From: Actinomyces sp. ph3
Lineage (GTDB): Bacteria; Actinomycetota; Actinomycetes; Actinomycetales; Actinomycetaceae
Direction of reading: 5' to 3'
Assembly: GCF_000308055.1 (NCBI RefSeq)
Contig: NZ_CAGY01000003.1
Span: 62,001 to 126,000 of the forward strand
DNA length: 64,000 nt
Shown here: piece by piece, positions 1-64,000 of the stretch
How positions within the stretch are numbered: position 1 is the stretch's first letter
Layout of the letters: each line of letters begins with the position of its first letter
Program-made: the position numbers and the translations under genes
Notes under the pieces: model-generated
Database searches by the model: none
What the model was told of the DNA's origin: nothing
The model's input: only the letters and a program-made list of their open reading frames with translations

Positions 1-1754
1 ACCCGACCGAGCACAAGCCAACGGTCGAGGTCGTCATGACCATCCTGCACGCGGGCGGTAAGTTCGGCGGTGGCGGTTACGCAGTTTCCGGCGGTCTTCA
101 CGGTGTGGGTATTTCGGTTGTGAATGCCTTGTCTACGCGTGTTGACACGGAGATTCGCAGGCAGGGATACGTATGGCGGATGTCCTTTGCTAACGGCGGC
201 CACCCCATTACCGAATTGGTTCGTGGTGAAGAAACCACTGAAACCGGAACGACGCAAACCTTCTACCCGGATCCCGAAATCTTTGAGACCACTGTCTTCG
301 ATTTCGAAACCCTGCGTCAGCGCTTCCAGCAGATGGCATTCCTCAACAAGGGACTGCGTATCACCCTGACTGATGAGCGCGAAACTGCCACGGATGAAGG
401 CGACGAAATCGCCGGAGACGAGCAGGCCTCGGAAGAAAAGCACAAGGGATTCCGCCAGGTTTCCTACATGTATGAGCACGGCCTGCGTGACTACGTGGAA
501 TACCTGGATTCGGCAAAGAAGATCGAAACGATCAACGCCGACATCATTGACTTCGAAGCGGAAAACGACGAAGGCACCATGAGCGTGGAAATTGCCATGC
601 AGTGGACCACGGCGTATTCCTCGTCGGTTCACACCTTCGCAAACACCATCAATACCACCGAAGGTGGCATGCACGAAGAAGGTTTCCGTACCGCGCTGAC
701 CTCCTTGGTGAACCGCTACGGCCGCGAAAAGGGCATCATCCGCGAGAAGGATGACAACCTGACCGGTGATGACGTGCGCGAAGGTCTGACGGCCGTTATT
801 TCGATCAAGCTCACCGAGCCCCAGTTCGAAGGCCAGACCAAGACCAAGCTGGGCAACACCGAAGCGCGAACCTTCGTTCAGCAGCAGGTTTACTCCAAGC
901 TCACCGACTGGTTTGATGCTCACCCGGCGGATGCCAAGGCCATTATTCAGAAGGGCCAGGCAGCTCAGGCTGCGCGTGTTGCCGCTCGAAAGGCACGCGA
1001 AGCTACTCGCCGTAAGGGCGTACTGGAGTCGGCCTCGATGCCCGGTAAGCTGCGCGACTGCTCTTCACGAGTTCCCGAAGAATGCGAAATCTTCATCGTC
1101 GAGGGTGACTCCGCAGGCGGCTCAGCCGTTGGCGGACGCGACCCCGAACACCAGGCGATTCTGCCGATCCGAGGCAAGATTTTGAACGTGGAAAAGGCTC
1201 GCCTGGACCGCGCACTGAGCTCGGATACGATTCGCTCCCTGATCACCGCATTCGGAACCGGAATCGGCGAAGACTTCGACCTGGCGAAACTGCGCTACGG
1301 CAAGATCGTCATCATGGCCGACGCCGACGTTGACGGTCAGCACATTGCAACCCTGTTGCTCACCCTGCTGTTCCGCTACATGCGTCCCCTGGTTGAACAG
1401 GGACACACCTTCATTGCTATGCCTCCGCTGTACCGCATCAAGTGGTCCAACGCAGAGCACGAATTTGCTTACTCAGACAAGGAACGCGACGAGATGCTTG
1501 CCGCGGGAGCCGCAGCAAATCGTAGGCTTCCCAAGGAAGGCGGCATCCAGCGCTACAAGGGTCTGGGTGAGATGAATGATCACGAGCTTTGGGAAACCAC
1601 CATGGATCCCGAGCACCGCATCCTCAAGCAGGTCACTCTCGAAGATGCAGCAGATGCCGATGAAACCTTCACCATCTTGATGGGCGACGACGTCGAGAGG
1701 CGCCGCACGTTTATCCAGCGCAACGCCACAGACGTGCGCTTCCTCGACATCTAA
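1..1754 (+). CDS. gyrB: DNA gyrase subunit B (5' end missing)
   Basis: ATPase subunit of DNA gyrase, which with GyrA introduces negative supercoils. The reading frame is open from base 3, so the start codon and the first part of the GHKL ATPase domain lie outside the window. Visible in order are the GGLHGVG ATP-lid motif near base 90, the transducer domain, the Toprim motif EGDSAGGSA near base 1100, the metal-binding DADVDGQHI near base 1320, and the C-terminal [10 protein letters not shown] near base 1550. The stop is followed 63 bases later by gyrA, the usual gyrBA order near the chromosomal origin. Identification is secure. Confidence 0.98.
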
Positions 1755-1817
1755 AGCCCAGCGATGAGGCCACGACGCACGCGGCCTCGTCAGTAGAAAA
1801 CGAAACGAAGGACCAAA

Positions 1818-4424
1818 GTGAGCGACGAACAAACAGTCGATGCCGGACATATCCGCGACGTCGAACGTATTCGCCAGGTCGACCTGCAAAAGGAAATGCA
1901 GCGCTCCTACCTCGACTACGCCATGAGCGTTATTGTCGGACGCGCGCTGCCCGATGTTCGTGACGGACTCAAGCCCGTCCACCGCCGCATCCTCTACGCG
2001 ATGTACGACGGCGGTTACCGTCCCACCTCTTCATTCTCGAAGTCATCGCGCATCGTCGGTGACGTCATGGGTAACTACCACCCCCACGGCGACGCAGCGA
2101 TCTACGATGCACTTGCGCGCCTGGTGCAGCCCTGGTCGTTGCGCTACCCCTTGGTCGCCGGTCAGGGTAACTTCGGTACCCCCGGTAACCTGGGCCCCGC
2201 AGCACCTCGTTACACCGAATGTAAGATGGCCCCTCTGGCCATGGAAATGGTCCGCGACATCGACGAAGAATGCGTTGATTTCCAGGACAACTACGATGGC
2301 CGCAACCAGGAACCGACCATTCTTCCCTCGCGTTTCCCCAACGTCTTGGTCAATGGTTCGGAAGGTATCGCCGTCGGTATGGCGACCCGCATCCCCCCGC
2401 ACAACCTGCGTGAGGTTGCGCGCGGCGTGCAGTGGGCGCTTGAGCACCCCGAGGCCTCGCGAGAGGAACTCCTTGAGGCCCTCCTCAAGCTGATCCCCGG
2501 TCCCGACTTCCCAACGGGCGCAACCATTCTGGGACGTCGCGGAATTGAAGACGCATACCGTACGGGACGCGGTTCCATCACTCAGCGCGCGGTTGTCAAT
2601 GTGGAGGAAATCCACGGACGCCAGTGCCTGGTGGTCACCGAGCTTCCCTATCAGGTCAACCCCGACAACCTGGCTGACAAGATTGCTCAGCTGGTTCGTG
2701 ATGGCCAGATCCAGGGTATTGCGGATATTCGCGATGAGACTTCCGGCCGTACCGGTCAGCGACTGGTCATTGTCCTTAAGCGCGATGCAGTTGCCAAGGT
2801 CGTTCTGAACAACCTGTACAAGCGCACCTCGCTGCAGGAAAACTTCTCGGCGAACATGCTGGCCTTGGTCGACGGTGTGCCGCGAACCCTGTCGATTGAC
2901 GGTTTTATCCGCCATTGGGTTGCTCACCAGATCGATGTGATTGTTCGCCGCACGCAGTTCCGTCTGCGTAAGGCTCAAGAGCGTCTACACATTTTGAACG
3001 GATACCTCAAGGCCCTGGATGCATTGGACGAGGTCATTGCCTTGATCCGTCGTTCACCCACGGTTGATGAGGCACGTAGTGGCTTGATGGAGCTGCTCGA
3101 TGTCGATGAGATCCAAGCCGATGCAATTCTGGCCCTGCAGCTGCGCCGACTGGCAGCTCTGGAACGTCAGAAGATCTTGAATGAGCACGCCGAACTTCAG
3201 GCGCGCGTTGAAGATCTGCAGGATATTTTGGCTAAGCCTGAGCGTCAGCGCGCAATCATTTCCGAAGAACTTGGCGAAATCGTTGAGAAGTTCGGCGATG
3301 AGCGCCGTACCACCATCGTTCCCTTCGATGGGGAAATGTCGATGGAAGACCTTATCCCCGAAGAGGATGTTGTCGTCACCATCACCCGCGATGGCTTCGC
3401 AAAGCGCACCCGCACCGACAATTACCGTTCCCAGAAACGAGGCGGTAAGGGAGTTCGCGGAACCCAGCTGCGCGGCGATGACGTGGTTGAGCACTTCTTT
3501 GTCACGACCACGCACCACTGGTTGCTGTTCTTCACGAACCTTGGTCGCGTATACCGCGCGAAGGCCTACGAGATTCCCGAAGGCGGTCGTGATGCTAAGG
3601 GCCAGCACGTTGCAAATCTTCTGGCATTCCAGCCGGAAGAGCGCATTGCGCAGGTCTTGGCGATCCGCACCTACGAGGACGCACAGTACTTGGTGCTGGC
3701 AACGAAGTCCGGCCTCGTGAAGAAGACCCCGCTGGAGATGTACAACTCTCCGCGAAGCGGCGGCATCATTGCCGTTAACCTGCGTGAGGACGAAGAGGGC
3801 AAGCCGGATGAGCTGGTTTCGGCTCAGCTGGCTAATGCCGATGACGATCTGCTGCTGGTGTCTCGCGATGGTCAGGCCGTGCGCTTCGCCGCAACGGACG
3901 AGCAGCTGCGACCCATGGGTCGTTCGACCTCCGGCGTTCGCGGTATGAAGTTCCGTGGCGATGATGAGCTCTTGACCATGGATGTTCCTCGCGAGGGAAC
4001 GGACCTGCTGATTGTGACCGATTCCGGTTACGCCAAGCGCACTCCCATTGAGGAATACCCGACCAAGGGTCGTGGAACCATGGGTGTACGCGTGGGTCGT
4101 CTGGTTGAAGAGCGTGGCGGACTTGTTGGCGCGTTGGTTGTTGATCCTGAAGAAGACATCATGGTCATCACCGAGTCCGGCAAGCTTGTCCAGGTCAATG
4201 CCTCGGATGTGCGCCCGACTGCGCGTAACACCATGGGCGTCATCTTTGCTCGTCCCGATGAGAATGACCGAATCATTGCTGTGACTCGTAACCCCGAGCG
4301 CGACATTGATGAAGAAGAGTCCGAGGATGCGCAAACGCAGGACAATTCTTCGCAAAGTAATGACGAAACCCCTGCTGAGGATGTAGCGTCAGAGCATGAC
4401 GACTCACAGGAGGTCCAGGAATGA
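1818..4424 (+). CDS. gyrA: DNA gyrase subunit A
   Basis: Breakage-reunion subunit of gyrase, 868 aa, a normal length. It begins with GTG behind AAGGA. The catalytic tyrosine is Y132 in APRYTECKM. The quinolone-resistance region reads [10 protein letters not shown], so the residue equivalent to E. coli Ser83 is Ala93 while Asp97 (E. coli Asp87) is kept. The C-terminal third carries beta-pinwheel repeats and the GyrA-box-like QKRGGKG, and ends in an acidic, Ser/Asp/Glu-rich tail of about 45 residues. Its stop overlaps the next start by four bases (ATGA), so the DUF3566 gene is translationally coupled. Confidence 0.98.
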
Positions 4425-4813
4425 GTGATCACGCATCGAACGACCGCGATGACCTTCCCCGCCAGGTAGACCTCGCCATTGTGCGAGTGGACCCCTGGGG
4501 AGTCATGAAGGTTGCCTTCCTGCTCAGCGTGGCATTGGGTATCGCACTGGTCGTTGCAGTCATGATCCTGTGGCTCATGCTCAACGCTATGCATGTCTTC
4601 GCCTCAGCGGAAAGCTTCCTGCAGTCCATTGGTGCATCGCAGATGGTCTCCCTTCTGGATTACGTCAGGCTTCCGAAGGTCATGGCCTACACGACTCTCA
4701 TTGCGGTCATGAACGTTGTTCTGCTGACTGCACTGTCGGCTTTGGGAACCTTCCTGTACAACTTGGTCGCCTCGCTGGTCGGTGGCATCAAGGTGACACT
4801 GATGGATGAGTGA
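4421..4813 (+). CDS. DUF3566 transmembrane protein
   Basis: 130 aa actinobacterial membrane protein of unknown function that is commonly found directly after gyrA. It has two strong hydrophobic stretches, about residues 25-50 ([20 protein letters not shown]) and 85-115, joined by a soluble segment. The family's typical opening is visible ([20 protein letters not shown]). It is coupled to gyrA through an ATGA overlap and followed by a stem-loop at 4829-4863, so it closes the gyrase operon. No enzymatic motif is seen. Confidence 0.9.
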
Positions 4814-4828
4814 GCTTTAAGTTCCACT

Positions 4829-4863
4829 GTGTGGGGGTTGGTGCGCGGCACCGACCCCCACAC
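4829..4863 (+). terminator. Stem-loop after gyrA-DUF3566
   Basis: Fourteen-base stem (GTGGGGGTTGGTGC with GCACCGACCCCCAC, one G-U pair) about 17 bases after the DUF3566 stop. There is no T-tract, as is often the case in high-G+C actinobacteria. Confidence 0.6.
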
Positions 4864-4876
4864 GTGTATTCAGGCC

Positions 4877-4913
4877 GTTCTTACGGTGGTTCAATGGTGT
4901 TCTTACGGCGGTT
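4877..4913 (+). repeat. Two 15-base direct repeats, 22-base period
   Basis: GTTCTTACGGTGGTT at 4877 and GTTCTTACGGCGGTT at 4899 differ at one base and lie 22 bases apart, about two helical turns. They sit between the gyrase terminator and the tRNA-Ile promoter. Function unknown. Confidence 0.55.
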
Positions 4914-4960
4914 TAACACGGTGATCACTAATGAGTGGGCGACGTCACCAGAAAACAATT

Positions 4961-4989
4961 TTGCGTGAGTCACCATGCGCATGTACTAT
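4961..4989 (+). promoter_or_regulatory. Promoter of the tRNA-Ile/tRNA-Ala cluster
   Basis: TTGCGT (4961-4966), a 17-base spacer, then TACTAT (4984-4989), about 28 bases before the mature tRNA-Ile. A standard sigma-70/SigA-type layout. Confidence 0.6.
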
Positions 4990-5016
4990 TTAACGCGTGC
5001 CTTTCGGCATGGCAAT

Positions 5017-5093
5017 GGGCCTATAGCTCAGTAGGTTAGAGCGCAGTCCTGATAAGACTGAGGTCGGTGGTTCGAGCCCACCTAGGCCCACCA
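5017..5093 (+). tRNA. tRNA-Ile (GAT)
   Basis: Cloverleaf with acceptor arms GGGCCTA and TAGGCCC, anticodon stem CAGTC/GACTG and loop CTGATAA, giving anticodon GAT at 5051-5053. The T-loop is TTCGAGC. CCA is encoded (5091-5093). It is followed by a small peptide gene and tRNA-Ala, an arrangement common after gyrA in actinobacteria. Confidence 0.97.
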
Positions 5094-5122
5094 TCCGCAG
5101 GAACAATTGAGCGGAGGCTCCC

Positions 5123-5260
5123 ATGAAGAAGTTTGTGAAAACTCTTTCGCTAGTGGCATGTGCTGCTGTTGTGGGGCTCGTGATCCGGCAGGTCTGCCAG
5201 GATCTTTCCGACAATGAGGAACTGTGGACATCCGTTACGGATGACATCTCGCAGGCGTAA
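5123..5260 (+). CDS. DLW-39-like small peptide
   Basis: 45 aa peptide lying between tRNA-Ile and tRNA-Ala, the place where the actinobacterial DLW-39 family is found. It opens with a basic MKKFVK stretch, has one hydrophobic segment (residues about 6-22, LSLVACAAVVGLVIRQV), then an acidic half containing NEELW where the family name motif is DLW. The start is set by GCGGAGG seven bases upstream. Function is unknown. The family call rests on position, size and the xLW motif, not on a search. Confidence 0.75.
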   Translation: MKKFVKTLSLVACAAVVGLVIRQVCQDLSDNEELWTSVTDDISQA

Positions 5261-5278
5261 GCTTGGGGGAACCCCTTT

Positions 5279-5351
5279 GGGGCTATGGCGCAATTGGTAG
5301 CGCACCTGCTTTGCAAGCAGGGGGTTACGGGTTCGAGTCCCGTTAGCTCCA
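5279..5351 (+). tRNA. tRNA-Ala (TGC)
   Basis: Acceptor arms GGGGCTA and TAGCTCC, anticodon stem CCTGC/GCAGG with loop TTTGCAA, giving anticodon TGC at 5312-5314. T-loop TTCGAGT. CCA is not encoded. Confidence 0.97.
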
Positions 5352-5356
5352 CAACC

Positions 5357-5385
5357 AAAGGTCCAGCTTCGGCTGGGCCTTTTTG
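5357..5385 (+). terminator. Rho-independent terminator after tRNA-Ala
   Basis: AAAGGTCCAGC, TTCG loop, GCTGGGCCTTT, continuing into a T-run. Ends the tRNA-Ile/peptide/tRNA-Ala transcript. Confidence 0.85.
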
Positions 5386-5436
5386 TTATGCGCGGGGTAG
5401 ATCGGTCGAGGCGCCAAGGTGTAGGGCTAGGAGCCC

Positions 5437-6612
5437 TCAGCCCGCGATCAACAGCGCACCCTGATCGATGCGCACAGCAACCTTCGCGCTGCGGCCAATG
5501 GCATCCCCATCGACCTCAACAATCGCAGGTTGGTCCAGTTCAAGCTCGCACTCGCGTACCTGCCTGATCGAGAGGTCGGCAGGGGAGACAGGCGTATTGA
5601 CCGGGGGAAGTCCAAGGCTCTGACTGAAGACTTTCAAGGACAGATCTGCCCAACCGACCAAACCAGCCTGCGTATCCACAGCGATGACATCAAGCAATCC
5701 GTCATGCAATGAGGCCTCGGGAGCCAAGGTGATCACCGGTAGATCTCCGCAGTTCGCAAAGAGTACGCAACGAGCGGTGAACTCCGAAGAATCATCCCCA
5801 CCTTGAGAATCTTGTCCACGAAGGCGAGCACCCATGCGAGGGACATCCAGTGAATTAATTGCCGAAAGTACGTAAGCCGCCCAGCCGATGTTCTTCTTCA
5901 GTTCAGGATCCGTCTTCGACATGGTCTCACCATCGAAGCCCATCCCAGCCAAGGTCACAAAGGGGAATTCATCGTCTAAGGCCAGCGCGGCCTCGTCAGA
6001 GGAGGAAGGATGCGAGGAGGTTACGCCAGCGAGCAGCTTTCCTTCGCAGGGAAGGTCAAAGCGCTCCTCGGGATCAACCATGCGAAGCCACGCGAGATCA
6101 ACCCGGTGGGTCGATTCCCCAAGCGCAACCGCTAGTGCATCAAGAGGGGAGTCCAGTGGAAGCCCAAGATTACGGGCCAAAACGTTGCCAGTGCCCTCGG
6201 GAAGGATACCCATGCGCACACCGGTGTGGGCCAAGCCCGCGGCTACAGCGCGAACTGTTCCGTCTCCGCCAGCGGCAATGACATGCGTTGCGCCAGCGCG
6301 TACAGCCTTGCGTGCCTGAGAAACACCGGGATCAGCAATGGTCGTCTCAATGAAGTGAATGTCACGCACGCCAAGCGCCCGCGCATCCAGTGTCAGGGAG
6401 TTGCGAAATTCCTGCGGATCGTCATGCTTGGAAGGATTAAAAACCACCCAGGGGCGAATGTTTTCGGCGATGCTCGGGGGCAGTGAAATTGCCGAACGAT
6501 GCGCGCGACGTGACCGTGACTGAATGAAGTACTTAGCACCTGCTGTAACGCCTGCTCCGGCAATTCCAGCGAGCGCGATCAGGTACGGTGACGGTGCACG
6601 AAACTTTCGCAT
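5437..6612 (-). CDS. Diacylglycerol/lipid kinase family protein
   Basis: 391 aa DAGK/LCB5-type lipid kinase, expected to phosphorylate a lipid hydroxyl with ATP. An N-terminal hydrophobic segment (about residues 9-30) should anchor it to the membrane. The nucleotide-binding motif GGDGT is at 115-119 and the second conserved block GILPEGTGN at 135-143. ATG at 6612 is chosen because homology-like sequence starts there and TACACT lies exactly six bases upstream, as in a leaderless transcript. The frame stays open further upstream, but that part is antisense to serS and not protein-like. The gene diverges from serS. The exact lipid substrate cannot be told. Confidence 0.88.
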   Translation of the reverse strand: MRKFRAPSPYLIALAGIAGAGVTAGAKYFIQSRSRRAHRSAISLPPSIAENIRPWVVFNPSKHDDPQEFRNSLTLDARALGVRDIHFIETTIADPGVSQARKAVRAGATHVIAAGGDGTVRAVAAGLAHTGVRMGILPEGTGNVLARNLGLPLDSPLDALAVALGESTHRVDLAWLRMVDPEERFDLPCEGKLLAGVTSSHPSSSDEAALALDDEFPFVTLAGMGFDGETMSKTDPELKKNIGWAAYVLSAINSLDVPRMGARLRGQDSQGGDDSSEFTARCVLFANCGDLPVITLAPEASLHDGLLDVIAVDTQAGLVGWADLSLKVFSQSLGLPPVNTPVSPADLSIRQVRECELELDQPAIVEVDGDAIGRSAKVAVRIDQGALLIAG

Positions 6613-6618
6613 ACTCAA

Positions 6619-6624
6619 AGTGTA
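6619..6624 (-). promoter_or_regulatory. Leaderless-type -10 box of the lipid kinase gene
   Basis: TACACT on the minus strand, exactly six bases before the ATG at 6612. Confidence 0.5.
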
Positions 6625-6680
6625 AAGGGCACTGAGCCCACAGCACAGACATTTGTCGGCACTGACGTGCTTCAGTGAAC

Positions 6681-6686
6681 TAAGAT
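6681..6686 (+). promoter_or_regulatory. Leaderless-type -10 box of serS
   Basis: TAAGAT, six bases (GGCCCC) before the serS ATG. There is no Shine-Dalgarno sequence. Confidence 0.5.
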
Positions 6687-6692
6687 GGCCCC

Positions 6693-7973
6693 ATGATTGA
6701 TGTGCGTTCACTGCGTGAAAACCCTGAGCCCGCACGCGCCTCACAGCGCGCTCGCGGAGCTGATCCCGCCCTTGTTGACCAGATTCTTGAAGCCGACGTT
6801 GCCCGTCGCGAGGCCCTCCAGAACTTTGAGGCCCTGCGCGCGACGCAAAAAGAGGTGTCCAAGTCCGTGGGTCGCGCATCCAAGGAAGAACGCCCCGCCA
6901 TTCTTGCGCAGGCGAAGGAACTTGCCGATGAGGTGAAGGCAGCCGAGGCCGCTGCAAACGCTGCCGATGCCGAGGCCGATCGCCTGGCCCGCCTGCTCCC
7001 GAACCTGGTCCTCGACGGAGTCCCCGTTGGCGGCGAGGATGACTACGTTGTCCTGCGCCACGCAGGCCCGGAGCGTCGTGACTTTGCCGCCGAAGGCTTC
7101 GAACCCCAGGACCACTTGGCACTGGGCGAAGGTCTGGATGCGATCGACACCAAGCGCGGCGCGAAGGTTTCTGGCGCACGCTTCTACTACCTCAAGGGAA
7201 TTGGTGCCCGCCTCGAACTGGCTCTGATGACCATGGCCATGGACCAGGCACTTGCCAACGGCTTCGTGCCCATGATGACCCCGACCTTGGTGACCCCGCA
7301 GGTTATGGGCGGTACCGGCTTCCTCAACGAGCACTCCGAAGAGATTTACTACCTGCCCGCTGATGACCTGTACCTCACGGGTACCTCCGAGGTCGCACTC
7401 GCCGGCTACCACGCTGATGAGATCCTTGATCTGTCGGATGGCCCCAAGCGCTACATGGGTTGGTCGACCTGCTACCGTCGTGAAGCCGGTTCAGCCGGTA
7501 AGGATACTCGCGGCATCATCCGCGTCCACCAGTTCAACAAGGCTGAGATGTTCTCTTACTGCCGTCCCGAGGATGCAGAAGAAGAGCACGCACGCTTCCT
7601 GGCTTGGGAAGAAGAGATGCTGGCCAAGGTTGAGCTGCCCTACCGCGTGATCGACACAGCCGCTGGTGACCTGGGTACTTCTGCCGCTCGTAAGTTTGAC
7701 TGCGAGGCCTGGCTGCCCACTCAGGAACGCTACATGGAGGTCACCTCGACCTCGAATTGCACGACCTTCCAGGCACGTCGACTGGGTATCCGTGAGCGTC
7801 GCGAAGATGGCATGACCGCTGTCGCAACCCTCAATGGCACCCTTGCTACGACCCGTTGGCTGGTTGCAATCCTTGAGAACCACCAGCAGGCCGATGGCTC
7901 AATCTACGTTCCCGAAGCAATGCGCCCCTACCTGGGTGGCCTCGAGGTTCTTGAGCCCGTTGCCGCAAAGTAA
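6693..7973 (+). CDS. serS: Seryl-tRNA synthetase
   Basis: Class II synthetase that charges tRNA-Ser; 426 aa is typical. The N-terminal coiled-coil arm that grips the tRNA variable arm covers about residues 25-105 (alanine/glutamate-rich). Motif 2 is seen around [15 protein letters not shown] followed by [10 protein letters not shown], and motif 3 as [15 protein letters not shown] near the C-terminus. A T-G-T-S-E serine-site block (LTGTSEVAL) is present. A HAD phosphatase gene starts nine bases after the stop, so the two are probably cotranscribed. Identification is secure. Confidence 0.98.
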
Positions 7974-7982
7974 CGAGGCTGC

Positions 7983-8891
7983 GTGACCAGCTACTTAACG
8001 GCGCCGCTGAGCGGTGAAGCCCCTCGTCCTTTCGAGGAGCTGGTGGGGGAGGCGCTTAATGCGCTTCCTTCCACTTTCCCGCGTGATATCACGCAGGTGA
8101 TGGTCGCCTTGGACATCGATGGGACGATTTTGAGTCCCAGCGGTGCCAGCGCACAGGTCGTTGAAGCGATTGCGGCGCTGAGTCGCGCCGGTGCGCAGGT
8201 CGTTATCGCGACAGGCCGCTCAATGGGCGCGGTCCTGCCCGTTCTCCCGCTGCTGGGCTTCCGCCGCGGGTGGATTGTCGCTTCTAACGGCGCGATCCTT
8301 GCTCGCGTTCACGAGGCCGGTTATGAAATTGTGCATCGCCACGAGTTTTCCCCCGCTGAGGTCATCGACGAGGCGTTGAAGACTCTTCCGCAGGCACGTT
8401 TCGCGGTTGAGGACCGACAGCTGCGCTTGGTTTCAACCGGCTTCCCCGAAGGGGAAATCGTTGAGGATACCAAGTTGGTGAGCGTTGATGAACTCAAAGC
8501 GATGCGCACGCCGAAGCTCGTCATTCGCGAACCTGCGCTGGACCGTGACACCTTTGAAGGTATCTTGTGCGCTTTACCCTTTGCGAAGACTCACGAGGTT
8601 TTCGTCGGCTGGACCTCGTGGGCAGATGTCAGCGCACTCGGCGTAACGAAAGCCAGCGGGCTTGATGAACTCCGACGGGATCTCTCGCTTCCCGTTGAAG
8701 GAACTGTCGCTATTGGCGATGGCACAAATGACATCGCCATGATTCAATGGGCGGCCTTTGGGGTTGCCATGGGCGGTGCCACAGACGAGGTTCGCATTCA
8801 CAGTGATTTCGTTGCAGCGGCTGTTGAAAATGATGGCGCGGCCGCCGTCATGCAGGCAATTTTGCGCTGGTGCGCAGCCACGGCCTCGTGA
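7983..8891 (+). CDS. Cof-type HAD hydrolase
   Basis: 302 aa phosphatase of the Cof/SupH subfamily (HAD class IIB), usually acting on sugar phosphates or nucleotides. Motif I is VALDIDGTIL with nucleophile Asp44 and acid/base Asp46, motif II is the threonine in VIATGRS, and motif IV is GDGTNDIAM near residue 245. About 35 residues precede motif I. The GTG start follows GAGG and lies nine bases behind serS, so the two form an operon; HAD genes are often found next to serS in actinobacteria. The substrate is unknown. Confidence 0.88.
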   Translation: MTSYLTAPLSGEAPRPFEELVGEALNALPSTFPRDITQVMVALDIDGTILSPSGASAQVVEAIAALSRAGAQVVIATGRSMGAVLPVLPLLGFRRGWIVASNGAILARVHEAGYEIVHRHEFSPAEVIDEALKTLPQARFAVEDRQLRLVSTGFPEGEIVEDTKLVSVDELKAMRTPKLVIREPALDRDTFEGILCALPFAKTHEVFVGWTSWADVSALGVTKASGLDELRRDLSLPVEGTVAIGDGTNDIAMIQWAAFGVAMGGATDEVRIHSDFVAAAVENDGAAAVMQAILRWCAATAS

Positions 8892-8907
8892 ATGCTGGGA
8901 AAACCGC

Positions 8908-8913
8908 TACGAT
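8908..8913 (+). promoter_or_regulatory. Leaderless-type -10 box of the DUF5926 gene
   Basis: TACGAT, six bases (AGCCCC) before the ATG at 8920. Confidence 0.5.
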
Positions 8914-8919
8914 AGCCCC

Positions 8920-9801
8920 ATGGGAAAAGCCTCACGTCGTAAAAAAGTAGCAGTTAGCGCAGATCGCCCGGCATACCGCCCCCCGATCCCCTTCGTGGAA
9001 CGTCCTTTTGAAGGACTTCCCAACGAAGTCGAACTTGTCGCAATGCGCGAAATCATCCCCTGCGCAACGCTGAGCGGTCGCACCACTGAAGAACACGGCG
9101 GTGCAGACTTCGACATCGTTACCCTGCTGCCCGATGGCCATCCCGCAATGATTCGCCCCGATGGACATATCCTTGTTGGCCTGCAGACTCGTTCGAACTC
9201 GGGCGATCTCTCACACGACGTTGCGGCGGCTCTTCTTGCTGCTCTTCAAGCACAGTCCGACGGTGTTGACGGCGTCATCGACATTGATGTGCGCGAACCC
9301 GCCCCTCGCCTTCAGGACATTGTTGATCCGAAGGCATTTGGCGATATGGAGATCGTTGCCGATTTCGGTTATTGGTTCGACCCGAATCAGGAACTCACCC
9401 CCGAAATGCGAGATGCTCTTGAGCAAAACCGCGCCGACGTTGTTCCTACCGCTGCAGTGCCCGGTACAGAAGGCATGTACTGGTGCGAAATGAACCGCAA
9501 CTTCGTTCGCTACGTGTCTGCTGCCCCCGAACACAAGCTTTTTGATGCGCTTGCTCGCCTACAGGCAGCTGGAAATGCCCGATTGGGAGAAGGCTCCCGT
9601 TTCGTCGGTGCATTCCGCGCATGCGGTCTGGCAATTCCGGTTTTTGAGCTCGCTGAAGGCGCTTCGGCAGAAGATGTTGCCGCCGATGCAAAGGCTCTTG
9701 TGGAAAACGTTGAGAAGGCACTGAAGGAAACCACCCCGCTGAGTGCAGACGAACGTCGCGCACGCCAGGGCCTCGTTTCCCGCCAGGTCACGATTCGCTA
9801 A
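8920..9801 (+). CDS. DUF5926 family protein
   Basis: 293 aa soluble actinobacterial protein of unknown function. It starts with the lysine/arginine-rich MGKASRRKK typical of this family and contains conserved-looking blocks PFVERPFEGLPNEVELVAMRE and CEMNRNFVRYV. No signal peptide, membrane helix or known catalytic motif is seen. ATG at 8920 is preferred over upstream in-frame codons because those overlap the HAD gene and because TACGAT lies six bases before it. The family name is from memory of the N-terminal and central motifs, not a search. Confidence 0.75.
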   Translation: MGKASRRKKVAVSADRPAYRPPIPFVERPFEGLPNEVELVAMREIIPCATLSGRTTEEHGGADFDIVTLLPDGHPAMIRPDGHILVGLQTRSNSGDLSHDVAAALLAALQAQSDGVDGVIDIDVREPAPRLQDIVDPKAFGDMEIVADFGYWFDPNQELTPEMRDALEQNRADVVPTAAVPGTEGMYWCEMNRNFVRYVSAAPEHKLFDALARLQAAGNARLGEGSRFVGAFRACGLAIPVFELAEGASAEDVAADAKALVENVEKALKETTPLSADERRARQGLVSRQVTIR

Positions 9802-9824
9802 GGAAAGGCGGCACTTGAGCGGGA

Positions 9825-9830
9825 TAGACT
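9825..9830 (+). promoter_or_regulatory. Leaderless-type -10 box of the glycosyltransferase gene
   Basis: TAGACT, six bases (AACAGA) before the GTG at 9837. Confidence 0.5.
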
Positions 9831-9836
9831 AACAGA

Positions 9837-10685
9837 GTGACTCCCGTTCAATCCGTCGAACCCTCACCTTCCCAGAAGGTCGCTGCGATCATCTGCGCCC
9901 ACAATGTGGGTCGGCAGATCGCCTCAACAGTTCGTGCATGCCGCGCAATCCCAGGCGTTGACCTGCTGATTGTTATTGACGACGGCTCGGACGATGACAC
10001 CGGGAAGTATGCGCGCGCAGCCGGTGCGGTTGTCGTTCGCCATTCCGTTCCCCGAGGCCGGGCCTCGGCACGCGAAACGGGAGTGAAAGTCGCAGCAATG
10101 CGCGATCGCGTGGACGCTCCCGGACGCCACATCCTCTTCCTCTCGGGAGACTTGGGGGAGAGTGCCGTCGATGCCGCCTTCCTTGTCGAGGCGATTTCTA
10201 GTGGGCGCGCAGATCTGGCCTGTGGCGTACCCGCGGACTTGAGCGCCTCCGATGGGAAATCACGGAAGGGAACTTCCGCTCAGCGCCTGGCCCACAATAC
10301 GATCCGTCGTCAGACCGGTTGGGATTGTCAGGCGCCGCTGTCCCCAGAAATGTGCCTGACTCGCGAGGCTCTAAATTGCGTCATGCCTTTCGCAAATGGA
10401 TACGGCCTAGAGCTGGACCTGAAGGTACGACTGCTTTCTGAAGGAATGACGGCTATTGAACTGCCCTGTGCTTTCGAGCATACGGGTGATGATCACAGTC
10501 TGGTTGAGCTCAACCCCACGACGGGTTTCGCCGATGTGTCGTGGACGTCAGCGATGTTGGCCCTACGCAAAGTGCGACTGCGCCGTCGCTACCGAACCCC
10601 TGTCTCCCTCCAACGCTTGGGTGCCCCCTATCCTGATCCCGAGCACACTCCCGTATCCCAATCACCCGCAGGAGAAACCAGTTAA
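9837..10685 (+). CDS. Family 2 glycosyltransferase
   Basis: 282 aa GT-A fold enzyme. The opening is AAIICAHN, followed by LLIVIDDGSDDDT and the RG-RASARETG segment, resembling glucosyl-3-phosphoglycerate synthase and dolichol-phosphate-mannose synthase-like enzymes. The usual DxD is replaced by SGDLGES, so the metal and donor site deviates from the common pattern. No membrane helices. The stop overlaps the start of the following DUF2079 gene by one base, so the pair is probably made together and may modify a lipid- or wall-linked glycan. Donor and acceptor are unknown. Confidence 0.82.
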   Translation: MTPVQSVEPSPSQKVAAIICAHNVGRQIASTVRACRAIPGVDLLIVIDDGSDDDTGKYARAAGAVVVRHSVPRGRASARETGVKVAAMRDRVDAPGRHILFLSGDLGESAVDAAFLVEAISSGRADLACGVPADLSASDGKSRKGTSAQRLAHNTIRRQTGWDCQAPLSPEMCLTREALNCVMPFANGYGLELDLKVRLLSEGMTAIELPCAFEHTGDDHSLVELNPTTGFADVSWTSAMLALRKVRLRRRYRTPVSLQRLGAPYPDPEHTPVSQSPAGETS

Positions 10686-12139
10686 TGTCTGAAAAAGGTG
10701 CCCGTTTGCGTACATCCCGCGCGCTTGCGGCCTATCTTCCCGCTGCACTTTCCGTTGTCCTGGGCGCCTGCCTGTACATCAGCTTCTCGGTTGGCCAGTG
10801 GCGTTCGCTGACCGTCCCTTCGTGGGATTTGGCTATTTTCACCGAGGCAGCGAAGTCGTATTCCCACTTCTCTGCGCCGATCGTGCCCGTGAAGGGACCG
10901 GGTTACAACCTTCTGGGTGACCACTTCCACCCCATCTTGGTTCTTCTGGGTCTGGTCTATCGCTTCTTCCCCTCGGGACTGACCCTGCTGGTTGTTCAAG
11001 ATCTTCTGATTGCGGTTTCTGCGTGGCCGCTGGTTCGCCTCGCCAGCAAGCAAGCCGGGTGGCTTCTTGGCTCATTCGTTGGGATTGGGTATGTCACCGC
11101 ATGGGGATTCCAGGGTGCTGTTGCCTCTCAGTTCCATGAGATTGCTTTTGCTGTTCCCCTTCTTGCGTGGGCCTCTGCCGCATTTGTTGAGGGTCGCTGG
11201 GTTGCCGTGATGGCATGGTCGGCGCCTTTGGTCTTGGTGAAGGAAGACCTCGGCCTTACCGTCATGATGATCGGCCTCGTGTTGGCGTGGCGAGGCCGAG
11301 AGAACGAAAAGTCCTTCACCTACCCCTTGTTCTTTGCGGTCTTTGGACTTCTTGCCTTCTTCGTAACCGTCAAGCTGCTTTTGCCCGCCTTCAACGCCTC
11401 GGGTACGTGGGCCTACAGCTTGGATGGAAGCAGCAATCGCGGGGACGTCACTTTGATTGAGCGCGCGCTGTGGCCTGCCCAAAAGTACGGCGTGATTGCC
11501 ATGGTGATTTTAGGGGCCGGCATCATTGGTATGGCATCCCCCTGGTTCTGGGTCATCATGCCAACAATTGCCTGGCGTTTCTTGGGTTCCGTTGACTACT
11601 ACTGGGATTGGAAGCACTGGCATTACAACGCGATTTTGATCCCGATCCTCTTGGGTGCCTTGCTGGATGTGCATCGCCGGTGGTCTTCGCAGGAGGATTC
11701 TTCGATTTCCCGAGGCTGGGGCTGGGTGACCAGCACGCAGCGTCCCTTGGTGGCAACAATCGCCTTGGCACTGCCCTGCGCTGCGGCCTTTGTGACCGCT
11801 CCGCAGCTCCCGATGTGGCAGATGACGAATCCGGGTTTCGGAACCTTAAGTCCTCGAATGACCCAGGCTCAAGAAATTAATGAGCTTATCCCCGAGAATT
11901 CGAAGGTCGAAACTGATCTCACGCTGCTGGCCTACTTGGTTCCACGCCACGAGGTGTATTGGGTGGGATCCGCTAAAAATGTTGACGTCGACTATGTCGT
12001 TATCGACCAACGAGGTGCCGCCTGGGGAGATAAGAAGAATGTCGATGCCGTGGCCTACGCTCAGGGTGCGCATCCGGGGCATAGCTTCGAATTGGTTTAT
12101 AACCAGGGAGGTTTCCAGGTCGCTAAACGCATCAGCTAA
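10685..12139 (+). CDS. DUF2079 membrane protein
   Basis: 484 aa polytopic membrane protein with roughly ten hydrophobic segments. It shows the motifs I associate with DUF2079: WDLAIFTEA, GDHFHPIL, SQFHEIAF and VKEDLGL. The family is distantly related to GT-C membrane glycosyltransferases such as PMT/ArnT, which fits the translational overlap (TAATG) with the upstream glycosyltransferase gene. A soluble domain of about 120 residues follows the last helix. It is closed by a strong hairpin at 12180-12219. Biochemical role is not established. Confidence 0.85.
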   Translation: MSEKGARLRTSRALAAYLPAALSVVLGACLYISFSVGQWRSLTVPSWDLAIFTEAAKSYSHFSAPIVPVKGPGYNLLGDHFHPILVLLGLVYRFFPSGLTLLVVQDLLIAVSAWPLVRLASKQAGWLLGSFVGIGYVTAWGFQGAVASQFHEIAFAVPLLAWASAAFVEGRWVAVMAWSAPLVLVKEDLGLTVMMIGLVLAWRGRENEKSFTYPLFFAVFGLLAFFVTVKLLLPAFNASGTWAYSLDGSSNRGDVTLIERALWPAQKYGVIAMVILGAGIIGMASPWFWVIMPTIAWRFLGSVDYYWDWKHWHYNAILIPILLGALLDVHRRWSSQEDSSISRGWGWVTSTQRPLVATIALALPCAAAFVTAPQLPMWQMTNPGFGTLSPRMTQAQEINELIPENSKVETDLTLLAYLVPRHEVYWVGSAKNVDVDYVVIDQRGAAWGDKKNVDAVAYAQGAHPGHSFELVYNQGGFQVAKRIS

Positions 12140-12179
12140 TGCGCTTTACTGGAACTGATTGAGCATCATATCGGTCAAG

Positions 12180-12219
12180 ACACGGGTGCCCCCGCGAGAA
12201 ATCGCGGGGGCACCCGTGT
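12180..12219. terminator. Perfect 18-bp hairpin between convergent genes
   Basis: ACACGGGTGCCCCCGCGA, GAAA tetraloop, then its exact reverse complement. It sits between the convergent DUF2079 and copA genes and can stop transcription from both sides. No T-tract. Confidence 0.75.
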
Positions 12220-12233
12220 GTGAGAGTGATACT

Positions 12234-14678
12234 TCAGTGCGCGCGGCGCAGCCTCATGGAATTGAGGACGACGCACACCGAGGACATGGCCATCGCCGCG
12301 GAAGCGAGCATCGGGTTGAGAAGCCCGAAGATCGCGAGCGGAATCATGATGACGTTGTAGAAGAAGGCCCAGAAAAGGTTTTCTTTAATGACCTTCAGGG
12401 TCGCGCGCGAAATACGAATCGCAGCGGCAGCCATCGTTGGATCTGAGCTCACCAGCGTCATGTCCGCGACAGCGATCGCACTATCAGCACCCGAACCCAT
12501 GGCAATACCCAAGCCCTGAGTTGAAGCCTGTGCAAGAGCCGCAGCGTCATTAACGCCGTCACCCACCATGGCTACCTGGTGGCCCTCTTCTTGAAGACGC
12601 ATCACGGCATCGCGCTTGTCTTGGGGAAGGACTCCCGCGATGACCGAATCGATACCCACCTGCGAAGCGACAAAACGTGCTGCAGATTCGTGATCACCAG
12701 TGAGCAAGGTCGGAGTGATCCCCAAGGCCTTGAGCTGGGCAATCGCATCCTTCGATGACTCCTTCACCGTGTCGCGCACAACGAAGGCGCCCAGAAGCAC
12801 GCCATCGAGGTGCTCGGGAAGTTCACGCGTTTGGGGCGTGAGTGTCGCTGTGGGTGCTTGAGCGGAGGCAAGCCGACGCGAACGAACCTGCGGCTCGTAG
12901 CCCGCTGCCTTCACGACCTCTTCAAGCTGAGCATCGCTGTAATCGTGCTTGAGGGTAATTCGAGCACTCTCAGTTGCCAGGTTCACTTGGGCCTGAACAC
13001 CATCAAGCTTGCCCAACTTGCGCTCGACCCTGCGGACGCAGGAGGCACATGTCATGCCGCCCACGGCCATATCGATGATGATTCCGCCGTCCTCGTCCTC
13101 TTGCGTAGGCTCTGAGGCCTGCGTCGAAGCCGTATCACCAGCGGAGGAAGTCTCCTGCCAGCCCTCAACGCGCGCGCTGGCCACAACGGTTGCCCCCGTG
13201 GCCTCGGCCTCGGAAATGGCGGAAAGTGCAGACTCAGGAAGGGAAATACCCAGCTTACGCAGCCAGCTCACGCGGCCGGCTAGAAGCAGTGCCCCATCCT
13301 CGGCGAGCGCGGAAACCCCAAGTCCGGGGTGGTTGCGCAGCTCGCGAACCGGGTGCGAGGGAAGCTCGCGCTCGCGGGCAGCCGCAGTGAGCGCGCGGGC
13401 AATCGGGTGCTCCGAGGCCGACTCCAGCGAGGCGGTCACGCTGAGTGCATCCTCGCCGGCCTGGGCATCGGGGGAATTCGCGCTTCCATCGGGAAGGATG
13501 ACGGACTCCAATGACATAGCACCCTTGGTCAAAGTGCCGGTCTTATCAAGGAGGATCGTGTCGATACTGCGCGTGCGCTCAAGAACCTCAGCGGAAGAAA
13601 TGAGGATACCCATCTGCGCGGCCTTACCCGAACCCACAAGAAGGGCGGTTGGCGTAGCCAGACCAAGAGCGCAGGGGCAGGCAACAACCAACACTGCAAC
13701 GGCCGCCGTGATTGCGCTTTGAACGCCAGCTCCCGCAATGAGCCATCCCGCCAAAGTCAGAAGGGAAAGCACAATGATCGTCGGAACGAAGACCGAAGAG
13801 ATACGGTCCGCAAGACGTTGGACCGGAGCCTTCGTTGCCTGGGCCTCGGTGATCATCTGGCCGATGTGAGCCAGCTGGGTTTCGGAGCCAACGGCGGTTG
13901 CACGGACGATTAACGCTCCCGAGGTGTTGAGAGTGCCACCCGTGACCGCGCTGCCGGGGGATACTTCACGGGGAAGAGATTCGCCCGTCATCAGTGAAGT
14001 ATCCAAGGCGCTGGAGCCCTCTTCAACGATGCCATCGGTTGCAACCTTGTCTCCGGGACGAACCTGGAAGAGGTCTCCGACGCGAAGTTCAGCTGCGGGG
14101 ATGGTGCGGAACTGACGATCCGTGCCGCTTCCTTCAACGAGGATTGCATCCTTCGCGCCGAGCTCAAGAAGAGAACGCAATGCATCACCGGAGTGGTAGC
14201 GCGTCCGTGCTTCCATCAGACGGCCGGCCAGAAGGAAAGTAACGATTGCGCAGGCACCCTCGAAGTAGATTTCCGCGTGCGTTGCGTGGCTGCTCGCGGG
14301 GATGAGCGACATATGCATCCGCATGCCGATCATGCCTGCGCCGCCAAAGAGCAGGGCATACCACGACCACAGGCTCGAGGCTATGACACCGAGGGAGACC
14401 AGGGTATCCATGGTCGAAGATCCATGGCGTCCCGCTTGGAAGGCAGCGCGATGGAAGGGTGCGGCACCCCAGATCACGACCGGTAGCGAGGCGAAAGCGA
14501 CGACCCACTGCCAGCCGGGGAACTGAAGTGGAGGAACCATGGATAGTCCCAGAACGATAATGGTGAAGGGGAGGGTCACAAGGAAGCGGTTGCGTAGATC
14601 CGCGGCGCGGCGCAGCAGACCGTCTCCCAAGTGCTCGCTCTCAGTATCAGTTGATGTGTGGCGAGTTTCGGTAGTCAT
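12234..14678 (-). CDS. copA: Copper-exporting P1B-type ATPase with internal HMA domain
   Basis: 814 aa heavy-metal P-type ATPase that should pump Cu(I) out of the cell. In order: transmembrane helices 1-4 (about 33-155), actuator domain with TGES (231-234), the metal-site helix with CPC (334-336), DKTGT phosphorylation site (378-382), the HP motif of the ATP-binding domain (424-425), GDGVND (706-711) and the last helix pair with the YN motif (774-775). No metal-binding domain precedes helix 1. Instead an HMA domain with GMTCASC (541-547) lies between the nucleotide-binding and phosphorylation subdomains, flanked by acidic and Ala/Thr/Pro-rich linkers. Last gene of csoR-copZ-copA. Confidence 0.95.
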   Translation of the reverse strand: MTTETRHTSTDTESEHLGDGLLRRAADLRNRFLVTLPFTIIVLGLSMVPPLQFPGWQWVVAFASLPVVIWGAAPFHRAAFQAGRHGSSTMDTLVSLGVIASSLWSWYALLFGGAGMIGMRMHMSLIPASSHATHAEIYFEGACAIVTFLLAGRLMEARTRYHSGDALRSLLELGAKDAILVEGSGTDRQFRTIPAAELRVGDLFQVRPGDKVATDGIVEEGSSALDTSLMTGESLPREVSPGSAVTGGTLNTSGALIVRATAVGSETQLAHIGQMITEAQATKAPVQRLADRISSVFVPTIIVLSLLTLAGWLIAGAGVQSAITAAVAVLVVACPCALGLATPTALLVGSGKAAQMGILISSAEVLERTRSIDTILLDKTGTLTKGAMSLESVILPDGSANSPDAQAGEDALSVTASLESASEHPIARALTAAARERELPSHPVRELRNHPGLGVSALAEDGALLLAGRVSWLRKLGISLPESALSAISEAEATGATVVASARVEGWQETSSAGDTASTQASEPTQEDEDGGIIIDMAVGGMTCASCVRRVERKLGKLDGVQAQVNLATESARITLKHDYSDAQLEEVVKAAGYEPQVRSRRLASAQAPTATLTPQTRELPEHLDGVLLGAFVVRDTVKESSKDAIAQLKALGITPTLLTGDHESAARFVASQVGIDSVIAGVLPQDKRDAVMRLQEEGHQVAMVGDGVNDAAALAQASTQGLGIAMGSGADSAIAVADMTLVSSDPTMAAAAIRISRATLKVIKENLFWAFFYNVIMIPLAIFGLLNPMLASAAMAMSSVCVVLNSMRLRRAH

Positions 14679-14749
14679 TCTGAGCGATTCTGTCGTGTGT
14701 GGTTCATGGGATACCCGGGGGCACCTGTTGGCGCCCCCGGTTGAGGAGG

Positions 14750-14995
14750 TCAGAAATCGCGAGCGATTCCGACCAGTTCGAAGCCGGCCTCGGAAACAGC
14801 GTCACGCAGGGCGTTGTCATCGAGTTCGGTGTTGGTGACAACGGTGGCCTTGGAGGTTGCGCCGGAGTTGAGGATGACCTCGACGTTCAGGACGCCGGGG
14901 ACCTCGCTCAGTTCTTCGGTGACAGATGCGACGCAGTGTCCGCAGGTCATTCCGTTGATGGAGAGTTCGACGGTGCGATCAATTTCCTGTGCCAT
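14750..14995 (-). CDS. copZ: CopZ-like copper chaperone
   Basis: 81 aa free-standing HMA domain that carries Cu(I) to CopA. The metal-binding pair is C18 and C21 in NGMTCGHC, followed by the beta-alpha-beta pattern (VEVILNSGATSKATV, LRDAVSEAGFELV). It is 71 bases upstream of copA and 51 bases downstream of csoR, all on the minus strand, and has an AAAGG ribosome site. Function follows from the family and the copper operon context. Confidence 0.93.
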   Translation of the reverse strand: MAQEIDRTVELSINGMTCGHCVASVTEELSEVPGVLNVEVILNSGATSKATVVTNTELDDNALRDAVSEAGFELVGIARDF

Positions 14996-15046
14996 GATGG
15001 CGCCTTTCTTTGGTGGTGGAAAAATGGAGAGACGTATGGTGCGCGC

Positions 15047-15331
15047 TTAGGACTTCACCAGTCGCGCGATTGCCTTTGTGGCTTCTTGGATCTTTTCGCG
15101 TCCTTCTTCTTCGCTGTGTTGAGCGGCGTGAAGAACGCAGTGATTCATGTGGTCTTCAAGGAGTCCCAATGCAACGGAGTCCAGTGCGGACTGCACTGCA
15201 GAAATTTGAGTGAGGACATCAATGCAGTAGGTGTCCTCTGCAACCATGCGTTGCAGCCCCCTTAGCTGGCCTTCAATTCTGCGAAGGCGCTTGAGGTAGT
15301 GCTCGGTTTCTTCGGTATATCCGTGAGCCAT
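15047..15331 (-). CDS. csoR: CsoR copper-sensing repressor
   Basis: 94 aa DUF156/CsoR-family repressor that leaves DNA on binding Cu(I). The ligand set falls at C36, H61 and C65, the same numbering as in M. tuberculosis CsoR, and the family motif RLRRIEGQLRGLQRMV is at about 15-30. ATG at 15331 is chosen because it follows AAGGAGG and begins the family sequence; the frame is open about 29 codons further upstream, but that would run through the operator. It is the first gene of csoR-copZ-copA and should repress the operon at 15355-15375. Confidence 0.95.
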   Translation of the reverse strand: MAHGYTEETEHYLKRLRRIEGQLRGLQRMVAEDTYCIDVLTQISAVQSALDSVALGLLEDHMNHCVLHAAQHSEEEGREKIQEATKAIARLVKS

Positions 15332-15354
15332 TGTGTTCCTCCTTGCGCTTTGAA

Positions 15355-15375
15355 ATATACCCCCGGGGGGTATAT
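15355..15375. promoter_or_regulatory. CsoR operator
   Basis: ATATACCCCC followed by GGGGGGTATAT: the A/T-flanked C-run/G-run palindrome typical of CsoR sites, 24 bases upstream of the csoR start and about 100 bases upstream of the divergent hydrolase gene at 15475. Confidence 0.88.
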
Positions 15376-15474
15376 GTGTCAATAGGAAATAAAGATGGGG
15401 AAACTCTCGTTGAATCAATCCGTACGCAGATGCACGTCAGGGGGCTTAGGCTTGCACCAAGGGAAGGAGAGGTC

Positions 15475-16872
15475 ATGAGACGACAACACCACCGCTCGTA
15501 TTACGCACGGCGTCGTGTGCCGGGCTCTTTTACTTCCCTCTACCTGCGTGCGAAAGTCATCCCGCTTGCACCCAAACTGCTCTCCGCGCTCGCGGTTGCG
15601 GGGGCCTCGACACTGGGGTTTCTTCCATCGGATATCCGCTCGCGTCTGCGGATGGAGTCAGATCGTCTGGGTGAACAGGTATCAGAACAATCCCAATCGA
15701 TCTTCTTCCGCGACCCCGGATTGGACACCCTTTTCGTACGTGTTCTCTGCGGTATCGCTGGCAGTGCCGGGAAAATCGTCCACGCAGCAGCGGCACTGGA
15801 CTCTGTCATTGGATTGGATCGCACAGGCAAACTTCAACGCTTGGCGCAGGTGACGCCTCGTGATGGCTTTGAAGCTCTGATGGCGGGAATGCTCATTGCC
15901 GGTACTTCACTGGGGCAAATGACCGGTGGAACCGCACATGCAGATAAGTATTTTGATTCTGATGGTGGCCAGGATTTTATTGAGATTCCAGGGCGGCCGC
16001 GTTCTCAGGTCAAGCGTCTTTGGGCGCCGCGCTCGCTCCAAGATATGGCAGCGGATATCGATGACATGTACTGGGCTGGAACCTACGGGCAGTCCATCAA
16101 AATCACGCGCGTAGGCCAGGGTGAGACACGGCGTTGGCTCGTTTCGATTCCCGGAACACAGCACTTTGATACTCCATCAACTCCCAACCCGGCAGACATG
16201 GAGGCCAATATTCGAGAGGCATTGGGAATGCCCTCGTCTATGCGCGCGGGGATTATTCTGGCACTTCACCAGGCGATGAGTGAAGAAGGAGTCGATCCCG
16301 AAGGCTTTGCTACGGAGCCAGTGATGCTTGCCGGTCATTCTCAGGGCGGTCTGATCGCGGTGAATTTGGGAAGCCTATCCGCGCAGGAAACAGGAATTGA
16401 TGTCCGCGCAATTCTTGCCATGGGAGCTCCCGCCAGGCGAACACGAATTCGTCCAGAAGTTGTCATGGTTGATATTGCTCACGACCAGGATGTTGTTCCA
16501 TCTACTGATGGAACACCGGCTCGTGCCCCCGACCATCGGATCATGGTGGGACGAAAGCTCATTCAGCCACGACTGCGTGCCCTGTACTATGCGCATTCCT
16601 CATCGACGTACACCGAAACGGTGGGACACCTTGAGCGTCGCAGTGCCATCACCCAGTGGGATCGAGTTGGGCAGGCAGTTCGCACGCTCCAAGCGATGCT
16701 CCCACAGGGCGATGAGCCTACCCGCGTGCGCATCTATGACGTCTGGCAAGAGCTTGATGACCCGAATTCGGGGGTTTGGTCGCGGGTGAAGGGTATTCAT
16801 TCTCGGCAACTCACCAGTAATGCACAAGAAGCTGATGACAATCACGATGGGGTGACGCATGGACGCGAATAG
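15475..16872 (+). CDS. Alpha/beta serine hydrolase, lipase-like (copy 1)
   Basis: 465 aa protein of unknown substrate. The nucleophile motif GHSQG puts Ser289 in place; an acid is likely Asp339 in DQDVVPSTDG and the base His374 in AHSSSTYTETV. The N-terminus is basic with a hydrophobic stretch (about residues 27-50), then a helical region to about 155 before the hydrolase fold. It shares the GTQ, GHSQGG, D-x-VP-x-x-DG and AH-x4-Y landmarks with the gene at 19315, so the two are paralogues. ATG 15475 follows AAGGAGAGG. It overlaps the next gene by 14 bases. It diverges from csoR and shares its regulatory gap. Confidence 0.75.
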   Translation: MRRQHHRSYYARRRVPGSFTSLYLRAKVIPLAPKLLSALAVAGASTLGFLPSDIRSRLRMESDRLGEQVSEQSQSIFFRDPGLDTLFVRVLCGIAGSAGKIVHAAAALDSVIGLDRTGKLQRLAQVTPRDGFEALMAGMLIAGTSLGQMTGGTAHADKYFDSDGGQDFIEIPGRPRSQVKRLWAPRSLQDMAADIDDMYWAGTYGQSIKITRVGQGETRRWLVSIPGTQHFDTPSTPNPADMEANIREALGMPSSMRAGIILALHQAMSEEGVDPEGFATEPVMLAGHSQGGLIAVNLGSLSAQETGIDVRAILAMGAPARRTRIRPEVVMVDIAHDQDVVPSTDGTPARAPDHRIMVGRKLIQPRLRALYYAHSSSTYTETVGHLERRSAITQWDRVGQAVRTLQAMLPQGDEPTRVRIYDVWQELDDPNSGVWSRVKGIHSRQLTSNAQEADDNHDGVTHGRE

Positions 16873-17464
16873 ATCACTCAAGCGGATCTTGGGAATGATG
16901 AATGGCTCTGCGCTGCAGCGCATCTCTGACGATATCCCTCGGATTTCTAATCCCCTGGGCCTAGCTGCTATGGGAATCGCAACGCTCGGAGTGGGGGCTG
17001 CCCTTACGCGTCTGCGGCCAAGCGATAGGGAAGGGCGTTCTCAGCGCTTCGCTCGCATGATCGAGGCAAGGCTTCGCGCAACCCTAGAAAAGCAGGTTGC
17101 GCGGGGGGAATACGGCGATGTGAATTCCGCCCCATGGGATGTCGATCGCTGCGAGGTTCAGGTTAACGAAGGCTTTGGGAAACCAACCATGGTTTGCTTC
17201 ACTGTAGTGATGACGGCTGGCACCGAAGAGCTAGCGGAAGACCTTCGTGCGCATGCTGCGCAGGGTTTACTGGCTGCGGCTGTAGAAGCAGCCTGGCGTA
17301 ATCCCGAAATTGCACCGATTGTCATTGAAGGCAAGCTGCAAAGCGGTGATCAGGACGTCGCCGACATGCGAGCTTTGGGATACTCTTCCCTGCAAGTACG
17401 CCCCGAAGAGCTCTTTGAACGCTTGGGGGCACCCGCATTTGATAGTGGCTGGAGGCCCGTCTAA
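16859..17464 (+). CDS. Hypothetical protein coupled to hydrolase copy 1
   Basis: 201 aa protein that I do not recognise. Its ATG lies inside the end of the upstream hydrolase gene (14-base overlap), so the two are very likely translated together. There is a single hydrophobic segment at about residues 33-50 (LGLAAMGIATLGVGAALTRL), with the rest probably on one side of the membrane. The soluble part is rich in Ala, Glu and Arg and has no known motif. The gene ends eight bases from the end of convergent purB. Confidence 0.7.
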   Translation: MDANRSLKRILGMMNGSALQRISDDIPRISNPLGLAAMGIATLGVGAALTRLRPSDREGRSQRFARMIEARLRATLEKQVARGEYGDVNSAPWDVDRCEVQVNEGFGKPTMVCFTVVMTAGTEELAEDLRAHAAQGLLAAAVEAAWRNPEIAPIVIEGKLQSGDQDVADMRALGYSSLQVRPEELFERLGAPAFDSGWRPV

Positions 17465-17471
17465 AACAGCG

Positions 17472-18938
17472 TTACTCTGCGCTGATCCAATCGACCATAT
17501 CTGGTGCATAACCCGTATAGGTTTCAGGAGTGAGCTCCATGAGTCGCTGCTTCTGGTCTTCGGGCAAATCCAAAGAAGATACAAACTCACGTAGACGCTG
17601 GATATCAATATCGTGTCCGCGCGTCAGTTCCTTCATGCGCTCGTAGGGGTTCTCCATGCCTTCGCGCCCCTCAAGGGAGGCAAGACGCATCACTTGCTGA
17701 ATGGCCTCGGAAAGAACTTCGGGATGCTGTGCCAATTCCTCAGCCATGACCCGTGAATTCAGTTCGATTCCCTCTAAACCGCGGGTTAAATTATCAATCG
17801 CAACAAGCGAGTGCCCCAAAGCCACCCCGATATTGCGCTGAGTTGAGGAATCCGTCAGATCGCGCTGAAGCCTCGATGTCACCAGAGTCTGAGCAAGGGT
17901 TTCCAACAGCGCGCAGGAAATCTCAAAATTAGCCTCCGCGTTCTCAAATCGAATGGGGTTGACCTTATGCGGCATTGTCGAAGAGCCAGTCGACCCTTGC
18001 GCACCAAGCTTTTGGTGGAAATAACCCAAAGAAATGTAGGTCCAGCAATCCGTCGAAAGATTGTGAGCAATGCGTCCGAAGTGTGAAATATCGCTGTAGA
18101 GCTCGCTTTGCCAGTCGTGAGACTCGATCTGAGTCGTCAGCGGGTTCCACGTCAGACCGAGGCGCTCTACAAAATCCTTCGTAAGAAGCGGCCAGGGGAC
18201 CTGGGGTAGAGCAACGCGGTGAGCAGCCCAAGTTCCAGTGGCTCCGTTCATCTTGCCCAAGTATTCCGCGTCTTCAATTCGTGACAGCTGGCGAGAGAGG
18301 CGATATGCGAAAACTGCCAATTCCTTACCCATAGTGACCGGAGTTGCCGGTTGACCGTGGGTGCGCGCGAGCATGGGAACAGCCGCGCCATTTTGAGCCA
18401 ATTCAAGAAGTCGCGAATACAGCGCCTGTGCGCGAGGCAACCACACTTGGCGAACGGCAGCTTGAACATTGAGGGCATAGGACAGGTTATTGATGTCCTC
18501 TGAGGTCGCAAAAATATGGACCAGCGGACGAAGCGAGGGAAGTACAGTGTCAGGTCCGAGAACATCGCGAGCTGCCTCAAGGCGATGATCAATGTAGTAC
18601 TCGACTGCCTTCACATCGTGGCGGGTTACGGCTTCGATCTGGGCGAGTTCGGCAATGGAATCCGCGTTGAAATTCTGAGGAAGTGCACGCAGGTAGTCCA
18701 ATTCGGCATCAGAAATTTCGGGTGCGTGAGCGATGACGCCCCGTCGCAGCAACTCAATCATCCACTCAATCTCGACAAAAATTCGGGTTCGATTGAGTGC
18801 AGCTTCTGAAAGGTACTGAGTCAGTTCTTGGGTTTGAGGGCGGTAGCGACCGTCCAGCGGAGAGAGCGCCTGGCCAGTTGCTGCTAGGTCTGCGTATCCC
18901 ATTTCGGGCGAAAACATGGATGCTTGCTGCGAAGTCAT
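17472..18938 (-). CDS. purB: Adenylosuccinate lyase
   Basis: 488 aa lyase that makes AICAR and AMP by removing fumarate in purine synthesis. The superfamily signature is GSSTMPHKVNPIRFENAE, with the flexible loop carrying the catalytic serine just before it. It also has the LSPLDGRY opening and the TARTHGQPATP-like block (LARTHGQPATPVTMGKE). The type resembles the E. coli-like long PurB. The gene stands alone between two hydrolase loci on the opposite strand. Confidence 0.97.
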   Translation of the reverse strand: MTSQQASMFSPEMGYADLAATGQALSPLDGRYRPQTQELTQYLSEAALNRTRIFVEIEWMIELLRRGVIAHAPEISDAELDYLRALPQNFNADSIAELAQIEAVTRHDVKAVEYYIDHRLEAARDVLGPDTVLPSLRPLVHIFATSEDINNLSYALNVQAAVRQVWLPRAQALYSRLLELAQNGAAVPMLARTHGQPATPVTMGKELAVFAYRLSRQLSRIEDAEYLGKMNGATGTWAAHRVALPQVPWPLLTKDFVERLGLTWNPLTTQIESHDWQSELYSDISHFGRIAHNLSTDCWTYISLGYFHQKLGAQGSTGSSTMPHKVNPIRFENAEANFEISCALLETLAQTLVTSRLQRDLTDSSTQRNIGVALGHSLVAIDNLTRGLEGIELNSRVMAEELAQHPEVLSEAIQQVMRLASLEGREGMENPYERMKELTRGHDIDIQRLREFVSSLDLPEDQKQRLMELTPETYTGYAPDMVDWISAE

Positions 18939-19087
18939 GTCTTAATCATCTCAGACCGAGAGCTCGCTGCCACGGGACCACGTTTTGAAACCTTGTATTC
19001 ACGCACAGTCGTGACGGGTTATCGGTGTTTTCCACAGAAATTCTGATGCGTCTGAAGCGAGAAGAGCCTCTTCATACTCTGACACGT

Positions 19088-19318
19088 ATGTGGATGTTTA
19101 CGGTATGTCAGTCACTTCAGGTAATCGCAGACAATTGTGCGGATATTGCCGCAACAATGAATGAATTTTCTCTGTCGTCATGGACTGGAAGCGGAAGTGA
19201 AGGTGCGCGCGCAGAGATTGATCAAATTGCAAAGGGATCGAATTCTTGGTCCGCACTGGCATCGCAGCTTAAAGAACTTGTGCAATTAGAGATGGCAAGT
19301 CTGGAGGGACAGTCATGA
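19088..19318 (+). CDS. Small WXG-like helical protein
   Basis: Small protein (76 aa from ATG 19088; GTG 19025 or ATG 19046 in the same frame would give 97 or 90 aa). It looks like two amphipathic helices around a turn containing S-W-T-G, the W-x-G pattern of ESX/WXG100 proteins, and it ends in LKELVQLEMASLEGQS. ATG 19088 is favoured because TACTCT lies seven bases before it, but this is not decisive. Its stop overlaps the following hydrolase start (ATGA), so the two are coupled. No ESX secretion genes are in the window and no YxxxD/E tail is seen, so the WXG call is tentative. Confidence 0.5.
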   Translation: MWMFTVCQSLQVIADNCADIAATMNEFSLSSWTGSGSEGARAEIDQIAKGSNSWSALASQLKELVQLEMASLEGQS

Positions 19319-20946
19319 GCGATGAATCCGTGTCGTGGATGCTTGTCACTTCTTCGCAGACGCGCATCGATACTGAAGCACTGGTGGATGATGTCCTCTC
19401 AATGAGGAAAATCAAAGATGCCTGTGATGAGCAGTTGAATATGCTCGCTGGGATGATCCAAGACTTGAGGATTCACAAGTGTGGAGAGCTGGCCGACCAC
19501 TTTTACTCACTTGGCGCGCACCTCAGTGAGCGGATGGATAGTTGCGCGAAAAAGCTTGCCTATGTTGCGCGGATCCACTCAGGTGCCGAGGCCGATGTCC
19601 GAGCCTACCAGCGCACCTGCGCCCGCTTAGACGGCGGGTTGGGAGTAAATATCTGGGGCGGTGGCTTAGTGCTCTCGCAAAAGATTGGAGGTTTTGGAAA
19701 GTACCTGAATCCAAACCTTCCCTTTCTCATGGCTCCTGTTGGATTGGTTCATGGAGGGGCGATTATTGCAGCCCACGGCTATTCCTTCGTTCATCAACCA
19801 AAAGATGCAGAGTTGGGTATCCGGACCCAGTATGACGTTGGTGAAGTGGCCAGAATGCTGAGCGGCACGAATTCGCATGAGAACGCAGAAGTGACGCGCG
19901 ATGCCGCTGCCCAAGCATCAACTTTCTACGCGGCGATGGGCTGGTTAATGTTTGGCCGACACAGGGGAGTGAAGGTCTCAGCCCAGACGCTTCCAGCGAC
20001 TGCCGGCGAGGGAGCTGCATCGCGTACCCGGGTATTGGAAGGTGTTGCTGATGGCGGAAAAGTACGCACATACTGTGGGCCTTTCGGTGTTGCCCTCTAT
20101 GCGGCTCATAGCGTTATTGCCTACCCCAAACACACGCCGACGGTCCAACAGGCAAACTCGGGAATCGTGCAAGGTGGGAATGGCGAAGCTCCCCCTCATG
20201 TGAACACGCCACTTCAGGCCTCGGCAGCCCTTGAGAGGATTGGGGAATTGCGCTCAAGCGCGGATGAAGGCCAGATCGAAATCCTTCAGCATGTCACTAC
20301 AGATGAACAGGGTCAGGAGCATCGTTCGTGGTCCGTCATGATCCGAGGAACGCAGAAGTGGGGACCGGGTGAGGACAATCCCCAGGACATGCTGACGAAC
20401 CTTCAGGCAGTTGGTCAATCTGACTCAGATCAGCTTCGTTCGGTGAAAACTGCCATGGATATGGCGGGAATTCGCAGTGATGAACCCGTTGAGTTCATAG
20501 GGCATTCACAAGGAGGAATCATCGCTGCTCAGCTGGCTTCCGAAAGTGATATTCGCGCACGCTACAGCGTGGCCTCGGTTCTCACAGCGGGATCGCCCGT
20601 CGCAGGTTTTCACCCAGATCCTGGTGTTCCCATGCTCAATATGGAAAATACACGCGATATCGTTCCTGCCCTTGATGGTGCGGCGAATACGAATCGAGGA
20701 AATGCGCTCACCTTGCATTTTGATAGCGAACACCTGGATGTGAAGCAGGGCAGTGACAATCCCATTGCTGCACACGACATTGGAACCTACACGCAGGCGA
20801 TCCGTGAATGCGAGCAGGTGAATCCGCAACAGAATCCCAATATTGGGGAAGTACTTCGTTGGGAAGAACAAAGAAGAACTCGGCTAGGTATCACCGATAG
20901 GACGCAGACGCGCTCCTATATCTTTGATACCCGCCGAGTGACGTGA
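19315..20946 (+). CDS. Alpha/beta serine hydrolase with N-terminal helical domain (copy 2)
   Basis: 543 aa. The first 105 residues are predicted helical with conserved-looking Cys pairs, then a hydrophobic, glycine-rich stretch (about 107-155), a linker, and a lipase-like hydrolase domain from about 310. The likely triad is Ser398 in IGHSQGG, Asp448 in NTRDIVPALDG and His487 in AAHDIGTYTQ. It is a paralogue of the gene at 15475. It is translationally coupled to the WXG-like gene, an arrangement seen for type VII secretion substrates, which suggests an exported or surface enzyme; that is inference. The substrate is unknown. Confidence 0.75.
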   Translation: MSDESVSWMLVTSSQTRIDTEALVDDVLSMRKIKDACDEQLNMLAGMIQDLRIHKCGELADHFYSLGAHLSERMDSCAKKLAYVARIHSGAEADVRAYQRTCARLDGGLGVNIWGGGLVLSQKIGGFGKYLNPNLPFLMAPVGLVHGGAIIAAHGYSFVHQPKDAELGIRTQYDVGEVARMLSGTNSHENAEVTRDAAAQASTFYAAMGWLMFGRHRGVKVSAQTLPATAGEGAASRTRVLEGVADGGKVRTYCGPFGVALYAAHSVIAYPKHTPTVQQANSGIVQGGNGEAPPHVNTPLQASAALERIGELRSSADEGQIEILQHVTTDEQGQEHRSWSVMIRGTQKWGPGEDNPQDMLTNLQAVGQSDSDQLRSVKTAMDMAGIRSDEPVEFIGHSQGGIIAAQLASESDIRARYSVASVLTAGSPVAGFHPDPGVPMLNMENTRDIVPALDGAANTNRGNALTLHFDSEHLDVKQGSDNPIAAHDIGTYTQAIRECEQVNPQQNPNIGEVLRWEEQRRTRLGITDRTQTRSYIFDTRRVT

Positions 20947-20965
20947 TGTGTGAGAGCGGGAAGGA

Positions 20966-21349
20966 TCAGTCCTTCTTGGACGCTCCGGTCAGGCCTCCGA
21001 ACAGGGAAGAGACAACGGCGGTGATAATCGCGCCGATAATTGCCGCCCCAATCCCAGAGACAGAGAAAGGAAGACCCAAAGAGTGGGCAACTCCGCTTGC
21101 CACCATGAAACCGATGCCATTAGTCACCAGAGCAAAGAGTCCGAAAGTGAGGATGTACAGGGGGAAGGCAAGGATTGAAACCAGGGGGCGCACAATCGAA
21201 TTCACAATGGTGAAGACCAAGGCGATCAGGCCCAGCATGATGACTGTTTCAGTCAGGGTTGTGCCCTGTGCGATGACGATTCCAGGAACAAGTTTGGCTG
21301 AGACCCACAGTCCCAAGCCCGTTCCGATAAGACGCAGAATAAAGTTCAT
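20966..21349 (-). CDS. Phage-holin-family (DUF360-type) membrane protein
   Basis: 127 aa protein with four hydrophobic segments and the motif FTIVNSIVRPLVSILAFPLYILTFGLF, which is characteristic of the small membrane family named mycobacterial phage holin superfamily IV (YvlD-like). Despite the name these are ordinary chromosomal proteins, and no phage genes are nearby. A short charged tail ends in SKKD. Function is not established. Confidence 0.88.
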   Translation of the reverse strand: MNFILRLIGTGLGLWVSAKLVPGIVIAQGTTLTETVIMLGLIALVFTIVNSIVRPLVSILAFPLYILTFGLFALVTNGIGFMVASGVAHSLGLPFSVSGIGAAIIGAIITAVVSSLFGGLTGASKKD

Positions 21350-21382
21350 GCGCTTAATTATCGCCTATCGCTGAGCAAAGAA

Positions 21383-22159
21383 CTATGCGACGATCGCCAT
21401 AACTGCGCTAAACATCAAGACGCAGGCCAGATATTCGCCGATCCCAATGAGCGCGGGGCGAAGCTTGATCCGTGACGAATTTTGTAATGCGGGAACAATG
21501 ATCGCTCGCGCAGAAAGCACAGTAAAAGCGATCAACGACCAGAGCGGAACCACGTGGGTCACAACGCCGACAAGGCCTGCCACGAGTGTCGCTAGGTGCC
21601 AGGCAATACAAACGGCGAACATCCGCGTGTCCCCGGCGCCTCGGATTAACGATCTGACGTAGAGAGTGGCACCCAGCATATATGCCGCAATTGCCGCCGC
21701 CGCACACCAGAGTTTGAGTGGTGAGTAGTCTTCAGCAACAACCCACACTGACAGCGGATAGGTGCATGAACTGGCCAGAACGCTGGCAATGTGTGAGGGG
21801 AGTGAGCGTCGGCGCTTTCTCCAGGCCTCGAATGTCGCAATTGCGCAGAAGATTGTTACGGGGATCAGGATTCGCGCGACAGGACGCGGGTGAAGAATGA
21901 TGACCGGGACCCCGCATGCGGCCGCGATTGCTGCCCAGGTCGCCATCGCGGGTAGGTAGGTTTTGCGGCGTTGAGGTGCGGCGGCCATGTACAGGGTGAG
22001 TGCGTGATAGCTGCAGTAGGCCGCTGTCCACGCGGCAAGTAAAAGGAACTGAATGGGCTGAGGTTTCAGGGTGCAGATTCCGACAGCGATGGGGAGGGCA
22101 GTCATCACCCACGCGCCGTGCTCGTTTGAGAGCCATCCTCGGCGAATAAGTGAGCGCAT
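21383..22159 (-). CDS. YwiC-like membrane protein
   Basis: 258 aa protein with about eight hydrophobic segments. It has the YwiC-like opening (WLSNEHGAWVM) and lysine/arginine-rich loops (QRRKTYLPA, RKRRRSLPSH). ATG at 22159 is preferred because AGAGGA sits at correct distance; an in-frame ATG at 22180 has no ribosome site. In B. subtilis ywiC lies near respiratory nitrate genes, but its function is unknown. A DtxR-like box lies upstream at 22203-22221, so iron control is possible. Confidence 0.82.
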   Translation of the reverse strand: MRSLIRRGWLSNEHGAWVMTALPIAVGICTLKPQPIQFLLLAAWTAAYCSYHALTLYMAAAPQRRKTYLPAMATWAAIAAACGVPVIILHPRPVARILIPVTIFCAIATFEAWRKRRRSLPSHIASVLASSCTYPLSVWVVAEDYSPLKLWCAAAAIAAYMLGATLYVRSLIRGAGDTRMFAVCIAWHLATLVAGLVGVVTHVVPLWSLIAFTVLSARAIIVPALQNSSRIKLRPALIGIGEYLACVLMFSAVMAIVA

Positions 22160-22202
22160 CCGTGATCCTCTTTGAGCCATGGGCAACAGTGTAGTGCCCC
22201 TA

Positions 22203-22221
22203 TTCACTAAGGCAAACCTAA
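22203..22221. promoter_or_regulatory. Possible DtxR/IdeR iron box
   Basis: Minus-strand TTAGGTTTGCCTTAGTGAA matches the 19-base DtxR consensus TTAGGTTAGCCTAACCTAA at 14 positions by my count, with the left half nearly perfect. It lies between the divergent YwiC-like and bile acid symporter genes. Confidence 0.45.
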
Positions 22222-22314
22222 GAAAATCGCGAATTCTGTGCCGGCGCTCACCGACATCCCATTCACTGAGACATACTTTTTCTGAACTGGGCCAACAGCG
22301 CAATAGTTATAGGT

Positions 22315-23307
22315 ATGTCAACAAACGATACACGCGAAGAACATGCTCCGTCCTCGGTTGCTTCAAAGCCCGAGCTCTCTCAGGAAGACCGCTCTGCACG
22401 CATCGCGGTCACCGTATTCCCGCTCATTATTATTGCGGCATTCGCTCTTGGTCTGATTTTCCCGACCCAGGCAGCAAAGCTCGCCTCGGGTGTGAATATT
22501 GGCCTGGGCATCATCATGTTCGGCATGGGTCTGACCCTGACCCTTCCCGACTTCGCACTTGTCGTGAAGCGCCCCCTGCCCGTCATTGTCGGTGTTATCG
22601 CGCAATATGTGATCATGCCTGGAGTTGCTTTCCTTCTGACCAAGGCGCTCAACCTCGATCCGGCAATCGCAGCCGGCGTCATCCTGGTCGGGTGCGCCCC
22701 TGGTGGAACCGCCTCGAATGTCATCTCTTACTTGGCTAAGGGTGACGTTGCGCTTTCCGTGACCATGACATCGATTTCCACCCTTCTGGCACCTCTCATG
22801 ACCCCCCTTCTCACCAAGTGGCTGGCCGGTCAGTACATGCCTGTTGATGCAAAGAGCATGGCAATCTCGATCGTCCAGATCGTTCTGGTCCCTGTCATCG
22901 CCGGCATCGTTGTCCGTATGCTTGCTGGGCGCTACGTTGAAAAGATCCTCCCGGCACTTCCCTGGATCTCCGTCCTTGGCATCTCCTACGTGCTGGCAGC
23001 AGTCGTTGGTAAGTCCGCCGATAAGATCATGGAATCTGCACTCATCGTCTTCGTTGTGGTCATCCTCCACAACCTGCTCGGCTACTTCTTCGGATACTTT
23101 GCAGGCCGTATCTCGGGCGGTGATTACCGTGCAGCTCGCACGACTGCAATCGAGGTTGGTATGCAGAACTCGGGTCTGGCAGCCGGCTTGGCAACGAAGT
23201 ACTTCAGCCCCGAGGCCGCCCTTCCTGGCGCTGTCTTCTCGGTGTGGCACAACCTTTCCGGTGCACTATTGGCCATGTTCTTCCGCCGCTTTGGAAAGCA
23301 GGGCTGA
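22315..23307 (+). CDS. Bile acid:sodium symporter family (BASS) transporter
   Basis: 330 aa integral membrane transporter of the BASS/SBF family with about nine to ten helices after a 28-residue hydrophilic N-terminus. The two crossover regions that bind sodium in this fold are recognisable: VGCAPGGTASNVISYLAKGD and IEVGMQNSGLAAGLA. The conserved FGMGLTL block is present. In bacteria such proteins carry organic anions, for example pantoate or other carboxylates, so the bile acid name does not fix the substrate. A terminator follows at 23383-23418. Confidence 0.9.
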   Translation: MSTNDTREEHAPSSVASKPELSQEDRSARIAVTVFPLIIIAAFALGLIFPTQAAKLASGVNIGLGIIMFGMGLTLTLPDFALVVKRPLPVIVGVIAQYVIMPGVAFLLTKALNLDPAIAAGVILVGCAPGGTASNVISYLAKGDVALSVTMTSISTLLAPLMTPLLTKWLAGQYMPVDAKSMAISIVQIVLVPVIAGIVVRMLAGRYVEKILPALPWISVLGISYVLAAVVGKSADKIMESALIVFVVVILHNLLGYFFGYFAGRISGGDYRAARTTAIEVGMQNSGLAAGLATKYFSPEAALPGAVFSVWHNLSGALLAMFFRRFGKQG

Positions 23308-23382
23308 GCTAGCGCTGAAGGGAAGTACCCGCCAGCATCACAGTTCTACTTTCGCGTCGGAATAGTACCGGCCTGAAACTTG

Positions 23383-23421
23383 TGGGGCGACGCAGCGAAT
23401 ATCGCATGCGTCGCCCCATTT
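23383..23421 (+). terminator. Terminator after the BASS transporter
   Basis: Twelve-base perfect stem TGGGGCGACGCA / TGCGTCGCCCCA with a 12-base loop, followed by TTT. Confidence 0.75.
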
Positions 23422-23504
23422 GTATGTCTGGCACGCTGCAGTCGGGCTTTTACACCCACCATAATTTTCGGATGCCCAGCAGTGCCGGAACACCTAAGAC
23501 GTTC

Positions 23505-24701
23505 TTAGTTGTGGTTCCCCGAACGAGGGGTGTGTGCGCCTTCCGTGAAAGCGTCGATAGTCACCTGCGGATCAAGCGGACGGCCGGCGCGAGTCTCTGC
23601 GCGCAGGTGCGAAACCACGGCCTCGAGACTGCCGCAGGCATCGGCAACCGCCTTCTGACGCTGATAACCCACACCAATGCTGCGCATCGTTGAAATGAAA
23701 TCCAACTCTTCTGCGCAATCGAGATCCTCAGCAATCGGGCGCAGTTTTTCAATCGTTTCATCCAACAGCTCGTCGATGTGTCGCTCATTGCCGTGGATGT
23801 CTTCGATCAAAATGGCATCCATCCCGTAACGGGCTGCACGCCACTTGTTCTCAGCCAAGAACCACGGTGAGGTGGTTGGAAGTTCTTCGCCTCGATCCAG
23901 AGCACGCGAACCATATTCAACCAAGCAGTGAATAAGCGCGGCGATCGCTCCAATTTCAGCTGCATTGCTGGACGAATCGCAGACGCGCACCTCCAGCGTG
24001 CCAAGCCTGGGCGAGGGGCGAATATCCCAACGGATCTCATCAAAATTCGAAATGATGCCGGTGTGCATCATGTCGCGAGTGTAGTGTTCCAATTCCTCCC
24101 ATCGGGTAAACAGCTGAGGGACACCCGCCGTGGGAAGCTGCTGAAAAACCATTGCGCGATTGTCGCAGTAGCCCGTGTCCGTTCCCGCCCAATAGGGTGA
24201 CGAGGCCGTCAGGGCTTGGATTCGCCCGAGCTGAGTGGAGAGGAAGGCAAGAAGAGGGAGGACCTTAGCGCGCTCCTCAATCCCGACGTGAACATGCGTG
24301 CCAAAAATCAGCATTTGGCGACCCCAGAACTGGGTGCGATTGACCAATTCGGCATAGCGTTTTGAGTCTGAAACTCGCTGGTGTGCAGGGTTAGCAAATG
24401 GGTGAGACCCTGCGCTTGTCAGGTCGACGCGGAGTGCCGATGTGATCGGCTCAAGCATCTCTAATCCCTCATTGAGATCGGCGATGGCATCGCAGACACG
24501 TGTCTGTTTGCGAGACACTAATTCCACTGTATTGCGCAGCATTTCACCGTGAACAAGTGTAGTTCCCGGATAGTGCGCACAGACTTGAGCGATAATTGCC
24601 TGCGCGCATTGGCGGAGGTCTTCAGAATCGATATCGATGAGCTGGAGTTCCCACTCAACGCCAAGTGTTGAACGTTCAGATTGTGCGAACGAGATGGCCA
24701 T
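23505..24701 (-). CDS. Glutamate-cysteine ligase family 2 (YbdK-type)
   Basis: 398 aa carboxylate-amine ligase of the GCS2 family, which forms gamma-glutamyl-cysteine or related amide bonds with ATP. Visible family features are the opening GVEWELQLID, GEMLRNTVELVS, SAGSHPFA, FGTHVHVGIE and RPSPRLGTLEVRVCD. Start ATG 24701 follows AAGGGGAG. The amidotransferase gene at 24714 ends 12 bases upstream of this start, so they probably form an operon. Whether it makes gamma-glutamylcysteine here is not shown by the sequence. Confidence 0.9.
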   Translation of the reverse strand: MAISFAQSERSTLGVEWELQLIDIDSEDLRQCAQAIIAQVCAHYPGTTLVHGEMLRNTVELVSRKQTRVCDAIADLNEGLEMLEPITSALRVDLTSAGSHPFANPAHQRVSDSKRYAELVNRTQFWGRQMLIFGTHVHVGIEERAKVLPLLAFLSTQLGRIQALTASSPYWAGTDTGYCDNRAMVFQQLPTAGVPQLFTRWEELEHYTRDMMHTGIISNFDEIRWDIRPSPRLGTLEVRVCDSSSNAAEIGAIAALIHCLVEYGSRALDRGEELPTTSPWFLAENKWRAARYGMDAILIEDIHGNERHIDELLDETIEKLRPIAEDLDCAEELDFISTMRSIGVGYQRQKAVADACGSLEAVVSHLRAETRAGRPLDPQVTIDAFTEGAHTPRSGNHN

Positions 24702-24713
24702 AGCTCCCCTTGC

Positions 24714-25481
24714 TCAAGCTTGTTGGTAGCGGTGGATAAAGGATGCCAATAGGTCGTGGGCGGGTTGAGTATTCGCAGCGTCGCAGCGCGCAACTACCGC
24801 GGGTTTCTCTTCTGCAGGATAGTAGGTGTCACCATAGGTCTCAATGCGTAGATGCATCCCATCTCGCGTAATTTCCGGGTGAAATTGCGTGCCATAGATG
24901 TTCTTTCCCCAGCGGAGGATCTGGACGTGGCAGCGAGTTCCGGTCGCCAAAAGTTCGGCTCCCTGTGGAATAGATCCAATTGCATCGGCGTGGCCGGTGT
25001 AGGCGTGGAATTTTGGTGGAAGCGTACCGGTCAGGGGGTCGGCAAGTCCGGCCTCGGTCAAGGAAATTTCGGGGGCTTGGAGATCCTCAGAGAAGCCCTC
25101 AACGATGGGTGCTCCCGAGGTTCGGGCCAGGGATTGTAAGCCAAAACAGATGCCGAAAGTTGGGAAATCGCGCTCCAAAAGGATGGAGGTCAAGGCATCG
25201 ATGCGTTCTTCAACGCGCAGGTGCTCGGGGGTTTTCTGCTCATGAGGGTGCTCGAAACCAAAAGGAGAGCCGGTGATGATGACACCCGAATACTGGTCCA
25301 AGTCGATATCGCTGGCCGGATGAGGTGAAGCGGCATCAACCAATGGAAGTGGGTGAAGATCGCAATCACTGAGCTGGCCGATTGCCTTCATCGACGCCAG
25401 CTCATCTCGCGCAAGAATGCCGTCTGGTCGGCATACGGCCACCAGGAAGGGGCGAGAAGAAGCGGGTCGAGAAGCGTTCAT
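24714..25481 (-). CDS. Class I glutamine amidotransferase-like protein
   Basis: 255 aa GATase1 domain resembling the amidotransferase half of GMP synthase and free-standing GMP synthase-like proteins. The oxyanion strand VIITGSPFGFE, the nucleophile elbow GICFGLQ (catalytic Cys) and the GTQFHPE triad block are all present, so it should hydrolyse an amide or gamma-glutamyl bond. TAGCGT lies six bases before ATG 25481. The next gene is a glutamate-cysteine ligase-like enzyme, so a role in gamma-glutamyl compounds is plausible but unproven. Confidence 0.88.
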   Translation of the reverse strand: MNASRPASSRPFLVAVCRPDGILARDELASMKAIGQLSDCDLHPLPLVDAASPHPASDIDLDQYSGVIITGSPFGFEHPHEQKTPEHLRVEERIDALTSILLERDFPTFGICFGLQSLARTSGAPIVEGFSEDLQAPEISLTEAGLADPLTGTLPPKFHAYTGHADAIGSIPQGAELLATGTRCHVQILRWGKNIYGTQFHPEITRDGMHLRIETYGDTYYPAEEKPAVVARCDAANTQPAHDLLASFIHRYQQA

Positions 25482-25487
25482 AAGGTC

Positions 25488-25493
25488 ACGCTA
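25488..25493 (-). promoter_or_regulatory. Leaderless-type -10 box of the GATase gene
   Basis: TAGCGT on the minus strand, exactly six bases before the ATG at 25481. Confidence 0.5.
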
Positions 25494-25552
25494 TCAGCCG
25501 TATCAAACAGATGCGCGTGAGGATGCAGAAGATGGGATTGTGTAACGGGTAG

Positions 25553-25584
25553 AAAAAACCCGCAGCACCAAACGATGCTGCGGG
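25553..25584 (-). terminator. Terminator of tRNA-Pro
   Basis: On the minus strand CCCGCAGCA, eight-base loop, TGCTGCGGG, then TTTTTT. A textbook rho-independent terminator just after the tRNA. Confidence 0.9.
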
Positions 25585-25591
25585 AATCACG

Positions 25592-25665
<74 letters not shown>

Positions 25666-25746
25666 TGACCGTTTGAGTATAGCCGTCCAAAGCCGGTGCG
25701 CAAAATTTTGTACGCGAAGGTCTGGAGTCCTGCCCGTTTCCAGTGT

Positions 25747-26727
25747 TCAGTCGTGAATTGTCAGGATCGAGGCCTCGGGGCGGGTGGCGATCCGCACCCG
25801 AGCGTAAGGGGAGGTACCCAAGCCCGCGGAGACGTGCAGCCATGCATTCTCGCTGGCACTGGTCTCCCACACGTGCAATCCCTTGCCGAACTCACGGGGA
25901 AGATCGCAATTGGTGACCAGGGAGGTCACGCCCGGGAGTCCAATCTGACCACCGTGAGTGTGGCCTGCAAGGATCACTTCTGCACCCAAGTGGGTCATTG
26001 AGTCGAGCACGCGCGTGTAGGGCGCATGGGTCACACCCATGCGAATAGCTCCAGAGGATAGCCAACTCTGCGATAGCCCAGTGATGGAGTCGCGGTTAAT
26101 GTGCGGGTCATCGACACCCAGCAGAGCAAGAGGAGCAGGTGCGTAGCTGAACTCGTCGACGTCGGTCGTGGTCTCAGTTTGGTAAGGCTCCACAAGTGCC
26201 GAAGAATTCGACAAATCCGCCCAGCCCATCGCGCGCAGGTGTGCGGCAAGTTCGGTCCACGGCAGGTCCACCGCGCGCTCGATCTTTCCTGATTCGCGAG
26301 GCCGAAGGTAGCGAGTCCAGCTCTTGGGCTTTGGCGAGTAGTAGTCGTTTGAACCGAAAACGAAGGCTCCGGGGAAATCGGCGAAAATTTCGTGAGCTTG
26401 GATCACCATTTCCAGTGCATCGGGACTACCGAAGTTATCTCCGGTAGAGATCACGTAGTCGAATTGCTGAGTTTCGCGAATCTCTTGCAGGAAATCGAGA
26501 AGAAATTCTTGGCCTGCGAAAAGGTGCAGATCGGAGAAATGGAGGACCTTCGCCATTCGGTGATGACTGCGCAACATGGGCGTTGACAGTGCTGAAAGCG
26601 GGACGTCGTAGTGGCGAAGGACAGGTCGACGCCGCTCGACACTTCCCCAGGCAAGAGCCGCAGTACCGCCCAGAGCAAGGGCGGCTGCGCCTCGGAATGC
26701 GTGCTTGACGAGCTGATGTGAAGTCAT
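25747..26727 (-). CDS. Metallophosphoesterase
   Basis: 326 aa calcineurin-like phosphoesterase with two-metal motifs FSDLHL, STGDN, FGSNDYY (the GNH position is N-D here), VTHAP and GHTHGGQ. A hydrophobic segment near residues 12-28 (GAAALALGGTAALAWG) suggests a signal anchor, so the domain may act at the membrane or outside. The start follows GGATGAG. It lies three bases behind the end of the PBP gene on the same strand, the place where this family is often found in actinobacteria, so the two are an operon. The substrate is unknown. Confidence 0.9.
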   Translation of the reverse strand: MTSHQLVKHAFRGAAALALGGTAALAWGSVERRRPVLRHYDVPLSALSTPMLRSHHRMAKVLHFSDLHLFAGQEFLLDFLQEIRETQQFDYVISTGDNFGSPDALEMVIQAHEIFADFPGAFVFGSNDYYSPKPKSWTRYLRPRESGKIERAVDLPWTELAAHLRAMGWADLSNSSALVEPYQTETTTDVDEFSYAPAPLALLGVDDPHINRDSITGLSQSWLSSGAIRMGVTHAPYTRVLDSMTHLGAEVILAGHTHGGQIGLPGVTSLVTNCDLPREFGKGLHVWETSASENAWLHVSAGLGTSPYARVRIATRPEASILTIHD

Positions 26728-26730
26728 TTC

Positions 26731-28908
26731 TTACTCATCCCCATCGTCATCATCATCGTTGTCTCCGGGTTGTTGCTGGCCCTGCGGATTTTGTTGCGGG
26801 GCAGGAGCTGCACTGGGAGTCGGAGCTTGAGTTTGGCGAGGTGCGGCCTGTGGGGTTCCGATATTCGCATTGGGCATGGGCTGGTTGGGTGTTCCCTCCA
26901 GAGCTGTGCTCATATATGGCGCCCAAATGTTTTGACCAACGAAGGTTTCACCGAAGATTTGCGAGTAGTAGCGTCCGTTAATGCGAACGTTTTGAACCGG
27001 GGTCGTCGAGGCGTTGCCGTGACCAACCCACGCCGCGGTGGTGAGCTCGGCGGTCGATCCGGTCAGCCACGTGTTTGCTGAGTAGTCGGTTGTACCAGAC
27101 TTAGCGGCGAATTGGCGACCGCCCGACAAGCGCGTAGCCGTGTAGTACTGGCTTGCCGACTTCGTCAGGGTTGTTGCAACCTTTTGGGCGACCTGCGAAT
27201 CGATGACCTGCTTGCAGTTCGCAGAACCTTCCTTAAGAACGTTCTCTTGGCGGTCAGTGACCTTGGCGATCGAGTAGGGTTGGCACATCTTGCCGTCATT
27301 GACGAAGGTTGCGAAAGCGCGTGCCATGTTCAGCGGTGAAGCAGAACTGGAGCCCAAGATGTTACCGGGCACAGCCAAGATTGGTTCACCGTTTCCGTCA
27401 TCAATACCCATATCCGCCGCTACCTGGAAGATATTGCAGAAGTTGAGCTTGGAGGACATGTTGACGAAGGAGTGGTTCACCGAAAGGCCTGTTGCGCCGA
27501 TGACATTGAAAGCACCGTCCTTGCCCGCCAAGTCGACGACGTTCCAGTTTTCAGTGTGGATCGGAGCGCCATCACACTTGAAGGAACCGTTGGGGAAGTT
27601 GGTTCGCCCGTCAATGGTTTCATAACCCGAGCGGCCTTCCTTGTACCATTCGGCCAAGACAAAGACCTTGAAGGTTGATCCGACCTGGAAGGAACCATCA
27701 GCCGCATAGTTCGACATCGTTTCGTCTTCACCCACGCCGTAGACAGTATTTTGGGCCATGGCGACAACTTCGCCTGTCTGGGGGACCAGAGAGACCAAGG
27801 CATCGTCCAAACCAGAAGCATCATCGGAAGGAATGGTCTTCGTTAAGGCTTCATAGGCAGCATGCTGCTTCTTCGGATCCAGAGTCGTGCGGATAGTCAG
27901 GCCACCGGTCTTAAGAAGACGTTCACGCGCAACAGAGGTCTTACCGAATGCGCTATCGGCAAGGAACTGGCGTACTGCATAGGAACAGAAGTAGGCATTT
28001 TCATCGCCAGCACCCGAACAACCCTCTCGAATCTGAGTGGGGTGAAGCATGTCGCTCACGTTCACGGCCTTTGCTTCGGCTTCTTCGGCCTCGGTAATGA
28101 CGCCCTGGTCAGCCATGACGGAAAGGACGGTATTACGGCGCTCCTGCGCGGCCTCGGGGTGCTGAAGAGGGTTGTACTGAACGGGGGACTGGACGAGGCC
28201 GGCTAGGAGTGCGGCCTCACCGATCGTCAGTTCGTTGGCAGACTTGGAGAAGTAGAGCCGAGAGGCAGCCTCAACACCGTAAGTGATAGGACCGAAAGGC
28301 GCGATATTCAAGTAGCCAGTCAGGATTTGATCCTTATCCATCTGCTTTTCGACAGCAAGCGCGTACTTGATTTCGCGAAGTTTACGTTCGGTGGTTTGCT
28401 CGGTTGCGGCCTCGACCTGGTCGGCATCGCCTTCCATGTAGCCCTTTTCGGCCAAGGCGTTACGAACGTACTGCTGGGTGATGGTCGATGCGCCCTGCTT
28501 CCCGCCGTCATCACCGAGGTTATTGACCATTGCGCGGGCAATACCTGTGGGGTCGACACCGTGGTGTTCGAAGAAGCGTCGGTCTTCAATGGCGACGATT
28601 GCCTTCTTCATGATGGGCGCGATTTTGTCCGAGGGGATGACAATGCGCTGCTTATCGTAGAAACGGGCAATCACTTGGCCGTTCGTATCGAGCATGGTGG
28701 ACTCGGTCGCGGGAGAGACAACCTGGATGTCGGTGGGGATCTCGTCGAAGATCTCCATCCCTGCTTTCGCCGTGATTGCACCGGTTCCGACGGCCGGCAC
28801 CAAGACGCCAGCACTGACCACACCAACCAGTGTTGATGCCGCCAAGAATGACAGCAAGAGCGCCACCAGCTGTGCGGGTCGAACAAAGCGTGTATGCGAC
28901 TGAGCCAT
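26731..28908 (-). CDS. Bifunctional penicillin-binding protein (class A PBP)
   Basis: 725 aa peptidoglycan synthase. After a signal anchor at about 10-35 comes the family 51 glycosyltransferase domain (catalytic Glu in EDRRFFEHHGVDP near residue 107, and QGASTITQQYVRNAL). The transpeptidase domain follows with S-x-x-K in VGSTFKVF near residue 405, S-x-N in LSVNHSF and the KSGT box in AAKSGTTDYS near residue 600. The tail is rich in Pro, Gln and Ala and ends in a run of Asp. TATCCT is six bases before ATG 28908. It resembles PonA/PBP1A of actinobacteria; the downstream metallophosphoesterase gene is cotranscribed. Confidence 0.95.
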   Translation of the reverse strand: MAQSHTRFVRPAQLVALLLSFLAASTLVGVVSAGVLVPAVGTGAITAKAGMEIFDEIPTDIQVVSPATESTMLDTNGQVIARFYDKQRIVIPSDKIAPIMKKAIVAIEDRRFFEHHGVDPTGIARAMVNNLGDDGGKQGASTITQQYVRNALAEKGYMEGDADQVEAATEQTTERKLREIKYALAVEKQMDKDQILTGYLNIAPFGPITYGVEAASRLYFSKSANELTIGEAALLAGLVQSPVQYNPLQHPEAAQERRNTVLSVMADQGVITEAEEAEAKAVNVSDMLHPTQIREGCSGAGDENAYFCSYAVRQFLADSAFGKTSVARERLLKTGGLTIRTTLDPKKQHAAYEALTKTIPSDDASGLDDALVSLVPQTGEVVAMAQNTVYGVGEDETMSNYAADGSFQVGSTFKVFVLAEWYKEGRSGYETIDGRTNFPNGSFKCDGAPIHTENWNVVDLAGKDGAFNVIGATGLSVNHSFVNMSSKLNFCNIFQVAADMGIDDGNGEPILAVPGNILGSSSASPLNMARAFATFVNDGKMCQPYSIAKVTDRQENVLKEGSANCKQVIDSQVAQKVATTLTKSASQYYTATRLSGGRQFAAKSGTTDYSANTWLTGSTAELTTAAWVGHGNASTTPVQNVRINGRYYSQIFGETFVGQNIWAPYMSTALEGTPNQPMPNANIGTPQAAPRQTQAPTPSAAPAPQQNPQGQQQPGDNDDDDDGDE

Positions 28909-28914
28909 AGGTAC

Positions 28915-28920
28915 AGGATA
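28915..28920 (-). promoter_or_regulatory. Leaderless-type -10 box of the PBP gene
   Basis: TATCCT on the minus strand, exactly six bases before the ATG at 28908. Confidence 0.55.
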
Positions 28921-29085
28921 CGTGTAGAGGCCTCGGAAAGAGAGAGGAAGAGGTGGATTAGGTCAACGTTCCGTGTCTTTGTCACATTACGGACCGAAGC
29001 CGTCCTAATTTCCCTTATGAAAATTTCATGTGTACTCTCTGAGGAAGAGGTCAATGTTGACCACATGGAGAGGGTGGAGTTTCAC

Positions 29086-29466
29086 ATGATTGATAACCAC
29101 GATTGGGTTGAGTATGCCCTGTGTGCCGAAGATGAACCCGACTCCCTGTTTGTGCAGGGCGCAGCTCAGCGTCAAGTTCGTATGCGCTGCATGGAATGCC
29201 CCGTGCGCCTCGAATGCCTTGCAGATGCCTTGCAATCACAGATGTCCTACGGGGTGTGGGGAGGTCTTACCGAACGCGAACGCCGTGTGATTTTGCGCGT
29301 TTATCCAGAGAAGACTGACTGGAGTGAGTGGCTCATGCACTCTCGAGATCCTCTGGCGGTTGAGTTGCGCAAACCGCGAGTTCCCCAAAGTTTGTCGATG
29401 AAACATCTTCGTACAAATGCCAAGGCATTACGTGAGGCATCACTTTCTGTTGCTGCGCGTGGCTAA
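29086..29466 (+). CDS. WhiB-family transcriptional regulator
   Basis: 126 aa iron-sulfur regulator found only in actinobacteria. The four cluster cysteines are seen as C in YALCAED and then C-x2-C-x5-C in CMECPVRLEC, followed by the turn GVWGGLTERERR that contacts the sigma factor. A basic tail follows. ATG 29086 is chosen for the GGAG six bases away; upstream ATG 29065 lacks a site. The arrangement upstream of and divergent from the PBP gene matches the WhiB next to ponA2 in other actinobacteria. Which WhiB subgroup it belongs to cannot be fixed here. Confidence 0.92.
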   Translation: MIDNHDWVEYALCAEDEPDSLFVQGAAQRQVRMRCMECPVRLECLADALQSQMSYGVWGGLTERERRVILRVYPEKTDWSEWLMHSRDPLAVELRKPRVPQSLSMKHLRTNAKALREASLSVAARG

Positions 29467-29481
29467 TCGCCGTGAGTGCCG

Positions 29482-29487
29482 TAGGAT
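29482..29487 (+). promoter_or_regulatory. Leaderless-type -10 box of the DUF4177-like gene
   Basis: TAGGAT, six bases (GGCGCT) before the ATG at 29494. Confidence 0.5.
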
Positions 29488-29493
29488 GGCGCT

Positions 29494-29655
29494 ATGACTA
29501 CATGGGAATATGCAACAATTCCGCTTTTGACCCACGCAACGAAGGCAATCCTCGATCAGTGGGGAGCCGATGGCTGGGAGCTCGTCCAAGTTGTTCCAGG
29601 ACCGACTGGTTCAGATAGCTTGGTCGCATATCTGAAGCGTCCGAAGCAAGACTGA
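29494..29655 (+). CDS. DUF4177-like small protein
   Basis: 53 aa protein beginning MTTWEYATIPLL and containing the family's core QWGADGWELVQVVPGP, which is a common pattern of short DUF4177 proteins. It is soluble with no catalytic motif. The start is supported by TAGGAT exactly six bases before the ATG and lack of a ribosome site. It lies 27 bases after whiB and before the convergent crp gene. Function unknown. Confidence 0.82.
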   Translation: MTTWEYATIPLLTHATKAILDQWGADGWELVQVVPGPTGSDSLVAYLKRPKQD

Positions 29656-29684
29656 TACTGCGAATATTTCTTCGCAATAAACTA

Positions 29685-29721
29685 TCGGGGCCGAGCAGGT
29701 GATAAACCTGCTCAGCCCCGA
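29685..29721. terminator. Hairpin between convergent DUF4177-like and crp genes
   Basis: TCGGGGC(C)GAGCAGGT pairs with ACCTGCTCAGCCCCGA around a short loop, with one mismatch. Likely works for both convergent genes. Confidence 0.65.
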
Positions 29722-29738
29722 AGGCATTGAGCTAAAGA

Positions 29739-30422
29739 TTAGCGTGCGCGGCGTGCCAGACGATCGACGTCAAGCAGCGTAACCGCACGGCCTTCCAAAC
29801 GGATCCAGCCGCGCGAAACGAAATCTGCCAAGGACTTGTTGACAGTTTCACGCGAAGCTCCGACCAGCTGGGCCAGTTCTTCCTGAGTGAGGTCGTGAGG
29901 AACGTGGATGCCCTTATCGGTTGCCGTGCCGAAACGATCGGCAAGATCAAGCAGCGCCTTAGCAACGCGGCCGGGGACATCGGAGAAGACCAAATCGGAA
30001 AGCGACTCATTCGTACGACGCAGGCGCTGAGCCAGTGCGCGGAGCATGTGCTTGGCCAGAGTCGGGTTTGCCTCGACGATCTCCATGAGGTCGCTGTGCA
30101 GCAGGTGCAGCAGGGTTGCGGGAGAAACGGCGGTTGCAGTGGTCGAGCGCGGGCCCGGATCAAAGAGCGTCAGTTCACCAAGGATTTCGCCGGGTCCAAG
30201 GACTGCAAGCAGGGACTCGCGGCCGTCATTCGAGGTGTGGCCCAGCTTCACTTTGCCTTCGGTCACGATGTACAGACGGTCACCGAGATCGCCTTCTTCG
30301 AAGAGGGTTTCGCCGCGTCGCAGTGTTGTCTGACCCATCTTCTGCTGCAGCGATGCCTGTTGCGCCTCATCGAGTCCACTGAAGAGCGGGACTTGGTTGA
30401 TGAAGTTTGCATCTCCATACAT
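29739..30422 (-). CDS. Crp/Fnr-family regulator (GlxR/Crp-like)
   Basis: 227 aa global regulator. The N-terminal cyclic-nucleotide domain has the phosphate-binding cassette GELTLFDPGPRSTTATA, with the Glu and Arg expected for cAMP binding. The C-terminal winged helix has LTQEELAQLVGASRETVNKSLADF. The match to actinobacterial GlxR/Crp is close (opening LFSGLDEAQ, FEEGDLGDRLYIV). The 180-base gap upstream contains TGTGA and TCACA half-sites, but no full TGTGA-N6-TCACA was found, so autoregulation is not shown. Confidence 0.93.
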   Translation of the reverse strand: MYGDANFINQVPLFSGLDEAQQASLQQKMGQTTLRRGETLFEEGDLGDRLYIVTEGKVKLGHTSNDGRESLLAVLGPGEILGELTLFDPGPRSTTATAVSPATLLHLLHSDLMEIVEANPTLAKHMLRALAQRLRRTNESLSDLVFSDVPGRVAKALLDLADRFGTATDKGIHVPHDLTQEELAQLVGASRETVNKSLADFVSRGWIRLEGRAVTLLDVDRLARRAR

Positions 30423-30603
30423 AAAGCCGGAACTCCGTTCTATTCGCGAGCGCCGCTAGCATGCGCCGCCGACTACTGAGCTGTCCTAATCATGTAAGAC
30501 GGCAGCCCAGCACAAAAGAGCCACCGTGTGATAGTCGTAACTATTATGCACGGTGAACGGTCTAAATCACATATTTGCACACGGTTTGCGCAAATTCGTT
30601 TCT

Positions 30604-31533
30604 TTAGAGTTGACTCTCCGCTGTAAAGTCAGCAGATTCTTTAACGAAAGGAAGGATCGCGTGGATCAGAGCCTGAGGGTTTTCTTCCTGTGGGAAATGG
30701 CCGCATTCGCCGACTGCGCGCATGGTGAATTCGCCGCTGGTTGCCTGGACGTCATCAGCAAAGTCAACGTGCGACCATAAACCGTCATCGCGAGCCTGAA
30801 TCGAAAGCACGGGTACCGTCACGCTCCGCGTTAGAACATTCTTTGAGCTAAATGAGGGCCTAAATGTTGCCCGCAGTGACTCCCATGCGGAGCGAACTGC
30901 GATGTGACGCGAAAGTGCCTCACGGTAGACTTCCGCATTCTCTAGCATTTCCTCGCGGTTAAAAGGCGCAGCCCACTGAGAGATTGAACGGTCGATCCAT
31001 GCTGAGCGCGACGCAAAGAAGGTAACGCGAGGACGGCGCGATAGCAGGGTTGAGAACCAGCGGCCTCGGCCTCGGGAAGAAAGACCACGCAGGAAGTGCA
31101 GGCCCAGCGGATGAGGGGCACACACCGGCACAATCGCCTGCAAGCCCGCGGGTTTAAGTGCGCCGAGCATCCACGCGACCACGCCGCCCATGCCGTTGCC
31201 GACAACCGTGTAGGAAGAAATTCCCAGTGCCGAGGCCACGCCAGCGACGTCCGTCGCCAGCTGGGTAAGTTCAACTTCTCCGGGAGCAAGATCGGAGGTG
31301 CCAAAGCCTCGAAGATCCATTGCGATGGTGCGGATACCGGCCTGTGTGAAGGCGGGAATAATCTCCCGCCACGTCCACCAGGTCATGGGGAATGAGTGAA
31401 GGAGGATAACAGCAAAAGAGGCATCCTCGGGTCCCGCGTCGGCGACGTGGAAGGACGCTCCCGAGGCTGAGATCCTACGGTGAACCCAGGGCCCGGGAGC
31501 CTCCAATACCGCGCGCGAAACCTCGGGTTTCAC
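30604..31533 (-). CDS. Alpha/beta hydrolase-fold protein with Gly at the nucleophile site
   Basis: 309 aa protein with the alpha/beta hydrolase landmarks HSFPMTWWTWREI (oxyanion HGFP-type), MDLRGFGTSD, and C-terminal DDGLW and GECGHFPQEENP, resembling epoxide hydrolases and haloalkane dehalogenases. At the nucleophile elbow it reads VVGNGMGGVV, so the usual Ser or Asp is Gly. It may be inactive or use another residue. Its start overlaps the stop of the upstream acidic membrane-protein gene (TGA/ATG), so it is coupled to that gene. Position next to crp recalls hydrolases in this neighbourhood of mycobacteria (inference). Confidence 0.8.
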   Translation of the reverse strand: MKPEVSRAVLEAPGPWVHRRISASGASFHVADAGPEDASFAVILLHSFPMTWWTWREIIPAFTQAGIRTIAMDLRGFGTSDLAPGEVELTQLATDVAGVASALGISSYTVVGNGMGGVVAWMLGALKPAGLQAIVPVCAPHPLGLHFLRGLSSRGRGRWFSTLLSRRPRVTFFASRSAWIDRSISQWAAPFNREEMLENAEVYREALSRHIAVRSAWESLRATFRPSFSSKNVLTRSVTVPVLSIQARDDGLWSHVDFADDVQATSGEFTMRAVGECGHFPQEENPQALIHAILPFVKESADFTAESQL

Positions 31534-32924
31534 CGCAGACCAGCTGCCTTTGCGGCGCGACGACGTTCACGGGCGGTGAAGTGCGCACCTACGGGATTAA
31601 CGCGTTCGACCTGTTCGCGCATTGCTTCTTCATTGCGTCCGCGGCGACGAACCGAATGCGAAAGGGATGCGATGCCAAGCAGTGCAATTCCAAGGAAGAG
31701 GAGGCGGCCGGAGTATCCGGATGCTTGGAGGTGGTGTGCAAGGTTAGCGCCCAAGGCACCGGAATTCTGCAGGAAGTGCAGAACGGAAACCGTGTGTGCC
31801 GAGGTAAATCCGGGGGCGAAAACCCAGGGGAGGCCGGCTGCGAAGAAGCAGAGGCCGCCGATCCATGCACCCAGTGAGGAACGCTTGAATGCTTCAAACA
31901 GTGCGATAACTGCGACGAATGCGATAGCGACCTCGGTGATAGCAAGCCAGTTGATCACGCCGGTTGCTGCGGGATTTCCCTCGGGAAGTGTCATCCGAGC
32001 GCCGGCATCGGCAATGAGGTACCAGGTGATAGGCAGAGCAAAGATGCCCAGGGCCAATGAGCTCCAGTGAGCAGCCGCGCGAGAAGGCATTTCAGGAACG
32101 ACGGTTGCGCCTTCGAAAAGGGCATCGTCGAGGCTCTCGGGAGTCTCTTGAGGAACGGTACGTTCGCCGCTGTCTTCACGAGGCTTCCACGAAGCTTCGG
32201 TCGTTGTGCTTTCCGCTGCCGGAGCAATGAATGCACGCCTACGAACCTGGGTGCTTTCAACCTCGTCCTCGGGTTCCTCGGTGGTTTCGGGCTGAGTAGG
32301 TGTGCGGCGCGAGAGGGCGTCGGGAACCTCGGTCACCGAAGGAGAGTCCTCAGGCTCTTCTTCCGCAGCTTCGGAAGTAGCCGGGATCGTTGTGGTGTGT
32401 GCGGAGTCGGCAGCTTCCTCAGATTCTTCGGGCTCAGATTCTATGGGGGATGCATCCTTGGACTCTGAGTTGTCCTCAGTAGTTTCTTCAGTTTTTTCCG
32501 AGGCCGACTCAGTATCGACGTCGTCGTGGGAGGTGTACTCAGACTCAGTCACGGTGTTCTCAGCGTGCTCGGAGTCCTGGCTATCGTCGTGCGAAGTTTC
32601 TTCGCTCGAAGCTTCGTCTGAAGAGGATTCCTCGGGCTGCGCATCCTGCTGTTCCTGGGCTGACTCGGCCTCGGCCTCGGAATGCTCAGAGGTCGAACGC
32701 TGTGCAAGAGCATCGTCCACGGATGTCGGGGTGACACCCATGTGGACGGGTTCAACCTGACTGGTTTCGGTAACTGATGCGCCACCGATGATGTCCTCGG
32801 TTGCAGATGCCTCACCGGGAAGGGTGACTTCTTCACCGGTCAGTGGTGTTTCCTCACCGGTAGGGGTGTGAGCGGTTTCTTCCGTCACCTTGTCAACGTC
32901 TTCCTTGTGTTCCTGATCAGACAT
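31530..32924 (-). CDS. Membrane protein with long acidic N-terminal region
   Basis: 464 aa. The first 270 residues are almost all Glu, Ser, Thr, Asp, Ala and Pro, strongly acidic and likely unstructured. They are followed by four hydrophobic segments (about 283-430) and a basic C-terminus ending in ARERRRAAKAAGLR, which should be cytoplasmic. AGGAGG precedes ATG 32924 at good distance. I do not recognise the membrane domain; short HxFLQNSGALGANLA-like blocks may be useful for a search. The gene is coupled to the downstream alpha/beta hydrolase. Confidence 0.72.
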   Translation of the reverse strand: MSDQEHKEDVDKVTEETAHTPTGEETPLTGEEVTLPGEASATEDIIGGASVTETSQVEPVHMGVTPTSVDDALAQRSTSEHSEAEAESAQEQQDAQPEESSSDEASSEETSHDDSQDSEHAENTVTESEYTSHDDVDTESASEKTEETTEDNSESKDASPIESEPEESEEAADSAHTTTIPATSEAAEEEPEDSPSVTEVPDALSRRTPTQPETTEEPEDEVESTQVRRRAFIAPAAESTTTEASWKPREDSGERTVPQETPESLDDALFEGATVVPEMPSRAAAHWSSLALGIFALPITWYLIADAGARMTLPEGNPAATGVINWLAITEVAIAFVAVIALFEAFKRSSLGAWIGGLCFFAAGLPWVFAPGFTSAHTVSVLHFLQNSGALGANLAHHLQASGYSGRLLFLGIALLGIASLSHSVRRRGRNEEAMREQVERVNPVGAHFTARERRRAAKAAGLR

Positions 32925-32999
32925 GAGACCTCCTCTTCTCGTGCTGACGATAACGAGAAAACGAATATTTTTGGGGATTACCCGCCGAGAAGCGCTGGA

Positions 33000-33914
33000 T
33001 TATGCGACTTGGTCAGAGCTTGATGCGTCGTTGGGAGCGTAGCGGCGAGCCCAGTAAATTCCCAAGGTCGAGGCAGCAAGGATCATTCCGTAGGCGGAAA
33101 TAGTCGATGCAGACATCAGAATCTGAGTTCCCATTGATTTTCCAGGGGTCACGACAGCGCCGGAGAGGCTTGTCCCAACAGGAATCAGAAGGAAGGCGGG
33201 GATGATGTACATCCATGCGACAACCTGAGGGCCGATCATTGACCAGCGCGAAACAAGCGCGATCAGTCCTAACATGACGGCAACTGCGATGCCCTCCGAT
33301 GTGTGCATGGGGGTCTGTGCAATGACTGCGTGGAGTCCGCTGGCAGCCATTGGAAGAGAATCGGCAGGAGCGCAGCGAACGAGAAGGACGACGGCAATAA
33401 TTCCCAGTGGAAGTGAAGCCACTGCAACTGCGATTCGCTCACCCTGGTGGCGCTGAAAGGACACAAGCTGATCGGAATCCGGGCTGTTTTCGCGTGCGCG
33501 ATGAGTCAGGGCCAAGGCAACTCCGCCGCCAAAAAGGATTGCAGCTACGCATATGGGGTAGAGATTCCAGGTCTGTGCGGCAGAAATATCGTTGGTTGAA
33601 AGGTTTGAGGCCACGAGGAAGTGGACCCGAAGGCAGCCAAAGGTCTGCAAGAAACCAATGACAAGTGCCCACGCGGCAGCAATGAACATGCCAATGGAAT
33701 TGCGTTCACAGTTGATAGAAATCATGGCCAGAAGAATGGTCGAAAAAGCCATGCCGATCATGCCCTCGACCGAGGCCAAAGGAACACCAATCGCAGCTCG
33801 CGCCTGAAGATCCGCGAGCGACATTCCCATGAGGATCAGGGCAAGGGGCGCAAAGATGACAGCGAAGATTGCTGGACGCAGGATAGCGCCGACCGGGATG
33901 GACAATCTGGACAT
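33000..33914 (-). CDS. Hypothetical multi-pass membrane protein
   Basis: 304 aa with about eight hydrophobic segments and few charged loops; one loop near residues 142-160 is polar (HRARENSPDSDQLVSFQRHQ). I do not recognise a family and see no catalytic motif. CATACT lies six bases before ATG 33914, a near match to the leaderless pattern of this window. It is followed on the same strand by the acidic membrane protein gene (75-base gap), so the two may be transcribed together. Confidence 0.68.
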   Translation of the reverse strand: MSRLSIPVGAILRPAIFAVIFAPLALILMGMSLADLQARAAIGVPLASVEGMIGMAFSTILLAMISINCERNSIGMFIAAAWALVIGFLQTFGCLRVHFLVASNLSTNDISAAQTWNLYPICVAAILFGGGVALALTHRARENSPDSDQLVSFQRHQGERIAVAVASLPLGIIAVVLLVRCAPADSLPMAASGLHAVIAQTPMHTSEGIAVAVMLGLIALVSRWSMIGPQVVAWMYIIPAFLLIPVGTSLSGAVVTPGKSMGTQILMSASTISAYGMILAASTLGIYWARRYAPNDASSSDQVA

Positions 33915-33932
33915 ATATCAAGTATGCCGGTA

Positions 33933-34787
33933 CTAGCTGGGAATTGAGCGGCGTGCCCAATAGCCGATGCCTATTCCTCCTGCCAAAGCGAGGGGAATCA
34001 TTGCACGGGCAAGGCGGGCGCGCTTTCGGCCTCGAATTCGCACTGTTCGCGTAAAGGACAGAATCGGCCATTCACGCTCGCGTGCAACCGCCGCAAGCGC
34101 GCGATCAGGGTTCACCGCCCTTGGGTTTCCCACTAATTCGAGCATCGGCAGGTCAGAGATGGAATCGCTGTACGCAAAGGAATCATTCAAGTCCCAGCCG
34201 CGCTCGCGGGCCAAAGCTGCGCAGGCCTCGGCCTTTCCTTCCCCGTGATTGAAGTGGGTAATGGTGCCATCGGCCAAGCCGTCCTGACCCTGCCCGACGA
34301 TCGTGGATAAAGCATCGGGGATCGAAAGCAGGTGCGCGATGGGGCGAACGATCTCTAGCGGTGAGGCAGATGCGATAACAACGTGGTGGCCCAAGAGTCG
34401 GTGGTGATCGATCAGTGCCAATGCTTCCCTGTAACACAGAGGTGCAATCGTTGAATTTGTGACGTTATTGACGATTTTTTCAACGTACTGTGGGTCCCAG
34501 CCGCGAGTAAGCTCCCCCAAGGCATGCATCATCGAGCGCATTCGTTCATCGTCAGCACCGGTGAAGAGATAGGGAAGTTGGACAAGGGTTGCTCGCAGGG
34601 AATCCCAGCGGCTCATGACTCCCGCGTGAACCAGCGGGCTGCTCAGTGCCATTGCCGAGGCCGTGGCCAAGATGGTCTTGTCAAGATCGAAAAAGGCCGC
34701 GATACGGGTATCACCTTCTAGGCGTTGGTTAGCGCCGGGTAAGGCAGGTTTGAGGGTTTCTGTGTTGTTGTTATTGAGGATGGTCAT
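33933..34787 (-). CDS. HAD-IB family phosphatase (SerB-like)
   Basis: 284 aa. Motif I is FFDLDKTIL, motif II is the serine in VIASASPLE, and motif IV is the S-D-S-I-S-D-L-P-M block (AYSDSISDLPMLE), all of the PSPase-like HAD-IB type. A C-terminal hydrophobic segment (IPLALAGGIGIGYWA) may anchor it. ATG 34787 is chosen over an upstream in-frame start because the upstream part overlaps the divergent promoter region. In M. tuberculosis the homologous Rv3661 gene sits next to the ssd-tad genes, as here. Substrate unknown. Confidence 0.88.
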   Translation of the reverse strand: MTILNNNNTETLKPALPGANQRLEGDTRIAAFFDLDKTILATASAMALSSPLVHAGVMSRWDSLRATLVQLPYLFTGADDERMRSMMHALGELTRGWDPQYVEKIVNNVTNSTIAPLCYREALALIDHHRLLGHHVVIASASPLEIVRPIAHLLSIPDALSTIVGQGQDGLADGTITHFNHGEGKAEACAALARERGWDLNDSFAYSDSISDLPMLELVGNPRAVNPDRALAAVAREREWPILSFTRTVRIRGRKRARLARAMIPLALAGGIGIGYWARRSIPS

Positions 34788-34822
34788 CGTTGACACCTTG
34801 GCTTGATGCGGAAACAGCAGTG

Positions 34823-34859
34823 TTATCCACAGGGACGGGATTGGCTCTAGTTTTCCACA
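34823..34859. promoter_or_regulatory. Paired TCCACA motifs upstream of the tad locus
   Basis: TTATCCACA (34823) and TTTTCCACA (34851) are 28 bases apart. Both fit the loose DnaA-box consensus TTWTNCACA. The gap separates the HAD phosphatase gene from ssd-tad. An equivalent pair, also 28 bases apart, is found before flp. Confidence 0.5.
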
Positions 34860-34910
34860 GATTCTGCGGTGGCGGTGGTATTCGGTGAAAAGAAAATTCA
34901 CGCTTGCACC

Positions 34911-35909
34911 ATGAAGAGCGAAGGCTACGTTGCATTTTGGGCACTTTCGCAAGGTGCCGAGCAGTCATTGCGTGCGGTCTGCGCTCTGCTGGGGATTAAT
35001 GTTCGTGAATGCCACCCAGAAGAATGTGAGCGCACAGAGTTTCGCGTTGAGGAAGTGATCTGCGCTGTCCTTGGTAGGAGCGAAGATCAAGCCCGGTGGG
35101 AACACCGTGGAATCCACGTGTTGGTGATTGGCGATACGCTGCGTCTTCCAGGTTGTGAGAAGGCAATGGGGCAGCTCATCCTTGCCGATCATGCGCGTCG
35201 GCAGGCTATGGTTCCGCCGCATTCTTCTCACCTTTGTGTGGGAATCGCAGGTTGGAGCGGGGGAGTAGGGGTCTCTGCTCTTGCCTGGGATCTGTGCGCG
35301 GACACGGGAAGTGTTTTAGTGAATTGCTCGGGACCGGGACCTGTACGAGGCCGTGGCGGACACATCCCTGTTCCCGAGGATGGGCAGGTGGCTTGGTCGC
35401 GCTTGAGCAGAGGCGAGCGTTATTTCCTTCCCTCGATCGCGAATAGTCTTCCCTGCGCTCAGGGAGTGTCTTTTGTCGGCGGAGATTCACGCGACTATGC
35501 AGATTCTGATGACTCGCGACTCCCGGGGCTTCTTGCCGCTCTGCGTGAAACTCGCAGTGTGGTGTGTGATCTGGGGAAATGGGGAGCGAGGTGCGAACAG
35601 ACCGCAAGGAATTTTGATGCGCTCATTCTTATAGGTCTGGGAGATGCTGTTGGAGCCGCGCGTCTGTGTGCTCTCAGTGCATCATTTCCGTTTCCGTGTC
35701 GAAGTTTTCTCTTAATCGCGCCACCTCCACGTGGTGGATTCTTTTCACGAGCTCCACTGAGCGGACAAATCTCGTCGACTCAAATCACTCAAATTACCCA
35801 CACCGAAGGAATGGGTGTGCACCCAGCGGGAATGAGGCCTCGGCAGGGGCGGAAAGGCAGACGTGCCCGCTTGCGACTGTGGGAACAGATTGTGGAGCGC
35901 ACGCAATGA
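34911..35909 (+). CDS. Septum-site-determining/TadZ-CpaE-like protein
   Basis: 332 aa protein at the position of M. tuberculosis ssd (Rv3660c), upstream of tadA. The central IAGWSGGVGVSALAWDLC corresponds to the MinD/CpaE ATPase P-loop but lacks the Walker lysine, so it probably does not hydrolyse ATP; a degenerate P-loop is also what I remember for this group. In Tad systems such proteins localise the pilus machinery. The start is uncertain: ATG 34911 is used; GTG 34869 would add 14 residues and neither has a clear ribosome site. It overlaps tadA by four bases. Confidence 0.78.
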   Translation: MKSEGYVAFWALSQGAEQSLRAVCALLGINVRECHPEECERTEFRVEEVICAVLGRSEDQARWEHRGIHVLVIGDTLRLPGCEKAMGQLILADHARRQAMVPPHSSHLCVGIAGWSGGVGVSALAWDLCADTGSVLVNCSGPGPVRGRGGHIPVPEDGQVAWSRLSRGERYFLPSIANSLPCAQGVSFVGGDSRDYADSDDSRLPGLLAALRETRSVVCDLGKWGARCEQTARNFDALILIGLGDAVGAARLCALSASFPFPCRSFLLIAPPPRGGFFSRAPLSGQISSTQITQITHTEGMGVHPAGMRPRQGRKGRRARLRLWEQIVERTQ

Positions 35910-37045
35910 GCCTGATCGACGATTGCCTTGTAGTTGCGCATTCGGGAAAGGAGGACGGCCAAGCGTCGATAGCTTCCAGGCCTGTCGGGATGGGAATCGA
36001 AGAGCTTGGTACACATTTGGAAGAACTCGAAGCTCGTTTCAATGGCTTGGGAAAGACCTTGGCTCCCTTGATTCACCTTCCCGGAATTACAGATATTTTG
36101 GTGAATTCCAGGCAGGTGTGGGCCGATTGCGGGCAGGGTGTTCAGCCGGCTGGATGCTCTTTTGATAGTGAAGAAGAAGTACGTGAACTAGCCGTCACAA
36201 TGGCAGGAATCTGCGGAAAGCGTTTAGACGATGCGGCTCCAATTGTTGATGGAGTCTTACCTATGGGGATTCGTCTGCACGCGGTTATCCCACCACTTTC
36301 TGGTGGGGGAACTCTGATTTCTCTGAGGATTCCAGCCAGAAATGGGCTCAGCATTGAGCAGATGCGTGAGATGGGAAGTATTGACAACACCTCGTATCAG
36401 GTGTTGATGCGTGCCCTTGATATGCGCTGCAACATCCTCATTTCTGGTGCGACGGGGAGTGGAAAAACCACTCTGCTTGCTGCACTTTTGGGCACTTTGC
36501 CCCACGGTCAGAGGCTGATCTGCATCGAAGAAATGAGCGAGCTAAATCCTCAACATCCCCATGCCGTTCACCTTCAAGCCAGACAGGCTAATGCTCAGGG
36601 GCGCGGGGAAGTGACTCTTTCGGAACTGGTCCGAGCTGCCATGCGAATGAGGCCGGACCGCATTGTTTTAGGGGAATGTCGAGGTATTGAAGTTCGTGAC
36701 ATTATGACGGCTTTGAATACCGGGCACCGCGGAAGTTTTGCCACGATTCACGCGAATACCCCCGCTGAAGTTCCAGCCCGACTTGCAGCACTGGGAGCGC
36801 TCGCGGGAATGGAAGCTCGGGCAACGGATCTGCAGGCAAAGGCGGCGTTTCAGATAGTTGTCCATATGGAACGTATCGCTCATGGTCCAAAGCGCGGTGC
36901 CCGACAGCTGACACAGATCGGGATTTTTGGGATGGAAAATGGGGTACTTGCGTGCACCTGTGCCTATCGATGTGATTCCCGAGGCCGTGGAAAACCCGGA
37001 CCCGCGTGGGAAGGACTGCGCGCATTGCTTACTGAGGACCCCTGA
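35906..37045 (+). CDS. tadA: Tad/Flp pilus assembly ATPase TadA (CpaF)
   Basis: 379 aa secretion ATPase of the type II/IV superfamily that powers Flp pilus assembly. Walker A is GATGSGKTT near residue 180, an acidic Walker B-like block follows (LICIEEMSEL), and the conserved RMRPDRIVLGECRG and TGHRGSFATIHAN are present. The N-terminal domain is short, as in the actinobacterial Rv3659c type. The start is defined by the ATGA overlap with the ssd-like gene; the end overlaps the next gene by one base (TGATG), so the row is a tight operon. Confidence 0.93.
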   Translation: MSLIDDCLVVAHSGKEDGQASIASRPVGMGIEELGTHLEELEARFNGLGKTLAPLIHLPGITDILVNSRQVWADCGQGVQPAGCSFDSEEEVRELAVTMAGICGKRLDDAAPIVDGVLPMGIRLHAVIPPLSGGGTLISLRIPARNGLSIEQMREMGSIDNTSYQVLMRALDMRCNILISGATGSGKTTLLAALLGTLPHGQRLICIEEMSELNPQHPHAVHLQARQANAQGRGEVTLSELVRAAMRMRPDRIVLGECRGIEVRDIMTALNTGHRGSFATIHANTPAEVPARLAALGALAGMEARATDLQAKAAFQIVVHMERIAHGPKRGARQLTQIGIFGMENGVLACTCAYRCDSRGRGKPGPAWEGLRALLTEDP

Positions 37046-38082
37046 TGCAGGCCAGGACATTTCGTCGTGTTCTGATGTGGGATCCGCATCCATTGGCGCG
37101 TGGGCAGCAGCGATTCTGGTCGAATCTGCAACGCGTGCACTCTCGATCCTGGAGGGTAAGTACTTCATATTCCGGGATTAGTGAAGCGGCTCAATCCCTG
37201 CGAAAAGTCAGTGCTTTGGTTCGTGCCGGGTTGCCCGCACGTGATGCATGGCTGCAAGTGGGTGAAGGAGAAGAAGGAGTGCCCAATGGGGTTGCTTCCA
37301 TTGTTCTCAAACAGGCTGGAGAGCACGCGCATATGGTTACTGCAGCCTGCGCCGTCTCCTACGAATTAGGCGCTCCTTTATCAGAGGTATTGGATGCTTT
37401 GGCACAAAACTTTGATGATATTGAGAGCATTCAAAAGGCGCGACGAGTTGCTGGTGCTGGCCCCGCTCTATCCGCAAAGATCCTCAACTTACTGCCACTG
37501 CTGGCACTGCTCGCGGTATTCATCATGGGGATTAACCCATTTCCTGTGCTTGTTGATGGGGGAGTGGGTTCGCTGTGCGCAGTAGTCGGGCTGTCATTCT
37601 TGGCAGCGGGTCGATGGGTGTCACTTCGTCTGATACGCCGATCGTCACGTCAATGGGAGGAAGGTGCTCAGGAAGATATCGCGATTATCGCTGAGCTGGT
37701 AATCGCTGCATTGGATTCTGGAGTCTCCATTCCTCGAGCCTTGGAGTGTATTGGGCGCTCTGCGCGAATCGAAGATCTGGTGAGAGCCGCAAGTTGTTTG
37801 ACTCTTGGTGTGCGATGGGATCGCGCCTGGGAGGGATGTAGTGAGGGGATAGCAAGGATCGCCGAGGTGCTACGAGAAGCATGGGGGCGCGGGGCATCAG
37901 TTGATCATCAGCTGCACGCCTTAGCGGAGGCGAGCAGAGATCAAAGACTGACCGATGCGCGCGCCGGAGCAGAGGAATTGGGCGTGAAATTGGTTGTGCC
38001 CTTGGGATTACTGATGTTGCCAGCCTTTATCTTCCTAGGGGTTGCCCCGGTACTTCTGACAATGGCTCGAAATAGTTTCTAA
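37045..38082 (+). CDS. TadB/TadC-like fusion, type II secretion F domains
   Basis: 345 aa membrane protein that appears to hold both inner-membrane platform subunits. The first half has a T2SSF-like helical domain (LRKVSALVRAGLPARDAW, SYELGAPLSEVLDALAQN) and a two-helix hairpin at about 150-200. The second half has another (IIAELVIAALDSGVSIPRAL, WGRGASVDHQLHALAE) and a last hydrophobic segment at about 315-340. In M. tuberculosis these are two genes, Rv3658c and Rv3657c. One uninterrupted frame is seen here with no internal start preferred. Confidence 0.82.
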   Translation: MQARTFRRVLMWDPHPLARGQQRFWSNLQRVHSRSWRVSTSYSGISEAAQSLRKVSALVRAGLPARDAWLQVGEGEEGVPNGVASIVLKQAGEHAHMVTAACAVSYELGAPLSEVLDALAQNFDDIESIQKARRVAGAGPALSAKILNLLPLLALLAVFIMGINPFPVLVDGGVGSLCAVVGLSFLAAGRWVSLRLIRRSSRQWEEGAQEDIAIIAELVIAALDSGVSIPRALECIGRSARIEDLVRAASCLTLGVRWDRAWEGCSEGIARIAEVLREAWGRGASVDHQLHALAEASRDQRLTDARAGAEELGVKLVVPLGLLMLPAFIFLGVAPVLLTMARNSF

Positions 38083-38097
38083 GAAATCCCGCGAATG

Positions 38098-38134
38098 CTA
38101 TCCACAGTTTCTGTGTGTCGACGATTCATCCACA
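38098..38134. promoter_or_regulatory. Paired TCCACA motifs upstream of flp
   Basis: CTATCCACA (38098) and TCATCCACA (38126), 28 bases apart, in the 130-base gap between the tadB/C fusion and flp. Same spacing as the pair at 34823. Confidence 0.5.
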
Positions 38135-38212
38135 ATTTTCGAGGCTGCTGAGATTTACGAGAGCTTCTTGGAGCACTCTCAAGACATGGGAACGAAGAGA
38201 AAGGAAAGACCC

Positions 38213-38419
38213 ATGTTGACGGAAGAAACACTTCATGATGATCGTGATCCGAAGAGCGAAATGATGACAGATCCAGAAGAAGGATCGACAACCGTCGAGT
38301 ATGCGATTGGGGCATTGGCTACAGCGGGATTCGCCGGCTTGCTCTTAGTAGTTTTAAAGTCCGGTGTCGTGCAATCTGCGCTTGAACAGCTCATTAGCTC
38401 TGCATTGAGCATTTCATGA
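38213..38419 (+). CDS. flp: Flp-type prepilin (DUF4244)
   Basis: 68 aa prepilin. An acidic leader ends in PEEG; the mature part starts STTVEYAIGALATAGF, with Glu at +5 and Tyr at +6 as in Flp pilins, then a hydrophobic helix of about 25 residues. Cleavage by a prepilin peptidase after the glycine is expected, though no peptidase gene is in the window. ATG 38213 follows AAAGGAAAG; an upstream in-frame ATG at 38168 is less likely. The C-terminus is only SALSIS, so the pilin is minimal. Its stop overlaps the tadE start (ATGA). Confidence 0.9.
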   Translation: MLTEETLHDDRDPKSEMMTDPEEGSTTVEYAIGALATAGFAGLLLVVLKSGVVQSALEQLISSALSIS

Positions 38420-38805
38420 AACTGAGGTGCGGCCGCTCAATGCCGTCATCCGAAAAGCATTCGGATGACGGCATGGTCAGCGTTGAAATTGCTCTAGGTA
38501 CCTTCTCGATAGTCATCATGATTGCACTTGTCCTTTCAGTCTTTGCTGCTGCCATGACCACCCAGAATTTGTGTACTGCACTTTCAATGGGCATCCGTGA
38601 AAGCGCTCGCGGAGGGAACGGGCAGGAAACTGCGCAGGTGATGTCCGCTCGGATATCAGGGGCTCACTTTGAGTTCTCTGCAGATGAAAAGTGGATCTAC
38701 GGCAAAGCACAAGCTCCCTATAGGGGCCCCGCGGGAATGATCGGCTTGAACTCGCAATGCAGATATCAGATGTTGCGCGAGAGCACTGTGGTTGGCGGTG
38801 ATTGA
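38416..38805 (+). CDS. TadE-like pseudopilin
   Basis: 129 aa minor pilin-like protein of the tad locus, corresponding to Rv3655c. After a short polar leader it has DDGMVSVEIALGTFSIVIMI, with the pilin-type Glu and a hydrophobic helix, then a polar domain with two cysteines. It overlaps flp by four bases and is followed by the TadE-like gene whose likely ATG is three bases after this stop (a TTG overlapping it is also possible). Confidence 0.85.
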   Translation: MKLRCGRSMPSSEKHSDDGMVSVEIALGTFSIVIMIALVLSVFAAAMTTQNLCTALSMGIRESARGGNGQETAQVMSARISGAHFEFSADEKWIYGKAQAPYRGPAGMIGLNSQCRYQMLRESTVVGGD

Positions 38806-38807
38806 GA

Positions 38808-39302
38808 ATGGCTGAGAAGACTGATCCGGATGAAGGCTCCGGGACAATCATGGTGGTTGGAGTTCTGGCTGCCCTAGCCATTCTTGCCTGCAGTGCACTG
38901 ACGTACATTGCAATTCTTGCGGCGGGAAATCGAGCCCAGAATATTGCGGATCTCAGTGCCTTGGCGGGAGCAGATATTTCCGCGACAGCTCAGTGGGAGT
39001 CGGTTGAGGAAAAAGCCTGTCGTGCAGCAAATGAGGTCGCTCAAGAAAACGGGGCAATGCTGAGCTCATGTCACTGCGAAAGTGTCGACACGATCGTCAC
39101 GGTGCGTGTGAGCAGTGGGTGGGGATGGAATGTCTTTCGCTCGGCTCGAGCGGGAGTTGATGATGAAAGTGCTGTAAATGCACTTGAGGGGCCTGCCCCC
39201 CGGCTGGCCCCTCAAGCATCCCATCAACACAGTGCGAGTTTCCCGAAAAGTCTTTCGGTGTGGCATCCCCACTTAAGTGGGGTCCAACTCTCGATGACTT
39301 AA
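38808..39302 (+). CDS. TadE-like secretion-neighbourhood protein (Rv3654c-like)
   Basis: 164 aa. The N-terminus has DEGSGTIMVVGVLAALAIL, a pilin-like helix preceded by an acidic residue and Gly, then GNRAQNIADLSALAGAD, which is characteristic of the TadE-like proteins that sit beside the DECH helicase. The family normally ends near the SARAG block (about residue 110). Here about 55 further residues run through two hairpins (39183-39216 and 39267-39282) and look non-conserved, suggesting loss of the original stop. The last gene of the tad operon, it converges on the helicase gene. Confidence 0.82.
   Translation: MAEKTDPDEGSGTIMVVGVLAALAILACSALTYIAILAAGNRAQNIADLSALAGADISATAQWESVEEKACRAANEVAQENGAMLSSCHCESVDTIVTVRVSSGWGWNVFRSARAGVDDESAVNALEGPAPRLAPQASHQHSASFPKSLSVWHPHLSGVQLSMT
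39183..39216 (+). terminator. Terminator-like hairpin inside the 3' end of the tadE-like frame
   Basis: CTTGAGGGGCC and GGCCCCTCAAG form a perfect 11-bp stem with a 12-base loop. It lies in the region that is probably untranslated in relatives. Confidence 0.55.
39267..39282. repeat. 16-base perfect palindrome
   Basis: CCCCACTTAAGTGGGG, between the tadE-like and helicase genes; could be part of a bidirectional terminator. Confidence 0.6.
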
Positions 39303-39328
39303 ATATAGGAAGTCATACTGTGTGGATA

Positions 39329-41770
39329 CTATTTTGTATCTGGAAGTTTTCTGGGAATTTCTTCGAAAGGCGAATGTTCGACGAGGAAGCCTAAAAGGAA
39401 CTCTGCACCGGACTTTGAGAGCGGTTCATTCCCGTTTCCGCACTTTGGAGACTGGACGCATCGGGGGCATCCATCGTGGCATTGGCACTCGGAAACAGCC
39501 TGATAAGTGCGCTCCATCCACTCACGTGCATGGGCAAAACCGTAATGCGCATAACCCGCTCCACCCGGATAAGCATCGTGAACAAAAACAGTTGGTAAAT
39601 CGGTATCAGTGTGGAGGTTTGTCGAAAGCCCGCCTAAATCCCAACGGTCGCAATTTGCCAGTAGGGGAAGAAGTGCGATCGAGGCATGCTCTGCTGCGTG
39701 GAGCGATCCTAGGACATCGCCTTTATCGATCCCGATCGCTGCCATTGTCGCTGGAGTCAAGGTGTACCAGCAGGCTTGGGTGCGTAATGTGCGCTCGGGC
39801 ATATCAAGCTGGGTATTTGAGATGTATTCCAGACGTGGAAGTCGAAGGAGGTCAAAATCAGTGACCTGACGGGTGACATCGACAGTCCCTCGATACCAAT
39901 GAACAAGAGAATCTGGGCTGACCCATTCTTCATCAACACTGATAACCCGCAATGAGGTCGCATCTTGAGCCCTGGTCCTGAGCGGTGTGCGAACTTCTTC
40001 GACATAGGCGATACGTGCGGGGCCTTCTTCGAGAGAAAGGACGTGGAAGGTTCGTCCCTGATGTACGTAGATCGCATCGGGAAACACCTGCGAATCCGCG
40101 GAATCTTGAGGGACAGAACCGATGATGCTTCCACTTCGAGTGTCGACAATTTGAACATCGCCACCACTGCCGCGAATCTGGATTTTCTCCCATGGGCCAT
40201 CAGAAGAGCTGACATTCCACCTCCAGCCTCCACTTCGATGGACCAGTAGCCCTTCCTGACCGAGCTCAGCTAGAAGAGCTGGAGCTCCACTTCCGAAAAC
40301 AGATACCGCTTCGTCCTCAGGAAGAGGGAGTTCGGCTGCCGCAGCACACAGGTGGTCGCGCAAAACCCAGGGGTTTTGAGGATCTAATACCGCTGCCTCG
40401 ACAGGGGAAAAAATCTCATCGCTGTGATGAACAAGGAAAGAATCAAGGGGGTTATCGCCAGCAATAAGAACAGAAATACCATCTGCCCCAGCACGTCCGG
40501 AGCGCCCAACCTGTTGCCAAAATGAGGCGCGAGTCCCAGGCCACCCAGCCGTGATGGTGACATCAAGCCCAGAGATATCGATACCCATTTCTAGGGCAGA
40601 GGTCGTTGCAAGCGCTCGTAATCGCCCCGAACGCAGTGCAGATTCTAAGGTGCGTCGTTCTTCGGGAAGAAAGCCCCCTCTATACGCAGCGACGGTCGAG
40701 GCTAATTCTGGAGCGTCGCGGAGTTTGTCGCGGGTTTGGGCGGCGACGGCCTCGGCACCACCGCGTGAGCGAACAAAGGTCAGCAGGCGAGCGTCGGCGC
40801 GAATGAGCTCTGCACACAGAAGCGAAGCCTCGGTTTGGGCGGAAAGACGCTGAGTTGGAGCTTCAAGAACCGTTTCTTCGCCGGCTTCGGCAGCGCGAAG
40901 AGCAGAAAGGAAGGCATCAATTGATACATCCTCTTCACGCGGAACCTCGCGGCCCTCCCACATAAAGATGTGGTGAGTTCCGCGTCCAGAAGTATCGTCT
41001 GTGATCGCATCGATGTTTTCGCGGCCAATCATTGTCTGGGCAACGGATTGCGGATCGGCCAAAGTCGCAGACATCATGATGACCTGGACATCTGCACCAA
41101 GGTGGCGCGCGATTCTTAGAAGTCGGCGTAAAACCAGAGAAATATGGCTACCGCTGACTCCTCGCCACTGGTGCATTTCGTCAACAATCACGTAGCGCAG
41201 CGATGCCAAGAAACGAGTCCAGCGCTCATGACGGGGGAGCATGACGTAGTGCAGGTAGTCCGGGTTCGTCAGGACGATATCGGCGTTTGCGCGAGCCCAT
41301 TCCTTGGCTTCGCGGGGAGTGTCCCCATCGGCAAGTGCAAGGGCGACGTCATGTTCGAGGCCGTCAACAAGACGGTTCAGCGAATGAAGTTGGTCTGCTG
41401 CAAGCGCTTTGGTTGGTGAGATATAAAGGCAGCTTGGACGCCGATGAATATCGGAGATTCTGTTTGAGTCATCGGCTTGAACCAGGTCTGAAAGAATCGG
41501 TGTCCATGCGACCAGAGACTTGCCCGAACCCGTGCCGGTCGCAATGACAACATCGTGTCCGGAATGGATCGCCTCAAGGGCTTGCACCTGGTGAAGCCAC
41601 GGTTCATCAACTCCGCTTTGACGCCACGTAGTTACAACAGCGGTGGGAATCCAGTCCGGCCACGGTGAAGTGAGCGCATCTTGGGCAGGAAGGCAGCGGT
41701 AATCGACGAACTGCCCTTGTGTGCCTCGGGAACGGATGATCTCGAGCAGGTCCTCAGAGCGTGAATCCAT
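39329..41770 (-). CDS. DEAD/DEAH-box helicase with DUF1998 domain
   Basis: 813 aa superfamily 2 helicase of the kind found next to tad genes in actinobacteria (Rv3649-like). Walker A is ATGTGSGKS, the Walker B box reads VDEMHQW (DEMH), motif III is MSATL, and helicase motif VI is QQVGRSGRAG. The C-terminal domain ends in a cysteine cluster (CQCHDGCPRCVQSPKCGNG), the pattern of DUF1998/MZB domains that may bind zinc or a cluster. Such MrfA-type enzymes act in DNA repair. The gene stop is 26 bases from the convergent tad operon. The preceding YbjN gene overlaps it by one base. Confidence 0.92.
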   Translation of the reverse strand: MDSRSEDLLEIIRSRGTQGQFVDYRCLPAQDALTSPWPDWIPTAVVTTWRQSGVDEPWLHQVQALEAIHSGHDVVIATGTGSGKSLVAWTPILSDLVQADDSNRISDIHRRPSCLYISPTKALAADQLHSLNRLVDGLEHDVALALADGDTPREAKEWARANADIVLTNPDYLHYVMLPRHERWTRFLASLRYVIVDEMHQWRGVSGSHISLVLRRLLRIARHLGADVQVIMMSATLADPQSVAQTMIGRENIDAITDDTSGRGTHHIFMWEGREVPREEDVSIDAFLSALRAAEAGEETVLEAPTQRLSAQTEASLLCAELIRADARLLTFVRSRGGAEAVAAQTRDKLRDAPELASTVAAYRGGFLPEERRTLESALRSGRLRALATTSALEMGIDISGLDVTITAGWPGTRASFWQQVGRSGRAGADGISVLIAGDNPLDSFLVHHSDEIFSPVEAAVLDPQNPWVLRDHLCAAAAELPLPEDEAVSVFGSGAPALLAELGQEGLLVHRSGGWRWNVSSSDGPWEKIQIRGSGGDVQIVDTRSGSIIGSVPQDSADSQVFPDAIYVHQGRTFHVLSLEEGPARIAYVEEVRTPLRTRAQDATSLRVISVDEEWVSPDSLVHWYRGTVDVTRQVTDFDLLRLPRLEYISNTQLDMPERTLRTQACWYTLTPATMAAIGIDKGDVLGSLHAAEHASIALLPLLANCDRWDLGGLSTNLHTDTDLPTVFVHDAYPGGAGYAHYGFAHAREWMERTYQAVSECQCHDGCPRCVQSPKCGNGNEPLSKSGAEFLLGFLVEHSPFEEIPRKLPDTK

Positions 41771-42390
41771 CAGAGCCCGAAAGCGGCACCACTATGAGCG
41801 GAGCGTTCCTCGGCCTCGGTATCAGTGGAGGTGGGGCTACCAGGCTGGGGCTGCGCGAAGGACTCAGCAGGGGCCGAGGCCTCGGGCGAAGCAGAGTAGG
41901 GAGTTGCCTCCGGAGCGACCCAACCCAAGGTCTGGGTTGCGGCCTCTTGCATGTAGCGGATCGCGTCAATTCCGGTTGAAATGCCAGCGCCCAAGTGGTC
42001 GGTGAGCTGCTGGTCCGATAGGCCGGCAGAAGTGTCAACGGCGAAATCGGCGCACACCTGAAGAGAGCCGGCGGGGTCCAACATCCAATAAACCGTTGGG
42101 AAATACTTCTCGCGGTTCCATGAATCAGCTGCGGCGAAAAGTGGATGGCCGGCCTTTTCGGCATCAAAGTCGGTATCCCAGACCGCGCGAATAGACAGGA
42201 AACGTTCGGAAGAATCCATGCTGAGCAGGAAAGGCACTCCGTCGAAAACGGCACCAGCAGCGCGGTTTTCCGCCAAAACATCAGCCTGGAACTGCAGCTC
42301 AGAAAGAGTGCGCATCAAGCGTTCGAAAGTCACCTTGTACGGCGTGATCGAATCCTTGGGTACGGGATAGGGGCCTGGAAGCGTGCTCAT
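41770..42390 (-). CDS. YbjN-domain protein 1
   Basis: 206 aa soluble protein with the YbjN fold pattern: F-x-R-L-M-R-T-L-S-E-L-Q-F, F-L-L-S-M-D, LSIRAVWDTDF and a C-terminal TSAGLSDQQLTDHLGAGISTGIDAI helix. The last 60 residues are Ala/Pro/Ser/Thr-rich and probably disordered. It overlaps the next YbjN gene by four bases and the helicase gene by one base, so the three are cotranscribed on the minus strand. YbjN proteins are thought to be chaperone-like; the role here is unknown. Confidence 0.82.
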   Translation of the reverse strand: MSTLPGPYPVPKDSITPYKVTFERLMRTLSELQFQADVLAENRAAGAVFDGVPFLLSMDSSERFLSIRAVWDTDFDAEKAGHPLFAAADSWNREKYFPTVYWMLDPAGSLQVCADFAVDTSAGLSDQQLTDHLGAGISTGIDAIRYMQEAATQTLGWVAPEATPYSASPEASAPAESFAQPQPGSPTSTDTEAEERSAHSGAAFGL

Positions 42391-42887
42391 GATCGATCTC
42401 CCTGGTGGAGCGAGATGGTGTTCGCCTCGCTAGATGACTCTTGATCCGAATCTTCATCACTCCAGGTGACGAATTCGGGAAGGGTTTCTTCAAGATCAGA
42501 GAAGAATCCCATGATCATCGACATTGAAGTTTCGAAGAAGGTATCGAGCTGGGCTTCCGAAAGACCGTTTGTTGCAACGATGTCGCATTCGGCGATCAGT
42601 CCGTAGCGTCGACCGTCTTCGAAAGGTGCCAAGTACGCCTTCGGGCCTGTGCGGGTTGCATTGCAGCGCCGAACCTCTTCCGTGAGCGACGCAAATTCAG
42701 CATCATCGTTGGCAATTCCACGCCAGTGCGCACGCAATTGCAGGATGTGGGGGTTTGATGTGTTCCAGAAATAGATCGCATTTCGTGTCGGAACAGCAAG
42801 CTCTTCATCTGAAGACTCACCAAAATTCAGATCGTGACCGTGCAAGACAGCGCGAATGCGGTCGGTGTTGACCGGAGAAATCGACAC
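42387..42887 (-). CDS. YbjN-domain protein 2
   Basis: 166 aa paralogue of the next gene downstream. It carries the corresponding beta/alpha pattern (FWNTSNPHILQLRAHWRG, FEDGRRYGLIAECDI, LDTFFETSMSMIMGFFSDLE), followed by an acidic tail. The start is GTG with AGGGG upstream. First gene of the ybjN-ybjN-helicase row. Confidence 0.8.
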   Translation of the reverse strand: MSISPVNTDRIRAVLHGHDLNFGESSDEELAVPTRNAIYFWNTSNPHILQLRAHWRGIANDDAEFASLTEEVRRCNATRTGPKAYLAPFEDGRRYGLIAECDIVATNGLSEAQLDTFFETSMSMIMGFFSDLEETLPEFVTWSDEDSDQESSSEANTISLHQGDRS

Positions 42888-43151
42888 GTAGCACCCCTGA
42901 TCCGAGTCGGTAGTGGCATTGAGTTGCAGTGACTCACGCCTGTTGACTCCTCCACTCTAACCGAATGACCGGAGCGCGGCTCGAGATAGAAGCTTGAGAA
43001 TGTGACAAAATGTTACCTCAATCAACCGAGGAAAAACCTAGTGTTCCAATAGAAAATGCCCCAGATGGGTGACTAAGATAAGACCTTCGAAGTACGCGAA
43101 ACAAAACAGTTGCCGCCAAGTTGGTTGTCGCATGAGGGAAGGGGGAACGCA

Positions 43152-44276
43152 ATGAGCGAACGCATTCCCGGTTATCCTGATCCTTCCTTTAATTCCGAAG
43201 AATCCGAGGCTTACGCACCCTCAGAGGATGCTGCAGAGGTTCCGGAAGCGCTCGCGGCCTCGTCAAGGCGATTCTCTGGTCCCCAGGACTCGGGGAGTGC
43301 CACTTCTGAAACCCCCTCTTCTGGTGCTGGACGACGGCCAAATATTCGGCAATCCAGCCCGCGCGGTAGTAATGCGGGTGCCGCTTCGGGTGCTGCTCGG
43401 AGCGCCCCAAGGACTGTGGCTCCCGGCTACCGTCCTCGCCTTGCGCGTCGACTTTTTGCTGCGGGAGGGTGCGCGCTCTTCAGTATCCTTGTCGCTTGGG
43501 TTGCCGTCTTTACTGTTACTGGCCAGGCGATCGACACTTTGTCGATGGAAGCTGCCATGCGCTGGGCGGAGCCCTTGGGCGCTGTGGGAAGTACCGTGAC
43601 GCACATTATTTCGGTTCCCGCGATGGTCGCTGTTGGTGGTCTGATTGTTTTGATCGCATGGCTGCGTCGTCGTCCAACGCTGGCGGGTCGTGCGCTGGGC
43701 ATGATTGTTGCGGCCAATACGACGACTCAGGTTGCGAAGCTGCTCATTGATCGCCCGGATTTTCACGTGTCGGCAGCCATTTTGAATTCGCTTCCTTCGG
43801 GACATACGACGGTTGCAATGTCCCTTGCTCTGGCATTGGTGATGATTGCCCCCGAATGGTTCCGAGGCCCCGCAGCGTGGATCGGCTATATCTGGACGTC
43901 CTTGGTGGGTATTTCCGTCATGGTTTTTGGCTGGCACCGCCCCGCCGATGTTCTTGTTGCTATGGCAATCTGCGGTTTTTGGGCACTGATCTTGTGTCCG
44001 CTAGAGACACGCGTTCGCCACGGCGTGCCTGTCCAAAAAGCTATGGCTGTCATTGCAATGGCCAGTGCGTTCATCACGGTTTTGGGAGTTGTTTATTCTG
44101 TGTGGGCCTTGACTCCCAATGATTTGGCACAAATGGGTTCGGGCGGAATCACCTACGCAGAATTTTTAGATGCGCTCCCGCGCCGAGCGCATGTTCTTGC
44201 GGGGATTTCATCTTTTGGTGTTATCGCTGTTGCAGGTTTTGTTATTCACGAAGTTGACCGACTTTCGGCGAAATAA
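43152..44276 (+). CDS. PAP2-family phosphatase
   Basis: 374 aa. A disordered N-terminal region of about 110 residues (Ser, Pro, Ala, Glu, Arg) precedes a six-helix PAP2 domain, which typically removes phosphate from lipid carriers such as undecaprenyl pyrophosphate. Motif 1 is KLLIDRPDF, motif 2 is SLPSGHTTVA, motif 3 is S-V-x5-HRPAD. The Arg-Pro of classical KX6RP and the Arg of SRX5H are not at the usual positions, but I remember RPD/GWHRPSD forms in other actinobacteria. ATG 43152 follows AAGGGGG. Cell-wall lipid recycling is likely but the substrate is not shown. Confidence 0.85.
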   Translation: MSERIPGYPDPSFNSEESEAYAPSEDAAEVPEALAASSRRFSGPQDSGSATSETPSSGAGRRPNIRQSSPRGSNAGAASGAARSAPRTVAPGYRPRLARRLFAAGGCALFSILVAWVAVFTVTGQAIDTLSMEAAMRWAEPLGAVGSTVTHIISVPAMVAVGGLIVLIAWLRRRPTLAGRALGMIVAANTTTQVAKLLIDRPDFHVSAAILNSLPSGHTTVAMSLALALVMIAPEWFRGPAAWIGYIWTSLVGISVMVFGWHRPADVLVAMAICGFWALILCPLETRVRHGVPVQKAMAVIAMASAFITVLGVVYSVWALTPNDLAQMGSGGITYAEFLDALPRRAHVLAGISSFGVIAVAGFVIHEVDRLSAK

Positions 44277-44432
44277 TGCCGATTTTGCGCTGAAAGCGCG
44301 CTCGCGCTAGTTTCATCTAACTTATTCACAAGCTATTCAGACACTCGCGCAATGCGTTCACCCACTTTCGTAATTTGCGCATTTTTGTCGAATGACAACA
44401 CGCCGCATGTCGTAGCTACACCTTTTCCGAAA

Positions 44433-44448
44433 CCACTAGATATTGTGG
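44433..44448. promoter_or_regulatory. NrdR box 1
   Basis: CCACTAGATATTGTGG, a 16-base NrdR-type palindrome. The second box starts 32 bases downstream, about three helical turns, as in known tandem NrdR operators. Confidence 0.85.
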
Positions 44449-44464
44449 GACGCGTTCGTCTCGC

Positions 44465-44480
44465 GCACTAGATATTGTGC
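44465..44480. promoter_or_regulatory. NrdR box 2
   Basis: GCACTAGATATTGTGC, sharing its 14-base core CACTAGATATTGTG with box 1. It ends 40 bases before the nrdD start. Confidence 0.85.
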
Positions 44481-44520
44481 CCCACCACGATGTCAGTGTT
44501 GAAGCTCGGAAAGGAAAACC

Positions 44521-46392
44521 GTGACTACATCTCCCACAACACGCTATGACATCGATGCGATCTCGACCGTCGAGGAATACCTTGACCGCTCCGATTGGCG
44601 CGTCAATGCAAACGCCAATCAGGGCTACTCGCTGGGTGGCCTAATCCTGAACGCTGCCGGCAAGATGATTGCTAACTACTGGTTGGAGCGCGTCTACTCC
44701 CCTGAAGCAGGAGCAGCACACCGCAGCGGCGACATCCACATCCACGATCTCGATATGTTCGCGGGTTACTGCGCGGGATGGTCGCTCAAGCGACTGATCC
44801 AAGAAGGTTTCAACGGGGTCAGCGGGGCCATCGCCTCGGCACCCCCGAAGCACTTCTCTTCGGCGTGCGGGCAGATCGTGAACTTCCTTGGAACTTTGCA
44901 AAACGAATGGGCGGGAGCGCAGGCCTTCTCCTCCTTTGATACCTACATGGCCCCCTTCGTTCGCCTGGACAACATGACATACGAACAGATCGTCCAGAGC
45001 ATGCAGGAACTGATCTACAACCTCAATGTTCCTTCGCGTTGGGGCAGTCAATGCCCCTTCACCAACCTCACCTTCGACTGGACATGCCCGGATGATCTGG
45101 CTGATGAACACCCCCTCATTGGCGACGAAGTTGTGGATTTTACTTATGGCGAGCTCCAAGAGGAAATGAACCTCATTAACCGCGCTTTCATTGAGGTCAT
45201 GACCGGGGGAGACGCAGATGGCCGTGTCTTCACTTTCCCGATTCCCACCTACAACATGACTCCCGATTTTGATTGGGAGGGCGAAAATGTTGACGCGCTT
45301 TTCGAGATGACTGCAAAGTACGGCCTTCCCTACTTCCAGAACTTCATTAATTCCGACTTGGATCCCCACATGATCCGCTCGATGTGCTGCCGCCTGCAGC
45401 TGGACCTGCGCGAATTGCTCAAGCGCGGCAATGGCCTATTTGGTTCCGCAGAACTGACGGGCTCCATCGGTGTCGTCACAATCAATATGGCGCGTCTGGG
45501 CTACCGTTTCGCGGGCGACATGGACGGCCTCGTTAAAGAATTGGATCACTTGATTGACCTGGGTTCTCAGACCCTGGAAGCCAAGCGTGAAACCATTCAG
45601 TTCCACATGGATCACGGCCTGTTCCCCTACTCGAAGCGCTACTTGGGACACCTGAATAACCATTTCTCCACCATCGGCGTCAACGGCATGAACGAGATGG
45701 TTCGCAACTTCACGGGAGACCAGTACGACATCACCGATAAGTTCGGTTTTGAGATGTGCTGCTCGATCCTCGATCACATCCGTGAGCGCATGGTTGAACT
45801 CCAAGAGGCCACCGGCCACATGTACAACCTCGAGGCGACCCCAGCCGAAGGCACGACCTACCGCTTCGCGAAGGCCGACCGCCTCCACTACCCGGGCATC
45901 CTCCAGGCCGGCACCGATGAGCAGCCCTACTACACGAACTCCTCGCAGCTTCCCGTTGGCTACACCGACGACCCCTTCCAAGCCTTGGAAGATCAGGAAG
46001 TTTTGCAGGGCAAGTACACGGGCGGCACGGTTTTGCACCTGTACATGGGCGAGCGTATGAGCTCGGGTGCGGCCTGCAAGGAGATGGTGCGTCGTTCGCT
46101 GACCGCATTCAAGGTCCCCTACATCACCATCACCCCGACCTTCTCGATTTGCCCTGTGCACGGCTACCTCGCTGGCGAACACTTCACCTGCGAGAAGTGC
46201 GCCGAGGCTCACCCCGACCGCGAACCGCAAGAGTGCGAGGTCTGGACTCGAGTCATGGGCTACTTCCGCCCCGTGAAATCGTTCAATATCGGTAAGAAGG
46301 GTGAGTACAACGAGCGCACCATGTTCTCCGAGGCTGCGGCTTCGGATCACGGTGAACTGGTCAGTGCTTTCCCGCCGGTGGATCAGCGATGA
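44521..46392 (+). CDS. nrdD: Anaerobic ribonucleoside-triphosphate reductase
   Basis: 623 aa class III reductase that makes deoxynucleotides without oxygen, using a glycyl radical generated by NrdG. The radical site is Gly580 in TRVMGYFRP; the C-terminal metal site is C-x2-H and C-x2-C in SICPVHGYL and TCEKC. The core begins within 30 residues of the N-terminus (NANQGYSLGGL), so the ATP-cone found in E. coli-type NrdD is missing. GTG start follows GGAAAGGA. NrdR boxes lie upstream; the stop overlaps nrdG by four bases (ATGA). Secure identification. Confidence 0.97.
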   Translation: MTTSPTTRYDIDAISTVEEYLDRSDWRVNANANQGYSLGGLILNAAGKMIANYWLERVYSPEAGAAHRSGDIHIHDLDMFAGYCAGWSLKRLIQEGFNGVSGAIASAPPKHFSSACGQIVNFLGTLQNEWAGAQAFSSFDTYMAPFVRLDNMTYEQIVQSMQELIYNLNVPSRWGSQCPFTNLTFDWTCPDDLADEHPLIGDEVVDFTYGELQEEMNLINRAFIEVMTGGDADGRVFTFPIPTYNMTPDFDWEGENVDALFEMTAKYGLPYFQNFINSDLDPHMIRSMCCRLQLDLRELLKRGNGLFGSAELTGSIGVVTINMARLGYRFAGDMDGLVKELDHLIDLGSQTLEAKRETIQFHMDHGLFPYSKRYLGHLNNHFSTIGVNGMNEMVRNFTGDQYDITDKFGFEMCCSILDHIRERMVELQEATGHMYNLEATPAEGTTYRFAKADRLHYPGILQAGTDEQPYYTNSSQLPVGYTDDPFQALEDQEVLQGKYTGGTVLHLYMGERMSSGAACKEMVRRSLTAFKVPYITITPTFSICPVHGYLAGEHFTCEKCAEAHPDREPQECEVWTRVMGYFRPVKSFNIGKKGEYNERTMFSEAAASDHGELVSAFPPVDQR

Positions 46393-47114
46393 GCCTTGCG
46401 ACCTTGAGGGCCTCGGACCTGCAGATCGCAGGTCTGAGCCCCATGTCCAGCGTGGACTGGCCGGGGAAATTTGTGGCGACGGTATTCGCCCAGGGGTGCC
46501 CGTGGGCATGCCCGTATTGCCACAATCAGGCGATCATCGATCCGAAAATTCCCGGGGTGGTGTCCTGGGAGAAAGTTGAGGACCTGCTGGGCCGTCGAGT
46601 TGGTCTGCTGGACGGGGTGGTCTTCTCCGGTGGCGAGGCCACGCGCCAGTTGGCCCTTCTGCCGGCCATGCAGCGCGTGCGCGATTTGGGCTTCGAGGTT
46701 GGTTTGCACACCGCGGGTCCTTATCCTTCGCGTCTGCGTGAGATTTTGCGTTCCGACCTGGTTGATTGGGTGGGCATTGACATTAAAGCGATGTCGGGTC
46801 CCGCGTACGAGGCCGTGGCCGGGCGTCCTAACGCGGGTCCAAAAGCCTGGGAGAGCTTGGGCGAGGTGTTGGATTCGGGTGTCGCCTATGAGGTTCGCCT
46901 GACGGTGTATCCGGATGGTCCTTCCGATGCGCGCGAGGTTGCCGCGTGCGTCAAGGACTTGGGGGCAACTCACTTCGCTTTGCAGCAGGCTCGCGCTTTG
47001 GGGACAGCCCAGGGTTTTAACGCGGGGGACCGCGCGTGGGATATGGAAGTCGAGGCGATGGCTGAAGACATCAAGAAGCTTGGGTTTGAATCCTTTGAAT
47101 TCAGGCCTGCATAA
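46389..47114 (+). CDS. nrdG: Anaerobic ribonucleotide reductase activating enzyme
   Basis: 241 aa radical SAM enzyme that installs the glycyl radical on NrdD. The cluster motif C-x3-C-x2-C is CPWACPYC, followed by FSGGEATRQ, the SAM-binding GGE element. It is longer than E. coli NrdG and similar to the PflA-like type with opening LQIAGLSPMSSVDWPGK. It is translationally coupled to nrdD. A 14-base perfect hairpin at 47212-47247 probably ends the transcript. Confidence 0.95.
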   Translation: MSLATLRASDLQIAGLSPMSSVDWPGKFVATVFAQGCPWACPYCHNQAIIDPKIPGVVSWEKVEDLLGRRVGLLDGVVFSGGEATRQLALLPAMQRVRDLGFEVGLHTAGPYPSRLREILRSDLVDWVGIDIKAMSGPAYEAVAGRPNAGPKAWESLGEVLDSGVAYEVRLTVYPDGPSDAREVAACVKDLGATHFALQQARALGTAQGFNAGDRAWDMEVEAMAEDIKKLGFESFEFRPA

Positions 47115-47211
47115 AACAACGTGCTCGGCGACTCTGTGTTTTGGGGGAGCGTCGAGTGTGTGAGCGGCCGCTATGCGCGCTGAAGTGGGGTTGAGCGTGC
47201 GGTGCCGCAGC

Positions 47212-47247
47212 GTTGCCGGGAGTGCTTTAAGTTGCACTCCCGGCAAC
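47212..47247 (+). terminator. Hairpin after nrdDG
   Basis: GTTGCCGGGAGTGC, loop TTTAAGTT, GCACTCCCGGCAAC: perfect 14-bp stem about 100 bases after the nrdG stop. No T-tract. Confidence 0.6.
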
Positions 47248-47389
47248 TGCTATCTTCTGGTTTCCAGATAAGCGAAGCGCAGCCATTAAGCAGGGAACAC
47301 TTCCCTTGATTGCTGTTATTGCCCTGATTCTGACAATGGTGCTCTACTGAAATTCGGCGTAATTCGTGCGCAAAGTGCCATTCGTGAAG

Positions 47390-47395
47390 TAGGTT
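47390..47395 (+). promoter_or_regulatory. Leaderless-type -10 box of the LytR_C gene
   Basis: TAGGTT, six bases (AGTCCT) before the GTG at 47402. Confidence 0.5.
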
Positions 47396-47401
47396 AGTCC
47401 T

Positions 47402-47995
47402 GTGAGTGCACCACAACCCCAACTGTCCCGCCGCGAACTCTATCGCCGCGAACGCCAGCTTAAGCAGAATTCGGTCTTCTCGATCGTCGTTTCGGTGATG
47501 GCTGGACTCAGTGTCCTCAGCCTCTTGGTGCTCTCGGGAATTCTTCCCATCCCTTTCCTTAACGGCTTTTCCGCAAAAGTTAAGTACGCCTCGACGGGGG
47601 ATATCCCCTGCCCTAGCGAGGAAACTCAGCCTCTGGCTACGTCCTCGATCAAGGTACAGGTTTTCAATACGACGTCACGCTCGGGTGTTGCACGCGATGC
47701 ATCGGACATGCTCAAGAACGTGGGCTTCCAGGTGGCAGATCCTTCGAATTCCTCGCCTGAATATGCGGGCTCAGCTCAGATTCAAGCAGGTCCTCAGTCT
47801 GTTGATGCGGCCTACACCGTCGCGCGTTTCTTCCCCTCATCGAGAGTGACCTTGACCGATAACACCGAACCGGGAGTGACGGTCCTTCTGGGCTCGCTCT
47901 ACAACGGTGCCTTGACCGCTGAGGATCTGCAGCGTGTTCAGGAAAATCACGATGACCTTAAGGGTCCCAGCACCTGCTTGGCACTGCGGAAATAG
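47402..47995 (+). CDS. LytR C-terminal domain protein
   Basis: 197 aa. A basic cytoplasmic tail with a repeated Arg/Glu pattern (RRELYRRERQLKQ) is followed by one transmembrane helix (about 26-50) and an extracytoplasmic LytR_C domain (SIKVQVFNTTSRSGVARDASDMLKNVGF...VTVLLGSLYNGA). Such proteins associate with the cell envelope; no LCP catalytic domain is present. The start GTG is supported by TAGGTT six bases before. A short palindrome (TCACCCGCGCGGGTGA, 48002-48017) follows. Confidence 0.85.
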   Translation: MSAPQPQLSRRELYRRERQLKQNSVFSIVVSVMAGLSVLSLLVLSGILPIPFLNGFSAKVKYASTGDIPCPSEETQPLATSSIKVQVFNTTSRSGVARDASDMLKNVGFQVADPSNSSPEYAGSAQIQAGPQSVDAAYTVARFFPSSRVTLTDNTEPGVTVLLGSLYNGALTAEDLQRVQENHDDLKGPSTCLALRK

Positions 47996-48001
47996 CTGAG
48001 A

Positions 48002-48017
48002 TCACCCGCGCGGGTGA
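48002..48017. terminator. Short GC-rich palindrome between convergent genes
   Basis: TCACCCGCGCGGGTGA between the LytR_C gene and the convergent TetR gene. Confidence 0.5.
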
Positions 48018-48020
48018 GAT

Positions 48021-48575
48021 TTAGAAGTGCGCCTGAGAAACGTCAGGAAGTGAATCCAAGTACGCCAATGCAGCCGTGATCAGTGCACGGCGTTCCTGTG
48101 TGGTCAGATCGTAGGAATTGATGTGGTCGTGCACCCACAGGCCGTCGGCAATGATGTACAGCAGGTAAATATCTGGATCGGCCAAAATTTCTTCGCGAGG
48201 AAGCAACCAGGGACTTAAGATCTCATCCCACACCTCGGCGCCCTCTTCGCGCGTATGAGTATCGAGCGCCAAAAGAAGGTCTGCGCGGGTCGCACTTTGC
48301 GAGAGTACTTCCACGACGGCGCGCAGGCGTTCGCGGGCGGATAGTTCCTCGGGAGGGGCTCCCGCGGCCTCGAGAAGGCTTGCCCTCCATGACGAGGCCA
48401 AGTGCTCGTTGAGCGCCAAAAGTAGCGCAGTGCGAGAGGGGAAGTGGTAGAGAAGGCCGGATTTCGACATTCCCGAGGCCTTCGCGAGGGAGTCGTAGGT
48501 CAGTGCGTCCAGGCTCTTCTTATCGATGATCTCCAAGGCGGCCTGGATGAGCTGCGATTTTTTACTCGTGCGCAT
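48021..48575 (-). CDS. TetR-family repressor
   Basis: 184 aa. The N-terminal helix-turn-helix is LTYDSLAKASGMSKSGLLYHFPSRTALL, ideal for the family; the C-terminal ligand domain is acidic and Leu-rich. Its start lies 14 bases inside the end of the MFS transporter gene, so the two are cotranscribed, transporter first. It most likely regulates the transporter promoter, where the near-palindrome GTTAACACATAAC lies (50034-50046). The ligand is unknown. Confidence 0.88.
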   Translation of the reverse strand: MRTSKKSQLIQAALEIIDKKSLDALTYDSLAKASGMSKSGLLYHFPSRTALLLALNEHLASSWRASLLEAAGAPPEELSARERLRAVVEVLSQSATRADLLLALDTHTREEGAEVWDEILSPWLLPREEILADPDIYLLYIIADGLWVHDHINSYDLTTQERRALITAALAYLDSLPDVSQAHF

Positions 48576-50025
48576 ACTTGGTCTCCTTCGGATTGTCTTT
48601 GAGAAGTACTGCTGTTGCGATTGCAGCGCTCAGGGCAACTGCGATCGCAATGGATAGTGTCCATGTATAGGCGGTATCGATGGCGTTTGCGGCTATGGGT
48701 GCAAGAAGTGGGTCGTGGGCGGAAGCGTCCATGTTGTGGGCGACTTCGGGAGCCGCATTGAGAGTGTAAAACAGTGACATCAGTGAACCCAAGACCGCCA
48801 CCGAAAGCATCGTTCCAAACTCGTAGGAAACCGATTCGATTGCCGAGGCCATGCCGGTCCGGCGGGCTGGGGCTGAGCCGATGATTGCAGTTGAGGTGAC
48901 GCTCATAGCCAGGCCAGTTCCCGTACCTAGGAGTGCGAGCGCGATCATGAAGATGAGGAAGAGGTTTTCCTTGATAGCGATGATCGCAATGATTCCGGCG
49001 ATGCTTGCAATGACATAGCCGCCTGAAATGACGGTTCTAAATCCCAAGCGGTCGACGTAGCGGCCGCCCAAAATAGCGCCCGGGAATGCCGCTACAGCAA
49101 CGACGCCTGTGACAAGGCCAGCTTGGAGCGGAGTAAAACCTGCTGAGAGTTGAAAACGCTGGGTTGTCAGGATTTCCATTCCAGAGACCACAAACATGCC
49201 GAGGAATGCGCCGAGGAATCCCGCTGTGAAGAGGCGGCTGTGAAAGACATCAAGGGTCAGAAGAGGAACGTCTAGGTAACGCTGGCGATGGATGAAGAGC
49301 AGCATGCCGATGATGAATAGGACGATGCCGGTCGCGACAAGGGTCGTGTCAATAGGTGTGTGAGCAAGGTTTTCAATTGTGAGAACCAGGCCGACCATGG
49401 TGATCATCGCGTAGAGGGAGGACATGAAGTCCCAGCTGCGTTTGGGGTTGGGGTAATTGTCAGGCGCAAGAAGGTAAGTGCTGACCAAGGCGATGATGAC
49501 GATGGGAATGTTGATCAGGAACACCGCTCCCCACCACGTGTGAGTGAGAAGGAAGCCGCCCAAGAGTGGGCCGACGGCTGAACCGACGGTGGCTACGGAT
49601 CCCCAGATACCAATGGCGGTGTTGCGCTCGCGGGGTTCAAGGAAGGTCTGGCGGATGAGCGCAAGGGTTGAAGGCATGAGGACCGCAGCACCTGCGCCGA
49701 GGAATCCTCGTGCAGCGATCAGGATCGCGACATTTGGCGCAAATGCCGCAGCAGTGGATGCGAGACCGAAGATGACGAGTCCAACTTCGAACATGCGTCG
49801 GTGTCCGATCTTGTCTCCCAGGGTTCCGGTTCCCAATAGAAGGCCGGCCAGAACCAGAGGGTAGGCGTTGATGATCCACAAGCCTTGCTGATGGGTCGTG
49901 TGGAGTTCAGATCGAAGGGTAGGAAGAGCGACGTAGAGGATGGAGTTATCGGCTGCAACGATGAACAGCCCCAGTGAAATCACAAGAAGAAATGCCCATC
50001 GAGTCCGTGTCGATTCAGAGCGCAT
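48562..50025 (-). CDS. MFS drug exporter (DHA2, 14-helix type)
   Basis: 487 aa with about 14 hydrophobic segments. DHA2 features include the opening LFIVAADNSILYVALPTLRS (motif D1), GTLGDKIGHRRMFEVGL (motif A) and AVGPLLGGFLL (motif C), the type exporting drugs or dyes by proton antiport. TAACAT lies six bases before ATG 50025. It is followed by a TetR regulator that overlaps its 3' end. Substrate unknown. Confidence 0.9.
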   Translation of the reverse strand: MRSESTRTRWAFLLVISLGLFIVAADNSILYVALPTLRSELHTTHQQGLWIINAYPLVLAGLLLGTGTLGDKIGHRRMFEVGLVIFGLASTAAAFAPNVAILIAARGFLGAGAAVLMPSTLALIRQTFLEPRERNTAIGIWGSVATVGSAVGPLLGGFLLTHTWWGAVFLINIPIVIIALVSTYLLAPDNYPNPKRSWDFMSSLYAMITMVGLVLTIENLAHTPIDTTLVATGIVLFIIGMLLFIHRQRYLDVPLLTLDVFHSRLFTAGFLGAFLGMFVVSGMEILTTQRFQLSAGFTPLQAGLVTGVVAVAAFPGAILGGRYVDRLGFRTVISGGYVIASIAGIIAIIAIKENLFLIFMIALALLGTGTGLAMSVTSTAIIGSAPARRTGMASAIESVSYEFGTMLSVAVLGSLMSLFYTLNAAPEVAHNMDASAHDPLLAPIAANAIDTAYTWTLSIAIAVALSAAIATAVLLKDNPKETKYAHE

Positions 50026-50031
50026 GAGCAG

Positions 50032-50037
50032 ATGTTA
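50032..50037 (-). promoter_or_regulatory. Leaderless-type -10 box of the MFS gene
   Basis: TAACAT on the minus strand, exactly six bases before the ATG at 50025. It overlaps the palindrome TGTTAACA (50033-50040), a plausible repressor site. Confidence 0.5.
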
Positions 50038-50126
50038 ACACATAACTGTAACGGACATCCGGTTTAGTAAGCGAGCTACGCTCAGTAGGAAATCGTTGGT
50101 ATTAAGCGGAAATGAGGTAAATGCTA

Positions 50127-50158
50127 TGGCCGGGGTGTCCTTTCGGACACCCCGGCCA
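50127..50158 (-). terminator. Hairpin after the uracil permease gene
   Basis: TGGCCGGGGTGTCC, TTTC loop, GGACACCCCGGCCA: a perfect 14-bp stem 17 bases past the permease stop. Confidence 0.7.
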
Positions 50159-50174
50159 CAGTGATCAGAAACGA

Positions 50175-51542
50175 TCAGGCTTGAGTGGAGCGATGCCGTG
50201 AAGCGTAGGGCTCGCTCTCGAGTTCGGATCCTGCCGGAGCCGAAGCGGGCGAAGCCTGCTCAAGGTTGGTGCCACGCAGCTTCGAAATACCGCGCATGCC
50301 GTGGTAGACGATGATCGCAGCGGCGGTGCCCAGGGCGATGCCACCGAAGGTCATGCCTCTGATGTTCCAGGTGAAGTCGGCGATTGCGACAATCAGAGCG
50401 ATAGCAGCAGTGTTGAGGTTGACCGGGTTGGAGAAGTCAACGCGGTTCTGGACCCAGATTCGAACGCCGAGCATGCCGATCATGCCGTAGAGGACGGTAC
50501 CAGCGCCACCGAGGACACCCGAGGGAATCGTTGCGATGAGCGCACCGAACTTCGGCATGAGCGAGAGCAGGAAGGCGCAGCAGGCCGCGACCAGGTAGGC
50601 AGCCGTCGAGTAGACGCGGGTTGCTGCCATAACGCCGATGTTTTCGGCGTAGGTCGTCGTACCAGAACCGCCGCCCGCACCTGCGAGCATGGTGGAAAGA
50701 CCATCGGCGAAGAGTGCGCGACCCGTCAGGTCATCGAGGTTTTCACCGGTCATTGCGGAAACCGACTTCACGTGACCGACGTTTTCGGCGATGAGGACGA
50801 AGACCACGGGGATGAAGAGGCCCAGGGTGGAGACGGAGAAGGAGGGGGTGTGGAATTGCGGAAGACCGAACCAAGCGGCCTCGCGAACGCTATCGAAGTT
50901 CACCTCGTGCTGGATGACAGCAGCAATGTAACCGATGAGCACGCCGAAGAGGATCGAGAGGCGGCCGATGATTCCCTTGAACAGAACCGTGATCAAGCAG
51001 ATGGAGAGGATTGTGATGACTGCGGTGATGGGGCCGGTCTTCACCCAGTTCCATGCGGCGGGTGCAAGGTTCAGGCCGATGAGGGCAACGATTGCGCCTG
51101 TAACGGTCGGGGGCATGATCGCATCGATCCAGCGAACACCTGCGAAGTGAACGATGATGCCGACAAGAGCCAGGGTTGCACCGGTGGCGATGATGCCGCC
51201 CAGTGCGAAGCTCGGGCCAAGTTCCTTAGTTCCGGAGACCGCCAAGATCGGCGAAATTAAAGCGAAGGACGACCCCAAATAACTTGGGAGTCGTCCTGCA
51301 GTGATAAGGAAGAAGAGGAGCGTTCCAATTGCCGAGAAGAACAATGTCGTTGACGGTGGGAAACCGGTGAGCAAAGGAACCAAAAAAGTTGCCCCGAACA
51401 TTGCAACGACGTGTTGTGCGCCAATTCCAATTGTTCGAGGCCAAGAAAGACGTTCGCCGGGAAGAACTACGTCACCGGGAGCAATACTGGTGCCATCGCC
51501 ATGAAGTTTCCAGCGGAAGAATCCTGATTGTGCAACAGACAT
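50175..51542 (-). CDS. Uracil/xanthine permease (NCS2)
   Basis: 455 aa nucleobase:cation symporter, 12-14 helices. Family motifs: AQHVVAMFGATFLVPLLTGFPP near the N-terminus, the substrate-binding Glu in IAENVGHVKSVSAM, and GGGSGTTTYAENIGVMAATRV. These match UraA-type uracil carriers more than the purine branch (the YAEN element). A disordered tail of about 35 residues follows. A hairpin terminates the gene. It is divergent from the DUF4190 gene; the intervening 234 bases hold promoter-like sequence but no attenuator that I can identify. Confidence 0.92.
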   Translation of the reverse strand: MSVAQSGFFRWKLHGDGTSIAPGDVVLPGERLSWPRTIGIGAQHVVAMFGATFLVPLLTGFPPSTTLFFSAIGTLLFFLITAGRLPSYLGSSFALISPILAVSGTKELGPSFALGGIIATGATLALVGIIVHFAGVRWIDAIMPPTVTGAIVALIGLNLAPAAWNWVKTGPITAVITILSICLITVLFKGIIGRLSILFGVLIGYIAAVIQHEVNFDSVREAAWFGLPQFHTPSFSVSTLGLFIPVVFVLIAENVGHVKSVSAMTGENLDDLTGRALFADGLSTMLAGAGGGSGTTTYAENIGVMAATRVYSTAAYLVAACCAFLLSLMPKFGALIATIPSGVLGGAGTVLYGMIGMLGVRIWVQNRVDFSNPVNLNTAAIALIVAIADFTWNIRGMTFGGIALGTAAAIIVYHGMRGISKLRGTNLEQASPASAPAGSELESEPYASRHRSTQA

Positions 51543-51776
51543 GCTGCTAAATCTCCGATCAGTTGAAGGGTCTGGGCCGAAACCGGTCGGAACACCAGCA
51601 TAGACCGAAATCTGAGTATTGTGTAAAAGTGCTCGCTATGTGGCGCCTCACAGGACGGCCTTACTTCGTTCGGTTGCGGCCTAGTGCTGCAGTATTGACC
51701 TTGAAGGCATGAGATATGGCATGCTTGAGGAAGGAATCAATGTGTGTGTAGGTCGTAGGAGTATCGGAGGGTATTC

Positions 51777-52214
51777 ATGGCACTCAATCCCTATGCTCCC
51801 GGCGGCAGTGGGACAAGCGCAGCCAATGCTGCCAATCCAGCAACGGCCTCGACCGTCCTAGACCCCTATGGACCAACTCCACACTTAGGGCAGCCAAAGT
51901 CCGAACAGCCACAGAGCATGGTGTTCCCGGGCAGTGACGACACCTCGTTGCTTGATGTGTTTGCAAGCCCCGGTTACACCTCTCCCAAACCGCAGGTCAA
52001 TACGATTGCAAATATTGCGGCGTGGGTAAGCACGCTCTCAATATTCTTCTTTCCCGCGATTGCAGCCGTGATTCTAGGAATCATTGGACTTGTCGGTTCG
52101 ACGAGTATGAACGGTGTGGGACGCAGGGCGTCGATTGCGGCAATTATCGCCGGAGTTGTAGGGATTCTGATCTGGTTCCTGGTCTGGATGGCACTATTCT
52201 GGCGCTCTTCGTGA
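51777..52214 (+). CDS. DUF4190 membrane protein
   Basis: 145 aa. A Pro/Gly/Ala-rich hydrophilic region (about 75 residues) precedes two hydrophobic helices (IAAWVSTLSIFFFPAIAAVILGIIGLVG and IAAIIAGVVGILIWFLVWMALF), the arrangement of DUF4190 proteins. The start follows CGGAGG. No known function. Confidence 0.82.
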   Translation: MALNPYAPGGSGTSAANAANPATASTVLDPYGPTPHLGQPKSEQPQSMVFPGSDDTSLLDVFASPGYTSPKPQVNTIANIAAWVSTLSIFFFPAIAAVILGIIGLVGSTSMNGVGRRASIAAIIAGVVGILIWFLVWMALFWRSS

Positions 52215-52298
52215 GGGATTCCACGCTAAAAGCTGGCGTGAAAATTTCGTGATTTCGACGAATTCCGCTAGCATTACGGGGTGCGTGTTTCACGCTCC

Positions 52299-52383
52299 GG
52301 AGGATTCGCCTAGTGGCCTATGGCGCACGCTTGGAAAGCGTGTTGGGTGCAAGCCCTCGGGGGTTCGAATCCCCCATCCTCCG
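52299..52383 (+). tRNA. tRNA-Ser (GGA)
   Basis: Long-variable-arm tRNA: acceptor GGAGGAT/ATCCTCC with discriminator G, anticodon stem CACGC/GCGTG, loop TTGGAAA, anticodon GGA at 52333-52335. T-loop TTCGAAT. CCA is not encoded in full (GCA follows). Confidence 0.96.
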
Positions 52384-52389
52384 CAGTTG

Positions 52390-52420
52390 AGCCCGGATTC
52401 CTTGTGAATCCGGGCTTTTT
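52390..52420 (+). terminator. Terminator after tRNA-Ser
   Basis: AGCCCGGATT, loop CCTTGTG, AATCCGGGCT, then TTTTT. Confidence 0.9.
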
Positions 52421-52456
52421 GTTGGTTTTGAGGAGCCTAATAAACGGAATAGATCA

Positions 52457-52497
52457 GAATGGTGGTGTGGGAACTCTCTGCTCCCACACCACCATTC
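52457..52497. repeat. Perfect 16-bp hairpin downstream of the HSDR_N gene
   Basis: GAATGGTGGTGTGGGA and TCCCACACCACCATTC around a nine-base loop. Lies between the tRNA-Ser terminator and the end of the minus-strand HSDR_N gene; likely a terminator, but no T-run follows on either strand. Confidence 0.7.
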
Positions 52498-52573
52498 GGT
52501 AACTTGAACAGCTACTACTGGGGTTGCATCAATATTCTTTATAGCCCAGCCGGTATTCCAAAGCGATCCTGTT

Positions 52574-53671
52574 TTACTTCCACCTTCGAGCTGCCTCACG
52601 AATTGCATCAACGTGAAGATAGATGTCTTCAACGACAGAGATGTCTACACGCGTTTCATTCTTGTCGTCGTCAAGGAATACGAGGTACTTATTTCGTCCG
52701 TTGAAGTAACAGCGCAAGATTGGGCGCCGGTTATTGTCATCTACGAGCACGGAGAAGTAACTCTTAGCATCGCGCCATGCAATGCGCTCGGGAGGCAGCT
52801 CCGCACAGGCAATTGCTTTAACGATATAAAATGCCGCGAGCTCATCTTCGGTGGTTTCAATGTCAGAAGAGGCTCGTGTTGGTGCCTCGTTTGGTTCAGG
52901 GTCTGTAGCAATTTCAAAGGAGCTTGTCATTGCTGAGGGAATCACGGTATTACTGTCAGCTCCCAGAGCGTTCTTGAGACGATCATTAACGCGTTCCGCG
53001 AGGAACTGGTTCATTGCTTTACTGGTCAGAGGAACGAACTTCTCGAGAGCAGGTTGAGTGAGACGGCCACCGTACACACGAGATGCGAAAAGGCGGATGA
53101 AATCGCTAGATGGCTCCCTGAACTCTGCCGCAATTTCGCGTTTGATTGCTCCGACGTACTTCAGTTCTTCTGCCGCGCTCATAATTGAGTCGAGGTCAAA
53201 CTGATCCTTGGTGAGCTTCCGCAGCTCAGGAAGAAGAGTTTCGTCAATATCGGCAAGATCCAAAACGAGGAATGGCTTTTCGTCCATCTTGTTTGGCTGC
53301 TCAAGATCTGTGTAGAAATTGTATTGCCGTCCATTCGTAAGGATTGCAATCCTCGCGTTTGTTACCGAGAAATAGCGGAACAGTTGTCCTGCATGTGAGG
53401 GTGTGAGATCGCCGCTAATCTTCTTGCACTCGATAAGCATTCGGACAGTTCCCGCGCCCATGATTGCGTAATCGACTTTTTCGCCGCGCTTGACTCCGAT
53501 ATCGGCGGTGTATTCAGGAATGACCTCTTGAGGATCAAAAATGTCGTAGCCAAGAACTGTGGAGATAAATGGGAGGATGAACGCAGTCTTTGTCGCTTCC
53601 TCGGTTTCTGTTTGTTCCCAGTTCGTTACAACGCGAGAAGCGAGGAGTGAAAGCGAGTCTTCAAATGTCAT
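52574..53671 (-). CDS. Stand-alone HSDR_N restriction-type nuclease
   Basis: 365 aa. The first 125 residues match the N-terminal nuclease domain of type I restriction HsdR subunits: PEYTADIGVKRGEKVDYAI (Asp67) and MLIECKKISGD (Glu81-x-Lys83), the PD-(D/E)XK core, with Gln96 in AGQLFRYF. There is no helicase domain and no hsdM or hsdS nearby. A C-terminal domain (about 270-365; FNGRNKYLVFLDDDKNETRVDI) matches the small family of such solitary proteins that I recall as COG4748. Base use is richer in A+T than the neighbours. A solitary defence role is possible but not demonstrated. Confidence 0.82.
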   Translation of the reverse strand: MTFEDSLSLLASRVVTNWEQTETEEATKTAFILPFISTVLGYDIFDPQEVIPEYTADIGVKRGEKVDYAIMGAGTVRMLIECKKISGDLTPSHAGQLFRYFSVTNARIAILTNGRQYNFYTDLEQPNKMDEKPFLVLDLADIDETLLPELRKLTKDQFDLDSIMSAAEELKYVGAIKREIAAEFREPSSDFIRLFASRVYGGRLTQPALEKFVPLTSKAMNQFLAERVNDRLKNALGADSNTVIPSAMTSSFEIATDPEPNEAPTRASSDIETTEDELAAFYIVKAIACAELPPERIAWRDAKSYFSVLVDDNNRRPILRCYFNGRNKYLVFLDDDKNETRVDISVVEDIYLHVDAIREAARRWK

Positions 53672-53696
53672 GATGCGCGCCTTTACGAATCGATCA

Positions 53697-53726
53697 CTAG
53701 CTAGGCAGATTTGTCTGCCTAGCTAG
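53697..53726. promoter_or_regulatory. Perfect 13-bp inverted repeat upstream of the HSDR_N gene
   Basis: CTAGCTAGGCAGA, loop TTTG, TCTGCCTAGCTAG, ending 26 bases before the start codon. Position suits an operator or a leader hairpin. Confidence 0.65.
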
Positions 53727-53911
53727 ATGATACAACTCACATAAAATATCCTGAAAATCGGCTCCTAATAAGCTGATTTGCTTGGCGGTGGCTCAAGGTA
53801 CCCTCGTTGTTGCAATGATAACGTTGGTCGACAGATCTTTGGTCCTTCGTGAGCCATAGCGCTGGTTCACACTTCTCTGGCTCGCCGCGTGCGCCTTGCT
53901 CTGTGTAAACT

Positions 53912-54005
53912 GTTCCCGGATCCTCCGCGTGACGGTATCATCCGAACCTCCCCAGGGCAGGAATGCAGCAAGGATAAGGGTGCGCTGCCGGGTATGCGGG
54001 GGATT
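53912..54005 (+). ncRNA. ffs: Signal recognition particle RNA, small type
   Basis: About 94 nt hairpin. The conserved SRP core is seen as CCCAGGGCAGGAATGCAGCA followed by AGG, which contains the SRP54-binding internal loop and the GGAA-like loop. The ends pair (GATCCTCCGCGT with ATGCGGGGGATT, G-U included) and a T-run follows. In many bacteria, including actinobacteria and Bacillus, this gene lies just upstream of dnaX, as here. Ends are estimated to within a few bases. Confidence 0.85.
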
Positions 54006-54158
54006 CTTTTATATCTGCATTACTACCGCTGGCCTGGCGACAACGAAGTGACTCAGACAGTGTTCAGTGGGAAACTGCTTGGGCCTCCACTTTTATGATT
54101 TTCGCTGTGTTCTTGCGGCTTGTGGTGAAAACAGGACGCAAATGAGCGCGCGGGGCCG

Positions 54159-54164
54159 TAAAGT
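54159..54164 (+). promoter_or_regulatory. Leaderless-type -10 box of dnaX
   Basis: TAAAGT, six bases (TCAAGT) before the GTG at 54171. Confidence 0.5.
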
Positions 54165-54170
54165 TCAAGT

Positions 54171-56810
54171 GTGACGACAGCTCTTTATCGCCGGTACAGG
54201 CCCGATACCTTCGAACAGGTCATCGGCCAGGAACACGTGACCAAACCCCTTCAGGCAGCACTGCGTGCCCACAGGGTGAATCATGCGTACTTATTCTCTG
54301 GTCCGCGCGGGTGTGGAAAGACGACCTCTGCGCGTATCTTGGCGCGTTGCCTGAACTGTGCTGAAGGTCCAACGGATACACCTTGCGGTCAGTGTGAGTC
54401 CTGTCGTGAACTGGCAACCGGTGGTCCGGGATCACTCGACGTTGTTGAAATTGACGCCGCCTCGCACGGTGGTGTGGATGACGCGCGTGACCTACGTGAG
54501 CGCGCCACTTTTGCGCCGGTGCGTGACCGCTACAAGGTCTTCATCATCGACGAAGCCCACATGGTCAGCCCCCAAGGCTTCAATGCCCTGCTTAAGCTCG
54601 TTGAAGAACCGCCCGAGCACGTAAAGTTCATCTTCGCGACGACGGAACCCGAGCGCGTCATTGGAACCATCCGTTCCCGTACGCATCACTATCCTTTCCG
54701 CTTGGTTCCGCCGGATATTTTGGAACCCTACCTGCAGACTCTGTGCGATGAAGAGCATATTCGCGTCGGTGAAGGCGTCCTTCCCCTGGTCATCCGCGCC
54801 GGTGGCGGTTCTGTGCGTGACTCTCTGTCGGTCTTGGACCAGTTGATGGCCGGCGCAATCGATGGAGAGATTGCATATAAGACCGCTGTTGCTCTTTTGG
54901 GCTACACGGATACTGCGCTTTTAGATGAGACTGTCGATGCCCTTGCAGGGGGCGACGGCGGTGCTGCGTATCGCGTGATCGAAAAAATGGTGTCTTCAGG
55001 TCATGACCCGCGTCGTTTTGTCGAAGATTTCTTGCAGCGCTTACGCGATCTGTTGATTATTGCTGTCGCGGGTGATGGCGCCAACGATGTCTTGGTGGGA
55101 ACGCCTCACGATCAGTTTGAACGCATGAGCGTCCAGGCAAAGAACTGGGGCACGCAGGCCTTGTCGCGCGCTGCTGACCTCACTGACGAGGCCCTTCGCT
55201 CCATGACTGGCGCGACCTCACCCAGGTTGCAGCTTGAGTTGCTCATCGGCCGAATCTTGGTGCCCGGTGGGGGCGTTGATGCCACTGCTGGTGCCTATGG
55301 AGTAGCACCTGCAGCGGTCGCTGGCGGGATGGCGGGTACCCCGGGACCGCTCTCTGGCGGAGTTGGCTTGGTTGGGGGCGGTGCCCCTGCCGAGGCCCCG
55401 GCTGGCTCGGGTTCATTTGGTGCTCGTCAGGCACGCGAAGCTCTTGCACGCAAGAAAGCCCAAAAGAGCGGAGACCAGGGCACCTCGGTGGCGCCAGAAG
55501 CTTTCGTCGATGGCCGTATTGATTCGCCTCGACAAGCAGAACGCGCTCCTCAGCCTCAGCCCTCATCCGGCGACTGGGAGGTCGCTCGCCCTGCTGCTCA
55601 TAGTGATGCACCTGCGCAGCACAGCGCTCCTGTTGATGCTCCTGCTGCTCAGAAGCCTCGTGACGCTGCCCATGAAGTGTCTGAAAAGGCTTCGGAGCAA
55701 GTTCCTGCGCCTTCTCATTCGTCCGCTCCCGCGCCAGCACCTGCGCAGGTTTCACACTCCGCTGCTGCACCCAATGCGGATCTTGTACGGCAGCGCTGGG
55801 GAGATGTTGTTGAGCGCTTGGCCACGCACAGCAGGGTTGTGTGGAGCTTGCTGTCTCAAAACGGGCAATTGGGAGCCGTTGACGGAGACCAGTTGGTCAT
55901 CCTCTTCCCCAGTCAAGGGATGGTCGCAAGCTTTACAAACGGGGGACGAGCGCAGATCGTGGAAGACACGATCTATGACGTCTTGGGTGTTCGATTGCAC
56001 GTGAGCGCACAGGTGGGGCAATCCGGTGGTGGGCCAGCAGTTTCAACGCCTTCTGCCAATGCACATTCCGTTGCGGCTCCTGTGCAGAGCACGCCAGCCC
56101 AGGCCGCACCCGCGCAGGCCGGAGTTGCTCAGGCTTCACCTGCTCAAGAATCGCTCCCCTCTGGGCTGGGCAACTCAGACGCTTCGGCGCCCGAAGCCGC
56201 GCCGGCACCGGAATTCCATGTTCCGGCCGAACCGATCGATGCCTCGAAACCCTATGATCCGCAGGCACCGGAATCTTACGATTGGCATACTCAGGCGCCG
56301 CCCCCTTTTGATTCGGGGGATCAGGTTGAAGAGGTAGAGCAGGACTTGCAGGAAGTGCCCGCTCCGTCGCCTGAACCTGATGATGACGATGAACCAGAGG
56401 ATGAGCCTGTCGCGACTTCTGGTTGGAGTGAAACTGTCGTTCAGCCTCCAAGTTTTGACCCGCTTGAAGAAGAATCAGCTCCTGAAGTTCCAAACTTCGC
56501 CGAGGTTACGCCACTTCCTTCGCAGCGTTTTGCACGCATGGAAGAAGATGACGCGCGCTCTAGCGACGACACACATTCGACTGGCAACGCGCGTTCAGAT
56601 GAGGAGCCGGCAGCTTCAGCGGAGGCCTCGGCAGAGGAAGAAGCGCAGGAAATTCCCGCAACCCCCAGCGTTTCTGCGGCAGAGGACGATAGCGCCAGCA
56701 TCGATGATCAGGACATGTCCGAATCAAATCTCTTTGGAATTCCAGCAGTTTTGGATATTTTGGGCGGAACCATCATCGAACAAAAGACTGACGATCAGGG
56801 TGGGTGGTGA
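54171..56810 (+). CDS. dnaX: DNA polymerase III subunits gamma and tau
   Basis: 879 aa clamp-loader ATPase. Walker A is GPRGCGKTTSARI (about 45-57), the zinc-binding C-x-x-C set is CLNC and CGQCESC, Walker B is FIIDEAHMVS and the sensor is IRSRTHHYPF. Domain III ends near residue 375. The long C-terminal half is rich in Ala, Pro, Ser, Glu and Gln and includes a conserved globular block (VRQRWGDVVERLATHSRVVWSLL) near 540, then an acidic tail. No slippery run for a gamma frameshift was found. TAAAGT is six bases before the GTG start. recR follows three bases after the stop. Confidence 0.96.
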   Translation: MTTALYRRYRPDTFEQVIGQEHVTKPLQAALRAHRVNHAYLFSGPRGCGKTTSARILARCLNCAEGPTDTPCGQCESCRELATGGPGSLDVVEIDAASHGGVDDARDLRERATFAPVRDRYKVFIIDEAHMVSPQGFNALLKLVEEPPEHVKFIFATTEPERVIGTIRSRTHHYPFRLVPPDILEPYLQTLCDEEHIRVGEGVLPLVIRAGGGSVRDSLSVLDQLMAGAIDGEIAYKTAVALLGYTDTALLDETVDALAGGDGGAAYRVIEKMVSSGHDPRRFVEDFLQRLRDLLIIAVAGDGANDVLVGTPHDQFERMSVQAKNWGTQALSRAADLTDEALRSMTGATSPRLQLELLIGRILVPGGGVDATAGAYGVAPAAVAGGMAGTPGPLSGGVGLVGGGAPAEAPAGSGSFGARQAREALARKKAQKSGDQGTSVAPEAFVDGRIDSPRQAERAPQPQPSSGDWEVARPAAHSDAPAQHSAPVDAPAAQKPRDAAHEVSEKASEQVPAPSHSSAPAPAPAQVSHSAAAPNADLVRQRWGDVVERLATHSRVVWSLLSQNGQLGAVDGDQLVILFPSQGMVASFTNGGRAQIVEDTIYDVLGVRLHVSAQVGQSGGGPAVSTPSANAHSVAAPVQSTPAQAAPAQAGVAQASPAQESLPSGLGNSDASAPEAAPAPEFHVPAEPIDASKPYDPQAPESYDWHTQAPPPFDSGDQVEEVEQDLQEVPAPSPEPDDDDEPEDEPVATSGWSETVVQPPSFDPLEEESAPEVPNFAEVTPLPSQRFARMEEDDARSSDDTHSTGNARSDEEPAASAEASAEEEAQEIPATPSVSAAEDDSASIDDQDMSESNLFGIPAVLDILGGTIIEQKTDDQGGW

Positions 56811-56813
56811 CGC

Positions 56814-57410
56814 ATGTACGAAGGAGCTCTTCAAGACCTCATCGATGAATTGGGACAACTTCCCGGAGTGGGGCCAAAGAGCGCGCAGCGTATGGCTTTG
56901 CACCTTCTCGAGGCCGAGCCTGAGGACGTCGAGCGCCTGACCACTGCGATCAATGCGGTCCGTCATCAGGTCAAGCACTGTGTTGTTTGCGGGAACCTCA
57001 CCGAAGACGATGAATGCTCGATCTGTCGTGATCCGCGGCGTGATCCCAGCGTGATCTGTGTTGTCCAAGAACCCAAGGACATCCAGGCCATTGAGAACTC
57101 GCGGGTGTTCCGCGGACGCTACCACGTTCTGGGCGGCGCTATTGATCCCATCCACGGGATTGGCCCCGATCAGCTCAGTATTCGTCAGCTTCTGGGACGC
57201 CTGTCAGATGGTGTTGTTCAAGAGGTCATCATCGCGACAAACCCGAATATCGAAGGAGAGGCAACCGCCTCGTACCTAGCGCGCACCCTTTCGACAATCG
57301 GTGTGACAACAACGCGCCTTGCTATGGGACTTCCCGTGGGCGGCGATTTGGAATATGCGGATTCCATTACCCTGGGACGGGCAATGGAAGGCCGGCGCAA
57401 TATGTCCTGA
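56814..57410 (+). CDS. recR: Recombination protein RecR
   Basis: 198 aa DNA repair protein that works with RecF and RecO to load RecA at gaps. The N-terminal helix-hairpin-helix is [18 protein letters not shown], the zinc finger is [16 protein letters not shown], and the Toprim domain contains [12 protein letters not shown] and the [16 protein letters not shown] block. It is coupled to dnaX, a conserved arrangement. Identification is secure. Confidence 0.97.
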
Positions 57411-57441
57411 ATTTCCGCGGAAATTGTGAAAGGATCGCGAC

Positions 57442-58167
57442 GTGAGTACAACAGAGTCCAGCTTTATTCGCCCCGATGGGACACCGGTGCGCGTCCTTGT
57501 TGTGGATGACGAATCAGTCTTGGCCGAGCTACTTGGATCAGCACTGCGCCACCAGGGCTGGGAAACCCAAACGGCAGCAAACGGTTGGGAAGCACTGGAT
57601 AAAGCCGATACCTTCGATCCCGATGTCGTGGTCTTGGATATCCAGATGCCCGGACTGGATGGAATGGAAACCCTGGAACGCCTGCGTAAGCGCAAGCCAC
57701 ACCTTCCCGTCCTGTTCTTGACGGCACGTGACGCCGTTGCCGACCGCGTTGCCGGACTGCGTGCAGGTGCAGATGACTACGTCACTAAGCCTTTCGACCT
57801 CGATGAAGTCACTGCGCGTATTGACGCACTGCTTCGCCGATCTGGCATGGCTTCGGTCACCGCTGAACGCGTTCTGACCGTTGGTGATCTGACCCTGGAT
57901 GAGGACTCTCACGATGTTGCGCGCGGTGGTGAAGCAATTACGCTCACCAACACTGAGTTTGAGCTGCTGCGCTACTTCATGGAAAACCCAAATGTTGTCC
58001 TCTCGAAGTCGCAGATCCTTGATCGAGTGTGGTCTTACGACTTTGGTGGCCAGGCAAACATCGTCGAACTGTATATCTCCTATCTGCGTAAGAAGATCGA
58101 CGCCGGGCGCGAACCCATGATTCACACGGTCAGGGGAGCCGGCTATATCCTCAGGCCCGCCTCGTAG
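57442..58167 (+). CDS. OmpR-type response regulator
   Basis: 241 aa. Receiver domain with acidic pocket VVDDE, phospho-acceptor Asp66 in VVVLDIQMPGLDG and the TKPF lysine; the winged-helix output domain includes LTNTEFELLRYFMENPNVVLSK and VRGAGYILR. GTG start follows GAAAGGA. The sensor kinase gene starts eight bases after the stop. It resembles MprA/TcrA-like regulators; the signal is unknown. Confidence 0.93.
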   Translation: MSTTESSFIRPDGTPVRVLVVDDESVLAELLGSALRHQGWETQTAANGWEALDKADTFDPDVVVLDIQMPGLDGMETLERLRKRKPHLPVLFLTARDAVADRVAGLRAGADDYVTKPFDLDEVTARIDALLRRSGMASVTAERVLTVGDLTLDEDSHDVARGGEAITLTNTEFELLRYFMENPNVVLSKSQILDRVWSYDFGGQANIVELYISYLRKKIDAGREPMIHTVRGAGYILRPAS

Positions 58168-58175
58168 GAGCGCAA

Positions 58176-59828
58176 ATGACAGCCTCTGCCCCCCAAGCTT
58201 CGAATACCGAATCTCAGGCGAGCGCTCCCAAGCACAGTGCACCTCAAACGAAGCGTAAGCGATCGCGTCTTCTCACTGTTCGCCTGAGCCGTTTTCTTGC
58301 GGCTGCCGTCGCCATCGCTCTGGTGACAATGCTTGCCGCTTCGGCATTTGCGATGCGCTCGTGGATGACATCGAAGCTGGATTCTTCGCTTGAATCAATG
58401 CTCTCTCGGCTGGAGAAGAATGCCGAACTGACCTTGGAACAGCCGCTTCCCCCGCCTCCGCCTCACCACGACGACGACGCTCAGGCCTCGGCCTCGAATT
58501 CCCCGAGTGCTGGCCCAACGGCAACACCGACTGATAAAGGGCCCCGAGGCCTTCGTGGACCGGGATCCTCCGACGGCCAGTTGCAGCTCATCAAAAACGA
58601 CGACGAGGTGGTTTCCGGCGTTGTCCAACAGTTTGATGTTGTCGAATTGGATTCAGAAGCCCAACAGCAGCTGCTTTCATTGCGTTGCGACTCCCATGGG
58701 CATGACGTCAATCTGAAGAATTACGGTGCTTTCCGCGTGATGTGTGCGCAGAAAGATTCCCAGACGCTGATTGTCGGCCTATCTTTGGCAGCGAATAATT
58801 CGACCTTCTTTGCGCTCATTGCTGTTGAAGGCGTCATCGCGCTGGTTGTCATCCTTGGCGCGACCTTCATCGGACGTAAGTGGATCCGCAGGGAAATGCT
58901 CCCTTTGGGTGAAGTCGCCGCAACCGCGCGGAATATCGGTTCCCAAGATCTGATCGCCGCACCGACTGTCGACACTTTTGATCGCGTCGATAGTTCCATT
59001 GCTCAACCCGGAGACGAGGTCGGTGACGTCGGTTTCGCGTTGAACACCATGATCGACAATGTTGAAACTGCGCTTCAGGCCCGCGAGGAATCCGAGCAGC
59101 GCCTGCGTCAATTCGTTGCCGATGCCTCGCACGAACTCCGAACTCCTTTGGCATCGATTCAGGGTTACACGCAGCTTCTTCAACGCGGGGCAACGGACCA
59201 AGAGCTCGCGCTTTCGCGAATCGCCTCTGAGTCCGCGCGTATGTCCGGTCTGGTTGAGGATCTTCTGCTCTTGGCCCGCCTTGATGCGGGACGCGAACTG
59301 GCCAGTGATCCGGTAGATGTGATCCCTCTGGCCATCGACGCAGTCTCAGACGCCCACGCGGCAGGTCCGGATCACCAGTGGAGCTTGGACCTTCCCGAAA
59401 TTGATGACGAGGCCGATTCCTGCACTTCCTGCACCGTGCTGGGTGATGAGTCAGCTCTTCGCCAGGTCTTTGCAAACCTGGTCAATAACGCGCGAATCCA
59501 CACTCCCGCTGGCACTCACGTCAAAGTTGGAGTTCAGACGATTGCCGGCACAGCCTCGACGCCGGGATTTGTGCGCCTGAGCGTTGCCGATGATGGGCCG
59601 GGAATTGCGCCCGAGCTGCGTGCGACCGTCTTTGATCGCTTCGTCCGAGGCGATACCTCGCACTCACGTCAGGGGAAGGGATCCTCGGGGCTGGGCCTGT
59701 CGATCGTTTCCTCGATTGCCGAGGCCTTGGGTGGCCGGGTGGATGTCGATACCTTATGCGAAGGCGAAGGTAAGCCCGGCGAACACGGAACGACCTTCTC
59801 GGTCATCTTGCCGGCGGCAAAATTATGA
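58176..59828 (+). CDS. Membrane sensor histidine kinase
   Basis: 550 aa partner of the response regulator. Two transmembrane helices (about 35-55 and 207-232) flank a sensor domain that carries a low-complexity Pro, His, Asp and Gly insert (about 88-130). Then come HAMP, HisKA with His319 in DASHELRTPL, and HATPase_c with the N box LVNNARIHTP, G1 box VADDGPGIAP and G2 box GSSGLGLSIV. The short external region with the His/Asp cluster (PPPPPHHDDD) could bind metal, which is only a guess. Confidence 0.92.
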   Translation: MTASAPQASNTESQASAPKHSAPQTKRKRSRLLTVRLSRFLAAAVAIALVTMLAASAFAMRSWMTSKLDSSLESMLSRLEKNAELTLEQPLPPPPPHHDDDAQASASNSPSAGPTATPTDKGPRGLRGPGSSDGQLQLIKNDDEVVSGVVQQFDVVELDSEAQQQLLSLRCDSHGHDVNLKNYGAFRVMCAQKDSQTLIVGLSLAANNSTFFALIAVEGVIALVVILGATFIGRKWIRREMLPLGEVAATARNIGSQDLIAAPTVDTFDRVDSSIAQPGDEVGDVGFALNTMIDNVETALQAREESEQRLRQFVADASHELRTPLASIQGYTQLLQRGATDQELALSRIASESARMSGLVEDLLLLARLDAGRELASDPVDVIPLAIDAVSDAHAAGPDHQWSLDLPEIDDEADSCTSCTVLGDESALRQVFANLVNNARIHTPAGTHVKVGVQTIAGTASTPGFVRLSVADDGPGIAPELRATVFDRFVRGDTSHSRQGKGSSGLGLSIVSSIAEALGGRVDVDTLCEGEGKPGEHGTTFSVILPAAKL

Positions 59829-59896
59829 CCTGCACAATTTATTAGAAAAGCGAATGACAGAATGGCATAAATTCGATATTCTTTAATCAATCGTTC

Positions 59897-59933
59897 AGCC
59901 CGCCTCAACCGATATGGTTGAGAGTGGGCTGGA
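59897..59933 (+). terminator. Stem-loop after the two-component system
   Basis: CAGCCCGCCTCAACC and GGTTGAGAGTGGGCTG around GATAT, with mismatches, followed by GGATCTTTAT. Confidence 0.6.
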
Positions 59934-59964
59934 TCTTTATCAGCGAATGACAAGGATGTCTTCG

Positions 59965-60912
59965 ATGTCAAAGGAACTGAAGCCGGCAACCACGATTAGC
60001 GAACAGATAGAAACATTACGCGAACGCGGCATGCAAGTTGATGAGCAGCTTGCGTGGCAATGGCTCTCAAATGTTAGCTATTACCGGCTCTCAGCGTACT
60101 GGTATCCAGCTCGGAAACTTGACGATGATGGTACACATCTCGATGAATTCGACAATGGAATCTCTTTCGCGGATGTAGTCGCATTGTATGAGGCCGATCG
60201 GAAGCTACGTACCCTTCTTTTCGATGCGATTGAGCGTATTGAAACGACAATGCGGACGAGAATCGGGGACTGTCTATGCATGACCGATCCGGTTTTCTAT
60301 CAAAATTCTGCTAATTTTCGTCCGACCTTTCGACATAAGCAGTGGCTCGAAATTGCCGATAAACGGATTTCGCGTATGCGTATGCGTAGCGAAGCAATCC
60401 AACATTATTGTGATGTCTATAATTCTCAGTTTCCGTTTTGGGTATTGGCTGAGGTCCTTGATTTCAGTGATTTATCGCGAATGTTTGACGGGATGCGTGT
60501 TCGGGACCAACAAACGATTGCAGAGAGTCTGGGGATACGAATTGATCTGAATTCCTTGTCGCGGAATCAGCAGGAAAAAGCAAAGAAACAATCACCACTA
60601 GCACGGTGGCTCGAACAGTTTGCAATCATACGGAATACATGCGCACACCACGGTCGACTGTGGAATAAATCGTTTACCCCGGCGCCCACTTCGGCCTTAA
60701 AGGCGCAAACGAAATTCTCTGCGCTCCCAGCACGACAAAGTGAACGCATCTTTGGCGCGATTGTCGTCATGTCGCATCTTCTGAGAGTAACGTCTCCGGG
60801 AACTACATGGCCGGATAAAGTTTCGAGGCTCCTTGTTGAGGAATTTCTGCAGAATCCTTTGGTTCGAACTCCGAGCCTCGGAATACCTGAAGAGTGGAAC
60901 CGGACTTTTTAA
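59965..60912 (+). CDS. Abi_2 family (abortive infection) HEPN protein
   Basis: 315 aa. The N-terminus has the Abi_2 pattern NVSYYRLSAYWYPAR and LYEADRKLRTLLFDAIERIE, and the C-terminal part holds Arg223-x4-His228 in IIRNTCAHHGRLWNK, the HEPN RNase motif. Relatives (AbiD/AbiF) stop phage growth by shutting down the host, or act as toxins. No antitoxin or RNA partner was seen. Composition is clearly richer in A+T than flanking genes, with codons such as AAT, ATA and CGA. ATG 59965 follows AAGGA; two in-frame ATGs upstream are possible. Probable horizontal acquisition between the two-component system and ptsI. Confidence 0.87.
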   Translation: MSKELKPATTISEQIETLRERGMQVDEQLAWQWLSNVSYYRLSAYWYPARKLDDDGTHLDEFDNGISFADVVALYEADRKLRTLLFDAIERIETTMRTRIGDCLCMTDPVFYQNSANFRPTFRHKQWLEIADKRISRMRMRSEAIQHYCDVYNSQFPFWVLAEVLDFSDLSRMFDGMRVRDQQTIAESLGIRIDLNSLSRNQQEKAKKQSPLARWLEQFAIIRNTCAHHGRLWNKSFTPAPTSALKAQTKFSALPARQSERIFGAIVVMSHLLRVTSPGTTWPDKVSRLLVEEFLQNPLVRTPSLGIPEEWNRTF

Positions 60913-60980
60913 TCGTCCCGATCAGATTCAGTCAGTTATCTGGGTAACCAGAAGTGAGTACTTCAGATCCTTGCTTGCCC

Positions 60981-62711
60981 TCAAAACTCCACTTCGAGCG
61001 CGGTGCGCGCACGGTAGCGGGCCTCGCCGGGATCAGCTGCCTCGACAACGGAAGCTGCAGCTAAGCGACACTGTGCCAGGCTGACCTGAGCAAGCTGCGC
61101 GCCCACCGAGGGAATTGCCAAGCGCGGCATCGAAAGCGCGGAGATACCCATACCAACGAAAACGCAGGCGAGCAGCGGGTCTGCCGCGGCCTCGCCACAC
61201 ACGCTCACGCTTACCCCGTGCTCAAGGCCAGCGCGCGCGACCTGTGCAATTAGGCGCAAAGGTGCGGGCTGCCAGGGATCGGAGTATTCGGCCAAGTCGG
61301 GTGACATGCGATCTGCAGCCATCGTGTACTGCGTCAGATCATTCGTCCCAATCGATACGAAATCGACGTATTTCATCATGGAATCGATCAAGAGTGCCGC
61401 CGCGGGGACCTCGATCATGATTCCCGCTCGCAGTTCGACCTCGAAGCGTTCGGAGAGCTGACGGACGGTCGAAGCGAACCACTGGGCTTCGGCAATCGTT
61501 GAAATCATTGGAGCCATGATTGATACCGAGGTTTCTCGGTGTTGGATGGCTGCCAGAGCGATCGCTTCCAGTTGGTTGTGAAGGATCTGCGGGTGAGGGC
61601 CAGAAGTTCGGATTCCCCTGACGCCAAGCGCGGGGTTGTCTTCGCCGGGGATTGTCGCGTAGGCCAGTGGTTTATCTGAACCCGCATCCAAAGTGCGCAC
61701 GCACACCGAATGTCCACGGAATTGCTCAAAAACTCCCGAGTAAAAGTTCACCTGCTCTTCAATGGTCGGCTCGCTGTGTGCGTTCAAGAAGGCCATTTCG
61801 GAACGCAAAAGGCCGATTGATTCAAGGTGGGGGGATTGAGCCGCGGCCTGCGCGCTTGCTAGGTCGTGAATATTGGCCAAAAGCTTCACTGGATGTTCAT
61901 CGCTGGTGTGAGCGGGTGCGTTCCAATCGGCTACTGCCTGTGCACGCTTTTGATCTCGCTGAACCGCAGCTTGTGCCTCTTCGGCAGGAACCTCAGTTGC
62001 CAAAGACCCCACAAAGGCATCCATCAATACAAGATCTCCCTGGCGCAATTCGCTTAAGTTACGCACTGCAACGATGCAGGGGATTCCCAACTGGCGCGCA
62101 ATAATCGATGTGTGCGAGGTCGGACCGCCCAGTTCCGTTGCAATTCCAACGCAATACTTGGGATCAAGGTTCGCGGCATCCGAAGGGGATAGGTCGCGTG
62201 CACACACGATATAGGGAGCGAAAGGAGCCGCCTTCTGGGAAGTACCGACCGGCGTCCCTGCCCCTGACGCCAAGACCCCAGAGTCGGCCTCGGCAAGGTG
62301 AGCAAGGACTAGGTCACGGACGTCGTAGAGGTCGGCGATGCGCTCAAGCATCAGTCCGCCAGAGGAACGGAAAACCTCGACGAATTTATCGGTCGCGCGA
62401 ACAACTGATTGCGGCGCCGGAACACCGGAGAAAATCCAAGACTGAGCCTCGCGGATCCACGTCGGGTCGGTCGCTAAAGACGCGGTCATGACAAGGACGT
62501 CTGAGACATCTCCCAGTGCGTGCGCTGAGCGCTCGAAGAGCTCCTCGCCGACCTTTTTGCAGATCTCCTCAAGGGAGACGGCAATGGCTGGGCGGTCCTC
62601 GGGAGGTAGGGGAGTGAAATCGTCGGAAGGAAGGGCCGGGTGAGATGTCCAAACAACCGGCGCATAGGAGACACCGTGAACAACCGGGGTCCCGTAAATC
62701 GTGTGCGGCAT
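60981..62711 (-). CDS. ptsI: PTS enzyme I (phosphoenolpyruvate-protein phosphotransferase)
   Basis: 576 aa first enzyme of the sugar phosphotransferase system; takes phosphate from PEP and passes it to HPr. The active histidine is His200 in TELGGPTSHTSIIARQ. The C-terminal PEP domain has SIGTNDLTQYTMAADRM and the acid/base Cys in SVCGEAAAD. ATG 62711 follows AAGGAG. No HPr or sugar-specific gene lies next to it, so it stands alone. Identification is secure. Confidence 0.95.
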   Translation of the reverse strand: MPHTIYGTPVVHGVSYAPVVWTSHPALPSDDFTPLPPEDRPAIAVSLEEICKKVGEELFERSAHALGDVSDVLVMTASLATDPTWIREAQSWIFSGVPAPQSVVRATDKFVEVFRSSGGLMLERIADLYDVRDLVLAHLAEADSGVLASGAGTPVGTSQKAAPFAPYIVCARDLSPSDAANLDPKYCVGIATELGGPTSHTSIIARQLGIPCIVAVRNLSELRQGDLVLMDAFVGSLATEVPAEEAQAAVQRDQKRAQAVADWNAPAHTSDEHPVKLLANIHDLASAQAAAQSPHLESIGLLRSEMAFLNAHSEPTIEEQVNFYSGVFEQFRGHSVCVRTLDAGSDKPLAYATIPGEDNPALGVRGIRTSGPHPQILHNQLEAIALAAIQHRETSVSIMAPMISTIAEAQWFASTVRQLSERFEVELRAGIMIEVPAAALLIDSMMKYVDFVSIGTNDLTQYTMAADRMSPDLAEYSDPWQPAPLRLIAQVARAGLEHGVSVSVCGEAAADPLLACVFVGMGISALSMPRLAIPSVGAQLAQVSLAQCRLAAASVVEAADPGEARYRARTALEVEF

Positions 62712-62895
62712 CGAGGACTCCTTCCGTGGACGTAGTTCAACAATATTCGTTGGTCCTATGAATATGCCAAGTGTGCCGAAAGTTACGCTCATAAATTGAC
62801 ACAAACGTTCACGTGTTGGTCAGTACTCGTCATATTCGCGAGTTTTCAGGGACGATAAGAAGAGATAACCCAAACGCAGACAGTTAGGACCACCC

Positions 62896-64000
62896 GTGGC
62901 GCTCATCGTGCAAAAGTACGGAGGCTCATCCGTGTCCGATGTTGAAGCGATTAAACGCGTTGCAAAGCGCATCGTTGAAACTCGGAACGCGGGACACAAG
63001 CTTGTTGTCGTCGTTTCAGCAATGGGCGACACAACCGACGAGCTCCTGGACACCGCCGCGCAGATTACCGACAACGCACCCGAGCGTGAGATGGACATCC
63101 TTCTCACCGCCGGCGAGCGTATTTCGATGTCCCTTCTGTCCATGGCGATCAACGAGTTGGGTGTTCCCGCACAGGCCTTCACCGGTGCGCAGGCCGGAAT
63201 CCACACGACTTCCGCTTATGGTCGCGCCCAGATCACCGGCATGGTCCCCGAACGTGTCGCCCGCTCAATCTCTGAAGGTCAAGTCGCAATTGTCGCCGGT
63301 TTCCAAGGAATTTCTGACGATGATGATGTGACGACTTTGGGCCGAGGCGGTTCCGATACGACCGCGGTTGCGCTCGCGGCTGCCTTGCACGCCGATGTGT
63401 GCGAGATCTACACCGACGTCGATGGCCTGTTCTCTGCTGATCCGCGAATCGTCCCCAAGGCACACCGCCTGCGCTCGATCTCAACGGAAGAAACCCTGGA
63501 ACTTGCGGCGCATGGCGCAAAGATTCTTCACCTGCGCGCTGTCGAATTCGCCCGCCGCTACAAGGTTCCCCTACACGTTCGTTCCTCCTTCTCCGAGAAG
63601 GAAGGAACCTGGATTTCAGACCGCCCGGCCTCGCCGGCGCTCAAGGGATTGGTCCCTGACGCCGCATTCCTCGACCCGAAAGAAGGAAAGATGGAACAGC
63701 CCATCATCTCTGGAATTGCCCACGACCGCGGCCAGGACAAGATCACGGTCGCCGGTGTCCCGAACCACCCCGGCCGCGCCGCGATGGTTTTCCAGACGAT
63801 CGCCGCTGCGGGCGCGAACATCGACATGATTGTTCAGAACATTCCCGTTGCAGATCCGACCCGCGCGAACATCACCTTCACCATTCCCGAGGCCGATGCC
63901 CAGGTTGCGCTCGATGCGCTGGAGTCCGCGAAGGAAGAGATTGGCTTTAAGGAGGTGCGCTACAACCCGAATATCGGCAAGCTTTCGCTGGTCGGAACGG
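62896..64000 (+). CDS. lysC: Aspartokinase (3' end missing)
   Basis: First enzyme of lysine, threonine, methionine and diaminopimelate synthesis. GTG start, VQKYGGSSV at the N-terminus, GRGGSDTTAVALAAAL and the first ACT domain (ITVAGVPNHPGRAAMVF); the frame is open to the right edge. It resembles the Corynebacterium/Mycobacterium alpha-beta type. Inside it a second ribosome site and ATG at 63691 could give the separate beta subunit. In related genomes asd follows, but that part is outside the window. Confidence 0.95.
   Translation, partial: MALIVQKYGGSSVSDVEAIKRVAKRIVETRNAGHKLVVVVSAMGDTTDELLDTAAQITDNAPEREMDILLTAGERISMSLLSMAINELGVPAQAFTGAQAGIHTTSAYGRAQITGMVPERVARSISEGQVAIVAGFQGISDDDDVTTLGRGGSDTTAVALAAALHADVCEIYTDVDGLFSADPRIVPKAHRLRSISTEETLELAAHGAKILHLRAVEFARRYKVPLHVRSSFSEKEGTWISDRPASPALKGLVPDAAFLDPKEGKMEQPIISGIAHDRGQDKITVAGVPNHPGRAAMVFQTIAAAGANIDMIVQNIPVADPTRANITFTIPEADAQVALDALESAKEEIGFKEVRYNPNIGKLSLVGT
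63680..63693 (+). promoter_or_regulatory. Internal ribosome site and start for the aspartokinase beta subunit
   Basis: AAGAAGGAAAG directly before an in-frame ATG at 63691 (MEQPIISGIAHDR), immediately ahead of the ACT domain, where Corynebacterium lysC has its internal beta start. The spacing is short, four to six bases from GGA to ATG. Confidence 0.55.

Follow-up and report, generated by a model that had tools for sequence, protein, structure and literature searches.

A copper ATPase of Actinomycetaceae with its HMA domain relocated into the N domain

The copper ATPase (CopA) encoded in the stretch of DNA analysed here (64,000 nucleotides from Actinomyces sp. ph3, hereafter the window) carries its HMA metal-binding domain inside the last hairpin of the N domain, held by two low-complexity leashes. 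The copper-ATPase family is known; the internal-HMA architecture is new. Judged from its sequence and models, the protein appears to be an ordinary copper-exporting CopA with a relocated HMA, and copper export is its predicted activity.

Domain order and predicted structure of the window CopA

A metal-binding domain at a chain end is typical of P1B-1 CopA proteins without defining them, and from zero to six are known. Such a chain-end domain is absent from the window CopA, which has an HMA at residues 533–603 instead. Pfam profiles identify an E1-E2_ATPase domain, a split hydrolase domain and a single HMA in the 814 residues. The PF00403 match at residues 538–595 (46.5 bits against a cut-off of 24.8, E 4.9e-12) is the sole HMA stretch of the protein, and the same search found no HMA in the N-terminus ahead of helix MA. 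The NCBIfam model for copper-translocating P-type ATPases (TIGR01511) scores 485.7 bits against a cut-off of 397, in two stretches, and the comparison with PDB chains splits around the insert, the best chain (3rfu) matching residues 25–469 and 624–813. Along the protein, DKTGT and SEHP are followed by the HMA and then by TGDH (residues 660–663, C-terminal of the internal HMA) and GDGVND. What we take to be the signatures of a P1B-1 copper ATPase (CopA) are present as CPC in M4, YN in M5 and MxxSS in M6. The original prediction, made from the letters and their open reading frames, had stated that no HMA precedes helix 1, that GMTCASC lies at residues 541–547, that the HMA falls between the HP part and the TGDH/GDGVND part, and that low-complexity linkers flank it; the profile search, the translation, the motif order and the composition of both leashes bear this out. 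The range it had marked (12804–13166, residues 505–625) is essentially the whole insert, that is, the HMA with its two leashes. Coordinates are collected in Table 1.

Table 1 Features of the copper locus in the window.
Feature	Positions	Strand	Description
copA	12234–14678	minus	P1B-1 ATPase for copper translocation (814 aa) with its HMA moved into the N domain; Pfam and TIGR01511
GDGVND, P domain	12546–12563	minus	residues 706–711
Strand after insert	12765–12800	minus	residues 627–638; last of N domain, leads into P domain; model and alignment
C-side leash	12801–12869	minus	residues 604–626, low complexity; residues 607–617 pLDDT <50
HMA domain	12870–13082	minus	residues 533–603; PF00403 and AlphaFold2 model
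GMTCASC metal-binding loop	13038–13058	minus	residues 541–547
N-side leash	13083–13166	minus	residues 505–532, low complexity; residues 511–529 pLDDT <50
Strand before insert	13167–13190	minus	residues 497–504; next-to-last of N domain; model and alignment
SEHP nucleotide-binding motif	13404–13415	minus	residues 422–425
DKTGT phosphorylation motif	13533–13547	minus	residues 378–382; invariant in genus comparison
CPC, helix M4	13671–13679	minus	residues 334–336
CopZ-like copper chaperone	14750–14995	minus	81 aa; PF00403 54.8 bits (cut-off 24.8); NF047957 60.3 (below cut-off 85)
CsoR/RicR-like copper repressor	15047–15331	minus	PF02583 107.8 bits (cut-off 22.8); NF052430 131.3 (below cut-off 175)
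Perfect 10-nt inverted repeat ATATACCCCC-n-GGGGGTATAT	15355–15375		just upstream of repressor gene

Alignment with 32 CopAs carrying an N-terminal HMA indicates that the insert takes the place of the turn that joins the last two strands of the N domain. In an AlphaFold2 model built on a 36-row alignment of the window sequence and the named loci (mean pLDDT 86.2, pTM 0.75), residues 533–603 form a confident HMA fold between two low-confidence leashes. The segment thus combines a profile match, a CxxC and a predicted ferredoxin-like fold. The layout is repeated in the model of a distant family member, L107 (pLDDT 87.1, pTM 0.77). By prediction, from the two models and Foldseek, the A, N and P domains and the membrane helices are intact, and solved copper ATPases align with the window model over its length: LpCopA 4bbj gives the best E-value (TM 0.58 by target length), and of the first rows AfCopA in E1 (7r0g_B, TM 0.83 by target length, rmsd 4.7) gives the best fold match. 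The original prediction had placed the insertion in the N-P linker; the alignment and the strands of the model move it into the last N-domain hairpin. Its further proposal that the HMA sits on the catalytic head holds for this site as well, which lies within the N domain, and the disruption of the ATPase core that it had named as a sign to the contrary is not seen in the two confident models or in the Foldseek match to AfCopA in E1. It is plausible that copper gates ATP use through the internal HMA.

The CopZ-like and CsoR/RicR-like genes lie upstream of copA on the same strand, and csoR-copZ-copA is a known type of operon. Both upstream products score above the Pfam cut-offs and below those of the two NF models (Table 1). 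For the repressor the ATG at 15331 was chosen as start, the listed frame beginning further up at TTG 15418, and the inverted repeat ahead of this gene is, we presume, a likely CsoR-type operator. Two frames that adjoin each other next to the operon (15331–16872, 513 aa, and 16859–17464, 201 aa) gave no Pfam match at E 0.001. Across the whole genome, PF00403 finds two HMA domains, that of CopZ and the internal one of CopA, so no other CopA HMA appears to be available for the job. A protein search located two further P-type ATPase genes in the genome, and CPC and the HMA motif are absent from both frames.

Distribution of the internal HMA

The genus search covered 35 genomes, and 30 of its loci were read. 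GMTCASC stands between DKTGT and GDGVND, in one frame, in 28 of these 30 loci, the window's own copy included; the exceptions are a broken gene in two frames with the motif in the second (L032) and a gene cut by a contig end (L033). The closest named relative among the fetched loci is Actinomyces marseillensis (L105), and Pauljensenia hongkongensis (L106) belongs to the window's genus group. Since L105 and L106 are both from Actinomycetaceae, we take the family searched below to be Actinomycetaceae. In P. hongkongensis HKU8 (genome G008, L032/L106), the recorded copA is divided between two frames, with unresolved residues near the N-side leash.

Within the family, 213 genomes were searched with a profile of CopA residues 480–690 (A2). 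One continuous match spanning the HMA and the P domain was obtained, among the rows listed, in 62 genomes and in 9 of 36 genera: g1 (33/35), g30 (5/6), g17 (11/11), g35 (3/3), g10 (4/4), g25 (2/2), g24 (2/4), g20 (1/1) and g21 (1/1). There is no stop within the match in the 62 spanning genomes, three of which (G008, G014 and G031) have an open frame that is itself broken, cut or short. The other 151 genomes gave a best E of 6.7e-39 or worse, three of them no match at all, and the weaker rows listed show partial coverage, mostly of the HMA only. The search for homologues that the original prediction had proposed as a check thus finds the internal HMA recurring in the family.

Beyond the family, three samples were searched that overlap and in which few candidates per genome were scored, so that they set limits and do not prove absence: among the matches listed, no spanning one in the order sample (396 genomes, of which 361 belong to other families; E to about 1e-26) came from outside the family, and the class sample (394 genomes; listed to E 1e-30) and the phylum sample (396 genomes; listed to E 1e-28) had the window's own as their only spanning match. 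In at least 80 loci from named genomes, an internal HMA was seen in L105, L107 and L108, all Actinomycetaceae, and the gene is interrupted in L106. A proteobacterial match with the HMA and P domain close together (L144) was rejected as another architecture, a 398-residue frame without DKTGT. None of 1590 matching plasmid records has one place covering at least 80% of the insert region.

To classify the position of the motif, 150 gathered frames and the window were reduced to 139 by dropping three duplicates (L001, L105, L110), eight interrupted, cut or short frames (L032, L033, L106, L144, L158, L163, L172, L179) and L160, whose removal was unnecessary. The motif is internal in 55 frames and N-terminal in 84, with none showing both and none showing neither; the classes are defined by CxxC, and its retention is informative only through the empty last class. 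A later set of 95 rows comprises 44 internal and 50 N-terminal proteins and one family row without the motif (L209). Three Actinomyces-type CopAs (L090, L091 and L092) have long low-complexity inserts at another N-domain site, shortly after DKTGT.

Origin and number of relocations

Of the N-terminal CopA HMAs compared, the closest to the window's internal HMA is that of L092, from the same family, with 64% identity, whereas the window's CopZ shares 32% with it. These values rule out that the insert is a captured copy of the CopZ next door. CopZ also lies far out in a tree of HMA domains, which, with 67 columns, resolves little and needs nine position changes. The identities indicate that the internal HMA is CopA's own HMA, relocated, and not CopZ.

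The number of such relocations was assessed on a tree of the ATPase core (95 rows, insert columns excluded, quick method); an alignment to which HMA fragments had been added (A3) seemed misaligned over the N domain and was left unused. In the core tree 41 internal proteins are grouped, the long-branched L089 lies beside this clade, and L085 and L086 of genus g24 group, at full support, with L197, a CopA from that genus whose HMA is N-terminal. Three position changes are needed, and the starred branches force two. Constraining the 44 internal rows to a single clade costs 169 log-likelihood units (p-AU 3e-7, three long rows removed), whereas the other 42 internal rows held together score 11.5 better than the free tree (p-AU 0.69). 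An earlier 70-row tree with fewer N-terminal rows had not rejected a single origin (p-AU 0.2), and an 80-row tree had an Arcanobacterium-like N-terminal clade nested in the internal clade, a nesting that disappeared with more rows. With more rows a single origin is thus rejected. Because the 44-row clade is rejected and the 42-row clade accepted, one main relocation and a second in g24 is the simplest account, and the HMA has apparently been relocated into the same hairpin at least twice. Its sister L086 aside, L085 has an internal HMA that is closest to the N-terminal HMA of L197 (77% identity), followed by that of L205 (68%); no other HMA compared exceeds 65%. Reversal in L197 and L205 in place of the second relocation is a possible, less simple account. 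L205 (genome G166, g24), a CopA-like frame, has an N-terminal HMA and only about 112 residues from DKTGT to GDGVND, with most of the N domain missing; it may be a broken gene, an assembly error or something odd.

The same hairpin of L197 contains a 60-residue insert free of HMA, which has repeats in common with the linker between L197's own HMA and the membrane. The repeat around AGAGAGGTCTGACCCGTCGGCTTC occurs at 20 sites in the genome of L197 (G167) with at most three mismatches, four of them in its copA, and gave no control hits and none in three congeneric genomes. Two loops of this copA contain it in frame. With the repeat so dispersed over the genome, it becomes less likely that the hairpin insert was copied from the HMA linker. 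Shared repeats could, we infer, offer a recombination route for domain moves. In 4 other of the 50 N-terminal rows the hairpin turn is 8–22 residues long.

Possible roles of the leashed HMA and known systems

In copper pumps the function of metal-binding domains (MBDs) is termed enigmatic or elusive in the abstracts of two recent papers (PMC10973460, PMC11970713), the former of which gives mixed proposed roles, delivery included. Recent work disagrees on whether these domains supply copper to the membrane or act as copper sensors that brake the pump. We favour, tentatively, a role of the leashed internal HMA as a regulatory copper sensor on the catalytic head of CopA. Copper-free, the HMA would dock on the head at the A/N interface and hinder turnover; loaded by CopZ or Cu(I), it would let go. 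Autoregulation of this kind has been proposed for the terminal MBDs of LpCopA and ATP7B, and here the domain would be tethered beside its proposed site of action. A sensing role is supported by the conservation of the architecture in the genus and its presence in nine genera of the family, as well as by the hairpin site, the models, the leashes, the origin from a CopA HMA, the two relocations and the copper-type operon.

For LpCopA, the accessible text of PMC11970713 proposes that the MBD, with an autoinhibitory tail, lies at the A/N interface, and describes this MBD as lacking, CXXC apart, sequence similarity to solved MBDs and as resembling zinc-binding domains. The autoinhibitory part described there is the tail ahead of the MBD, which the window CopA lacks. 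LpCopA is thus a weak precedent for an HMA, since its MBD is not HMA-like and its autoinhibition comes from the tail. Relative to the core, conservation of the HMA is 0.90 in internal proteins, against 1.05 in 18 N-terminal proteins of the same family and 0.88 in 17 from other Actinomycetota. By this comparison no tighter constraint on the relocated HMA was found, and there is therefore no sign of a new tight interface.

The leashes of the 55 internal-HMA proteins are rich in A, T, S, P, G, E and D and range from 22 to 83 residues on the N side and from 22 to 84 on the C side. That both leashes look flexible and reach 22 residues or more in all 55 speaks against a rigid coupling of the HMA to ATP binding. 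The two lengths are correlated (Spearman 0.71), and in a test conceived post hoc, after the data had been seen, they also co-vary by phylogenetic contrasts over 44 rows (r 0.55, permutation p 0.0004; 0.0002 on repetition), with the same sign in 31 of 38 non-zero contrasts. The correlation falls to 0.44 without the three strongest contrasts and to 0.35 without the five strongest. Correlations with four other loops in the same test are at most 0.33, one of the four comparisons, that of the N-side leash with the loop after DKTGT, giving p 0.014. The HMA-to-membrane linkers of the 84 N-terminal-HMA CopAs are likewise variable (19–94 residues). In the internal-HMA CopA L089 (genome G161), the N-side leash is 68 residues long with three cysteines, and the M4 motif is CAC, not CPC.

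The leashes might equally let the HMA reach the membrane entry platform. The domain would then be a tethered metallochaperone that takes Cu(I) from CopZ and hands it to the entry site (MB' platform), a role that some models assign to prokaryotic MBDs. The long low-complexity leashes would suit such a role, and their co-variation, corrected for kinship, is expected if both leashes span one distance. The accessible text of PMC10973460 adds the speculation that in prokaryotes MBD-1 fills the platform role of eukaryotic MBD-2. That of PMC11970713, however, argues against delivery by the LpCopA MBD and reports that its isolated core leaves the activity of a truncated pump unchanged (the MBD there is not an HMA), and two moves onto the catalytic head would be odd for a domain working at the membrane. 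On balance, delivery seems unlikely. In our view, leashing to the N domain fits sensing best, and the leash lengths also fit delivery.

Relocation may also have been neutral, with the HMA a mobile accessory whose attachment point hardly matters and the hairpin a site that tolerates insertions. The HMA-free insert of L197, with its dispersed genomic repeat, and the four lengthened turns indicate that the hairpin accepts unrelated sequence, and the unraised conservation of the HMA points the same way. Against this, the architecture persists in nine genera, at least two moves on the tree ended in the same hairpin, the leash lengths co-vary, and CxxC was lost in none of the 139 gathered copies (the classes themselves being defined by it); neutrality is to our minds rather improbable. 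An artefact, or the fusion of two genes by sequencing error that the original prediction had raised, is refuted by the homologues, 62 of the 213 family genomes sharing this layout with stop-free matches, and by two confident models, and is vanishingly improbable.

Returning to sensing, a broader version would describe a class of CopA in which the MBD was repeatedly moved from the N-terminus to the same N-domain hairpin because it works as a lid on the A/N head, leashed and under the control of copper, which we regard as somewhat doubtful. If true, the convergent moves would mark the head, and not the membrane entry platform, as the site of MBD action in bacterial CopA. Congeneric pumps with the HMA at either place exist in g24 (L197 versus L085 and L086). 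They form a natural experiment on the role of the HMA, since the way in which each depends on copper would set delivery apart from regulation with no engineered protein needed.

According to the accessible text of PMC10973460, MBDs are typically N-terminal, and a naming scheme exists for C-terminal ones. A description of an HMA within the N domain was not found among the open-access papers listed by the search, subscription papers being mostly outside it. With the CopAs that have an N-terminal HMA (AfCopA and other, actinobacterial proteins), the window CopA shares the core motifs TGE, CPC, DKTGT, HP, GDGVND, YN and MxxSS and the HMA family, and its model also has the two extra helices; it differs in that two leashes hold the HMA in the last N-domain hairpin and the N-terminus has none. 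The C-terminal metal-binding domain of AfCopA, as far as the accessible sources describe it, is likewise outside the N-terminus but hangs at the chain end, whereas the window HMA interrupts the catalytic head. The eukaryotic ATP7A and ATP7B have extra sequence in the N domain too, but between strands 3 and 4 and not described as an HMA in the accessible text of PMC3308323, whereas in the window CopA the insert lies between the last two strands and contains an entire HMA.
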